Source: Diphasiastrum complanatum (lineage: Eukaryota > Streptophyta > Lycopodiopsida > Lycopodiales > Lycopodiaceae). Taken from it: a stretch of DNA of 64,000 nucleotides. A model generated the notes under the pieces. The model ran no database searches. It was not told the origin of the DNA and saw nothing but the letters and a program-made list of their open reading frames with translations. Position numbers and translations under genes: made by a program. Positions 1-64,000 of the stretch are shown here, one piece after another. Each line of letters opens with the position of its first letter. Within the stretch, counting starts at the first letter, position 1. The DNA is taken from the NCBI GenBank assembly GCA_029204225.1, contig CM055097.1, positions 63,795,662 to 63,859,661 on the forward strand, written 5' to 3'.

Positions 1-3000
1 ATCGAAATCATCTTCTTTCAAATCTAGAGCCCTGATGTATTCTTTGACTTCGGTAGGACAATATGCCAGTCTTTCCCCGAGATCAGGTTCGTGTTCCATG
101 AATATCATGTGCTCTTCTTTTGATTCCTCTGATTTCAATGTGAAGTTGTTTTCTGTTAGTTCTTCTGCTTTTAAATCGTCAGCGTCCTCGTCAGTGGCAG
201 GGAAGTCAGGGTTAGACTTTGAATCAGGATGTGCTACTGGGCTGGACCGATGTAATTTCTTGTCTTCCTGTACATCAGAATTTCTCTGCAGGGTACATTC
301 AAGTGGTGCAAGCCCTTCTACTGGCCCCTCTTCATTATGTGCTAGTGAGATTTGTGCCTCTTCATCAATTGGAACTTGAGGAAGTTTCTCTCTCTTTTCT
401 TCCACATCAATTGTAGCATCTGCACGTTTGTCTTCAAAAAGCTCTTCCACAAAGGATGCTCCTGTGTGTTGTTCCAGCATTCGAATAGGTTGAACAGTTT
501 CAGAAGTGTAATCAAAATCATCTTCCTTCAATTTGAAAAGCTTGATGTATTCTTTAACTTCCTCTGTAGGACGATATTCCAGACTTTCCTTGAGCTCAGG
601 TTCTTCTTCCACCATGTGCTCTTCTGTTATTGCCTGTGATTCCTCTGTGAAGATGTTTTCTGTGAGTTTTCTTGCTGTTAAAGTGTCAGCTTCCGTAATG
701 GTTGTAGAGAACTCAGGCTGAGACTTTGAATCAGCATGTGCTACTGGGCTGGACTGCAGTAGTTCCTCGGCGTCCTCTACATCATAATTTTTCTGCACAT
801 CTTCCTCCTTATTGGTCTCTTCAAATGAAGATTCAACTGATTGAAGCCCTTCTATTAGCCACTCTTCATTATGTGCCAGTGAGATTGGTGCATCTTCATC
901 AATTGGAACTTGAGGAAGTTTCTCTCTCTTTTCATCCACATCAATTGCAGCATCTGCACCTTTCTCTTCAAAAAGCTCTTCCACAAAGGATGCTCCTGTG
1001 TGTTGTTCCTGCATTACAGTAGGTTGAACAGTTTCAGTAGTGTAATCAAAATCATCTTCCTTCAAGGGCTTGATGTATTCTTCTTCTTCTTCTGTAGGAC
1101 GATATGCTGGTGTTTCCTTGAGCTCAGGTTCGTATTCCATCAATATCGTCTGCTCTTCTGTTGATTCCTTTGATTCCACTGTGATGATGCTTTCTTCAAG
1201 TTCCTTTGCTGTTAATGTGTTATCAGCTGTAGAGATCTCAGGCTCAGATTTTTTATCAGCATGTGCTACTGGGCTGGACTGAGGTTGTTCCTCAGCTTTC
1301 GGTACATCATAATTTCTATGCCCATCTTCCTTTTTATTTTCTCCAGAGGAAGATTCAACTGATTCAAGCCGTTCTACCGGCGCTTGTTCATTATGTTCTG
1401 GTGAGATTTGTGCATCTTCATCAGTTGGAATGTGAGGAAGTTTCTCTGTCTTGTCATCGACATCTATTGTAGCATCTGCACCTTTCTCTTCTGCACCTTT
1501 CTCTTCAAAATGCTCTGCCGTAAAGGATGCTCCAGTTTCTTGTTCTGGTATTCCAATGTGTTGAACTGCCCCAGTGGTGTAATAAGAATCATCTTCCTTC
1601 AACTTCAAAGGCTTGTTGTATTCGTCAACATCTTCTGTAGGACGATATGCCAGTCTTTCTTTGAGCTCAGGTTCGTCGTCCATCAATATCATGTGCTCTT
1701 CTGTTGATTCCTGTGATTCCACTTTGAAGTTGTTTTCTGTAAGTTCTTTTGGAATCAAAGTGTCAGCTTCCTTATCAGCTGCAGAGAAATCAGACTCAGA
1801 CTTTGAATCTGCGTGTGCTACTGGGCTGGACCAAGGTAGTTCCTCGGCTTCCTGTACATCATATCTTCTTTGTACATCTTCCTCTGTATTGGTCTGTTCA
1901 AAAGAGGATTCAACTGATTGATGCTCTTCTACCGGCCGTTCTTCATTATGTGCCGTTGAGATTGGTGCATCTTCATCAATTGGAACATGAGGAAGTCCTT
2001 CTCCCTTTTCATCCACATCAATTGTCGCATATGCACGTTTCTCTTCAAAAAGCTCTGTCACAAAGGATGCTCCTGTGTCTTGTTGCGGCATTTCAATAGG
2101 TTGAGCAGTCTTAGTAGTGTAATCAAAATGATCTTCCTTCAAGGACTTGATGTATTCTTCAACTTCTTGTGTAGGATGACATGCCAGTCTTTCGTTAAGC
2201 TCAGTTTTGTCTTCCATCAATATCATGTTCTCTTGTGTTGATTCCTTTGATTTTACTGTGAAGTTGTTTTCTGTAAGTTCTTTTGCTGTAAAAGTTTCAG
2301 CTTCCTTATCAGCTATTGACAAATCAGGCTCAGACTTTGAATCAGCACGTGCTACTGGGCTGGATGCAGGTAGTTCCTCGGCTTCCTGTACATTATAATT
2401 TGTCTGCACATAATTTTCCCCTTTATTGGTCTCTTCACAAGAAGATTCAACTGATTCAAGCCCGTCTACCGGCCCCTCTTCATTATATGCCTGTGACTTT
2501 GGTGCATCTTGATCGATTGGAACATGTGGCAGTGCTTCTCTCTTTTCATGCATATGAATTGTAGCAAATGCACCTTTCTCTTCAAAAAGCTCTTCCACAA
2601 AGGATGGTCCTTTGTCTTGTTCCAGTATTCCAATAGCTTGAACAGTCTCAGTAGTGTGATCAGAGCCGTCTTCCTTCAAGGGCTTGATGTATTCTTGAAG
2701 TTCTTCTGTAGGACGATATGCCGGTTTTTCCTTGAGCTGGTAATCGTCTTCCATCAATATCATGTGCGCTTCTGTTGATTCTCGCGATTCCGCTGTTAAG
2801 ATGTTTTCTGTAACTTCTTTTGCTGTTAAAGTTTCAGCTTTCTTATCAGCTGTAGTGAAATCAGGCTCAGACTTTGAATCATCATGTGCTCCTGGGCTGG
2901 ACTGAGGTAGGTCCTCGGCTTCCTGTAGATTATAATTTGTCTGGACATCATCTTCCTCTTTATTGGTCTCTTTAGAAGTAGATTGAACTGATTGAAGCCC

Positions 3001-3961
3001 TTCTACTGGCCACTCTTCATTTTGTGCCGGTGGGATTGGTGCATCTTTATCAATTGGAACATGAGGAAGTGCTTCTCTCTTTTCATCCACATGAATTGTT
3101 GCATATGTACCTTCCTTTTCAGAAAGCTCTGTCTCGAAGGATGCTCCTGTGTCTTGTTCCAGTGTTCCAATAGGCTGAACAGTCTCAGTAGTGTAATCAG
3201 AATTATCTTTCTTCAAGGGCTTCTTGTATTCTTCAACTTCTTCTGTAGGAGGATATGCCGTTCTGTCCTTGAGCTGATGTTCATCTTCCATCAATATCAT
3301 ATGCCCTTCTGTTGATTCCTGTGATTCAACTGTGAAGATCTTTTCTGTAAGTTCTTTTGCTGCTGAATTTTCAGATTTCCTATGAGCTGTAGAGTAATGA
3401 GGCTCAGACGTTGAATGAGCATGTGCCACTGGGCTGGACTGAGGGAATTCCTCGGGTTCCTGTACATTATAATTTCTCTGGACATCTTCCACTTTATTGG
3501 TCTCTTTAGAAGAAGATTGATCAGATTGAAGCCCTTCTACCGGCCCCTCTTCATTAGGTGCCGGTGAGATTGGTGCATGTTCATCAATTGGAAGCACTTC
3601 TCTTTTGTCATCTACATCAATTTTATCATCTGGACTTTTCTCTTGAAAAAGCTCTTCCACAAAGGATGCTCCTGTGTCTTGTTCCGGTATTCCAATAAGT
3701 TGAACAGTCTGAGTATTGTATTCAAAATCATCTTTATTCAAGGGATTGATGTATTCTTCAACTTTTTTTGTAGGATGATATGCCAATCTTTCCTTGAGCT
3801 CAGGTTCGTCTTCCATGACTATCATCTGCTCTTCTGTTGATTCCTGTGATTCCAGTGTGAAGATGTTTTCTTCAAGTTCCTTTGCTGTTAAAGTGTTATC
3901 GGCTTCCTTATCAGCTGTAGAAATCTCAGGCTCAGATTTTGTATCAGCATGTGCTAGTGGG
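1..3961 (-). repeat. In-frame tandem array of ~177-residue units (7 full, 1 partial)
   Basis: A marker motif, QSSPVAHADSKSEP and variants (plus strand gggctggac), recurs with its ggg at 3959, 3431, 2894, 2357, 1823, 1271, 746 and 239. The spacings are 528, 537, 537, 534, 552, 525 and 507 bp, all multiples of three, so length changes have kept the frame. Each unit has the same order of short motifs: SSPVAHADSKSE, LTENIFTVESQESTEEHM, ELKERLAYRPTEEVEEYI, a hydrophobic-acidic motif TGASFVEELFEEKGAD, then VPIDEDAPIS and EETNKEEDVQ. The array continues past position 1. The units are similar but clearly diverged, so this is not a recent duplication or an assembly artefact. Confidence 0.9.
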
Positions 3962-6900
3962 CTGGACCGAGGTAGTTCCTCGGCTTCCTGTACATCGTAA
4001 TTTCTCTCCAAATCTTCCTCTGTATTGGTCTCTTCAGAGGAAGCTTGAACTTCTTGTGATCGGGCCTTATATTTGTCACCAGGAAGCTCTTGCAGAGACT
4101 CCTCTGTACCTAAACTCACAGATCTTGTGTCATTAAATATATCTTCCGCTGCTATGTGGCTTTCTGTTTCCTTTTTTGGGGAAGATTGGCTGTCCGCTTC
4201 TTGTACCAGTTTCGTGTCACTATTGGTCTCAGTAGTATTGTTTGTTTGCTCAGTAATATCAAGTTTTTGCAAATCTTTGAGCTCGGGGAGCTCTTCATCG
4301 ACAATGGAAGGCACATTTTGTACGCCAGTTGATGGCGAACGTGCAGCTACTTTTACCTGGTTTCTTTCATCCAAATATATAAGCTTTTGATCCTCCTTAT
4401 CTTTGTCTTCAAGTGGCTGTACGTCTATCTCCTTGAGAAGGATGTTTGTCTCTGATGTTTTCATAGTTGTTCCTTCCTGTAATCGTAATAGAGACTGAAG
4501 CACTTCCATTGACCCTTCTTCAATATTGTCTGTTGAGGTTAGTGCTTCTTCAGCAATACAAATTTGAGGCATTGTTTCTCTTTGTTCGTTAGAATCAGCT
4601 GCTGCATTGCTTTCTCTGAATGCCTCTGTAAGCAATTCTCCTGTTTCTTGATCTGTTATTCTCATGCGTAAAACATCCTCGTTACTGTGATCAGAATCAA
4701 CATCCCCCAAGGGCCTGAAATATACTTCAACTGTAGGATGATATTGCAATCCTTGCTTGAGCTGAGGTTCGTTGTCCATAAGTATCGCATGTGCTGCTGT
4801 GGATTCTGACGATTCTACTATAGAGGTGTTTCCTTCAGGCTCCTTGGCTGTTGAAGTTTCTGTTTGCTTATCAATTTTAGATGTCTGAGGTTCATCAAAC
4901 CTTTCGACGACATCCTCTAGTTTTTGCTCTTTTGTTGTTTCAGGTGATAAGTTTGGAACTCCAGATACTTCTATTTGTCCATCTTCCTCCCTAGAAATTG
5001 ACTGTGCATTTTGGATGTGTTCGTTTATAACTAGTGTCTCATTAACAGTTGAGACAGGAGGTACATCTCGAGTGACCTCTGCATCAGCAATAACTAGTAA
5101 AGTTTCTGTTTGTGTATTGTCATCAACTGGAAACAGTTCATGTGGGCCATCTGTATCTGAAGTTGGCCTCTGTTCAGGACCTGTAGTATCAATGTACTCC
5201 TGTTTTTTGATTTTCTCTTCTTTTTGTTGCAGTTGGACATCTTCAATAGTGGATTCTATATCAACAGCACTTGTGGAAGTCATCAGCATACGATCATCGG
5301 CATTGGTTTCTTCTTTTGCCTCAGTTGTGTCCTGCATCAACGGCTGGTGCTCAGGTGCTTGAGCCATTTCCTTTTCTATGAAATCTCCCAAAGCTGATTT
5401 TGAATCAGTAGCCAAACCAGAACATTTTGCTGGTATAGTTTCAACTGGTATGGAGTCAACTATTCCATGCTCTTCATTGTCGAGTTCTTGCAAATCTTTT
5501 GGCTTGGATCCCTTGTCGGACAGAATCTCAATTTCTTCTTTCTCTTGAGATGATTGGTTTTCATACATCTCTTCCTGAGCCGCTGCCGCTATCTCTGTAT
5601 GTGTTACTGGGCTGGAGGGAGGTAGTTCTGCTTTTAGTGCGTCATAAAGTTTGTGCACATCTTCCCCTTTGTTGGTTTCTTCGGCAGGAGATTGATCTTC
5701 CTGTGGTTGGATGTTCAATTTTTCCTGTTCTTCATTGACAACAGAAGGTGCGTTTTGTACTTCACTTGATGGCAAACTTGAAGCTGCATCTGATTGCATA
5801 AGCATCAACTCTTCGTTACTTTTGTGTTTGCAAAGTTTTACCTCTATTTCATCAACAAGAGGAATGTTTGCCTCTCGAGTTTGTATAGTTGTTCCTTCCT
5901 GGAATTGGGAATGGGATTGAAGCTCCCTCACCAGCTTCTTAACATTATGTGTCGGTTCTTCTTCATCAATTTGAATATGAGGAATTACATCTCTCTGTTC
6001 ATCAAGTTTAACTGAAGCGTCTGCATCTGTGCCAAATAGAATTAGTTCATTTGTGTCATGCGCATCTGAAGTTGGAACTTGCTCAACAATTTTACCATCA
6101 ATGCACTCTTGTGTTTCAGCTGCCACTTCTTGATCTTGTTTTTCAAGACTTGCAGATGTTGTTTCAATATCAGCTGCGTTGGTGGACATTTCATTTATTA
6201 TTTCATCTGATGAAGTCGATTTGGATTCAGGAACTGAACTAAAATCTTTCACTGGGATGTAGTCAACTTGTTCATATCCTTGCTCTTTATTGGGAAGTGT
6301 CTCCAAATCCTTGAATTTGAAATCCTCCTCCAAAGCAATCTTATGTGTTTTTCTCTCTTCAGATGATTGGAATTCAGACCCATCTTCGTGAAGGTCCTTA
6401 GCAGTTGAAGCTATTATGTCTGTATCCCGTGTAGTTTGGTCTACTGCTGCTGTGACAGGTACCTCAATCCATTTAAAAAGATGGGCATCTTCTTGCATCT
6501 CATTGAGCTTTTCACTCTGTGATGCAGTTAACTCTTTAGGCTCTTTCTTTGAAGACGAGGGTATCTGGAACTCTTTTGCATCCGTCAACTCTGAATCAGA
6601 GATATCTAGTAGCAGTGTTTCTCTTTGTGTTTTTTCATCACATGGAAATATTTCATGTCTCTCATTTGTATCTGAAGTTGTTTCCTGCTTGACAGTAATA
6701 TCATCAGTGCACTCGTGTGTCTCCGTTGTCTCTTGTTGATGTTGTAGTTGGAAATCTTCATTTTTGGATCCAGTATCAGCAACCTCTTCGTGAGAGAATG
6801 CCAGTGTCTCTATATCTGTTTCCAGCTGTCTCTGAAGTGATAGTACGTCTGGCTGTGTTGCAGTTTCAATGTCAGCATCAACTAAGATGTTGTTCTCCTG

Positions 6901-9900
6901 TGGTAGTAGCTGGATTTTGGTAAACATTGCGTCTTGTGCAGCTACTTCTGCTACATATGGAGGTTCTTGAGCCATTTCATTTTCTATTTCGTCTCTTAAA
7001 GGTGATATTGAATCAGTAGGCAAACCAGAACATTCTGCTGGTACAGAGTCACTGTATCCTTGCTCTTCATTGTGAGGTGGCTGCAAATATTTTGTTTTGG
7101 ATCCCTTGTCAGAAGGAATCTCAATGTCTGTTTTCTCTTGAGATGATTGGATTTTGGACCTCTTTTCACTAAGGTTCTTAACATTTGATTCCGTTATATC
7201 TGACGTCATGTCTGCTAGTACAGGTATGTCAATCTCTTTGAGAGCATGTGCATGTTCTTGCAACACATAGAGCTTTTCACTCTGCCATGCAGTTATTTCT
7301 TTGGATGACTCTATCCAAGCAGAGTCTATCTCTAACTCTTTTGTGTCCATAGTTCTGTGTGTGACAGTATCTTTGATCATGCTGCTAGTGTCTGCTACCA
7401 GAGGTATTTCTACTTCTGTGCTCTGAGCTTGTACTTGCAATTTGTGGTCAGTCTCTGAATTGACATCTGCTACTGGGCTGGACTGAGGTAGTAGTTCCTC
7501 AACTTTCTGTCCATCACGATTTCTCTGCACATCTTCCTGTTCTAGGGCATTCGATTTGTCACCAGAAATCTCTTCCAGAAGCTCCTTTCCACCTGTACTC
7601 ACAGATCTTGTCTCGTCAGAACTATCTTGCCCTGTGATGTAGTTTTCTGCCTCATTCTGTTTGATGGATTGGCTGTCCTGTTCTTTTACCACTTTCGTGT
7701 CACCATTGGTCTCTGATTTATCACTTGTTTCCTCAGCAGTATGAAGTTTCTGCAAATCGTTTAGCTCAGCGAGTTGTTGATTGACAATGGAAGGTACATT
7801 TTGTACTTCAGTTGATGGTAAATGTAAAGCTGCTTCTGTCAGGTTGTTTGCATCCAAATAAGTATGTTTTAGCTCGTACTCGTCTTTATATTCAGCTGTT
7901 TGTACCTGTATCTCCTCACTGATAAGGATGTTTGTCTCAGGTGTTTGCGAAGTTGTTCCTTCCTGTGATGGAAATGGAGACTGAATTTCTTCTACAGGCC
8001 CTTTTTCATACTGTGCTGATAAGATGAGTGTTTCTTCATCAGTTGTAATGTGAGGCATTACTCTTTGTTTAATTAAATGAACTGCACCATCTGCATTTTT
8101 TTCTTCAAATAAGGATTTGCTAGTTTCTTGTTCTGTTATTCTCATCGGTAGAATGTTTGTGATATTCTGGTCAAAATCAACCTCCCCCAAAGTCTTGAAG
8201 TTTCCTTCAACTTGTTCCGTTGAATGATATGCCAGGCTTTCCTTGAGCTGATCATCCACAAGTATCACATGTTCTTCTGTTGATTTTGATGATTCCACTA
8301 TGGAGACATTTCCTCCAAGCTCCTGTGCTGTTAAAATGCTTGCTTCCTTTTGAATTGCGGATGTCTCAGGTTCATCAATCGTTTTGACATCCTCTACGTT
8401 TTGTTCCTCTGTTGGTTCAGGTAATAAGTTTATTCCATCAGATGCTTCTATTTGTCCATCTTCCTCAGTGGAAATTGGCAGTGTATTTTGGTTGTTCTCC
8501 TGTACTAATGATGTTTCATTAGAAGTTGAGATCTGAGGTACGTGTAATGGGATCTCTGCTTCAGCTGTAGCTATTAACGTTTCTCCTTCTGCATTGTCAA
8601 CAAAGGGAAATTCTTCATGTGGGGCATCTGTATCTGAAGTTGACATCTGTGCACCTGTAATATTGATGCACTCATGTGTATCAGTTTCCTGTTCTTGGTC
8701 TTGCAGTTGGACATTTTCAATAGTTGATCCTATATCAGCAGCATTGGTGGAAGTCGATAGCTGCCCCACTTGAGAAGTACCAGCATCAGTTTCTTTTATC
8801 ACCTCAATTATGTCATAGAATGGTTGCAGCTCTTTTATCGGTTGCTGCTCTACTTCGCTGAGAGGAGCACCTTCTGCAATCTCTTTCTGAGATGCCGCCT
8901 CTGTCTCTATGTGTTTTACTGGGCTGGACTGACTTGGTTCTTCAGCTTCTTCCTGTAATGGCAATCGAGATTGAAGCTCTTCTACCATCCCCTCTTCATT
9001 ATGCGCTGGTGAGTTGAGTGTTTTTTCATCAATCTGAATATGAGGAATTACGTCTCTCTGTTCATCCATATTAACTACATCTTCCCCATCCGTGTCAAAT
9101 AGTACTAGTTCATTTGTGTCATCTGTATCTGAAGTTGGCACCTGCGTAGCACCTTTGCCATCAATGCACTCTTGTGTCTCAGCTGTCTCTGTTTGATATT
9201 TTCTCTGGAGATCTTCATCTGTTGTTTCAATATCAGCAGCACTGGTTGACGTTTCATTTTTTATTTCATCTGATGGGGTTGATTTGGAATTGGTAGAAAA
9301 ACCCAAATCTTTTGCTGGTATACAGTCAACTAGTTCATATCCTTGCTCGTTATAGTGAATTGTCCGCAAATCATCTGGTTTGAAACCCTCCTCCAATGGA
9401 ATCTCAAGTTGTTCACTCTCTTCAGATGATCGGATTTTCATGTAGTTTTCTGCTTCCTTCTGTGGGGTGCATTGGCTTTTCTGTTCCTGTACCACTTCGG
9501 TGTCACCATCGGTCTCAGGTTTATCACTTGTTTGCTCAGCAGTATCAAGTTTATGGAGTTCTTTCAGCTCGGGGAGCTCTTTATCGAAAATAGAGGGTAC
9601 ATTTCGTACTTCAGTTGATGGCAAACTTATAGCTGCCGCTATCAGGTTCTTTGCATCCAAATTTAGCTCCTCTTTATCTTTGTCTTCAGATGATTGTACC
9701 TCTATTTTCTTTAAGAGAAGGATGTTTGTCTCTGGTGTTTGTGTGGTTATTCCTTCCTGTAATGTCAATGGAAACTGAAGATCTTCTACCAGCCCTTCAT
9801 TCTTAAAGTACTCTTCAACTTGTTCTGTAGGATGATATGCCAATTTTCCCTTGAGCTGAGGTTCGTCGTCCGCATTGATCCCACATTCTTTTGTTGATTC

Positions 9901-12900
9901 TGACGATTCCACTACGGTGATGTTTTCTCCAAGCTCGATCGCCGTTGAAGTGTCTACTTCCTTATGAATTGTAGACGTCTCAGGTTCTTCAAACCTTTGG
10001 ACATCAGATGCTTCTGTTTGTCTATCTTCCTCAGCAGAAGTTGGCAGTTGGATATTTTCCTGCACTATTAGGGATTCAAAGGTTGAGATGTGAGGTACAT
10101 CCAATGTGGCCTCTGCATCAGAAATGGCTATTAACGTTTGTCCTTGTTTATGATCATCAACTGGAAGTAGTTCATGCAGGGCATCTGCTTCTGATGTTGT
10201 CATCTGCTCAGTACCTGTACTATTGTTGCACTCTTGTGTATCAGTTTTCTCTTCTTGGTCTTGGATTTGGGCATCTTCAATAGTTGATCCTATATCAGCA
10301 GCACTGATGACACTCAATAGCTGGAACACTTGAGAAGTACTGGCACCGGTTTCTTTTATCGCCTGAGTCTTGTCGTGTATTAATGATTTCAGCTCGGGTA
10401 CCTGTTGCTCTTCTACTTCACTAAGAGGAGCTTCTTCTGCAACATCTTCCTGAGATGCCTCCTCTTGCTCTGGATGTTCTACTGGGCTAGACTGTAGTAC
10501 TTCAATTTTTTGTGCATCATAATCTCTGTGCAAATTTTTGGCTTTGTTGGCATCTTCAGCAGGAAATTTAACTTCCCATGACAGGATATTGAATTTGTCA
10601 TCAGGAAGGTTATCTGGAAGCTGCTCAGCTCCCGAACTTGTGTCATCATTGATATCAACCTCTGCTATGTAGTTTGCTTCTTCCTTCTGTGGAACAAATT
10701 CATTGTCCTGTTCTTGTACCACTTTTGCACCACCATTGGTCTCAGCTCTATCATTTCGTAGCTCAGTAGTGTGAGGTTTATGCAAATACTCAGTTTTATG
10801 CAAATAATTAGGGATCCCTATAGCCATTTCATTTCCTATTTCATCTGCTAAAGATGATTTTGAATGAAATGCCAAACCAAAATCTTTCAATGGTATAGTG
10901 CCAACTAGTTCATATTCTTGCTCTTTATCCTCAGGCATCTGCAAATCTTTTAGTTTGAGACCCTCCTGCACAGGAATCTTAATTTCTTTTCTTTCTTCAG
11001 ATGATTGGATCTCAGACCCATCTTTGGGAAGGTCCTCATTATTTGAAGCCATTATATCTGTAACTTTGGTAGTCGTGTGTACTGCTACAGGTACCTTAAT
11101 CTCTTTGAGAATAGTATAATCCTCTTGCATTTCATTGAGCTTTTTGCTCTGTGATGTGAGTAGCTCTGCAGGCTCTTTCTTCCAGGCAGAGGGTATCTCT
11201 ACGTCTTTTGCATCCATTATTGCATGTCTAGTATCTTTGATTATTTCTGTAGTACCCGCTAGTTGAGCTATTGGTACTTCTCCCCTCTGAGCTTCAACTT
11301 GCAGTTCTGGCTCACCCTTAAGATCAACGTGTGTTGCTGGGCTGGATAGAGGTAATTTCTCAGCTTTCAATTCATCAGTATTTCTGTGCACATTTTCCTC
11401 TTTGTCAATATCTTTAGCATGAGATTCAACTTCATGTGGCAGGGCATTGAATTCGTCACGAGGGAGCACTTCCAGCAGCTCCTTTGCTCCTGAACTCTCA
11501 GATCTTTTCTCTTCAGTTGTATCTTCATCTGGTTTGTAGTTTTCTGTTTCATTCTGTGGGAAGGATTCAATATCTTGTTCTTCCACCACTTCTGCGTCAC
11601 CATTGGTCTCATCTGCATCATGTGCCTGTTCAGCAGTATCAAGCTTCTGCAAATCTTTTAGCTCTGCGTTTTTTTCATCAAGGACGGAAACAACATGTTG
11701 TACTTCAGTCAGTGGCAGAGTTAAAGCTTCTTCCACCAAGCTCTTTGCATCTGAATGTATAATCATGAGCTCCTCATCTTTGTCTTCAGGTAGTCGTACC
11801 TCTGTTTCCTCAATGAGAAGGATGTTTTCCTGTGTTGATTGCATAGGTGTCCATTTCTGTAATGAAATTGGAGATTGAAGCTCTTCTTCATTATGCACTT
11901 GTGAGATCGGTGCTTCTTCATCAATTGAAATGTCAGGTATCACTTCTCTCTGTTCATTCATATTAAGTGCAACATCTGCATCTTTTTTTCTGAAAAACTC
12001 TTTGACAAAGGGCTCTCCTGTTTCTTGTTCTGGTATTCTCATAAGCTGAACAACCTCAGTAGCTTTATTATAATCAAGTTCTCCCAAAGGCTTTGTCTCC
12101 TGTATGTGCTCTGTTGTTCCGTCCTCCGGTGATTTCTGGGCTTCTTGTTTTTCTGGAAGCCTTAAATAGCTGGTACTGTTGAACGAGGCATGCTTGAAAA
12201 CCTCTGCTGCAGAGGTTTCTGGCAGAACTGTTTGACTTCCTGGAACCTCAGTTTCCTTTTGTAATTTCTGATCATCCACTTTGTCAACTTGCTTCATCCT
12301 GTGAGAAGATCCCTCGTTTTTTGGCCTAGTTACTGTCTCAACCGTTAGTGTATTTGCTGAAAGAGTTGCTGGCTGGGCCATTGGTAGAAAAATATAGCCT
12401 GCTTCTGACTTTCCAGATTGATCATCATCCTCAGAATAATAGAAATCTGGCCCTTCAACATGCACTAGGCTGTCACTTGACGTTTCAGAGGATTTACCTT
12501 CAGGCAACGACTTATCACTTGAGTAATCACCCTCCGTTATTTTATCTGTACTGGCCATGTCTATTTTTGCATCATGCAAAATATAAACATGCTCCGATGG
12601 GTCTTTTTCTTTTGGAAAGGTCTCATCAACCTGAGTATCAATTTCTTTCCTTGGAGTTTCTAATTCTGCCTTCTTTGCTAATAGAAGTTGCTCTGCTGAA
12701 GTAGAGTCGTTTTCTCTTTGAAGGTTTTCAGTAGTTAACCCACTCTCTCTGGTATTTGACTTAGGCCCCATTGAGATGAACTCCCAATTTTCTGCTTCTA
12801 ACTTCAACTTTATTGGCTGATACTCCTGACTTATGTCTGCAACACCCTTAGAAACCTTATCTATCGTCACTGGAAGAGCGCCTTCTGATGCAGATGGCAT

Positions 12901-13455
12901 ATCTTTTGAAAAGGGTGTTTTTCTTCTTTCCAGTGGCTCTGTAGACAACTTCTGTTGCTCTTTCTCCCTCGCAATTTGAGTCTCAGTGTATCTATCAAGT
13001 TCTCTCTGTTTTTCAGTTTTTATGCGAGGGCGTGGTGAAGATTGCAGAACACTTTCAGAAGTGCTACTCGCATTTTGTAATTTTGTTGAGCGATTTGACC
13101 CAGAATTCATGTGATCTTCCTTGCTGGGAGAAGCAGAAATTGGGTTCAACTCTTTCTTTGAATCATATGTGGACTGTCTGACACTTGCACTTCTGGATAC
13201 GGTTTCATCCTGAGATTCTTCAGCAATATTGCCTTGTGCATCTAGTGGTGCAAAATCTGGAAAACTCTCATGGAGCTCCTCCTGTGCATCATGGTATCTG
13301 TCTGAACTCTCATCCGCAAGTAATGTTCCAAATTGTTTTCTTCTTGCGAGTTCTGATATTTTTGTTTCATCTCTGTTTCCTGCCTCTGGTGATTCAATGA
13401 CCTCTATTTTCTCGCTTTGTTTGATATCTCTTGAACCTTTTGATGTTTCTTGCTC
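1..13455 (-). CDS. Giant acidic repetitive protein, main exon (partial, runs off the left edge)
   Basis: The minus-strand frame whose codons fall on plus positions 3k+1 to 3k+3 is open from 13,455 to 1: 4,485 codons without a stop. The upstream edge is a good 3' splice site (TCTTTCTATTACAG, then GAG). Spot translations at 13.4, 12.9, 8.9, 2.9 and 0.06 kb all give the same style of protein: rich in Glu, Asp, Ser, Thr and Lys, with almost no Cys or Trp. I see no catalytic motif, signal peptide or membrane helix. The first ~400 residues are non-repetitive and include a charged stretch (RELDRYTETQIAREKEQQK, near 13,000). Then come long-period degenerate repeats, then a tandem array of ~177-residue units. 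No stop codon lies in the window, so the true C-terminus is unknown. I do not recognise the family. A large disordered scaffold or membrane-linked acidic protein is an inference from composition and the likely first exon. Confidence 0.9.
3962..12100 (-). repeat. Older long-period internal repeats of the giant exon
   Basis: The SSP marker recurs with its ggg at 5609, 7475, 8921, 10484 and 11339, that is 1650, 1866, 1446, 1563 and 855 bp apart, all multiples of three. A second motif, close to STEVQNVPSIVDEELPELKD followed by LDTAEQ, recurs near 4300, 5740, 7785, 9590 and 11,690. A third (TSDTD plus a HELFPVDD-like stretch) recurs near 5150, 6660, 8630 and 10,180. So the middle of the exon is an older, more diverged repeat of roughly 480-620 residues. 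The short units at the C-terminal side look like a later amplification of one part of it. Confidence 0.75.
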
Positions 13456-13475
13456 CTGTAATAGAAAGAGACAGG
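13456..13475 (-). other. 3' splice acceptor of the giant exon
   Basis: On the minus strand the sequence reads CCTGTCTCTTTCTATTACAG immediately before the GAG that opens the giant reading frame. This is a pyrimidine tract plus CAG, a canonical U2 acceptor. The same frame gains no clear protein-like sequence upstream of it. Confidence 0.8.
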
Positions 13476-13484
13476 CACAGGGGA

Positions 13485-13625
13485 GGTCATATATTGTGGC
13501 AAATCTCAAGTTGTCAATGAACACATCTCATAATCAACACAGTAGAACAAAAAGTTCAATTGTGGCAAATCTCAAGTTGTCAATGAACACATCTCATAAT
13601 CAACACAGTAGATCAAAAAGTTCAA
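13485..13625. repeat. Tandem duplication of ~70 bp beside the giant exon
   Basis: A block starting attgtggcaaatctcaagtt and ending in aaaaagttcaa occurs twice back to back, differing at about one base (agaacaa versus agatcaa). It lies just upstream of the acceptor, inside the inferred intron. Confidence 0.85.
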
Positions 13626-13903
13626 AAGCAGTTGAATCATTTGAAGGCCTATTTCTGTTTAAGAAGATTGAGAATTTGTAATAGTTTTTGGATGATGGCT
13701 TGCAACATCTTGTTTGAGTTTGACAACTACATTACTTCACATGCATAGTTAGCTTGGGAAATAAACACAGTTTTCCTTATTCCAAACTTCCAAGCCAAGA
13801 CAATAGTGGATTAAACCCAAATTACGCTCCCATGGTTACCACATACTTGACATGCATTTCATTAGTCTTATATGCCTTTTGGCATGGAAAAGACATTAAT
13901 AAA

Positions 13904-13908
<5 letters not shown>

Positions 13909-13977
<69 letters not shown>
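13909..13977. repeat. (CT)n microsatellite, about 69 bp
   Basis: Uninterrupted CT dinucleotides in the intron. Apparent Ser-Leu reading frames across it are artefacts of the repeat. Confidence 0.97.
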
Positions 13978-13979
<2 letters not shown>

Positions 13980-13992
13980 CTTGCTGGACCAT

Positions 13993-14350
13993 TGTTAAAA
14001 TAGGTCCATTTTTCGTATTCTAGGGCACCCCTCATTGGGCTCAAGTATTGCTAGGTTGGGACTCATGGAACTATAAGATACGGCAAAATGTCTTGGCCTT
14101 TTTGGGCCTTTGCTTAGTTTAAGCACACCCTCGGTAACCATATGGTGTTTTTGATGCTGTTAAAATAGGGCCATTTTTTGTATTCTAGGGCACCCCTCAT
14201 TGGGTTTTCATATCCTAGGGCACCCCTCATTGGGCTCAAGTATTGCTAGGTTGGGACTCATGGCACTATAGATATTGGAAAATGTCTTGGCCCTTTTTGG
14301 CCTTTGCTTAATTTTAGCACACCCTTGGTAACTATATGGTGTTTTTTGAT
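13993..14350. repeat. Direct duplication of ~165-190 bp
   Basis: The blocks 13,993-14,158 and 14,159-14,350 both contain gttaaaatagg, cacccctcattgggctcaag, tattgctaggttgggactca, gtcttggcc and a tatggtgtttttgatg end. The second copy carries an internal extra copy of the cacccctcattggg part. No coding sequence is seen. Confidence 0.85.
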
Positions 14351-14653
14351 GTGATTTTTTTTCCCTACATGTTTTTCCCCACCCCCAACACAGTTTAAAA
14401 AACCAAAAAAAGTCAATTTCTTTTGTTTGCTATGTTCCGATCCGAATTGCCGCTAAATCCTGGAACCGTTCCAGAACCAGCGAATGCTCCCGAAAGCAGC
14501 GTTACGGAACGCCGTGATGGCTATATAGTGTTTTTAGCAGCATCAGATGGATCTGATTAGCATCACGTGGTCCCATGAAACCCACACTTGGTCTATCTAT
14601 CCAAGTGTTGGCAAACACTTTTAAGTACTATGATAAGAGGGCTAGTGCAAGCT

Positions 14654-14659
<6 letters not shown>

Positions 14660-14701
<42 letters not shown>
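14660..14701. repeat. (TC)n microsatellite
   Basis: About 42 bp of TC dinucleotides, followed by a pyrimidine-rich stretch to about 14,730. The downstream 200 bp is relatively GC-rich, but no gene can be supported there. Confidence 0.95.
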
Positions 14702-14704
<3 letters not shown>

Positions 14705-16392
14705 CCCCCTGTTTGAATCTTTTTTTTTGGCAGCTTCCCTAGCCAGCCCGTGCGCCAGCAGCAAGTTTCCTGCCCCTGTTAGAAGGGGGACTACTGTAGA
14801 CACCAAGGACCAGGTGCCTGACCCACGTTTTTCTTCTTGACCATCCCCCCGGGCCGTGCTAAATTGGTATGTGGGATTTTCTGGTGTTATGTCATGGGAT
14901 TTTGTAACCATTAGATAAGATACAACACTTGGTGCTGTGTTTAATTTTGTTTTTGCCTTTTCTCAGTAACATTGATTTCAAGCATAGGTAGTACCTATGA
15001 AATGTAGGTGTTTACGCTGACTTGAGGACAACTGACCCACAACCCCTCATGAAGCGTTGTTAATGCCTATATAGGCATAGAACTAACATGCAAGTAAAGT
15101 AAGTTTATAAGGGTTGGTAGATTGTATGCCTTGACCAGCTATCATATGGCTGATAAACCCAGTCCGCTTGGTGAATACCCAGAGATTTTGTGCCATATAG
15201 TTGGTGAAATTGGTGGTTTATCTATGTGTAAGAAATGCTCTTATATTTCCCTTGTGATTCCTTGAATATAATTCATTAGTTAATAAGGGTCAATATGGTG
15301 GAAACATTGACAGCCTTGGTCTAGGTTCTAATGATTTTCGAAAGCACATTCTAGAAGTTGTAGGATATATGTAATAGCAATATAATTGTCAGGTCTTTTT
15401 GACTAAGCGAATCTGTATTTGACATACCATGACAGGTTTGTACCAACTTGTGCCGTTTGTTGTGGTGGAATGGTGACATAAACTATTTGGATGCCTTGAA
15501 ATTGATTTGCTTTTACAATTTTCATTGTATACAAGCAAATTATGCTTAGATTTACTTTTGCTTATTTTATATGGCGTAAGAAGCTTGCTCTTGAGGCTTT
15601 CAGCCATGACACTTGTGTTTTTCACTATACTAACTCGTGCAATTTGTTGTGGTGCGATGGTCAATCTACCAGTTGATGGTTTGAACTCCATTATGTCGAG
15701 AGCATTGATCTCTTGAAAAACATTGGCGTACGGGTTTAGATGACTTTATGGTTGGAACCTGTGTTAGTTATTGACTTACCCTTACGTAGGGGTTGCCATA
15801 TTATTCTTAATATCAACATTAATATTGTTGAAGCTGGCTAGTACTGATTCTAGGTGTGAATAGACTAATGCATGTTCTTTGCTATGCACACTTAGCTAGG
15901 TGATTTTAGATGGAAGCACATTATTATGGAGTTTTGGGGCAGGCTATGAAGGCACTTTTGGTAGGCACTAATCTCCTGAATGTGGATTTAACCTTGGAAA
16001 TGTGCGTTCTTTTATATTCTAGCATTGAATGGCTACTATAACATTTGGTACTTACATTTATTGATGAATGTTTTGTGCATCGTCCTCGCCAAATAAGCTC
16101 TGAAGAGCATATAGAGCTCATAGAGTCGAACCTTGCACCACCATGGATAAACACGACCTATTCTACCAAGTAATCGCAGAGGTTTAATGTCTAATATGTA
16201 TTGGGAAATAGAGCTTCATAGAATTCATACTTTCATTGAGAGATGCAATGTTCAATCTAATTATGTGTGTCTGATATTGTTAATGTGATAAGTACACCTT
16301 TTTGAGTATTAGAATTACCAAGTATTAAGGCCATTATTGAGAAAAAAACGCAAAGCGTTTGAAGGAAAACGACCGAAGGGCGTTTTCTCTAA

Positions 16393-16577
16393 ACGTAGTC
16401 AACAATTACTATTAAGCCCTTAGGAAGTAGTCCAGATATTTGAATAGGTTGTAGGTGAGATAATAATTATTTAATCGGGCAGGGCGGGGCCTTAAACGTA
16501 GTCAACAATAACTATTAAGCCCTTAGGTAGTAGTCCAGATATTTGAATAGGTTGTAGGTGAGATAATAATTATTTAA
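16393..16577. repeat. 83-bp direct repeat with GC-rich spacer
   Basis: A block from taaacgtagtcaacaa to gagataataattattta is present at 16,393-16,475 and again at 16,494-16,577, nearly identical. The spacer is about 18 bp (atcgggcagggcggggcc), much richer in GC than the surroundings. This could be a footprint of an insertion, or slippage. Confidence 0.85.
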
Positions 16578-17395
16578 CAAAGTCAAAGAGTGAACTCATG
16601 CAAAAGTTATCTTTTAGCTCATTTGTAACTTGTAAGTTTGGGATGCTAGTCAACATTTCCTTTCGAGCCAAGGGAATTCTAGGTTTGTGTGCCAATGTTA
16701 CAAGTTTTTGTAGACTATACTTAATCAATAGCATGAAAAAGAAATACACAGTGCTTTTAAAGCTTTGATAATGTAGTTCCATCTTCATTGTTCATGATGA
16801 TGTGCTTCTAATTTCATTGTCATTGATGGTAATCGATGCAAATGCATAAATTTCACCTTACAAATTACAAGGGCGAGCAATTAAGGTTGATTGTTTTCTA
16901 GGATCACATGCATCTACGATATAAATGTCGTTGGCATAAATTTCTAAAGCTTATAGACTCATCTAAGCTTATAGACTCGTCTAGTGTACACGATACCACA
17001 CCATTGAACCAAAGCATAAACTTTTTAAGGATAGTCAAAATGAAATCACAATTTAAACCTTGCAATTAATTTAAGAGTTTATCATAGCTTATTTATCTGC
17101 CATTTGTGTTGATATGTGCATGAACTCAAGTTTAGAACTACGTTTATGGTATTGTAATGTAGACTTGGATTTTTTGGGTAGTTAGGTTCACACTAGCAAC
17201 TATTAAATTTTAACTTAAGTTTTGGTGCCTTCAATGTTATTTCGAGTTTGGGCGACCCAATTTTGATTGATCGACAATAGACGTTTGTCCAACCAGTGAA
17301 GCTCGAAGACAACCAATTGGGTCTAGGTTGACACTTAATTTTTTTTTTTTTGATACCTTTGGATATGAATATAAGCATGTTTGGTGGTTGGTATC

Positions 17396-17530
17396 AAACT
17401 TTTGGTGTGAAAGGAAGTGAGAGGGGGATGTGGTCAACACTAATGTTGACAATAGATCAATACCTTGGTGTGAAAGGAAGTGAGAGGGGGGTGTGGTCGA
17501 CACTAATGTTGACATTAGATCAATACCTTG
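17396..17530. repeat. Tandem duplication of ~64 bp
   Basis: The block cttggtgtgaaaggaagtga ... actaatgttgaca ... agatcaatacctt occurs twice in a row with a few differences. No gene is seen. Confidence 0.8.
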
Positions 17531-18714
17531 AGGCTTGGTCTTAAATAGTTGTTGAACTACATGAAATATAATCATCTACTTTTCTTCTTTCAACATTTCA
17601 ATCCTTTATCCCTTTGTTTTGTTTTATTTTGTTTTGGTAGTAGAAATGGTACTAGATTTAATTTTGGTCTAGGTGTAAATAACATCATAAACTCTAGTAA
17701 GTCTTTGCTTGTTAGCACTTATGCCCTATAATTGCTTAAAACTATGTTAAAACTATAAGAGGAAAGTTTTCTAATTATGTTGATATTTTACAAAAATTTC
17801 CATACAAGGAAACATTGTAGTGTTTGTTTATGTGGTGACACAATTTATTTTTAGTTTGGTGCCTTCTTTGGGTCATATTGTTATTGCAAATATCATATAT
17901 ATTTAAACTATTTTAGAGAGAGAATGTTGCCATGCCGTAAAAAATGTCACGCTTTGCTCGCAACAAAATGTCATGCGTTTTACAACGCGCTATGCGTGGA
18001 AAAAATAACACAGAGAAGCAATTTTTTTTTTGGGCGCACGCACACCATTTCAAAATTTCTCCCCCCCAGAACGAGCACGTGAGCTGTCTTTCTTTCGATC
18101 GGTTCTCTCTCTTTCTCTCAATCGCGAGCAGGCGGGATGCGGGCCTCTCTCTCCATCGGGCCTCCTTCGTCTTCTTGTTCTCTTCTTTTTTATTGTATTT
18201 TGATAGGTAGCTATGGCGGGCGAAGCGTCTTCTCGCTTTTCCATCTCTACAAAAGCTAGGCCTCCTACTCCTCTTCCTCCTGCCATCCCTTCTCCTTTGC
18301 CCCAAATTGTCCTTATTATACTATATTTATATTTTATCTTTATGTTCTCTTTCAAGTACACCTCAACCCTGAAAGAGAGGATCGAGAGATGAACGACTAT
18401 CGTTTTTACTTTTGGTTTGATGTCGTTGACGATGACGCTTTGTTGGTCGAGAACAAGCTTATCTATGGCGTCACGGAAGATCCAGATTAGCGATATTTGC
18501 ACGAGCATTCACAAATACCGCTGCATCCTCTAGCCATTTGGAACGTTGAAAGGGGATGCTAGGACAAGAGACCATAATCATTTGCATCATTGATGCAGCT
18601 ACGATCCAAGAAAATGTGTCATGTTAGTTTCAGCGATTGGCATTGTGGATCTCTACACTTTGTGGGCAACCGTGACGACACCTTTCCCTCTTTCCATCTC
18701 ACTCAAGGTTCTCA

Positions 18715-18805
18715 CGGTGCTCTCTCTCTCTCTCACGGTTCCTCTCTCTCTCTCTCTCTCTCGATCACGGTTCTCACGATGCTCTCTCTCTCTCTCTCTC
18801 GGATG

Positions 18806-18852
<47 letters not shown>

Positions 18853-19195
18853 GGTTCTCACGATGCTCTCTCTCACGGTTCTCATGGTGCTCTCTCTCTC
18901 TCTCATGATGCTCTCTCGAGAGAGAGGAAGAGCATCCGAGAGAGAGAGAGAGAGCATCGTGAGAACCGTGATTGAGAGAGAGGGAGAGCATCAAAGAGAG
19001 AGAGAGAGAGGAACCGTGACTGAGAGAGAGGGAGAGCATCGTGACTAAGAGAGAGAGGAGAGAGAGCATCGTGAGAACCGTGAGCGAGAGAGGGAGAACC
19101 GTGAGTGAGAGAGAGGAACCGTGACAACCGTTGAGAGAGAGGAACCGTTGTTATAGCATCGTTGAACCATCGTTCCTCTCTCTCAACGGTTCTCA
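18715..19195. repeat. Palindromic CT/GA minisatellite cluster
   Basis: From about 18,715 to 18,915 the plus strand is CT arrays punctuated by cacggttctcacgatgctct words. From about 18,920 to 19,150 it is GA arrays punctuated by the reverse complement, agagcatcgtgagaaccgtg. The axis is near ctctctcgagagag at about 18,911-18,924. The block is therefore a long imperfect inverted repeat that could fold back on itself. It returns to CT words at about 19,170-19,195. Confidence 0.85.
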
Positions 19196-19381
19196 CGATT
19201 CGCTCTCTGTCTCATTATCTACACATTGCACGAAACACACTGCTTGAAGAAGCAATCTGAACTATCCATGAAGATTATGCACCTGGATGAGTCCACAAAT
19301 CGTCCATCGATCAGATCAGATTAATGAATAACAAGCCAAATGGCTGGACCGCTCGCTCTCTCTTTCTTGCTCTATCTAGAG

Positions 19382-19383
<2 letters not shown>

Positions 19384-19412
<29 letters not shown>
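19384..19412. repeat. (CT)n array followed by cacggttcc word
   Basis: A short CT array ending in the same cacggtt punctuation as the palindromic cluster upstream, so it belongs to the same repeat family. Confidence 0.9.
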
Positions 19413-19414
<2 letters not shown>

Positions 19415-19489
19415 GGTTCCTATGCTGCGTAAATGCTCTCACTCACGGTTCTCACGGTCCCTGTGCGACCTTAATGCTTTGAGACTTGG

Positions 19490-19673
19490 AATCATTATGA
19501 ACTGCATGTTGGCCCTTTTTGGTGCGATTGCGGTTTAGTTGAAATGCGGATTAGTGAAATGCGGTCTGAATGAAGGAAACTCTCTCTCTCTCTCTCTCTC
19601 TCTCACTTGGATGCTCGCTCTGTCTCACGGTCCCTATGCGGCCTGAATGCTCTGGGTTAATCGCAAACCGCAT

Positions 19674-19739
<66 letters not shown>

Positions 19740-19925
19740 GGTCCCTATGCGGTTTTGTAAGTTTCGGCCTTACCGTTGGTAGACACAATTTTGATTCTAC
19801 GATTTGGAAGGTTGCAATTTCCTTCCTTTCAGACTTGGAATCGTTATGAACCGCATCCTGGCCCTTTGCGGTGCAGTTGCGTTTTAGTTGAAATGCAGTC
19901 TGAATGAAGGAAACTGAATCAAAGC
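19490..19925. repeat. Diverged direct repeats with embedded CT arrays
   Basis: A block agacttggaatcattatgaa ... gttgaaatgcgg ... ctgaatgaaggaaact at 19,481-19,580 recurs at 19,831-19,915 with substitutions. Between them lie CT arrays at 19,581-19,604 and 19,675-19,737 and the words ggatgctcgctctgtctcac and tatgcggcctgaatgct. Confidence 0.8.
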
Positions 19926-20031
19926 ATACAGTAGATCGTTGGGAAGCTAATTTTGCAAGGAAAATTCATGCAGAATTACAGAATTTTTTGGTTAGCTGAA
20001 AAATAAAACCAAAAAAAGAAATGCAGGCCAG

Positions 20032-20033
<2 letters not shown>

Positions 20034-20085
<52 letters not shown>
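20034..20085. repeat. (GA)n microsatellite
   Basis: About 52 bp of uninterrupted GA dinucleotides opening a purine-rich block. Confidence 0.97.
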
Positions 20086-20086
<1 letters not shown>

Positions 20087-20089
20087 CAG

Positions 20090-20340
20090 GAGCGAGCAGG
20101 GAGCAGGGGACGGAGGGAGACAGAGGAGCGAGGAGCCAGGGGAGGAGAGAGGGAGAGAGCGAGGGGAGGAAAGCGATGCTGATCGAGCACGGAGCAGGGG
20201 ACGGAGGGAGACAAAGGAGCGAGGAGCGAGGGAGGGGAGTGAGCAGGGAGCAGGGGACGGAGGGAGACAGAGGAGTGAGGAGCGAGGGGAGGAGTGAGGG
20301 AGAGAGCGGGAGGAGCGAGCGAGCAGAGGAGCGAGAGAGA
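20090..20340. repeat. Purine-rich minisatellite
   Basis: The word gagcaggggacggagggaga, followed by cagaggagcgaggagc, recurs about three times (near 20,098, 20,191 and 20,248) within an almost pure G/A strand. Long homopurine tracts can form triplexes. Open frames here on both strands are low-complexity artefacts. Confidence 0.85.
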
Positions 20341-20344
20341 GAGA

Positions 20345-20625
20345 TGGCCCAATTGACACGTGTTGCAACATGACAATGCATGGCCAGATGTGGGCCATAC
20401 CCTCTGCCGGACACGTGTCAATATGGCTGAAATTTTTTTTTGACACGTGCTGCGCAGCATGTCTTGAAACATGCTGATGTGGCGAGATAGATGTCGTGCA
20501 CACACTGGCCGATGGTTTGCTGACAAATAATTTGCACACGTGTTGCACAACATGTGTTGAAACATGCTGATGTGGCTAGACAAATGTCATGCACACACTC
20601 GCCAGTGGTGTGTACACCGTCTCCG
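20345..20625. repeat. Cluster of ACGTG-containing imperfect palindromes and an ~80-bp duplication
   Basis: Words with an ACACGTG core occur near 20,356, 20,411, 20,443 and 20,537. Two are imperfect palindromes (gacacgtgctgcgcagcatg, and acacgtgttgcacaacatgt). The stretch from the third palindrome through gatgtggcgagatag and tcgtgcacacac is repeated after the fourth, so the block is an ~80-bp direct duplication. The G-box-like cores are probably incidental to a repeat. Confidence 0.65.
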
Positions 20626-20690
20626 TGTCAAGCGCAAATTGGTGGACTACAATTTTTTTTTAAATGGGGGAAATTTTTTTCAAAGGAAAC

Positions 20691-20800
20691 TCTCTCTCTC
20701 TCTCTCTCTCATAATTTGGATGCTCGCTCTGTCTCACAGTCCCTATGCGGCCTAAATGCTTTGGGTTAGTCGCAAACCGCATGGCCTCTCTCTCTCTAAT
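20691..20800. repeat. CT array plus copy of the 19.6-kb block
   Basis: The block gaaactctctct ... ttggatgctcgctctgtctc ... ccctatgcgg ... gtcgcaaaccgcatgg repeats the sequence at 19,576-19,680 with few changes. In the copy the CT array after the block is very short. Confidence 0.85.
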
Positions 20801-22478
20801 GTCACACACTAGATCATCGGCCGCCATTGCCCGTCAACGACGGGCACTCTTTACTAGTATCAATTATTTCTTTTTTGCTCTTGAAAGAATTATTTCCTAT
20901 ATGCACTATATTTTGTTGTCCTCGTTCAACCGATGCTTGCTTGTTAAAGAGCATAAATAAATTCATTTACCATATTGAATAATCTTTCAGAGTTGATAAT
21001 TTGTTATAATAATGGAAAGCCAAACGTCTAAATCACATTTTTTGTTTTGAAAAATTATTATCTCTTCCATCTAACAACTCTAATTGTTTCTATTGATGAG
21101 GAAGTTTTTCAACATAAGTTTCATAGAGGTTTTATCATTTCATACGTGGATAAGTGCTCCAACAATTTTGTGTGTGTTTGCAAACTTTACAATTTGGAAT
21201 CATTATTGAATGAAGTCAATCTCCAGTGGGAATTTATAATGCCTTCTTTGTGTGTTATGTAAAAATTTCATTAAGTTTCCTTTGGAACTAGCTTTATTGT
21301 AGTAGCTTGGAAAACTACACGAACTAAGCTTTCTAAGAAGCTAAATATTTCCTTTGAAGCCTTGTTTCGTTTTGTTAATGAACTTTGAATAAACTTAAGG
21401 ACTTGATTATCCAGACATTTTTGTAACTTGTATCTTGATTTTAAATGATTTTGTTGGTATTATAGAAATAATAAAGTTTTTCAATGCTACTCGTACTATA
21501 TAGAATAAGAAACCCAACATATGCTTCTTCTAATCTATGACTTTATGATACTACCCATCAAATTTAATTTGGAAGTTTAAAAGTTTCATATTGATAAGTT
21601 GATTTGAGATTTTTTAAGCAGTAAATTAGGGATAATTAGTCCTAGTTGAATAAGATCTTTTGCTTATCGAACTCTACACTAGTGTTTTGATATAGATTTT
21701 TAAAGTTTTTTTTTTTTTCATGTGCCACTCTTATAGATATATATCCTAGCATCTTGATATATCGTATTGAATCATTTACTAGAAAAATTTAAAAATTTCT
21801 TGCTTCGATTTAAGGCTAATTTTTTTTTTTCAAGTTCTCAGTTCTATTGAGGTTTCACACTTGGATGATTAAAAGGCATATAAAAGCTTTTCCATTCAAG
21901 TTCTTGTTCAAAAAGTCCTTTGTTTGCATCTTAAAGTGCACCCTATTGATGCTCATGGAGTTTTAATGATTCGTATAGTGTTTATCAACATTTGAGGATA
22001 TGTATTGTTCCAAATGGTCATTGTTGGATGGCTAGTACCTGATGAAGAGTATGTAGTTCTTACTAGCAAGTGTTGTGCTTTGGCTAGAAAAATTTCTTTT
22101 GCCAAAGTCTCACTTATTTGTTCTATGGGGTGGGTACGGTTCCTCCTGAGATTAATATATGTAGTTTTAAAAGGAGCTGAAGATCAAGATGCTCATTGTA
22201 ATGCCTTACTTGGTAGTTTGTCTTTGCCAAATCTACATCGAAGTTGGATGTTTCCTTTATGTTATGAACTACACAAATTTGGGATGACACTCCTTTATTG
22301 TGTGCTTTAAGGCGTCTTACATCCAAAATGTGACATATGGGCCAAGAACATATGCCTTAAAACAATTTATTGACTAGACTTAAATTTAGACTAACCATTA
22401 ACGATACTTAAAGCTCCCAGTCAGGTGACCAAATCTTCTAACTTGAAAAACAATTATTGTCGTTTCTATTATGCTAAT

Positions 22479-22537
22479 CTTTTAAGCAATATTTAAGGTC
22501 AAATCATCTTTTAAGCAATATTTAAGGTCAAATCATG
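22479..22537. repeat. 29-bp perfect tandem duplication
   Basis: The block cttttaagcaatatttaagg tcaaatcat occurs twice back to back. Confidence 0.9.
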
Positions 22538-23598
22538 AATGTAACGGGTAACCATTCTCATGTAGTTGTTGAATGGGTAAGGAAATTTGATGAACAAGTT
22601 CATGAGGGGTCTATGTATGCGTACATATGAGGTACACATCATTGGATATGGAGAACACTTTGAAGAGCATTGATGATATTGGATCTCAATTTATTGAGTA
22701 TTGATGGGGTCACATCTCATGTAATGTATACATTGCATAATCAAGAGCAAAAGTGTAGCTATCTTAGTCCTTGACCTTGGATTGATCTTGGACCATCTTG
22801 GTCTACAACCATTTTCCTAGTGTCAAGATTTGGGGCAACATTGTTTGGGTATAGAGTCATTGGTTCTAATTGACTTGCAATTTTTTACCATTTCATATTG
22901 ATATTAGATGGGTATGGATAATTGCCACTACTTGATCAATACCCAATGTAAAACCCTAGCCACAATCTGGTCAATACCCATTAGTAATTGTCCCATAATT
23001 TAAAAACGATGCATAACATGCATCTTTGGGACCTCGCATTTGCAAAATCCTCAGTGGCATGATTATTGAAAAGCAGAAATTTTAGACACCCTAACCTAGA
23101 TGGTATCACAAAAAGTAATACTTAACCAACACTTTTGAAATTATATTTCACTCAAGTGCACAGGGACATAGTACAAAGCAAGTGTCACCATCATCATTCT
23201 TCCATCACATGAGCAAATTGGACAAGCATAATAAATTCATCTTGTGATGCTTTTTATAAGATAGATCTAGTCCGGCTTTTCTAGCCTCATTACGAAGTTT
23301 GAACCAGAGGCCAGCAACCAAAAACCAAGGGGAGGCAATCAGTGCTCATAGAGAACTGACAAATTCCTACAACCTAGTTTTAAAATTTATTGATTGATCT
23401 TGAAACAAGTAGGAAACCAAAAGTCTAAAAAATGGCTTAAAATGTGGGTAGGAGGAAACTTACCTCGAAGCAAATGTAGATTACTTTGACGTAGTTTTTA
23501 TATTAACTTTTAGAAAGTTGATAAACGTGCTACAATAAGTAGCATTACTCTTTGGATTTCTTTTGGCAAACTTAGCATATTAAAGTATTTTAATGTAA

Positions 23599-23630
23599 GG
23601 GGGAAGGCCCCAGGGCGGGGGCCTTCCCCT
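23599..23630. repeat. GC-rich perfect inverted repeat in AT-rich DNA
   Basis: ggggaaggcccc and its reverse complement ggggccttcccc are separated by a 6-base loop. The surrounding 200 bp is very AT-rich. It may be the terminal or internal hairpin of a decayed element. It is not a bacterial-type terminator, since the setting is plant nuclear DNA. Confidence 0.7.
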
Positions 23631-24164
23631 GCGTAAAACATTTGCAGGGTTTTTTTTAAATTTTTTTATTTTATTTTTAGAAATAACACTTTTGAAAATA
23701 GTGATTTCAAATTGTGCAACTTACTATAAATAGTAAGTGAATCTTACACCATTGTAAGGTGTTTTTTGATATTTCTAAAAATAGCAAAGATACCTTACAA
23801 ATCTGTAAGGTATTTATTACTCATAATTTTTAAAAGTAAAATATTATGTCATTTAAAGCAACTTTTAAATGAACTGAAAAAAACCTGCAGGTTTTTCCGT
23901 ATATTTGTAGACTATTTTAATTTTCTACCAAGTTTCAAATTGCACACAAATAATTTCTTAACATACTTTCAATCAATTATTTCCAAGTGCACTTTTAAAC
24001 ATGAACAAAAGACCAGCTTTGAAAGTTGTAGGAACTTGGAGGCAGGCTTGGATTTTGACAAGCACCCTCACCTTTCACTCAGATGGGTTTTAGTTGGATG
24101 AAGAAACTGCACAAAACCATCTGACTTGTAGAACTAAAGTGCTCAAATAAAAAGAAAGAGTTTG

Positions 24165-24245
24165 AGCACTGGAGGCAGCCAGCTGCCAGACCAAGGGGAG
24201 GCAAGAGTACTGGCTGCCAGACCAAGGGGAGGCAAGAGTAGTACT
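24165..24245. repeat. ~36-bp tandem duplication
   Basis: The word ctgccagaccaaggggaggc followed by aagagtactgg occurs twice in a row. A related accaaggggaggcaa word also occurs at about 23,326. Confidence 0.8.
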
Positions 24246-25349
24246 GGGTCTCTGGTCTATTCAATTCCAGCTAGGATTCACGGACCAAAAGGAGGCTAGA
24301 GTGGGTTTCTGACAGACTGGGCAGTTAGTTGAACATGTTACATAAATGATAACTGCTCAATGTTGAAGATCCATAGCCCAATTAATCCAAGCTCTTCTAA
24401 AATCTAGCCTCATCATGAACCACCCAGCAAATTAGACTTCGAATTGTTAAATTGCTAGATGTAACGACAGTAGCAGGTCTAGGAGGCTCAGCCTCAGCCT
24501 TCAGCAGAAGCTGATCTCCATTGATCAGCTTATTAGACCAGGACCTCTCTGCTTACTGAAGTATATATAATCATAGTAGGTGGTAGGATCAAAAGTGCAG
24601 AAGATCGTCAATTGCAGCTGCTTTGTTAGTTTACCGCAAAACAAATAGAATAGATTATTCATGAACTATGTTTGTTAAATGTAATCTCCAAAGACTTCAT
24701 CATTCATGCCGAATATAGCCGCTTTGTGCTGTGCCTGCTGCTGTTGGTATTCGTCATTACACACAGCCGATTGCAGCCCTCTCATAAAGCGGGATGAAGA
24801 TATGAATCTGCCAGCCCGCTTGGCAATACATGGCTGCCTGGCGAAGAATTCTCATCTATCTATACCCAAAACAGGAGGACAGAACGAAAGGCCCCATCCC
24901 TGTTGGTTCATTAACTTCATTCTACCGAACTATTGTTCAAACTTCAAAGAGAAGCGCAAATCATCACATCACACGAACTCCCACGCCCGCACACATAGAC
25001 TCAGAGTCTGACACATGTACACACAGATCACACTCGTGTGGTCTACCAAAAGTTAGATAATCATGTGGGTGTATTTACTACTTCACAAAAGACGATTCCT
25101 TGAATTTCCAAAAAGACGAGATTCATATCTCAGGTAAATCCTGAGAAAAAAAACCGATATGTGTCATAAGTGAGGACATTTAAGTAGGAAATTTGACGCT
25201 CATTCTAGATCAACACAATATTGAGCTAACGGAATAACTCTTAACACTTCTACTAGTGATCAAAGTGGACGTCGATCATTGTTCTTTTCAATAATCCCAT
25301 ATAGTACAGTTCCTACTGAAAAGTAAAGTTGCAAAGAATAACGATTGGG

Positions 25350-25351
<2 letters not shown>

Positions 25352-25390
<39 letters not shown>

Positions 25391-25405
25391 ACTCTCTCTC
25401 TCTCT
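25352..25405. repeat. (CT)n microsatellite in intron 1
   Basis: CT array with one interruption (gtcac), about 150 bp downstream of exon 1 on the transcribed strand. Confidence 0.95.
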
Positions 25406-25556
25406 TAAATGCAAAAGATTGATCCCATGGAGGTCTCACCTTCTTGAGAAAACTATCTTCGGGGTCCTACTTTACAGAGTCTCTCAACCCATCTACTTTA
25501 TACGGCCAGAAGTGGGACATGAACAGGAAGTGAGAGCAGTTCGTGAGGACATTCAC

Positions 25557-25703
25557 CTGATTTGTCTTGGCCTTGTCTGCAGGAACAGCTACGCTTGAAC
25601 TAGCAATTGAGGGAGTTGGCACTGAAGCTTTAGCTGCAGCCCCAGCGTTACTCTTAGAAGGCACCGATTTGCCAGACCTCTCCTTGCTCGTGCATTTGCC
25701 CAT
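25557..25703 (-). CDS. Probable first coding exon of the giant gene, with N-terminal acylation signal
   Basis: The ATG at 25,703-25,701 has a good context (A at -3, G at +4) and starts MGKCTSKERSGKS. Gly2 with Lys3 and Ser6-Lys7 is the pattern of N-myristoylated proteins such as neuronal calcium sensors (MGKxxSK), and Cys4 could be palmitoylated next to it. The exon encodes 49 codons, Ala/Ser/Lys-rich with no other motif, and ends ACAAATCAG followed by GTGAATG, a clear donor in phase 0. The next convincing acceptor on this strand is at 13,456, also phase 0, so the two exons join without a frame break. The frame itself runs on for 29 codons into the intron before a stop, so an unspliced 78-residue product is the alternative. 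The joining is inferred; small exons in the intron could have been missed. Confidence 0.6.
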
Positions 25704-25712
25704 CTTTTATAT

Positions 25713-26283
25713 CTGTCAACAAAACAACGAAAACTGCAAGCACAAAACTTGATTGACAGCTAGAGCTGATTCACTGCAAGATCCAAAATAAAAGACTGCG
25801 TTTTGCAGTTCTTACCTTTTCAGCTGCAAATATATAGCTGCAACACGGTGAAGTATCTACTATTTTTTCCCTTTTTTATCTAACAAATTTATGTGATGCT
25901 TATCTTAAACTTTACAAACGCCAATAGCCAGATCAGCAATCCACAAATACATACACAAAAACACTCAGAGAGCTTCACAAGAGTCAAGTTGCGTGCATCT
26001 AAAAGGCAGCAACGACTCCAGAACTCCCGCCAGTAGCTGGATAGATGTTATGACACAAAACCTTATACACACATGTTTTACTGAATGCTACAAAACTTGC
26101 CGAGATGCACAACAGAAATAAAGGGAAATGCTAGAACATCAACCGTTCTAAAAAAACACGAACAGCTCTAGCGATCACAAGAACAAACAGATAAAACATG
26201 ACTTAGCTTAAATACGCAACGCAGATGCAAAAATTGAAAGAAGATCTTGCACCTACAACTCGTGCAATGGTTGATCTGATTAC
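25713..26283 (-). other. Probable 5'-UTR intron
   Basis: On the minus strand an acceptor (TTGTTTTGTTGACAG) ends 9 nt upstream of the MGKC start codon, and a donor (CCTGCAG followed by GTAATC) begins at 26,283. A second possible acceptor (TTTTGTGCTTGCAG) lies about 26 nt further upstream. Introns in the leader are common in plant genes. No transcript evidence is available. Confidence 0.45.
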
Positions 26284-26694
26284 CTGCAGGTTATAAAAAG
26301 GCTGCAAGAACTTCAAACGCACACAACTCATATGCTAATTAACAAGTAGAAGATTTACAGTGCAGATTCTAATAAGATTGAGCCCACTTCCTGTAATAGA
26401 GACGGAAGAGCCTGCATCCGTGGAAGAGAGTGCATCCGTGTAACAAGTTAAATGCAGTCACTGTTGATCGTCACAAAGCTTCTGGATAGGCAACTATCGA
26501 GCAGCAAGAATGATTCACAGTGTTGGGAAACAAGAGAGGGGGAGGGGGGGGGGGGGGGTGTGCAGAGACAATTCGAATGCTGGAAGAAAGTGAGAGAGAC
26601 GAGGGAGCTGGAATGAGCGAGAGAAGAGATAAGAGACGAGCGCTGCAATAGATTATGGAGAAGAAAAAAGGAGAACAGAGGCTTATGGGCACAA

Positions 26695-26749
<55 letters not shown>

Positions 26750-26780
26750 CGATAGAGTACAGATTCCCAACTACGTATGC
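26284..26780 (-). promoter_or_regulatory. Probable leader exon and core promoter area, CT-rich
   Basis: Read on the minus strand, this stretch is strongly pyrimidine-rich (CTCCTTTGTG, TTTTTTCTTCTCC, a C run at about 26,549-26,557) and begins with a (CT)n array at 26,747-26,697. Such Y-rich and CT tracts often sit just downstream of plant transcription starts. I see no strong TATA box; a weak candidate is CATATAC near 26,808. The exact transcription start cannot be fixed. Confidence 0.35.
26697..26747. repeat. (GA)n array, (CT)n on the gene strand
   Basis: About 51 bp of GA on the plus strand. On the minus strand it would be a CT tract at the start of the leader of the giant gene. Confidence 0.95.
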
Positions 26781-27649
26781 CAATGCACCGTATGTATGGG
26801 AGTATATGCATTTCTATGTACGATTTTCTAGAAGCCTTCCAATCATGATCAATCATGATATATGGAAGGGCTCACAACCAAAAAAAAAGAGACGATCAAC
26901 CCATCATCTCTCAGGTTTTACTCAAGTTTGTCTCGTCAAAAGAGTATTGAAGCTTTTGGGGTTGGAAGGCCCTAGCTTGATGGACTTCCCACCTCCAGGA
27001 GGCGACGACTCCTCTACAAGGTCGTTGTACTAGTGCATAAGGCTTGATGGAGATGGGGTGTTCCAAGATTTCATGGCCAGCGAGAATTTTTGTGAAGCGA
27101 TCTTTTTTCATTAGTGATGGTCAGCCATATAACATTCTGAAAAGATGTGCATAACACTAGGGTGGAACTTCCAAGGGGGATGTGGCCTTCCAAGATTCAA
27201 GTGTCAGTGCTTTTAACCAATAGAATATGCATGTGGATAGCCTAATGACAAGTTGCCACCTAGCATACAAACATCCTACTAGAAGGTGCAAGTGGTAAGA
27301 GTCTACATGTCATTGGTTGGCCACACTCACATTTTGCCGAAATATCCATATGCTCTGTGTCAATTTCTCATTGGCTATTCATAGGAGAGTTGTGGTGGAA
27401 GGTTTAAATTTTTAGAATGACATCAAAAATGTATTTCCAAAGGTGGCTCCAAAGTACAAAAGAAAAAACGACCACTTGGCTTGGCATTACAAACTACGAA
27501 AGAGTCAAGCACATAAAAGAATTAAGGATAGTATGGAAAACGTTTCTCTTGCACTGAACAAATCCAAATCTATTGCAAGAACATACAAGAAGGTAAGATA
27601 TTGGAAAACACGAGGGGGTTAAGACTTTGAGAGAAGTTGTTGGCTACTG
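26781..27649. other. Intergenic stretch, no gene seen
   Basis: No open frame with protein-like features. It separates the inferred promoter of the giant gene from a truncated retrotransposon. An A-run near 26,880 is the only low-complexity tract. Confidence 0.5.
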
Positions 27650-27839
27650 TGGTAAAGGGTCTAAGTCCTAATTAACTTGACCTACTCTTTAGACTTGATC
27701 TAACCTACACTAGGATAGGTTTACCATGTGGCTCCATGGTCTCACACGTGTGGGACCCACTTACGTACATTTTACAGCTCAAATTTAGCTTGATCTATTT
27801 ACAACTCTCTTTGCTAGATGAACGAATGCTTTAGAAGTG

Positions 27840-28631
27840 TCAAAAAAATCCAGCTACAAACAAGGAACTTTTGAGACTCCAATAGAGAATGATGTCCATG
27901 AAGGATCTTTCACCATCCACATTTCCACCATTGACAACTTCTTTGGTTGAAAATATGTAGATTCTACAATGTCTACTTGAGGAGCAAAACACTACCATTA
28001 TTCCTATCATTGAAGTAGGATAATTTTTGGTCCTTACATTGGAATGATCATGCACAAAGCATGTAAACACAAAGATTTCCAAATCAAGTGATGTTTCATC
28101 TTTTATGACTATTCAAACTATTGCAAAAATAGTTATCCAATGAAATTGCTTTATCAATAACAAATGTAGATTAGAAAGCATCCAATTTCATTGTCTTGTC
28201 ATACAAAGTACTAAACACCATGAATATTAAAAATAAGAAATAGGTCACTTCATGTCTATTAACACTATCTATGAACAAATCAAAGTAGCATTTCCAACGC
28301 TTTTCATCCTTGCAAGATGCACACTTGAATGGAAAGATTGCATGCAATTTGATAACTCGGTCTTTGTCATTGAGGACCTCCTTGGAACTCTCATATTTTG
28401 AGGCTGATCCTCAAGATCTTCCTCTCTTTGATGCTCAATGCTAGCAAGATCACATTTTGACAAGATCTCCACTTGAGTGATCTTCTCCTTCGCCAAGTTC
28501 TCATTCTCAAAAGCAATATTAGCTTCCAATTTAAACAATCTTCCATGTTTAAATCCCTTTGCAATGCAAATATCATTCTTCAAAATGGAACAAACTCCAT
28601 GTTTGAAGTGGACATCCAAACCACTTTTCAA
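27840..28631 (-). pseudogene. Rearranged pol region with unfamiliar sequence (family B, older copy)
   Basis: A frame at 28,631-28,269 keeps a Gag-prepol start (GRLFKLEAN), then jumps to the copia linker motif (MRVPRRSS). A second frame at 28,082-27,840 holds CFVHDHSNVRTKNYP and FSTKEVVNGGNV, the segment that in the younger copy lies before the linker. Integrase DDE motifs and the RT YxDD motif are absent. The end (SFMDIILYWSLKSSLFVAGF) matches the end of the younger element. Either host sequence was captured or pol was scrambled. Confidence 0.65.
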
Positions 28632-28810
28632 AAGTTGATCAACATATTCTTGGTGATTGATGATTCAAAAAGAACATTTTTTAGATCCATACTTTTTGGG
28701 ATTCTAGATACAAAGAGATGGTACCAACACCATCTACCCTACACTCTTCATCACTTGCAGTAAAGACAAACTTGTTAGCATCATTGAATGAGTGTAAAGT
28801 TGAGAAAAAG

Positions 28811-29560
28811 TCAATTTTCACAACTCATGTGGGAGCTAGCCCCACTATCAATCCACCAAGTGTCTCTTGAATTGCTATTGCTTGTTGGTGAGGATGTAGT
28901 TGCCATCAAGAACAGATCTCCTTCATCCTCCTCTTCCTCATGTGCAAGGTTTCCTTTTTTGTCCTCCTCCTCTTGTGCTCTTTGCCTCTTGTAGCATTCG
29001 GATGCATAATGCCCCTTCTTTCCACAAAAGAAGCATTTCTGGCTTGACTTGTCCTTTGCCTTTGAACTTGATGCCTGATCTTCCTCCTTGGCCTCCTTTG
29101 CTTGATCCTTCTTATATCCCTTTGTCTTTTTCTTGTCTTTGAATGAGAAATTTGCCTTCTTATCTCCATCTTGCAATGATAAGGAACTCATCCTAGATTT
29201 TGCATGGAGCATCCTACACCCTTCAGCCACTAGCACACTATGGAGCTTATGAATTGATGGCAAAGTGTCTTGGATGGCAAAACTTTGAACCGAATTGGAA
29301 AATTCATCTCCTAAGCCATTGAGAATCACTTGTACAAGCTCATCATCTAGAACTTGCTCTCCAATAGAAACCAATTCTTTGCACTTTCATCACTTTTCCT
29401 CATACTCTGTAAGATTTGGTTTCTTAGCATAAGTACTCTTGAAGGGTTGTTGGATTCATATATAGCTTTAAAAGAATCCCAAGCTTCCTTGGTCGATGTG
29501 CAAGAGGCTACCTCCTTCAAGAGGTCATCACTAACATTCATTTTGATGCTATGTTCTTCT
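28811..29560 (-). pseudogene. Copia Gag and start of protease (family B, older copy)
   Basis: The region reads as Gag with a frameshift near 29,350-29,400. The upstream part (MNVSDDLLKEVASCTSTKEA, down to 29,347) is followed in another frame by VQVILNGLGDEFSNSVQ. A CCHC zinc knuckle (CFFCGKKGHYASEC) follows near 29,000-29,040, then the aspartic protease start WWIDSGASSHM near 28,835. Gag packages the element RNA; the DSG is the protease active site. The frame stops just after the protease start, so no full protease could be made. Confidence 0.85.
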
Positions 29561-29953
29561 TGTATCTAGCCAATTCTTGTCCTCCAAGAGGCTCATCCTC
29601 TTCTTCTAAGACAATATCAAAGAATTCTTTGAGCATTAAGACAAAGTCAAATCCAATCAATGACATACTAACATTGATGCTTTCTGAGAGATCTAGCATC
29701 AAAAAACTTATCAAGACCTATTACTATGAATTTTTATGGATCTTAGCAAAAACGGAAATTATTTTTGGGTGAAGACCTGTCCATGTGTGAACAGTACGAA
29801 ATTAGGCCCTAATCAAGTTTGATCCACAAATTTCCATCCAGTCATCCGATTTCTACTTGGCCCTCCAATACTAGCCTTTTAGATTTAAAAATTTGCTATT
29901 TTGGAATTGTACACAAGATTAATGATTAACTCATGTACCTCGATCTGATATCA

Positions 29954-30475
29954 TGTGAAATTATAGTACTTTGGACATTGAATGAGTGCATTCAATGCCT
30001 CTCAAGAGTGATTGATTGATTGATCATAAAAACAATACAAACTAGACACTAGATTTTGAGATCTAGATCAACAACTTAGCATCTATCAATCAAGAGCAAT
30101 TTTTAATCATTAATCAAACACAAAACAGCCCACACGCATGTGTTGAACAGTACATAGTACGGCTTGTAGATTGAAAACATAGTACAAATGACTTTGATCT
30201 TGCTTGGATCCAAAGAAACAAGTACATAGAGTAGAACTTGAGTCTTGCCAATGAGCTCTCAAAAATAATCTCAGTGCTCACTATGGAGAGTCTCCTACAT
30301 AGAAACGCCTCTTCCTTTGTAAAGTTAGGTAAATTTCATGTAAACTTGGCTTTCTTGACTTGATTTCCCAACCTAGCCACATTCCTAGAGTCATGCCAAG
30401 TAGGTGGCTAGTTGGTCAATCTCCATCACAAATCTAGGATGGTCCTATAAAGTAGGAATCACTACCAAACTGACT
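29954..30475 (-). repeat. Partial 5' LTR of the older family B element
   Basis: Begins (plus view) tgtgaaattatagtac beside the primer-binding site and aligns with the young 701-bp LTR through the tctcactatggagag-like and cctataaagtagg words. It ends near accaaactgact, where the young LTR continues for ~180 bp more. Confidence 0.8.
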
Positions 30476-30744
30476 TATTTACATGATTTTTGGGTATTGA
30501 TTTATGTAGAGTATGTGGGAGAAGATGATGTGGATGGACTTTTGGGATTCACACGAGTATGAATACTTTGATACCTGGTTTTATATGATTAGATAGATGC
30601 AACTACCTATTAGTTTTACAATTGTATAAAATGTTTTACAAATTCGTTATCATGCTAACGATACTATTAGATGATTGCGTATTTTCTCTTTCTACAATCC
30701 AAACATTTGTCGTCTGTCAGGAATTTTGTGTAAAAATGCAGTGT

Positions 30745-31850
<1,106 letters not shown>

Positions 31851-33133
31851 AATATGAAAACTAATAATACAATATTGAGATGACCAAATCTATTGCACAA
31901 ACATTCGATGCTAGTTTCGTATATCTTTACTGGTCTAATGGATTTGATTGCATGTATCTTTATTCTCATGCTCAGATTATTATGCACTACGTTCCATATG
32001 TGATCGGCTCATACATTAGCTGATTAGCTCTTTCTCTAATTCTATACATGTATAGATAGAGAGCACAAGTGCTTGGAGATTTATACTCCATTCCTCTTTC
32101 CCATCTTCGCGTTTCCATCAATGATAAGCCTTGGGAGGACGTAGAGCCTAGACTGACTTAGCAAAAACCTTACGTCTCTTCAATTAGAATCATCTAAACC
32201 TGTTGCCTAAGAATTACGCTTAACGACTTTACGTTTGAGAGTGAGACTATTTGGTTGATTTGAGACTTGCATATCCTTCTTTTATGCATATTTGGTTCCA
32301 TAGAAATGCTTTGGTTTTTTCAAGAGACTGTTGTCTAGCTTGAGTTTTCTCGTGAAACCCGACTCATGAATAGACAAAGCTTTGTTAGTAGTAGTGGCTC
32401 TTAATTTGAACCTCTCTCAAGGTTGCTTCTTGTACATTTATATCAAGTTTATAGTCAAAGTACCTAGTTTTGAAAAAAAGAATTTTGTGTTCCAATTACA
32501 CATACATTCATAAGAGAAAGCTATACCATCATCAACAATATTCTTGTTTAAGTGTATGCTTCTATGTATTGAAATAGATTTTAGGTATTTTGAAATTCTT
32601 TTTCTACAAGTTTATTTCTAGGGAAGAGCTTGCAAGTGTATGCTATTTGAATTCCATGCAAAAATGGACTCTACTACTTTAGTAGTACCATATTGTTATA
32701 TATACATATTCTTTTATGGTGCACATTGTTATTTGAAAACGATGTCAGCGATTGGTTAAAGGACTAGTGGGACCATTGGAATCAAAGGACGATAAGAGTT
32801 GTAGCCAATCCATTGCAAGTTCATAGCTTGCTGACTCTAATCTAGAATATTATGCTATTATGCACATAGTTTTCTTTATATCATGATGCATTTTTTCTTC
32901 ATGTGATTTCTTATCTTGGTATCATTGTTCAATGCTAATGTAACTAAGACACATAATTTTAAGCTTATTACAATATCCAAATATAATTAATAGCTTGTGG
33001 CGTGGTATGATTTTTCAAAATACTCCCAAGAAAATTCTACTCAATCAAACATGGACTTACAAGTAGAAGAAATATTCTTCGAAAATTGATTGATGTATAA
33101 ATTTAATTCCACTTGGTTAATCTCATTAGAAAC

Positions 33134-33305
<172 letters not shown>

Positions 33306-35758
33306 ACATGTGCTTTGGTGTGTTTAATCTTCTAGCAAAAGTGGGAGTAAGATGTGGTCCACATAAAACAGGTAATTCAATATACACATTTGTGCTAGAT
33401 GTTACAATGCAACAACCAATATTTGCCTTTTTAAAGCCAGCTAGCTGTGTATGATTAAATAGTTTAAGACCCAAGCCTTTCATGAAAAAGAGGATGTCAA
33501 TATCTTGAATGAGATAGTGGGGCCCATATTCATTGTTTTGCATATATTGTTTTGACGTGAACACCCAAGTTTTCGTGGTCTTGTTGTCTTCTAGAGTAAT
33601 AGTCATGGCATAAACACAACTCATTCACATAGGGGATAAGTTTGATCTCTAGTCCATGAAGCTTTAGGAAGCTCATCATGTTGAATATTAAAGTGATATG
33701 AGTACATGTGATGTCAAGGGCATCCGAGATATCCCCCTTGTTTATTTTTATCTTTCAGAATTTCCACAATATTCTAATTGTATGATTCAAATAAATTATG
33801 CTAAATAGAATGTTTTTTTTTACAAAAACAACAATATTAGGATCATGAAGGAGCCTAATTCTTATGAAAATTGCCTCCAGGTTTACTCCTTTAATCAACA
33901 TGGGTACCAACTTTTAGAAATTAATGTTAGTTTAGTACGCTATGAGAAGCTTGTGGTGGACTTGGTAAAGGATATGCAAATGATACCAAAAGTTAGAAAA
34001 GGGTAAACATACAACTATTTCTTTATGCTGTAACATTCCTTTAAAAATTGTAGAGCTTCCTTTCTATCTTGAAAAGAGAAATTTCTAGCTTCTCGTGGAT
34101 GTCTAAAGTGATGGAGAGAAAAGGTAACCATTCACACCTTTGTCATACATTCTTTAAAATGCATATTCATATGGAGCTCACTGCCAAACTTTGTTTCACA
34201 TCAACATATTCAAATTCATACGTTGTTGTACAAACGATGACTCAATATTGCAAATGGGCAAAACTCTTTCACAAGGGCTTGTATGTCAAAGCTTTACAAG
34301 AGTAAACATGGAAAAATGTGTTGCAGTTAAACTTTAGAATGATGTTCATTAAAGATTATTGAGTTGAAGTTGGTTCACATCCTCTATGCAAAACTCACAT
34401 GGTTTATTCTCATTATATAAACTTGTCAAACTTTTTCCTAGTAACGTCACAAAATTATCAATGCTCACTTTATTCAACAATGATGCAATACCCAAAGATT
34501 TCAGTCAACAATAAAGTTATAAGTACAACATTCTTGTTCATTGTAGGACATTATATAGTCCTCAAGTAAAAGTGTTTTTGACAGATAAAAAATAGTGGAG
34601 TACTATTCTATCATAAACATATGACCCCAATATATAAGGACCAAATAGTTCAATTAAGAGTGTAAAACTATGAAGTTTAGCCCCAAACAATACTAGCACA
34701 CCACACAAGAAGGCCCTTAATTATAATATTTATACAAAATTTCATAAAACTTTTACGTTGTAGAGCAACAAAAGGATGCATTAAATGATCTATAGGAGAG
34801 TTGTCATCACCAAGTAGAATACAATTCCTTTTTTTTTTTGTGGAGTTTATTAAAACTTCAAATACAAAAGTTTGACTTCAAATTTAGGCATTGAAGTTTG
34901 AGTATGATCACTCCGCTCTATAAACCATAATATGAAATTTCCAAACTGTTCAAATATTATTTTGCTCAAAACAACATATGAGAAACAAAAAACTAAAACA
35001 AGAATCTAAAGAGAATATGCTACTTACAAGTTTTGCTCAGTTTCATGAATTTCCCTAATTATGATGCCATGACCATTCCTTGGTACCATGAAATGCCCTG
35101 ATTATGATGCCATGATCGTAATCATGATATTTTCAGCATTATGGGACATGGAATGAAATCTATGTTAGTGCCAACTTAAAGTTAAAATTCATCCTAATTG
35201 AGGGATATGCCATGGAATGATTGGACTTACAAGATCTAAACTTTCACAAAAATAAATCTCAAAGACCAAAATTTGTGTGGTAGTCTTTTTTTCACTTAGA
35301 ATCATCTCAATTCTCTAAAACTTTGGAGTTAGGCTTTTAACATTACAAGGAACAATAAAACAATTTGTTTGAACAAAAAACAAGACTAAAGAGAGATAAT
35401 CGTTAATGTCCAAAAAATGGATTAGCCTTTAAGCATCGATGAAATGATGAAAGAGTGAAGGGAATTTGTGTTTTGAGAAAAATAAAGAGCCCTTATTGAT
35501 GTAGAAAACAAGATTCGATGTGCCAAATAAGGTATATGAAGCCGAGAAGCATGTAATGATGCACATTACGTAGTAAATTTATAGTAAGATAGACAAAGAG
35601 TTATTTACATAAATTCCATGAGATATGCACTCAAGAGAAAAACCATTCCATGAGATACATGGGAAAATAAACGACTCATCCAAAACCCTCTTAATAATTG
35701 AGCTCACAAAACCCTAGAAAAATACAGAACACAACAAAAATCGTCTCCACCAAATCCT

Positions 35759-35760
<2 letters not shown>

Positions 35761-35792
<32 letters not shown>
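35761..35792. repeat. (AT)n microsatellite
   Basis: 16 uninterrupted AT units. Confidence 0.97.
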
Positions 35793-35794
<2 letters not shown>

Positions 35795-35990
35795 ATTGTA
35801 CACAAACAACAAGCAAATATGGGGCCCATCTTCATGCCCAATTGGGGCTCGTATCGGCTTTCTTTTGGATGTACTTCAAGTTTCAATATTTCTTTAGTTT
35901 TTTAATTTCAAATCAAAAGAGTGCAACTATTAAGAACTTAGGATCCCAACTCAGTGTTAGAGGAAGTTCCCTATTCAAAAAAAATTTGTG

Positions 35991-35991
<1 letters not shown>

Positions 35992-36022
<31 letters not shown>
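35992..36022. repeat. (CA)n microsatellite
   Basis: About 15 uninterrupted CA units, 200 bp from the AT array. Confidence 0.97.
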
Positions 36023-36024
<2 letters not shown>

Positions 36025-37484
36025 TCAAAGTTGCTTGCAGAATTGAAAAATGTAGGGCCTTAAATTGACGCTAAAATAGAGCACAAATTATGTTGTATCA
36101 TGAGTTTTTTCCTTTGTTTATTTCAAACATGATCTAGTATTGAACAATGATGATAAACAAGAAGCTCAATCTAGGGCCTTAGCAAACTAAATTAAGCTTG
36201 TTGTTTGTCACCCTTGTTTAATAGCTGAGTCTGTCCTCCTGTAGCCAAATAATAAAAACCCAACAAGCACACCAGATGGTCCCCAGTCAATGATTGAATA
36301 GGGCCCCATCATGTGTTTTTTCTTGGTGCTCATCAATGAAATTAAAGTCCTCTTTCAAATGTGATAAAGGTTGCAACATGAAAACAAATGACAATCTTGT
36401 ATGCATCATATCAACATGAGGTGGGCCAAAATTTTACTATTTTTGGTGGCATTAGCTTAAAAATAAAAGAGATATTTACTTTTGTTATGTCCATGGATTG
36501 GAACATAACGAATATACCAAAATGCAAATACTAGGTGAGAGATAGAACATTAGATGAATCAATGACTTGTGTTCGCATGAGTGCTAAGAAAGCAAGGATG
36601 GGCATCCTCAAGAAATATATGAATTACCATGCAAGATGGTCGAAGGCTCACGTAAAGCTAAAGTTGGTCCTCCAATCACCTTCAAAGGAGAAATATATGT
36701 GCATGTCGTGGAATATTTTTCTCTCTCAAATGGACCACTACTTTCATCTATCGAGCACTTTTGTGAATGTAGCTCTAGCATATTTTGAGGGCTACGTAGC
36801 ACACCGGTTCACACTAGTATAGAGATGTCACCAGAAAATATTAAAGAGGACTTAAAATGTGTGCTAGGTGACTATGATATGAAATTGTACATAAATAAAT
36901 TAGGTGTAAGGGCCGTGGCATCCTGCGTGCGTAAGCCCATAGCCCACCAATGAGCACATGTAAATATTGTTTTATGGAACAAAATAGACTTGGGCTTTGT
37001 ACAAGCCCAAAGTCTAAGTTGATTAAGTTTTGTTTAAGTTCTAAGTAGTAGTCAAAGTCAAAGTGGTGGTAGGTGGAGTGTGCTTCTTTGTGCTCCTTAA
37101 ATTTAGATGTGTTTCTTTTGAAGGGTTAGGATTCCAATCCTCCCTTCCATGAAGTAGCCAATAGAAGCAAAGGGGCAAGGGTTTCCACTGTTGAGCACTG
37201 TTATGCTAATTTTTCAGGTCATTTTTCTGCTAATAGTTTAAGTGATGCGATTTCAAATTTTTGAGTTGCCGACTCTACCTGTGTGATAGACTAGAGCAAT
37301 CTTGGATGGAGATTGGCCATCCCTTTCTATTAGTCAAAATAAATTTGAGTACATCAAAATTGTGCTCGACTTTGTAGGCTTTTTACTTTTGGGCCCATCC
37401 TAAGGCCATGAAACTTTTGACTAGCCACATTTAGGTCGATTGGGACCTATTTCTATATGGATCGGCATTTTTCATTCAGTCTTA

Positions 37485-38680
37485 CAAAATTGGCATATAT
37501 CACGTATTTTTTGACGATTCTTGAGACCGTTACAAAAGTCTAATGTGTCGGAAAGAGGTGTATAGAAAGATAGGTCAAAATTTGGAAAAAAAAAAAAAAT
37601 GAACTCGAAAGAAAATAATTTGAGCATCTAGAAAGAAAACTTTTCATGCGTGGTGGAATAAACTATCTTCCTCTTTCTCTATGCATGACTACGCCTATCA
37701 ATTTCAAACAAAACAATAGTGATAGAAATCATGTTTGATCTTATAATAACTAACTTTGAAATCATCGGTACTACTGTAATGATTACGTAGCCAAACAATA
37801 AAGCATTTGATTATCAAACAAATAATTTGTCGCAAAATACTAGACAAATAATTAGTCGCGAATCACTAGACAAATAATTAGTGCGAAGAACTACAGAAAC
37901 ACATACAATCTGAGACGAAGTTGAACACAATAAAAGATAGTATTGATTCAGTATGAAACGAAACCAAAGTAAATGAGTACAATAAGTTGCGGATCGAAGC
38001 CGCGTACTCTATGATATCTCGTCTGTTTGTGTGAACAAGGCTGAACGCTAACCAGTTCCGCTCGCACATGCAAGCAGAACATTCATGCATTAATTGGCAA
38101 CAACTCGAGTGAGTACCGTGGCTAAAATGAAAGTATGAATTAAGTGCAATGCTGATAAGCAGTAGCGCAATAACAATCTCTAAAACAACTCTAAGAAGTG
38201 AGCTAGAATGCTCAAGAGTGTTCAAGCTCGCAAGCTTGAGAGAGAGAGAGAGCTAACTATTCAAAACTTGCTGATCTGATCATTAATCATGTATGAATAT
38301 GAACAACTATATATACTAAGCAATTAGGTTATGAAATACAATCGCCAGTTGGCTGGTGTCCGCTGGCATTCATCCAGTTCCTTCTCAGTGATTGTTGATA
38401 AGCGGTGAAAATTGGCCGTAAACTGTCTGTTGTCTACATAAATGAACCAAAACTGTCATTCTGTAGAAATGAACTAAAACTGCCACAAGCGAAGGTGTCG
38501 CAAAAAGACGACAGTGTCGGCATTTTGCGAAAAATCCAACAATGCTAAATCTCATTTAGGGTTGCCCCACACTTTGCCAGAGTCATTTCCTTAACATTTG
38601 AGGCACTTTAGAAAAAGCAAAAAAATGCGACTCTACCTATTTACTCGCAATTCTCGATAGACGAAAAATGCAAAAAAGAT
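37485..38680 (-). repeat. LTR-like arm 2 (inverted partner of 30,745-31,850)
   Basis: The reverse complement aligns with arm 1, including the tatatatag box (about 38,309-38,320) and the following GA/CT tract (38,238-38,252). It has an extra ~120-bp segment near 38,010-38,130 absent from arm 1. The two arms are clearly diverged, so they are not a recent palindrome. Confidence 0.7.
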
Positions 38681-38784
38681 GATGTTGTTGTCAAACTTTG
38701 TGTATTTTTGCAAGCTGTGTAAAAACACATGTAAATCTACAGATTATATAAAAACACGGGAAAATCCGCGAAACTGGATAAACA

Positions 38785-39281
38785 ATGGATGAAGATTCAG
38801 AGGATGATGATGTTGCAGATCAGCAACTACAGTATGATGGAAATGATCAACTTCCTCTATTACCCAGAAGATCATCAAGGACTAGCAGACCACCTGTTAG
38901 GTATATCAATGAGTCTACAGCCTATCTTGTTCAGGAACCGACGTCTGTAGAAGAAAGTTTTAAGTTCCCTCTACTAACAAAGTTATTGTAAGTAGAGATG
39001 TGATCTTCAATGAAGATCAAAAGATCAAATTGGATGGGGTCAAGATCAAGTCACTCTATGGAGGATCTTCTATTATCAATTTTGATGCCAATCAAGATGT
39101 GGAGGGGTCGAGGCTTGAGGAGGAGAATTTTCAAGCTATTACACCAAGAAGATCTATGAGGGAGAGGTCCAAACCAAGGAGTCTCACATATGTGGAGGAT
39201 GACAATCAAGTGGAGGATGGCACCTCATATCATGCATTTTTCATCTCTCATGATGAGCCAAGCTGTTACATACCTATGTAA
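38785..39281 (+). pseudogene. Copia integrase-to-RT linker fragments (two pieces)
   Basis: The first frame (38,785-38,991) has an acidic start and LPRRSSRTSRPPVRY. The second (39,000-39,281) has SRLEEENFQAITPRRSMRER and a SLTYVEDD tail. Both are the typical proline-arginine-serine linker between copia integrase and reverse transcriptase. They are remnants, perhaps of two elements, or of one with a frameshift near 38,990. Confidence 0.75.
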
Positions 39282-39316
39282 CCTGTAGTACCTCAGACCC
39301 CTACTGGTCCATTTAG

Positions 39317-40353
39317 TGTTGGGGGCTAATTGGCAAGTTATCCTTGGATAAGGGTTATCCTTAGGATTAAGGGTATGTGCCTTTGGATAAGGGCAGGCAA
39401 GTGACTATACCTTGGTTGGAGGCATGGAGTCACGTGACCCTTGGATAAGGGATACCCTTAGGATTAAGGGTAGGTGACTTAGATTGAGGTATTAGTGTCC
39501 TTGGTTATTAAAGGCAGGTAGTGTATATGCCTTGGATGGAGGTATGGAACCTAGAGAGGTGTTAGAAAGTCATTGGATGACTATTTTTTTAAATCTTGGG
39601 CCTCAACCTTGAACCATATCACTTTAATGGTCTAGGACCAAAGTATACATGCACAACTTAGGCATTGGGACCTCGTAAAGGTGCACTTCCAATGGGTCCA
39701 ATGAGTTCCCAACTCCCACAAGAAAGGCATTCAAAGAGTCATAGGTTATGGAAGGAGTCTCTTGACTTTCCATAAGCCTATGGAGGTTCTTTAACTCCCC
39801 TAGGCTTCTCTCTCTCTCATTGGATAGGCATGGAACTCCATAGTGCACTGGAGGGGTCCATGGGCCATCTATATGAGGGTAGTAGGGCGCCCATTGGGGG
39901 GAGGAGAGATCTCTCTTGCTTGCTTTGCTTATGCTTTAGTGTTGCTACTAATGTGTAAAGTACTTTCTTGGATGTAGTATGCTTAGGGTTTGGATCTTGC
40001 TCATGGTATGGGACATAAGTAGGGTTTGGATTTTGATTATGTTGTAGTCTGTTGTGATATGCTTGTGTTTTGTTTATGGTTAGCAAGGGGGTGTTAGATA
40101 GGTCTTTCTTGGAGCTTGGATCTAGCTGTGGTTGGGTGGTGAATACTTGAGACCAACTTGTTATCTATCTTTGTGTTTAAGAGTAGGGATACAGGTGGAG
40201 GAGAGATCCTTGGGGGCTTGTAGATCCTTACTTGCAGGTGGAGGCATCCTAGCTTGGAGTTGGGGAGCATCTTGGAGCCTTGCAAGTTGCTTGGAGGACA
40301 TTTGGAGGCTCTACCTTGGAGTTGGAGGACTTTCTCACCTCTACTTATAAAAG
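39317..40353 (+). repeat. Probable copia 5' LTR
   Basis: The stretch starts tgttgggggctaattggc and ends directly before a perfect initiator-tRNA-Met primer-binding site at 40,354. It contains a ~107-bp tandem repeat (ccttggataagggttatcc and ggattaagggta words, twice, at 39,342-39,560). The 5' limit is chosen at TG, but no partner LTR is in the window to confirm it. Confidence 0.6.
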
Positions 40354-40365
40354 TGGTATCAGAGC
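40354..40365 (+). other. Retrotransposon primer-binding site (tRNA-Met initiator)
   Basis: TGGTATCAGAGC, complementary to the 3' end of plant initiator tRNA-Met, directly downstream of the LTR. Confidence 0.9.
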
Positions 40366-40600
40366 TAGACAAAGAATGGTAACCTTTCTAACCTTCTTCA
40401 AGTTCTATTAAGATCACCAACTAAATTTTTTTTTGGGAAAGATTATTGGCTTGTAGTTGAAGTACCCAATGAATCTAGTTCTCTTTGGAAGAGAGTAGTG
40501 ATGCTTATAGAATTGTTTAGGGGCTGATTTTTTATCATGTTAGAGAAGTTTTAAAGTACTGGGATGGTTAGCGGTTAGTTGTGTCATCGATAAGACTACA
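40366..40600 (+). other. Unrecognised stretch after the primer-binding site
   Basis: Where gag should begin, no Gag-like frame is visible. The next recognisable sequence is reverse transcriptase, so gag, protease and integrase have been lost or never belonged to this LTR. Confidence 0.4.
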
Positions 40601-41610
40601 AAAGAGACTCTTGTAGTGTCTCGGCGGTGCCTGGGCAATATGCGATGTTGTACATAAAGTTTGTAAATAACAATCTTGTTATTCTCATCATACATTTAGA
40701 TGATATCATCTTGTGTGGAAATTGATGAAACTTGTTGATGAGACAAAAAGTGCTCTTGGTAGTGAATTCAAAATGCAAGATCTAGGTGAGCTTCACTACA
40801 TCTTAGGCCTAGAAGTAGATCTTTTTCAAGATCATGCATTTATTAGTCAACCTAGATATTTCTTCCCATGCTTGAGAAATATCATATGGAAACTTGTAAG
40901 AGCATAGATACTCCTATGGAGCATGTTGTAAAGATCCTATCAAAGGTGATGAAAGGTCCTTCAAGGACATCACCCTTTATAGGAGTCTTATTGGCTCCCT
41001 TATTTGGTTGAATATCACTAGGCCCTATTTGAGCTTTAGTGTGCATAAATTGAGTCAATTCATGCAAGATCCAAAGATTTGCCATTGGAAATTAGCCAAA
41101 ATGATCTTGAGATTAAAAGTGAAGATATATCAATGGTTGCCTACTCGGACTCGGATGTTGCAAGTGACAAGGTGGATAGATCCACTGGTGCATTCACTAC
41201 TTTTTTTGGAGGCGATCTTGTATCTCGGTATCCAATAAACAGGAAACTATATCTTTGTCATCATGTGAGCCCGACTATAAGGCCCTTACAACCACTACAA
41301 AAGAGGTTTTGTGGATCAAAATATCACTTATGGAGCTCAAGTGCATCAAGGATGGAGATCTATCTATCATCAAGTGTGACAACATCTTGACCCAAACTCT
41401 TGCCAACAATCCTATTTTTCATGCAAGGAGCAAACATATTGAGATTGCATACTACTTTGTAAGGGAAAAAGTTATTGGTGGAGCATGTTGTATCTTCATC
41501 TTATATTGCCAATCTTCTCACCAAACCATTTATCAAGAGTGTTTTTATAAAGTTCAGATCTAATCTTGGCTTGATTCCAAAATCCATGTTAAAGTAGATA
41601 GATTTCTTTT
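40600..41610 (+). pseudogene. Copia reverse transcriptase C-terminal half and RNase H (broken)
   Basis: In pieces over three frames: LDDIILCGN (the YVDD active-site region, with Leu for Tyr-Val), FKMQDLGELHYILGLEV, LIGSLIWLNITRPYLSFSVH, then RNase H parts AYSDSDVASDKVDRSTGAF, EPDYKALTTTTKEVLWIK and ARSKHIEIAYYFVREKV. The order matches copia pol. Frameshifts near 40,910, 41,080 and 41,260 and in-frame stops mean it is dead. It ends at a polypurine tract and a 3' LTR start. Confidence 0.9.
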
Positions 41611-41619
41611 AAGGAGGAG
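41611..41619 (+). other. Polypurine tract
   Basis: AAGGAGGAG directly before the LTR start TGTGAAATTG; primes plus-strand DNA synthesis in retrotransposons. Confidence 0.8.
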
Positions 41620-42215
41620 TGTGAAATTGTAAAAGCCATCTATCTTGAGGTTTGGGGGGTCCTCTTTTAAAACCACTCATTGTACACTTGTTTAGGCCAA
41701 TTTTGGAAGTGGATTAGCTCATTGTAGTGTAGGCTAGTGACACTTGGCTTGATGCTAGAGGATGTGTGACATAACACCTCTTGATTATATTTGTCAATTT
41801 GGGCCAATCACATTGTGAGGTGCACCAAAATGGTCCAATCATTGTAAGAGGTGTCATGTAGGAGATCCAACCATTGTAAGAGGTGGATTTTTAGAGCTCC
41901 AATCAATTTGACTCATTTCCATGATTTGGATATCGAGCTACTACTATTGAGAGCAAGGGAGAATCCATACTTAGTTTTTGGTAGCAAGATCCAGATGTAG
42001 CAAACTCCAACACTTAGTTATTTATGACATTCTCTCTCACTCTCTCTACCCGAGAGTGAGGGAGAATCCATACTTAGTTTTTTTCATGGAAAGTGTCCTT
42101 TCATTATGTGTGATGAATGATTGATGATTGATGCATGTACTAGTGCTCTTGTCTTAGTTTTTTGAGGTAGTATACTTGTATCTCAATGTAGATTGATCTA
42201 TGTGCAATTACACCA
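41620..42215 (+). repeat. Copia 3' LTR
   Basis: Starts TGTGAAATTG after the polypurine tract. It does not match the 39,317 LTR, so the RT fragment upstream belongs to a different element from that primer-binding site. It includes a short hairpin (cactctc ... gagagtg) and a duplicated ggagaatccatacttagttt word. The 3' end is approximate. Confidence 0.6.
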
Positions 42216-42530
42216 TCTTAGGAGATCATTCACATTATTTGAGAAGTACTCACACATGTGAAAAGTACACAACATCAAGAAAAACTTATAGGATTTTTGT
42301 GCCATCTACTAACAAGATTGTGGTTAATAGAAATGTGATATTTCATAAAGGACAAGATTTCAAGCTTGATGAGGCCGATAGCACTCTACAAGATGGAAGA
42401 TCTTCACATCTACTAACAATCTAAGATGATGATGGAGAGGAGTCGAGGCTCGAGGAGGAGTTTCCTCAATCCAAAACTCCAAGAAGATCATCAAGGGACA
42501 AGGTTGAGCCTATTAGGCTTACTTAATTCA
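42216..42530 (+). pseudogene. Copia integrase C-terminus and linker fragment
   Basis: The translation includes YRIFVPSTNKIVVNRNVIFH, the C-terminal motif of copia integrase, then ESRLEEEFPQSKTPRRSSRD, the linker. The frame is broken near 42,420. A separate insertion fragment abutting the LTR. Confidence 0.8.
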
Positions 42531-42632
42531 ACTCCTTGTGAGTGAGAGTTCTCTTGATGACCGCGTCTACTCTGTCATGCTTGCCTTTTCCATGGCTTGG
42601 GACAGAAAAATTATGCATTATTTGCAGACCTG

Positions 42633-43166
42633 TCAAGTGATAATATCTAGAACCTCCTCATCCTCCTTAATGTTAAGGCGAGAATTGACTGCAACAATAT
42701 TTCTGCGATGAACACCCAAAGCACCTACAATTCTCGAATGAGAGAGATTCGTTGAGCCATCAGCTTTATTTAGTACCATCACAAGCAAAGATCTCTTCAT
42801 GAAGAGTTCATTCGCCGAGTGGGACACCTTAATTTGATTGAGGGTGTTACGAATGTTAGAAACAAGATTGCTTCCAACAGTATTAGATGATATTTGCAAC
42901 TCCCAAAAAGTTGGTTGCCAAAGTAGTTCTTGGAATATCTCCCTCTGAATACCTATTAAAAATTGATGTGTATATCTTTGCCAATATTTTGTCAGAGTTA
43001 AGCATATTCGTTTTCTTGTTTTGTCTTCATCTACTGAAGGTTGATCTTTAAACCTCCTAAAAAAAATTTCGTTCATTCTCTGTTCCCGTTTCCTACTAGC
43101 CCAATAGTCCATTGCAGCTTTGTCGGCGCAGTGACGAGGTTCCATGCTGGGATCACTTGCATACAT
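42633..43166 (-). CDS. Hypothetical protein, 177 residues, possible helix-turn-helix
   Basis: A complete frame from MYASDPSMEPRHCADKAAMD to VLDIIT and a stop, longer than chance frames nearby and with non-repetitive, balanced composition. The N-terminal half is basic and aromatic (YWASRKREQRMNEIFFRRFK); the C-terminal part has IVGALGVHRRNIVAVNSRL, which resembles the recognition part of a helix-turn-helix. The family is not recognised. It could be a fragment of a transposase or of a host gene; it lies between retrotransposon remnants. There is no splice or promoter evidence. Confidence 0.4.
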   Translation of the reverse strand: MYASDPSMEPRHCADKAAMDYWASRKREQRMNEIFFRRFKDQPSVDEDKTRKRICLTLTKYWQRYTHQFLIGIQREIFQELLWQPTFWELQISSNTVGSNLVSNIRNTLNQIKVSHSANELFMKRSLLVMVLNKADGSTNLSHSRIVGALGVHRRNIVAVNSRLNIKEDEEVLDIIT

Positions 43167-43700
43167 GTCTCATGCATTGTAGGAAAAACTTACTCACTCT
43201 GATTAGAACACGGACATCTACAACTCCTTAGCTTCTGATCAGACGATGGCTGTCTTTAAGGCCTAAGAAACTTGCCATTATTTGTACATTGTCAATGCTC
43301 TCAGAACTAAACTTCTGATTAAATCCATTTCCAGTAATACCATATACAAACCATTTCTAATCTCTTCGGTTGACTGTACTCATTCTGTATTTTTTAATAT
43401 GAATTAATTTATAAGATCCTGTGGGCACCAGAACATTCAAGCTGTGATTCTACTTAACATAAACATTCTATTAGACTGCTTTTGCATCTAGCAGCCCATT
43501 GCAACAGGAGAGTTGTTCCACAAATATTTCTGCTCTCTTCTTTGTTCACGTTCTCTATACTCCCTGGCCCCATCAATGTGGTGACGTTGGTCAATGGAGC
43601 TCCAAAAAAAGTCAACATTAAGGGATAAATTGTGTAGTGATCTGAATTTTTAAGGTGGTCCAAAATTCTAAAATAGAGATATTGTTGGAGGCTCACATGC
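43167..43700. other. Intergenic stretch, no gene seen
   Basis: No protein-like frame. The minus-strand frame at 43,822-43,454 runs into the adjacent minisatellite and has no motif. Confidence 0.4.
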
Positions 43701-43724
43701 AAAAATTTCACATAATTTGCATGT

Positions 43725-43895
43725 GAATCTACATGGTTGAGCATGAGAATTTGCTTTTTTGTTGTACAATTGAGCATGCCAACATGAGCATTTGCTTTTA
43801 TCTTTGTGACATGGTTGAGCATGCGAGCATGAGCAGTTGCTTTTATTTACTCCTGAGCATTGGCAACATGAGTAGTTTTTTTTATCTTTGCGACT
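43725..43895. repeat. Minisatellite with gagca-tgag words
   Basis: The pattern gagcatg(a/c) ... tgagca(g/t)ttgcttttat ... ctttg(t/c)gac recurs three to four times with a period of about 55 bp. Confidence 0.65.
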
Positions 43896-44133
43896 TCAAA
43901 GATGTATAAATTTCAAGAAAAGCATGCCACATAAGATCATCGTTGGTTCCCAAACATGTTGGCAATTGATTGTGCAGTTTTGAAAATCTGTATTGGCATC
44001 TGGTCATCAAATGTTGTTGAAGATCTTTGTTCCTCTTTGATAGATATGGCTGATCAAGCAAACTATCATAGAAAGCTAGCTAGCAGTAGAGTCATTGATA
44101 CCATCCCTAGAACAGAGCTAGACCAAGAACGTC

Positions 44134-44250
44134 ATTAGAGAAAATCCAAAATAAAAAACGACCTTTGTAAAGATACTTCTAAATTTTTATTTAGTTTTGA
44201 CCACCACTTGGCCCAATTAAAATGAAAAAATTTTAAATCTACGTAACGTA
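44134..44250. mobile_element. Truncated relative of the 46.4-kb MITE
   Basis: Starts CATTAGAGAAAATCC, then gacctttgtaaagata, an aattaaaatg word and aaatctacgtaacgta, following in order the right end (reverse complement) of the element at 46,372-46,747. The other terminus is missing, and it abuts a gag remnant. Confidence 0.6.
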
Positions 44251-44945
44251 GGTCAAATATACTGAAAAAGAAGAGCTTCTTGCGCGATCCACTATTCTCA
44301 TATTGAGTGTGAGGCTTCTGTTGTTGTCGTTGCTGCACTTGATTCTTGCCCTTGGAATAGTCTTTCTTCTTGGTGTAGATTTGTTTTTGCTGGACAGTCC
44401 GCTGGTCCTTCTTTGCATTTCTTTTTTAAGAAGATAACCGATTACCTTTTGAAGAGTGAGGTCGGGTTGTGTGGAGATCATCACCAGAAAGTGCTCATAC
44501 GACTTTGGAAGAGAAGAAAGCAAGGTCATTGCGACATCATCATCTTGAATAACACATCCTATAGCTGATAACTGATCCATTAAAGATTTGAAATTGTTGA
44601 TGTGAGAAGTGATGGTAGTAGAATAAAAAATGCTAAGGGTAAAGAACTTCCTTCTACGGTGCAAGCTAGTAGTTACATCATGAGTCTCATACAGACTTGA
44701 TAGTAAGTCCAGTGCTTCCTTAGAGGTTTTGCACATGGTAACATGAGATATTTGGGAGTTGGCCAGATTGAGCGTGATACATGCTAAGGCCTTCTGACCT
44801 TTGATTTTCCATGCCTTTGCTTGGTCACCATCTTCTGGTTTCAGGTCAGCACCTTCTACTACATTCCAAAGATCTCTATCTATCAACATCATCCGGAGTT
44901 TTAACTTTGAGATGTCGAAGTTAGAACCATTGAACTTGTCAGAAG
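44251..44945 (-). pseudogene. Copia Gag fragment (UBN2 type), another family
   Basis: Starts within KFNGSNFDIS at the right edge, then MMLIDRDLWNVVEG, a SKEALDLLSSLYET helix region and AMTLLSSLPKSYEHFL, all typical of the copia UBN2 Gag core. It is cut at both ends: by the plus-strand family A fragment at 44,946, and by the MITE relic on the other side. The zinc knuckle and everything downstream are missing. Confidence 0.85.
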
Positions 44946-45015
44946 CTTTATGAATCCAAGTCTACTTCTAGAGTGTTGACTATAAGAAAGCAAATCTTTT
45001 CTTGTTTGAAAAAGA

Positions 45016-45540
45016 ATGAAAAAAGTCCCAAGTACTTTTGTTTTGAGAATGAAAGCATTGAATGATGAGTTGGCTTGCATTGATGAAAGCATTAAGGAAG
45101 GAGAGCTTATTCAAGTAATTCTTAATGGATTGTTGGATGCTCATGCTAACATTGTTCAAAGTATTGCTATTCAAAAGACTTTTCCAAGTTTGATGGATCT
45201 TCAAGAGATCTTGATCAATGAGAAATATAGGCTTCAAGCAAGAGGTGGATCTACATCGACACTTTAAGAGGATGCTATGTTCACAAAAGGCAAATTCAAG
45301 GGCAAAACCAAAAGTAAGTGGTCTAAAAGGCAAAATCAAGTGGATGCTTCTTCAAGTGGCAAAAAGAAGGACAGATCAAAGCTCAAGTGCTTCTATTGTG
45401 GCATCAAAGGACACTTTGCAAGTGAGTGCTACAAGAAGAAGAGAAATCAAGGAGACAAGCAAGATATTCTTACTCTTGATGGGGATGGTTTGGATGATCA
45501 AGATGCAAATGATGATGCTTTTGTGATGTCTTTATGTATG
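45016..45540 (+). pseudogene. Copia Gag C-terminal half with zinc knuckle (plus-strand family A)
   Basis: Residues VILNGLLDAHANIVQSIAI are the Gag core. A stop after STSTL (45,267) interrupts the frame. The next frame carries the CCHC knuckle CFYCGIKGHFASEC near 45,391-45,432, and the acidic tail LDGDGLDDQDANDDAF. The match to the minus-strand copy is close. Confidence 0.85.
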
Positions 45541-45559
45541 CTTGCTAATGATGGAGATC

Positions 45560-46330
45560 CAATGGATCTTGAGTATCAAGCTCTTATGAAGAGTGTAACA
45601 TCTTTTGAAGGATCTTCTTGTGTACATAGAGCTATGCAAGTGGATGGATGTTATCTTGCTATAAAATCAATAAATGGATCTGGAAAACAAAGTTTGTTCA
45701 ATGACTTTGATGGTCAAGTTGAAGATCAAAAGGTTGATCTCAAAGCGCTTCAACTAGTCCAAAGGGAAGTTGGCAATTTGGAGCTAGTCAAGAGCATCAA
45801 AGGAGAGGTAATTAATTGGCAAAGATATGATGGATCTATTTTTGCAGCTTAATATTAAAGACTTAAGTAAGGTCAAAGGAGTAGCAAGAAAGTGTTGTTC
45901 AAGTCTACTTCACTTTTCTATCTCATGTTTGAGCATTTTCATGTGGATGTGTGCAAATTGTCAAGATATGGTAAAACTAGCTACATTTTTTAGCATTGTT
46001 TTGATGTTCATGAAGTATCATGGTGGATACAAGGCAACAAAGAACAAAGAAGGAGGAGACATGCAAGCAAATGTTGATCACTCACATTTATTGTTTGTTT
46101 GTTGTATTTTTCCAGAGAGTTCAGAGTTGGAATCATGGTGGAATCATCTCATTTGCATTCTATTTGATTCTTCATGTACTAGTTACTTTTTGACATGTAA
46201 TATTGATGTAAGAAATAGTGAAACATCCCAAGTGGACAATATTTTCTATATCAATTCTGGTTGTTTCTATTTTGAGCATTACATGATCATTGAAAGGAGA
46301 TCTATTCTTAGGAAGAAGATCATTCTTATG
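45560..46330 (+). pseudogene. Unfamiliar segment in place of RT (plus-strand family A copy)
   Basis: After MDLEYQAL, where copia RT normally starts, the frame continues SVTSFEGSSCVHRAMQVDGC, then VEDQKVDLKALQLVQREVGN and LELVKSIKGEVI. After a break come FPESSELESWWNHLICILF and FYFEHYMIIERRSILRKKI. The same order is found in the minus-strand copy. None of the RT motifs are present. Origin unknown. Confidence 0.75.
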
Positions 46331-46371
46331 ATGGATCAAAGTTCTATAGTCAAAAACATGCTAGGAGCAAG

Positions 46372-46747
46372 CATTAGGGGAGTTTTGAGCTCCAAAAAGA
46401 CCCTTTAAGAATTTGTGCAAGATGTAGTTTATATTATTAAAATATTATAACACTAATACTTTTGACTTGCCATAACTTTTTAATCGTAGCTCAAAAGTAT
46501 ATTATATAACATATCATTGGAAAGTCCTTGTCGAGCGCTTTCCAATGCTCCAAACTCTGCTAAATTTGGACTTACCACTAAAAAGTTATGCCATTTTAAG
46601 TGTGGAATCAAAATGTGGACCCAAAAAGTTATGTTACGTAGATTTCAAATTTGAGTGTTTTGATTGGTCCATGTGTAAGAAAAAATAGAGAAAAAATATA
46701 AACAGAATCTTTACAAAGGGTCTTTTTTGGATTTAGAACTCCTCTAA
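46372..46747. mobile_element. MITE-like DNA element inserted in family A RNase H
   Basis: About 376 bp, non-coding, interrupting the aggagcaag/catattgag junction of the RNase H SKHIE codons. The ends are imperfect inverted repeats: CATTAGGGGAGTT ... and ... AACTCCTCTAATG, extending into the gacccttt words. The target duplication is ambiguous (0-4 bp depending on where the ends are set), so the superfamily cannot be named. Confidence 0.75.
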
Positions 46748-46807
46748 TGCATATTGAGATACAATATCACTTTGTGAGGGAGCAAGTCATTGAAAAGGAG
46801 GTGGAGA

Positions 46808-47455
46808 TGCGAAATATTTCATATCCTTAAGATCCAATCTACTTGAATGATCTTTGGTTGGAAAGAGAAATACACTACCAATCTCACAAATGTAGAAAAA
46901 TCAACATCTACACACAAATTGAGATGCAAACACCAATAGAACTTGATCAAACTTGAATGAAATGATTATGTACTGTTGCTGTCCGTACAAAACCAGCAAG
47001 CTACTATTTTTCACACGTGTGGATCCAAAAATAGCAATTATAGAACATTCTACACATAGAATTGCAAGCAATCACCAAGATAGTGCACCAATGGATAGTA
47101 GAACCCAAGAGAACCATGTATAAGCATGAAATGAGATAGAGAAGAGATAAGATTGCTCTCTCCATGAGTTACATCCTTCTATAGAAGGTCCAAACCCTAT
47201 TTGGCCACTTGGCTTTCCCACCAAAATGCTAACCCTACTAATTTTGGGTCGATTCAATATACCCAACTATTCAAATTTGAATCTACTCAAACTCGCATTC
47301 TAACTTTCCCACACTTTCAAAAAGTGTTTATTCAAATGAAATTTAGACTAATGAACTTTGAAAAGTCAACCTCTAAGTCTAAAACAAGTTTTGGCCTCAA
47401 TATGCCAAATATGAAAATATTGCAAAATGTGATGAAACTAGTTGAATCTTTCACA
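46808..47455 (-). repeat. 3' LTR of the minus-strand family A element (648 bp)
   Basis: On the minus strand it starts TGTGAAAGATTCAAC after the polypurine tract and ends TTTCGCA (a CACA-type end with one change). It retains a ~122-bp segment missing from the 5' LTR. Confidence 0.88.
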
Positions 47456-47690
47456 CTCCCTCTTCAACTAGTTTTAGCATAGACTTTGATAGCACTCCAA
47501 GTGAAGTCCTATGCTTCATGAACAAGTCTTTTTCCAATGCAAAGATATCAGCTACACATTCCCTTGAAGACACATGTTGAAGCTCCACCTCCTTTGCAAT
47601 GACTTGCTCCCTCACAAAATGATATTGTATCTCAATATGCTTGCTCCTAGCATAGTTTTTGACAATAGAACTTTGATCCATCACAAGAAT
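47451..47690 (-). pseudogene. End of copia RNase H (minus-strand family A)
   Basis: The frame resumes family sequence at DQSSIVKNYARSKHIEIQYH, then FVREQVIAKEVELQHVSSRE and CVADIF, the conserved RNase H C-terminus. The stop codon TGA overlaps the first bases of the 3' LTR. Confidence 0.88.
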
Positions 47691-48550
47691 GATCTTCTTC
47701 CTAGGAATAGATCTCCTTTCAATGATCATGTAATGCTCAAAATAGAAACAACCATAATTGATATAGAGAATAGTGTCCACTTGAGATGCTTCACTATTTC
47801 TTACATCAATTTTACATATCAAGATGTAACTAGAACATGAAGAATCAAATAGAATGTAAATGAAATGATTCCACCATGCTTCCAACTCTAAACTCTCTGG
47901 AAAAATACAGCAAAACAACCAATAAATATGAGTGATTAACTTTTTTTTGCATGTCTCCTCCTCCTTTGTCCTTTGTTGCCATGTATCCACCATGATACTC
48001 CATGAATGAGCCTCCATCTTCATCTTGCCATAAGATGTCATCAAGCCTTGATGACTTGACCATGAATGAGTGACACAATCAACCTCCAATAGCTTCATTT
48101 CCATTAGCAAAACCAGCAAAGAGTGCTAGTACAAATTCAACATCAAAACAATGTTCATGTAGCTAGTTTTACCATATCTTGACAATTTGCACACATCCAC
48201 ATGAAATTGCTCAAACATGAGATAGAACAAGTAAAGTAAACTTGAACAACACTTCCTTGCTGCTCCTTTGACCTTAATTGAGTCTTTAATATGCCGCAAA
48301 AACAGAGCCATAACATCTTTGCCAATTACCTCTCCTTTGATGCTCTTGACTAGCTCCAAATTGGCAACTTTCCTTTTGACTAGTTGAAGCGCTTTGAGAT
48401 CAACTTCTTGATCTTCAACTTGATCATCAAAGTAATTGAACAAACTTTGTTTTCCAGATCCAATACTTGATTTTACAGCAAGATAACATCCATCCACTTG
48501 CATAGCTCCATGTACACAAGAAGATCCTCCAAAAGATGTTCCACTCTTCA
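47690..48550 (-). pseudogene. Unfamiliar segment in place of RT (minus-strand family A copy)
   Basis: Directly in frame with the linker (EEEWIQAMDLEYQAF) the sequence turns to MKSGTSFGGSSCVHGAMQVD and GCYLAVKSSIGSGKQSLFNY. A Lys/Glu-rich helical stretch follows (VDLKALQLVKRKVANLELVK), then KGAARKCCSSLLYLFYLMF and a stop at 48,126. A second frame holds FPESLELEAWWNHFIYILF and FYFEHYMIIERRSIPRKKI. No RT motif (TAFLNG, QPEGF, YVDD) occurs. I do not recognise it; captured host DNA or heavily altered pol are both possible. Confidence 0.75.
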
Positions 48551-48559
48551 TAAAAGCTT

Positions 48560-49948
48560 GATACTCAAGATCCATTGCTTGGATCCACTCCTCTTCTTTC
48601 CTTGCTTGATCTACACTTGTAGGCTCATCCAAAGAGGTTAGGAAAGTAACATAATTTTCAGAAACTACTTTCTTACCCTTTTGATCATATGTGAGCCTTG
48701 AAGGTACTTGTCTTTCTCTTGATGTTCTCCTTGGCTTTTGACTTGATGAAGGTCCATCATCACCACCATCCAAAGTAAGATCCTTCTCATCAACATCAAG
48801 AATGTTAGATCCATCCACTCTACCATCAATCATGATTGAAGACACCTTTGGAATGTTCCCCTCATCAAAAATGACATCTCTACCAACAATCACTTTGTTA
48901 GTAGAAGGAATGTAAACCTTGTAGGCTTTACTCACCTCACTATATCCAACAAAAATATCTCTTCTTGAAGATGGATCTTCCTTGGTCCTATCATCAAGAG
49001 TAATGTTGACATAGCATGTGCATCCAAAGGTTCTTAGAAAGTTGACATTCGGCCTCCTCTTGAATAGCATCTCAAAAGGTGTCCTTCCATCTAAAATAGC
49101 ACTCGGCCACCTATTGCCCAAGAAATTGGCACACAACAGATCTTGATCTTAAAATGGTTTGTCAAGATTAGCACTTAACCTCATAGCTTTAGCACTTTCA
49201 CATAAAGTCCTATTCTTCCTTTCAGCCACTCCATTTTGTTGTGGGGTCCTTGATGTTGTATACCCCCTCTTGATCCCATGCTCATCACAAAAGGCCCTGA
49301 ACTTGTTAGACATGTACTCACCACCATTGTCACCTCTCAAGCACTTGATCTTTGTGGGAAATTGGTTCTCCCTTGCATTCTTGAGCTTGACAAAGACATC
49401 ATACACTTCATCCTTGCTCTTTAGTAGATAGATCCAACAATATCTACTAAAATCATCAATGAATGTTACATACATCTTAGCTCCACTATTGCTAATTGTA
49501 GTAAATCCATGAATATCCGAATGTACAAGTTGAAAAGGCTTTGTAGATCTAGTATAAGGTAGTCTATGTGACTTAGACAAAGCACAAGACTCACAAACAT
49601 GCTTGACATTACTTAAGGAACTTGGAAGACCAATCACAACCTTCTTCCTTGCCATTACCTCCAATGACTTGAAGTTGAGGTGTCCCATCCTTTTGTGCCA
49701 AACCTCTTGAATAGAAATTTGCTCTCTTGAAACACATCCAGCTTGGTTAGAAATAACACAAGCATCAAGTTTGAACAACTTCCCTTGTCCTTTACCTTTT
49801 CCAATCAAGACATCCTTCCTTTTGATCAAACAAGCATCTCCATCAAACTCCACCTTGAGGCCCTTACTTAGCATTTGGCTCACACTAAACAAATTTTTAG
49901 TAATAGATGGAATAAACAAGACATTCTCCAAATTAACATTCCTATTTT

Positions 49949-49982
<34 letters not shown>

Positions 49983-50003
49983 TTTTGCCAATCCATTGCA
50001 CAC
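48560..50003 (-). pseudogene. Copia Gag-prepol, integrase and linker (minus-strand family A)
   Basis: From VNLENVLFIPSITKNLFSV come the prepol zinc-binding HKRMGHLN and CESCALSK, then the integrase core with its three acidic residues: HSDIHG, RGDNGGEY and NGVAERKN. A TAA stop interrupts it near 49,148, where Trp is expected (KPF-stop-DQ). The same frame continues from CANFLGNRWPSAILDGRTPF through FVGYSEVSKAYKVYIPSTNK, the integrase C-terminus, to the linker SSSQKPRRTSRERQVPSRLT. A CT array near 49,951-49,979 lengthens a Ser-Leu run at the start of this region. Confidence 0.92.
49951..49979. repeat. (GA)n array inside a copia coding region
   Basis: 29 bp of GA on the plus strand reads as Ser-Leu repeats on the coding strand. 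Related elements have a short ISLCLES-like stretch here, so the array grew from coding sequence and shifted the frame. Confidence 0.9.
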
Positions 50004-50079
50004 TCACCATCATTGGCCATGTAGATCACCCTCTTGTCATCTCCATATGCCAACAAAGAAGTGAAGTACTCTTTGTGAA

Positions 50080-51017
50080 ATCTCATGTGTGAACTTGCTC
50101 CACTATCAATCCACCAAGGATCTAGATCTCCATCATTAGCAAGCATACATAAAGACATCACAAAAGCATCATCATTTGCATCTTGATCATCCAAACCATC
50201 CCCATCAAGAGTAAGATTACCTTGCTTGTCTCCTTGATCTCTCTTCTTCTTGTAGCACTCACTTGCAAAGTGTCCTTTGATGCCACAATAGAAGCACTTG
50301 AGCTTTGATCTGTCCTTCTTTTTGCCACTTGAAGAAGCATCCACTTGATCTTGCCCTTTTAGACCACTTACTTTTGGTTTTGCCCTTGAATTTGCCCTTT
50401 GTGAACATAGCATCCCCTTGAAGTGTCGATCGAGATCCACCTCTTGCTTGAAGCCTATATTCCTCATTGATAAAGATCTCTTGAAGATCCATCAAACTTG
50501 GCAAAGTCTTTTGAAAGCAATACTTTGAACAATGTTAGCATGAGCATCCAACAAGCCATCAAGAATCACTTGAATAAGCTCTCCTTCCTTAATGCTTTCA
50601 TCTATGCAAGCTAACTCATCATTCAATGCTTTATCTGAAAACAAAAGTACTTGGACTTTCTTCATTCTTTTGCAAACAAGAAAATATTTGCCTTCTTAGA
50701 GCCAACACTCTAGAAGTAGACTTGGATTCATAAAGCCTCTTCAATGAATTCCAAGCTTCCAAAGATGATGTGCACTTACCAACTTCCTTGAGAAGTTCAT
50801 TGGTAACATTCATCTTTATCATGTGTAGAGCCTTCTTGGCCCTCTTGTCATACCTCAATTGATCTTGTTGTGTTGTTGGTCTCTCCTCCAAGCCTACAAC
50901 AATATCCAAAACACCATTCATCTCAAGAAGTGACTCCATCCTCACTTTCCACAATGAATAGTTACTTGAGGTAAGCCTATCATTGGCTTCCAACATGACT
51001 CCAATTGAGGTTGCCAT
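50080..51017 (-). pseudogene. Copia Gag and protease start (minus-strand family A)
   Basis: Gag begins MATSIGVMLEANDRLTSSNY at 51,017, with the core WKVRMESLLEMNGVLD and TSSLEAWNSLKRLYES. The frame is lost at 50,631 by a 2-nt deletion relative to the plus-strand copy. In another frame come the CCHC zinc knuckle CFYCGIKGHFASEC (about 50,257-50,298) and the protease start PWWIDSGASSHM near 50,090-50,120. Gag forms the particle; the DSG is the protease catalytic motif. Confidence 0.88.
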
Positions 51018-51605
51018 GTAGCAATGACCTGATCTTCTCTTTCAACCTGCTTCAATGCACAAAGCACTCCTTTGAACAACAACAAATGATTTCAAAAAAA
51101 ATCACCAAGATTTGAAACTATCTCACAAATTCTCTTCTAGCACTTATCCAAGCAAATCAACACATAGAATCATGAAATCTTGATCAACCTATGATCTATC
51201 CTCAATCTAATGACTTTTGCCACTTCCTAATATTGAAACACACTCAAATGAAGTCCAGAAACCTCACTATCTAGAGATCCAATCAAATTTAGGGTTTTGA
51301 CAAAATCACAAAAAATTGTCTATTCCAAATCTACATGCAAATGCTGAAAATTTGATATGCAATCTATAAGACACCACTTAGGCTGATCCAATGATCCAAA
51401 AATCAGCCAAATCCAGTATGTGAATTCAAAAATTGGAATTGATCAAGTATATTGACCCATTTAGTGTTTTTATCTACAAAAGATTCAATCTACAAAAGCA
51501 AAAAATCCGATTTTGGTGTAGAATCCTCTCTAGCATGCTCTAGACTTGATATCTTCACCAAATCATTGATAGATCTGATTTGCTCCTTCATAACCTGAAA
51601 CACAA

Positions 51606-51617
51606 GCTCTAATACCA
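51606..51617 (-). other. Primer-binding site, family A
   Basis: TGGTATTAGAGC on the minus strand, one base off the initiator tRNA-Met complement, directly inside the 5' LTR. Confidence 0.88.
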
Positions 51618-52143
51618 TGTGAAAGATTTCAGATCCTTAAGATCCAATCTACTTTAATGATCTTTGGTTAGAAAGAGAAATACACTACCAATCTCAAATG
51701 TAGAAAAATCAGCATCTACACACAAATTGAGATGTAAACACCAATAGAACTTGATCAAACTTGAATGAAATGATTATGTACTGTTGTTGTCTGTACAAAA
51801 CCAGCAAGCTACTGTATTTCACACTTGTGGATCCAAAAATAGCAAGTATAGATCATTCTATACATAGAATTGCAAGCAATCACCAAGATAGTGCACCAAT
51901 GGATAGTAGAACCCAAGAGAACCATGTACAAGCATGAAATGAGATAGAGAAGAGAGAAGATTGCTCTCTCCACGAGTTACATCCTTTTATAACAGGTCAA
52001 AACCCTATTTGGCCACTTGGCTTTCCCACCAAAATGCTAACCCTACTAATTTTGGGTCTAGATTCAATGTTCCCAACTATTCACTCAATATGCCAAATAT
52101 GGAAATATTGCAAAATGTCATGAAACTAGTTGAATCTTTCACA
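51618..52143 (-). repeat. 5' LTR of the minus-strand family A element (526 bp)
   Basis: Bounded by TGTGAAAG and CTTTCACA. It contains a TATA box (TTATAAAAGG, near 51,980) that could drive transcription of the element. It is shorter than the 3' LTR by a ~122-bp deletion at aactattca/ctcaatatgcc. Confidence 0.88.
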
Positions 52144-52827
52144 GGAGCTTCAACATGTGTCTTCAAGGGAATGTGTAGCTGATATCCTCACCAAAGCATT
52201 GGGAAAGGACTTGTTCATGTTCATCATATTTTGCTACATTTTCATATTTGGCATATTGAGGCCAAAACTTCATTTAGACTCAGAAATTGACTTTTCAAGG
52301 TTCATTAGTCTAAATGTCATTTGAATAAACACTTTTTGAAAGTTTGGGAAAGTTAGAATGCAAGCTTGAGTACATTGAATCTAGACCCAAAATTAGTAGG
52401 GTTAGCATTTTGGTGGGAAGGCCAAGTGGCCAAATAGGGTTTGGACCTGTTATTAAATGATGTAACTCATGGAGAGAGCTATGTTCTCTCTTCTCTATCT
52501 CATTTCATGCTTATACATGGTTCTCTTGGGTTCTACTATCCATTGGTGCACTATCTTGGTGATTGCTTGCAATTCTATGTGTAGAATGATCATTTCTTGC
52601 TATTTTCAGATCCACACATGTGAAATACAGTAGCATGCTGGTTTTGTATGGATAGCAATAGTACTTTATCATTTCATTCAAGTTTTTATCAAATTCTATT
52701 AGTGTTTGCATCTCATTTTGTGTGTAGATGCTAATTTTTCTACATTGGTGAGATTGGTAGTGTATTTCTCTTTCTAACCAAAGATCATTTTTGTGGATTG
52801 GATCTTAAGGATCTGAAATCCTTCACA
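52144..52827 (+). mobile_element. Plus-strand family A element, right part: RNase H end and 3' LTR
   Basis: Resumes RNase H exactly at the insertion point: ELQHVSSRECVADILTKALG, then KDLFM. A deletion of about 70 bp then joins this to LTR sequence, removing the coding end, polypurine tract and first LTR bases; the joint has a short ttcat microhomology. The remaining LTR (about 52,211-52,827) is the reverse complement of the minus-strand copy's LTRs and ends ccttcaca. Confidence 0.9.
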
Positions 52828-52885
52828 TTCAGCACACTAGTCAAACACTACTCTATCTGATTACTACTATTGTATGCTACTGCAA

Positions 52886-53610
52886 CCAACCTTGGGGTAT
52901 ATCAATTAGCTGTGCAAACAACATTCCTCAATGGAGTTATCAAAGAGGACATCTATATGATCCAACCAGAAGGCTATGTGCTCAATAGTAACAAAATCAA
53001 TTCTGTAAACTCCATAAGGTGTTGTATGGCATGAAACAATCTTCAAGCGCATAGTTTTATCGAATCAACTCATTCCTTATTGAACAAGGATTCAAGCCAA
53101 GCTCTACAGACTACAATGTCCGTTTCAAGGCCATGCAACAATCCTTTATCATCATTATGCTATATGTCAATGATACATTGTTATTCAACAACAATGTTAA
53201 ATTGATAGGATACTAAGAGGATGCTATCTCAAGAATTCCAAATGACACACCTAAGAGAAGATCATTACTTTCTCGGGATTCAAATCCACAGGGACAGAAA
53301 CAAGAACCTACTCTATATTACTCAACAGAGGTATATCTTTAACATGCTTTCTAAATTTGATTTCATGAATTGAAAGCTTATACATTCTCCTATGAATCTA
53401 GGTCTTGAACTATCGAAAGAGCAATGCCCTCAAATAAAAGAGAAGAAGGATGAGATGAAGGGATATAGTATCAGTCAATTATTGAATTTCTCATGTATGC
53501 AATAATCTCCACTAGGCCCAATCTTGCATATGTTGTCAACTCACTAAGCCAATATATGTCAAATTCTGGAATGAGCCACTAGAAGGCTCTATCAAGAGTC
53601 ATTTGTTCTT
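52886..53610 (+). pseudogene. Decayed copia RT fragment
   Basis: The translation in pieces gives QLAVQTTFLNGVIKEDIYM, QPEGYV, then HKVLYGMKQS, YVNDTLLF (the YVDD site with Asn for the first Asp), and VVNSLSQYMSNSGMSH followed by a stop where Trp is usual. The order matches copia RT. It differs from the families A and B regions and is dead. Confidence 0.88.
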
Positions 53611-55746
53611 CTTGTCCATATGGATTTGTCCTAGTTGTAAGAAGGGATAAAAAAGAAAGCGGGTGGTTTTGAATCTGGTCATGAACTTGGCTTGAAAGAT
53701 ATCCTAGATGTCTCATTTGTTCTACTCTAAATTGAAATACCAATCTTTTGCAATATTAATGAGGCACATGTTGAAGTATCGCAACAAATCTCGTGGGCTA
53801 TCATCTCCATAGGCTCTACACACTTGAGTGTAGATCTGTAAAAATTGGTTTGGGATCTCTCTTTTTGTCAAACCTTGGAAGGCCAATTTTGGAATAATTA
53901 CTCATGTCATGGGGAACAAAGGGCCTAGGATAGTCCATTGCAAGTGGATCTATGTCAACGTGTTCGTTGGATATCTCGATCTACACGCTAACTAACTCTT
54001 ACATATATGGTAGATCCAACATAGATAATCTCCTATTGGACCTTAAGTGCATACACTGAATTGGATATTGAGACTATTTTTGGTGTTGTGTGTTTTCTGA
54101 TTTTCTAGATGTTTTGTAGATCTTTTCTGAATGAATTCAAACACAAAAAAGATGGAAAAGCAAAGAATGGAAGATGATCAAAGAAAATTGGAAAGCACGA
54201 ATTATATTCTAATGATTAGTCATATTATATCTATGACAAAAATTTTGAGATTAGAAGATCTAAATATTTCACAAGGATAAATGTGTTTGAAATTTACAAT
54301 TATGGTTTCGCACATGGCTAGCTTTTGATTGTAATGGATAAAAAACCAATCAATCTTTTGCTTGTTGGTAAGGAATATAACCAAGAGAGAATCTAAAATA
54401 CGAGTGTTAGTGCCATGTGAGATTATACAAAAATCCAAATTTAGGAGCCAATTAGGGAGGGCGGGGTCATGAGAAATGCAATATGGATTTTTCCATGTTA
54501 TCTACAAAAGAAGATCATGGGAAAAATAAATGTCTACTTTATAAAAGATGGAAAAAGAGCAATATAACTTAGATTTTGCTCTTTCAACTATGAAAGAAGA
54601 GCATAAAAAAATTTCTTCTATTGTACATATCAAGGATGAAGTAAGCAGACCATATGAAGACCAAAGCAAACTACAAGAACAAGACAAAGCCACGCAATGA
54701 GAGACTAACCTAAGATCTACACTAAGAGGTTCCAAAATTTTCACAAAAAATAGAGAGATCAAGGTTAGCCTTGTCTAATACCACAATGTGAGAGGAATGT
54801 ATTCGATAATTCTCTATTTTTTAAGCTAAAAGGAACTTTTTATGGACTTTGCTTAGGCAATTTATAACAATAGTAGTTAACTTCTCACTTATTTGTTACC
54901 TTATGGCATTTAGAAAGCTCATTGGAAGCTTTAAGCTTAAATGGAATGTTGAAATCTTCTTTGAATTGGTCAACTAGAAGGCTAAAGTTGACCATGATAG
55001 CAACATCAAAATAGTCTCTAGCCAATGCGCAATATTTTTATACCCATATTTTAAGCTTAGGCCTTGCACATAAAAACCATGATAGTCCCCAACTGAACTA
55101 CTATAAAAGATTATTCAAGTTTATGTTGGATGTGTTATTTAGCTAGAAAAAGAGCATTAAAAGTTTTTTTTTACTATACTAGCCATGTAATCTGACAAGT
55201 TATCAGAAAAACATTTAGACAATAAGGCACGTGAACATAATATACCCATCATCCAAGATAAACCAACTTAACCCAAACAACCCATAGGCCAATTGGGTAT
55301 AACCTATTTGTGTTTATGTAAATAGTAGAAATGCAAGAAAAAGAGTAGTTGGCATCTATTTTTTCTAAAAGCAAGGCTATCTCAGTCAGAATCTAGGAGT
55401 TTATTCCTTCTTCTTCTTTTAAGTAAGAATATCCAAAAAAAATGAGAGAAAATATATCAAGTTAATTGTCCTTGGCAATTACCATGCAAGGTTGATAAAG
55501 TAGCAAAAGCCACTTATATTATTTTTATTTTTATCTATATACCTACCTTTAAGATTGTAGAAACCTTGGTAGCTCTTAAGATGATTTGTGTCAATATATT
55601 CAACACTATGATTGACCATATAAATGCAAGTTTGTGTAGAAATTCTATAGAGTTTATTGGTAGATGACCGATTAGGCCTTGCACATAGAAACCAACACAC
55701 TCTCCAACTGAACTACTATCGAAGATTATCCATCTCTATGTTAAAT
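53611..55746. other. Intergenic stretch, mostly unrecognised
   Basis: No convincing gene. A tggtattagacaagg word on the minus strand near 54,768-54,786 resembles a primer-binding site and may mark a decayed copia element, but no gag was identified next to it. A ~70-bp block (taggccttgcacata ... caactgaactactat) occurs at about 55,057-55,126 and again at 55,674-55,743. Confidence 0.4.
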
Positions 55747-56447
55747 TGTGAAAGTACTGTACTTTAGGACCATAAATGGATCTACAAAAGATCCACAAGA
55801 GTGATTGGATGCTTGCTTAACAATCTATCAAAAAACTAGACACAAAAAAGTTGATCTAGATTGGCAATTTGACAAACAACAAGCATTAACAATCAAAAGC
55901 ATTGATCAACATTGAAATCTGAGCCCACATGTGTGTACTACAGGCTGTAGTATGGCCTTCAACCTGAGAAACAAGTAGAAATTGATTTGGTTTCATTTGG
56001 ATCACAAAAACTCAATGTACATAGTGAACTAGCTTGAGATTGCCAATGAGCTCCAAAAATTTCCTATCTTCTCACTATGGAGAGAGGGAATACATAGCAT
56101 ATTCGACTTCCTTATTGAAGTTAGGTGGATTTCCAGCATGTAATAAGGAAGTTAACTCACTCTCCTTGACCTAAAATGAAACCCTAGCCTAGATCCTAGA
56201 GTTATGCTTGGTAGGTAGCCAGTTGGTCAAATTTTCACCTTAAACTTAGGTGTAGGTCCTATAAAGTAGGGATGACCACCAAATAGACATGACCAGCTCT
56301 CTTGACTTGACCTAACCTACATTAGGATGGGTTTCCCACGTGGAATCATGGCCTCACATGTGTGGGACCCACTTGTGTACACAATTTATGCTATTCTACA
56401 TGGTTTTTTATCAAGCTAGATTTGCCAATTTTTGGCAATTCTTCACA
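55747..56447 (-). repeat. 3' LTR of the family B element (701 bp)
   Basis: On the minus strand it starts TGTGAAGAATTGCC after the polypurine tract and ends AGTACTTTCACA. Confidence 0.92.
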
Positions 56448-56657
56448 CTCCTCCTCAAATTTAGCTTGATCTATTTACAACTCTCTTGATAGATGAATGA
56501 AAGCTTTTAGAAGTGTCTAAAAAATCCAGCTACAAACAAGGAACTTTTGAGACTCCAATAGAGAATGATGTCCATGAAGGATTTTTCACCACCTCTTAGA
56601 GGATCCCTTACAAGATGTTCCATAAATGTGTCTATATACATGTAGCACACTTCAAAA

Positions 56658-58424
56658 TTAAACATCATGCCAAGCCATGGATTCCAAGGCATTTTGTGCA
56701 CTTGAAGATACATCAATTAAACTATTAAGTGCATACATAATGTTGCCAAAGACAACTTGCCTTGCTTGATCCATATGATTGAGCCTAGATGGCTCCATCT
56801 TGATACTCAAGGTTCTTCTTGGAGTCCTCGGGTCTTGAGCTTGATCCTCCACTTGACTTGACTCCAAAACATCAATGAATTGAATAAGGTGTTGATCCAA
56901 AAGTGCTTCTTCAAGTTTACAAATCTTCCACTCTTGAAATATCACATTTCCACCATTGACAAATTCTTTGGTGGAAAACAAGTAGATTCTACAATCTCTA
57001 CATGAAGAGCAAAACACTACCATTGTTCCTATCATTGAAATAGGATAATCTTTGGTCCTTACATTGGAATGATCATGCACAAAGCATGTGTACACAAAGA
57101 TTTCCAAAGCAAATGATGTTTCATCTTTTATGACTCTATTCAAACTATTACAAAAATAGTTATCCAATGAAATTGCTCCCTTTGCAATGCAAACATCATT
57201 CTTCAAGATGAAACAAACACCATTCTTAAAGTGGACATCCAAACCACTTTCTAAGAGTAAACCAACACTAAGCATATTCTTGGTGATTGATGGTACATAA
57301 AGGACATTTTCTAGATCCGTGCATTTTGAGGATTCTAGACACAAAGAGATGGTACCAACACCATCTATCCTACACTCTTCATCATTTGCAGTAAAGACAA
57401 ACTTTTTAGCAGCATTGAAAGAGTGTAAGGTTGAGAAAAAGTCCTTTTCACAAGATATGTGGGAGCTAGCCCCACTGCCGATCCACCAATTGTCTCTTGA
57501 ATTGCCATTGCTTGTTGGTGAGGATGTAGATGCCATCAAGAATACATCTACTTCATCCTCATCCTCCTCCTTTGCAAGGTTTCCTTGTTTGTCCTCCTCC
57601 ACTTGTGCTCTTAGCCTCTTGTAGCATTCAGATGCATAATGCCCCTTCTTTCCACAAAAGAAGCATTTCTGCTTTGACTTGTCCTTTGAGCTTGATGCAT
57701 CATCCTCTTCTTTGGCCTCCTTTGGATGCTTCTTCTTTCCATTGGTCTTCTTTTTGCCCTTGAATGAGAAATTGGCTTTCTCATCACCATCCTACAAAGA
57801 CAAAGAACTCATCCTAGATTTTGCATGGAGCATCCTACACTCTTCAGCCACTTATACACTGTGAAGTTTTTCTATAGTTGGCAAAGTGTCTTGGATGGCA
57901 AACCTTTGGACCAAGTTTGCAAAGTCATCTCCTAGACCATTAAGGACAATTTGTACAAGCTCTCCATCATGAATCTTCTCTCCAATGGAAGCCAACTCCC
58001 TATTTAGAGACTTGATTCTGAGTACATAACCCTGTGCACTCTCCTCACTTCTCCTCATGCTTTGCAAAATTTGATTTCTAAGCATAAGAACTCTATAAGT
58101 GTTTCTAGACTCATAGATTGATTTTAAAGACTCCCAAGCCTTTTTAGCACTAGTACAAGCTGATACTTCTCTCAACAAATCATTGCTCACATTCATCTTC
58201 ACACAATGAAGTGCAAGCCTAGATCTCTTCTTGTATCTAGCTAACTCCTGTGCACCTAGAGGTTCATCTTCATCTTCAATCAAGAACTCATAAAGGTCTT
58301 GGAGCACCAAGAGTGACTCCATCCTAACCTTCCAAATAGCATAATTTGTAGACTTCAACCTCTCACTAGCTTCTAGAAGGTATGCTCCAGTAGATCCCAT
58401 CTTACTAGTGACTTCTACAAACAA
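56658..58424 (-). pseudogene. Gag-protease frame with unfamiliar sequence replacing integrase (family B)
   Basis: A single frame of 589 codons with only two nonsense codons (near 57,852 and 57,790). In order: Gag core (YAIWKVRMESLLVLQDLYEF, TSAKKAWESLKSIYESRN), zinc knuckle CFFCGKKGHYASEC, acidic tail, protease start WWIGSGASSHIS (Gly for the catalytic Asp), LYVPSITKNMLSV, then after KNDVCIAKG unfamiliar sequence (SFALEIFVYTCFVHDHSNVR, STKEFVNGGNVIFQEW) and a linker PRTPRRTLSIKMEPS. There is no prepol HHCC, no integrase DDE and no RT. The loss of the protease Asp means this copy is inactive even if read through. Confidence 0.85.
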
Positions 58425-59185
58425 GAAATAGATCTGATTGACTTGAAACTCACAAAGGTCTCACACTTGCAGTGTTTCACTCAAATTTGATTTCTAATCC
58501 AACAAATGGACTTATAATCACAGTTCTATCACTCTTTCACAAAGCTGGAATGAAGATAAGATGAAGTGAAAACTACTTTCAATTGCCAAGAAATGAATTT
58601 GATTGTCTCTAGAAACTCACTAAGGTCTCTCTCTTGTAGTTTTTCACTCAAATTAGATTTCTAATCCAACAAATGGACTTATAATCTCAGTTCTAGCATC
58701 CCTCACAAAGTTGGAATGAAGATAAGATGATGTGAAATCTACTTACAATCAAATCTTGTCAATTTTGGCTATTTTTGGATAATAACATGACTAAATCTCC
58801 CTCACACTTTTTGATGTACTTTCAAGACCTGTAAAAAAAGTTTAGAGGACCTGATTTTAGCCTAGATTAATTAGACTTCATGACCCTATGTCAAATGTAA
58901 TCAATGGCACTCAATCTTGGTAGCTTATCCTAAGATTTCCACCAAAAATTACATCAAAAGCTCACAACTTGAATTTCTTTGGATCAAATGAATACCATGC
59001 TTTAAATGCAGGTTCAGAGGTGCCCACACATGTGGACAGTACGGATTTGGACCCCTACCAAGTTTGGGATCAAATCTCCTCAACAAAATCAAGATTCTAG
59101 CTTGCCCTCTCAATACTAGTTTTTAGAACCAAAACTTGCTAAAAATGGATTTGCATTAGATCAATGGCTTATTCTCTTGTACTTG
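58425..59185 (-). other. Family B untranslated leader
   Basis: Between the primer-binding site and the Gag start. It contains a duplicated ~150-bp block (ctcacaaaggtctc ... tttctaatccaacaaatgga ... aaagataagatga-type words near 58,450-58,590 and 58,615-58,740). No frame is seen. It probably carries packaging signals, by analogy with other copia elements. Confidence 0.55.
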
Positions 59186-59197
59186 GCTCTGATACCA
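59186..59197 (-). other. Primer-binding site, family B
   Basis: Exact TGGTATCAGAGC on the minus strand, abutting the 5' LTR. Confidence 0.93.
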
Positions 59198-59898
59198 TGT
59201 GAAAGTACTGTACTTTAGGACCATAAATGGATCTACAAAAGATCCACAAGAGTGATTGGATGCTTGCTTAACAATCTATAAAAAAACTAGACACAAAAAA
59301 GTTGATCTAGATTGGCAATTTGACAAACAACAAGCATTAACAATCAAAAGCATTGATCAACATTGAAATCCGAGCCCAAATGTGTGTACTACAGGCTGTA
59401 GTACGGCCTTCAACCTGAGAAACAAGTAGAAATTGATTTGGTTTCATTTGGATCACAAAAACTCAATGTACATAGTGAACTAGCTTGAGATTGCCAATGA
59501 GCTCCAAAAATTTTCTATCTTCTCACTATGGAGAGAGTAAATACATAGCAAATTCGACTTCCTTCTTGAAGTTAGGTGGATTTCCAGCTTGTAATAAGGA
59601 AGTTAACTCACTCTCCTTGACCTAAAATGAAACCCTAGCCTAGATCCTAGAGTTATGCTTGGTAGGTAGCTAGTTGGTCAAATTTTCACCTTAAACTTAG
59701 GTGTAGGTCCTATAAAGTAGGGATGACCACCAAATAGACATGACCAACTCTCTTGACTTGACCTAACCTACATTAGGATGGGTTTCCCACGTGGCATCAT
59801 GGCCTCACATGTGTGGGACCCACTTGTGTACACAATTTACGCTATTCTACATGGTTTTTTATCAAGCTAGATTTGTCAATTTTTGGCAATTCTTCACA
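59198..59898 (-). repeat. 5' LTR of the family B element (701 bp)
   Basis: Same length and ends as the 3' LTR. Followed on the minus strand by the primer-binding site. Confidence 0.92.
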
Positions 59899-62811
<2,913 letters not shown>

Positions 62812-62820
62812 CTCCTCCTT
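62812..62820 (-). other. Polypurine tract of the third copia element
   Basis: AAGGAGGAG on the minus strand directly before the LTR start. Confidence 0.7.
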
Positions 62821-63035
62821 AAAATATATTTATATGACTTTGAGTGTGGATTCTTTGCTTTGCATTTGAAGTGAAGTTGAACAAAGAATCCATCATAGCA
62901 GCACGATAACCAAATCCACGATAAGATCTCCTTGATAGAAATCTTTTGCCTTTGAAAAATTTTCCACCAATTTGCCACTATGTTGATATGCCTCCTCCAT
63001 GCTTGATGTAGATCCTGGGTTTGCAAAATTCTTTT

Positions 63036-63995
63036 TCATGAAAAGGGCTGCATAAGAATCTGAAAAATCCGAGGCTTGGCATGCCTCATCATGACCACAA
63101 AGATCATATAGATCAAGATTATACCATGTGCAATATTCAAGATTAAGCATGCTAGCTTTACTAGTCCAAATTTTATGAACTCTATCCAAAAGGATCTAAT
63201 CTTGAAACCATACTCGAACTTGATCAAATTAAGGCTAAACACTTTGTTAAGGATGTAAATGTCCTCATTGGATGTTTCACTTACTCTCAAAAGAAGTTTA
63301 CAACATGCCTCATCAAATGAAAGAACATATTCTTCAATATGTTTGAGCTTGTTCTTATTCTTGCTCTTACTCAATTTAAGAGCATACAAATGATGATACA
63401 ATATCTTGCTTCCTAGATGTTTTGGAAACATAATCAAGTCACCAAAGACAAGAATTAATTCCAAATTAAAGACTTCATTCAAAACTAGAATAGTCTTACT
63501 TGATCTTTGAGATGAACAAATTTCACCTAAGCAAGATATATTATCAACCAAAGAAAGAGAACCATAGGTGAGTAGAATAGAATGAATACCACCTTCACTT
63601 ATCTTTTCTTTTACATGAATTAAGAACCACAAGGACTTGGCCTTGTACAATGAAGATCTTCTTGGATATGCATGTTGAGAATACTCCTCCTCAAACCTCG
63701 ACCCCATCATAAGTTGGCTTTTCTCCATAGAATGAAATTTTGATGCAATAAGAGACACTGTGCTCTCGGCCTCTTCCAAGATAGAAAATAGATCTTCATG
63801 ATCAGTAACATCTCCATGCTCAAACACGTTCAAGATAGAGAGTGTAAAGGCTATGTAGCCTTCCTTGGTCGATAAACATCCAATCATGATCCATAGACTT
63901 GGATCTCCATCCTTCTTTCCTTCCAGGAAACCACATGCAAAGCAATAACCTTCAAGAACACTAAGGTACACAACCTTAGGCTTATAGTTGAACAA
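63036..63995 (-). CDS. Frame fusing a copia linker with unfamiliar sequence (partial)
   Basis: An open frame of 319 codons from a Met at 63,995, and open to the window edge, so the true start may lie outside. It contains MGSRFEEEYSQHAYPRRSSL (near 63,710-63,650), matching the copia linker pattern (SRLEEE ... PRRSSR). The parts on both sides, such as GYCFACGFLEGKKDGDPSLW before it and LVDNISCLGEICSSQRSS after it, match no copia domain that I know. The end is hydrophobic (LACLILNIAHGIILIYMIFV), which might be a membrane helix or chance. It lies about 220 bp inside the polypurine tract of a minus-strand element, in the place of RT and RNase H. Confidence 0.55.
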   Translation of the reverse strand: MFNYKPKVVYLSVLEGYCFACGFLEGKKDGDPSLWIMIGCLSTKEGYIAFTLSILNVFEHGDVTDHEDLFSILEEAESTVSLIASKFHSMEKSQLMMGSRFEEEYSQHAYPRRSSLYKAKSLWFLIHVKEKISEGGIHSILLTYGSLSLVDNISCLGEICSSQRSSKTILVLNEVFNLELILVFGDLIMFPKHLGSKILYHHLYALKLSKSKNKNKLKHIEEYVLSFDEACCKLLLRVSETSNEDIYILNKVFSLNLIKFEYGFKIRSFWIEFIKFGLVKLACLILNIAHGIILIYMIFVVMMRHAKPRIFQILMQPFS

Positions 63996-64000
63996 GACTC

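What the first reader, a model, noticed from the sequence alone, without database searches (positions are those of the whole stretch)
1..13455. A single plant exon of at least 13.4 kb coding a giant acidic repetitive protein
4,485 codons are open without a stop in one minus-strand frame, bounded by a clean splice acceptor and running off the window. Plant coding exons of this size are very rare. I recognise no family. Motif spacing stays in multiples of three over 11 kb, which argues for selection on the frame.
Basis: partly seen in the sequence, partly recalled or inferred. Interest (0 to 1): 0.85.

Follow-up and report, generated by a model that had tools for sequence, protein, structure and literature searches.

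The report
Plant exon 53 kb long
In a plant genome, one uninterrupted stretch of about 53,000 coding bases appears to encode a roughly two-million-dalton, acidic, probably unfolded protein built mostly from 81 copies of one repeat, four times longer than the part first seen.

Summary
The minus-strand frame runs off the left end of the window and stays open for 17,768 codons stop to stop (C6:63755882-63809188). From the acceptor at window 13455 to the first in-frame TAG the exon is 53,235 nt. The product is acidic (pI 4.2, about 2.0 MDa): a diverged N-part, then 81 repeats of about 178 aa (81% of the frame), then a short C-part. Units average 67% identity. At least 3,181 substitutions separate them, enough for about 119 stops if neutral; no unit has one. 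Amino-acid change is nearly neutral overall (omega-like 0.88) but strongly uneven by site. So selection seems to keep the frame and a short motif more than the residues. No fold is predicted for a unit. The nearest known kind is the 'titin-like' or unknown land-plant giants near pI 4, listed up to 11,234 aa (PMC6681478), and possibly RBB1. Homology to either could not be tested. Transcription, flanking exons and the true 3' end are unknown, and the tail beyond the TAG looks decayed. Species, inferred only: Diphasiastrum.

The parts
1..13455 (-). Window part of the giant exon; it continues left to C6:63755882 (TAG), 53,235 nt in all
13456..13467 (-). Splice acceptor tract TTTCTATTACAG just upstream of the exon, phase 0
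   Evidence: sequence; consensus only, no RNA
12337..13455 (-). First 373 residues of the exon, with no match to the rest of the frame in the searches made; first in-frame ATG at window 13110
4054..12336 (-). Diverged repeat region (rest of the N-part): segments matching the unit at 22-54% identity, mixed with a second module that reappears in the C-part
1..4053 (-). First seven whole units (and part of the eighth) of the 81-unit, 178-aa array; the array ends near C6:63756.7k, outside the window
13493..13625 (-). 66-bp tandem duplication (2.0 copies, 98%) just upstream of the acceptor; relevance unknown

Best explanation
An apparently single-copy nuclear gene of a non-flowering land plant carries one coding exon of about 53 kb. 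It encodes at least 17.5 thousand residues of an acidic repeat protein, probably intrinsically disordered (about 2.0 MDa, net charge about -3,070, about 6.4 micrometres if fully stretched). Shown in the DNA: the open frame, stops far below neutral expectation, uneven site constraint, the array structure, no confident fold for a unit. Inferred: it works as a very long acidic polymer (scaffold, tether or spacer) that displays about 81 copies of a short linear motif (S.AHNEE, then across the unit junction E..S.ETN), on a chain whose exact residues otherwise matter little. The array grew by unit and block duplication. Weakly inferred, by analogy only: it belongs with the plant 'titin-like'/RBB1 giants, is cytosolic, and may help shape vacuole membranes or trans-vacuolar strands.
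For: Open frame of 17,768 codons. Spanning tree over 81 units: 3,181 changes; 119 +/- 11 stops expected, minimum 88 in 100 simulations; 0 unit codons are stops. Blocks A/B: 366 changes, 0 stops against 15.9 expected (minimum 6 of 1,000), 9 of 9 gaps multiples of three. Site dispersion 793 against a neutral mean of 174, maximum 222 in 200 simulations; 29 of 178 positions constrained. AlphaFold2 on one unit: mean pLDDT 53, pTM 0.10, no helix of 4 or more residues and no strand. No Pfam or PDB match at E up to 1 in the window's 4,500 aa. Composition. RBB1 biology: PMC4411111.
Against: No transcript or peptide was seen. 5' exons were not found. Amino-acid change between units is close to neutral (0.88), and per-change charge and hydropathy conservation is weak. 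Beyond the TAG, repeat homology continues in other frames, so the 3' end looks recently broken, or the exon ends at a donor-like site at C6:63756454. The stop and gap tests are partly conditional on having picked an open frame. The fragment control is weak (see report). No relative outside this genome could be examined. Function rests on composition and analogy.
Confidence: 0.72

Rival explanations
1. Non-coding tandem satellite whose unit length happens to be a multiple of three and whose frame happens to be open.
For: 81 tandem units; near-neutral amino-acid change.
Against: 0 stops against about 119 expected. The other five frames hold 460-1,602 unit stops, with 31-52 columns each where a stop is the minority state. 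The 3,134-codon N-part outside the array is open too. Site rates are not neutral.
Confidence: 0.03
2. A real gene now decaying: the frame was selected until recently, and the locus is silent or truncated today.
For: The tail beyond the TAG keeps homology across stops and frame changes. Omega-like 0.88.
Against: No stop in 53 kb. The youngest block pair (98.2% identical, 51 changes) is also clean, though only 2.1 stops were expected there, P(0) about 0.1, so recent decay is not excluded.
Confidence: 0.13
3. The exon is real but its length is wrong by several units through assembly of near-identical blocks, or the mRNA removes parts of it as in-frame introns.
For: Blocks of about 8.5 kb at 95.6% and 2.9 kb at 98.2% identity.
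Against: No N in the 134 kb joined. Unit pairs average only 67% identity.
Confidence: 0.12

Closest known systems
Land-plant giants near pI 4 listed in PMC6681478: 'titin-like' in Gossypium arboreum (XP_017639830.1), 'unknown/titin-like' in Selaginella (XP_002985373.1), 'unknown' in Sphagnum (Sphfalx0133s0012.1) and Punica (PKI66547.1)
   Same: Very large and pI 3.87-4.21; one is in a lycophyte (section 5, part 1 of 2, read).
   Different: 7,209-11,234 aa there against at least 17.5 thousand here; their sequences and exon structures were not seen.
RBB1 (At5g40450), REGULATOR OF BULB BIOGENESIS1
   Same: Plant-specific, giant, no conserved domain (PMC4411111, passages, Discussion).
   Different: 2,890 aa (putative orthologues up to 3,715 aa); its relatives share a 75-aa C-terminal region not looked for here for lack of its sequence; the word 'repeat' does not occur in that paper's main text.
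Titin (animal muscle)
   Same: Giant and long; its largest exon is 17,106 bp (PMC12198301, passage).
   Different: Folded Ig/FN3 domains (recalled); no Pfam match here; the exon here is about three times longer.
Giant polyketide synthases of green algae (Volvox, 22,244 aa)
   Same: Comparable mass, 2,236.8 kDa (PMC6681478).
   Different: Attributed to polyketide-synthase domains, pI 5.94; not an acidic repeat protein.

Membership tests
RBB1 (At5g40450) family | Conserved 75-aa C-terminal region | not testable with these tools
   No RBB1 sequence or plant protein collection on hand; terminal exons of this gene not located. Ten hand-picked downstream ORFs gave no Pfam match over a cut-off.
RBB1 (At5g40450) family | Giant protein without recognised domains | tested here: met
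   Window 4,500 aa: 0 Pfam families and 0 PDB sequences at E up to 1. The rest of the frame was not scanned; most of it is the same repeat.
RBB1 (At5g40450) family | Cytosolic, partly membrane-associated, affects trans-vacuolar strands | not testable with these tools
   Needs imaging and a mutant.
Acidic titin-like plant giants | More than 7,000 aa and pI about 4 | tested here: met
   17,768 codons, pI 4.2.
Acidic titin-like plant giants | Sequence homology to the listed proteins | not testable with these tools
   Their sequences are not in the collections offered here.
Titin (animal) | Ig/FN3 domains (recalled) | tested here: not met
   No Pfam or PDB match in the window part; no confident fold for a unit.
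Non-coding satellite | Neutral with respect to a reading frame | tested here: not met

The most novel reading that the evidence does not exclude
The longest coding exon on record in any organism and the largest protein of any land plant: a roughly 2-MDa disordered acidic polymer in which selection protects the open frame, length and a repeated short motif while the residues drift almost freely.
Probability: 0.42. Interest if true: 0.87.

Novelty: new variant of a known kind. Interest (0 to 1): 0.74.

Why it matters
If translated, this is a plant protein of titin-like scale from one exon. It would test how far exon definition, mRNA export and translation can be stretched. It also gives 81 copies in one chain for measuring which features of a disordered protein selection actually keeps. 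It would open the poorly known acidic giants of land plants to study in a lineage where the array is extreme.

Tried and rejected
A satellite origin and a chance open frame were rejected. Pfam and PDB gave nothing for the window's protein. Rfam (gathering) and tRNA scans of the window were empty. I looked for 5' and 3' exons by scanning ORFs with Pfam: 20 hand-picked ORFs (one only in part) of the 88 of 100 aa or more listed, and 3 of those listed. None could be assigned to this gene. Hits below their cut-offs (SfLAP, L38e, CFAP97, DUF7527) were taken as noise. The tblastn returned no rows on either flank; other settings did show the decayed tail, so one search was a false negative. Dispersed fragments are not whole paralogues: the longest homologous span is 922 bp. 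No second long locus appeared with a 2-kb DNA query or a 984-aa query; the tool calls its counts lower bounds. Structure prediction had only seven window units as alignment, so low confidence fits disorder but does not prove it. Literature listings on plant giants and longest exons showed no paper that I recognised as being on this locus; the library holds open-licence papers only.

Pairwise dN/dS banded by pS is biased by the banding itself, so the values above 1 in the closest bands are not evidence of positive selection. The spanning tree undercounts changes, so the expected number of stops is likely a lower bound. In one search, 13 of the 3,181 changes would make a stop if applied alone to the source codon; these are codons with more than one change, and no real unit codon is a stop. 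With 178 positions tested at 1/200, about one 'constrained' position is expected by chance.

Full report
OBSERVATION. The window's minus strand is open from 13527 to 1. The genome that holds the window is 1.74 Gb, and the window is C6:63795662-63859661. I fetched 70 kb to the left. The frame stays open to a TAG at C6:63755884-63755882, 17,768 codons stop to stop, and a separate genome search reports the same open frame. From the acceptor (TTTCTATTACAG|GAG, phase 0) to the stop the exon is 53,235 nt, that is 17,744 codons and a stop. The other five frames of this stretch have 562 to 1,977 stops.

ANATOMY. Three parts: an N-part of 3,134 residues with diverged repeats; an array of 81 units of about 178 aa (14,336 residues, 81% of the frame); and a C-part of 274 residues that matches stretches of the N-part at 20-47% identity. 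The unit itself matches segments of the N-part at 22-54% identity, so the array probably arose from an older composite module (inference). The most similar partner lies 16 or 17 units away for 31 of the 33 units numbered 7-39, and five units away for 10 of the 12 units numbered 42-53: successive block duplications. Blocks A (8,685 nt) and B (8,469 nt) are 95.6% identical; a younger pair (2,874 and 2,877 nt) is 98.2% identical.

IS IT CODING? (a) A minimum spanning tree over the 81 units needs 3,181 nucleotide changes. The same base changes placed at random would make 119 +/- 11 stops (minimum 88 of 100 simulations). No unit codon is a stop. Thirteen of the 3,181 changes would be stops if taken alone, in codons that changed more than once. 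(b) Block A against B: 366 changes, 0 stops against 15.9 expected (minimum 6 of 1,000); all 9 gaps are multiples of three. The younger pair: 51 changes, 0 stops against 2.1 expected (P about 0.1, not significant alone), one 3-nt gap. Tests (a) and (b) are partly conditional, since the frame was chosen for being open. (c) Independent of that, non-synonymous changes are spread over the 178 positions far more unevenly than in neutral simulations (793 against mean 174, maximum 222 of 200). 29 positions are constrained and 16 fast at 1/200. The densest constrained stretch is S.AHNEE at unit positions 165-171, followed across the junction by E3, S6, E8, T9, N10. (d) A weak control: pieces of the exon copied elsewhere. 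Of 13 off-locus places I fetched 12; 10 of the 12 have a protein-level match (L024 and L026 none), and 8 of these 10 show a stop inside a match or matches in more than one frame; the two clean ones span 183 and 207 bp. Two pairs of the ten (L017/L018, L025/L027) are 99% duplicates of each other, so the independent count is smaller. Against this, one search lists 8 off-locus matches of 132-246 nt and 7 of the 8 have no stop inside; four of these places (two on C14, one on C16, one on C7) I did not fetch.

WHAT SPEAKS AGAINST. I read it as weak constraint on residue identity combined with strong constraint on the frame. Charge change per replacement is only slightly below neutral (0.446 against 0.483) and hydropathy change almost equal (2.24 against 2.28), so selection on composition per change is weak; the units' mean charge per residue nevertheless stays between -0.12 and -0.24. 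Beyond the TAG, homology to repeat modules continues in shifted frames. The stop is therefore probably younger than the module it cuts, or the exon ends earlier: the only donor-like site with 8 of 9 matches in the last 3 kb is AAA|GTGAGT at C6:63756454, which would give 17,554 codons. I could not decide between these.

STRUCTURE AND WORKING. AlphaFold2 on one unit, with seven window units as alignment, gives mean pLDDT 53 and pTM 0.10, no helix of four or more residues and no strand. The frame has 35% charged residues, a net charge of -3,072, 149 S/T-P sites, 20 Trp and 91 Cys. The simplest working model is a very long, soft, negatively charged chain with a motif repeated about every 178 residues: a scaffold or tether. 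This is inference. A role at vacuole membranes rests only on a loose resemblance to RBB1, whose mutants have more vacuolar bulbs and fewer trans-vacuolar strands (PMC4411111; passages, Discussion section).

ORGANISM. That it is a plant is supported by seven matches to the LEAFY SAM domain over the family's cut-off, 0 of 14 control genomes matching (that the family is plant-specific is recalled). A DNA-PKcs domain has three partial matches over the cut-off, one without and two with a stop inside, 0 of 14 controls; DNA-PKcs is reported lost in angiosperms and present in bryophytes, lycophytes, ferns and gymnosperms (PMC10419180, passages). There are 23 contigs of 42 Mb or more and one of 10.9 Mb; the other six whose length I saw are below 0.4 Mb. 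The base number of Diphasiastrum is x = 23 (PMC4059668, passages). I infer a clubmoss of that genus; this is not proven.

KNOWN KINDS. A survey of more than 5.86 million plant proteins lists giants near pI 4: Selaginella 8,462 aa (pI 4.02), Sphagnum 9,126 aa (pI 4.05), Punica 11,234 aa (pI 3.87), cotton titin-like 7,209 aa (pI 4.21). Its largest land-plant entries in the part read are a sunflower protein of 12,581 aa (pI 11.75) and a pear protein of 11,880 aa (pI 5.37), and the overall largest is a Volvox polyketide synthase of 22,244 aa (PMC6681478, passages, section 5 part 1 of 2). Titin's largest exon is 17,106 bp (PMC12198301, passage). By these yardsticks the present exon is exceptional, but I could not search plant proteomes, so 'largest' is not established. 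Whether it is homologous to RBB1 or to the titin-like giants was not testable here.

VERDICT. A frame-selected giant exon, four times longer than the window showed. It is a new and extreme variant of a little-studied kind of plant protein. Its expression and function are open.

Noticed in passing
C3:50083.6k, C6:33846.5k, C22:6353k, C6:6252k, C1:64763.7k and 64886.8k, C8:20539k, C4:54194.9k, C13:14678k (in L017-L028): Short copies (183-922 bp) of pieces of the giant exon lie elsewhere. Several sit in DNA that is itself repetitive and about 95% alike between L020, L021, L022 and L023: perhaps gene pieces captured by a mobile element.
   Followed up: partly
L017 and L018 (C1, 123 kb apart); L025 (unplaced C1710) and L027 (C4): Two pairs of 10-kb stretches are about 99% identical: recent duplications or uncollapsed haplotypes.
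   Followed up: no
window about 28814-58460; C6:63738-63744k; C6:63859.8-63861.3k: Many broken pieces that look like Copia-type retrotransposon polyproteins (recognised from recalled motifs, not searched), and long GA/CT runs, flank the gene.
   Followed up: no
L055:1868-2728 (C6:63891.5-63892.4k, -): Two ORFs match pyridine nucleotide-disulphide oxidoreductase (PF07992) over its cut-off, perhaps an NDC1-like NAD(P)H dehydrogenase (recalled).
   Followed up: partly
L052:5209-6798 (-): A 530-aa ORF without a Pfam match at E up to 0.1 lies about 55 kb upstream of the giant exon; probably a separate gene.
   Followed up: partly
window 13493-13625: A 66-bp tandem duplication directly upstream of the splice acceptor.
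   Followed up: no
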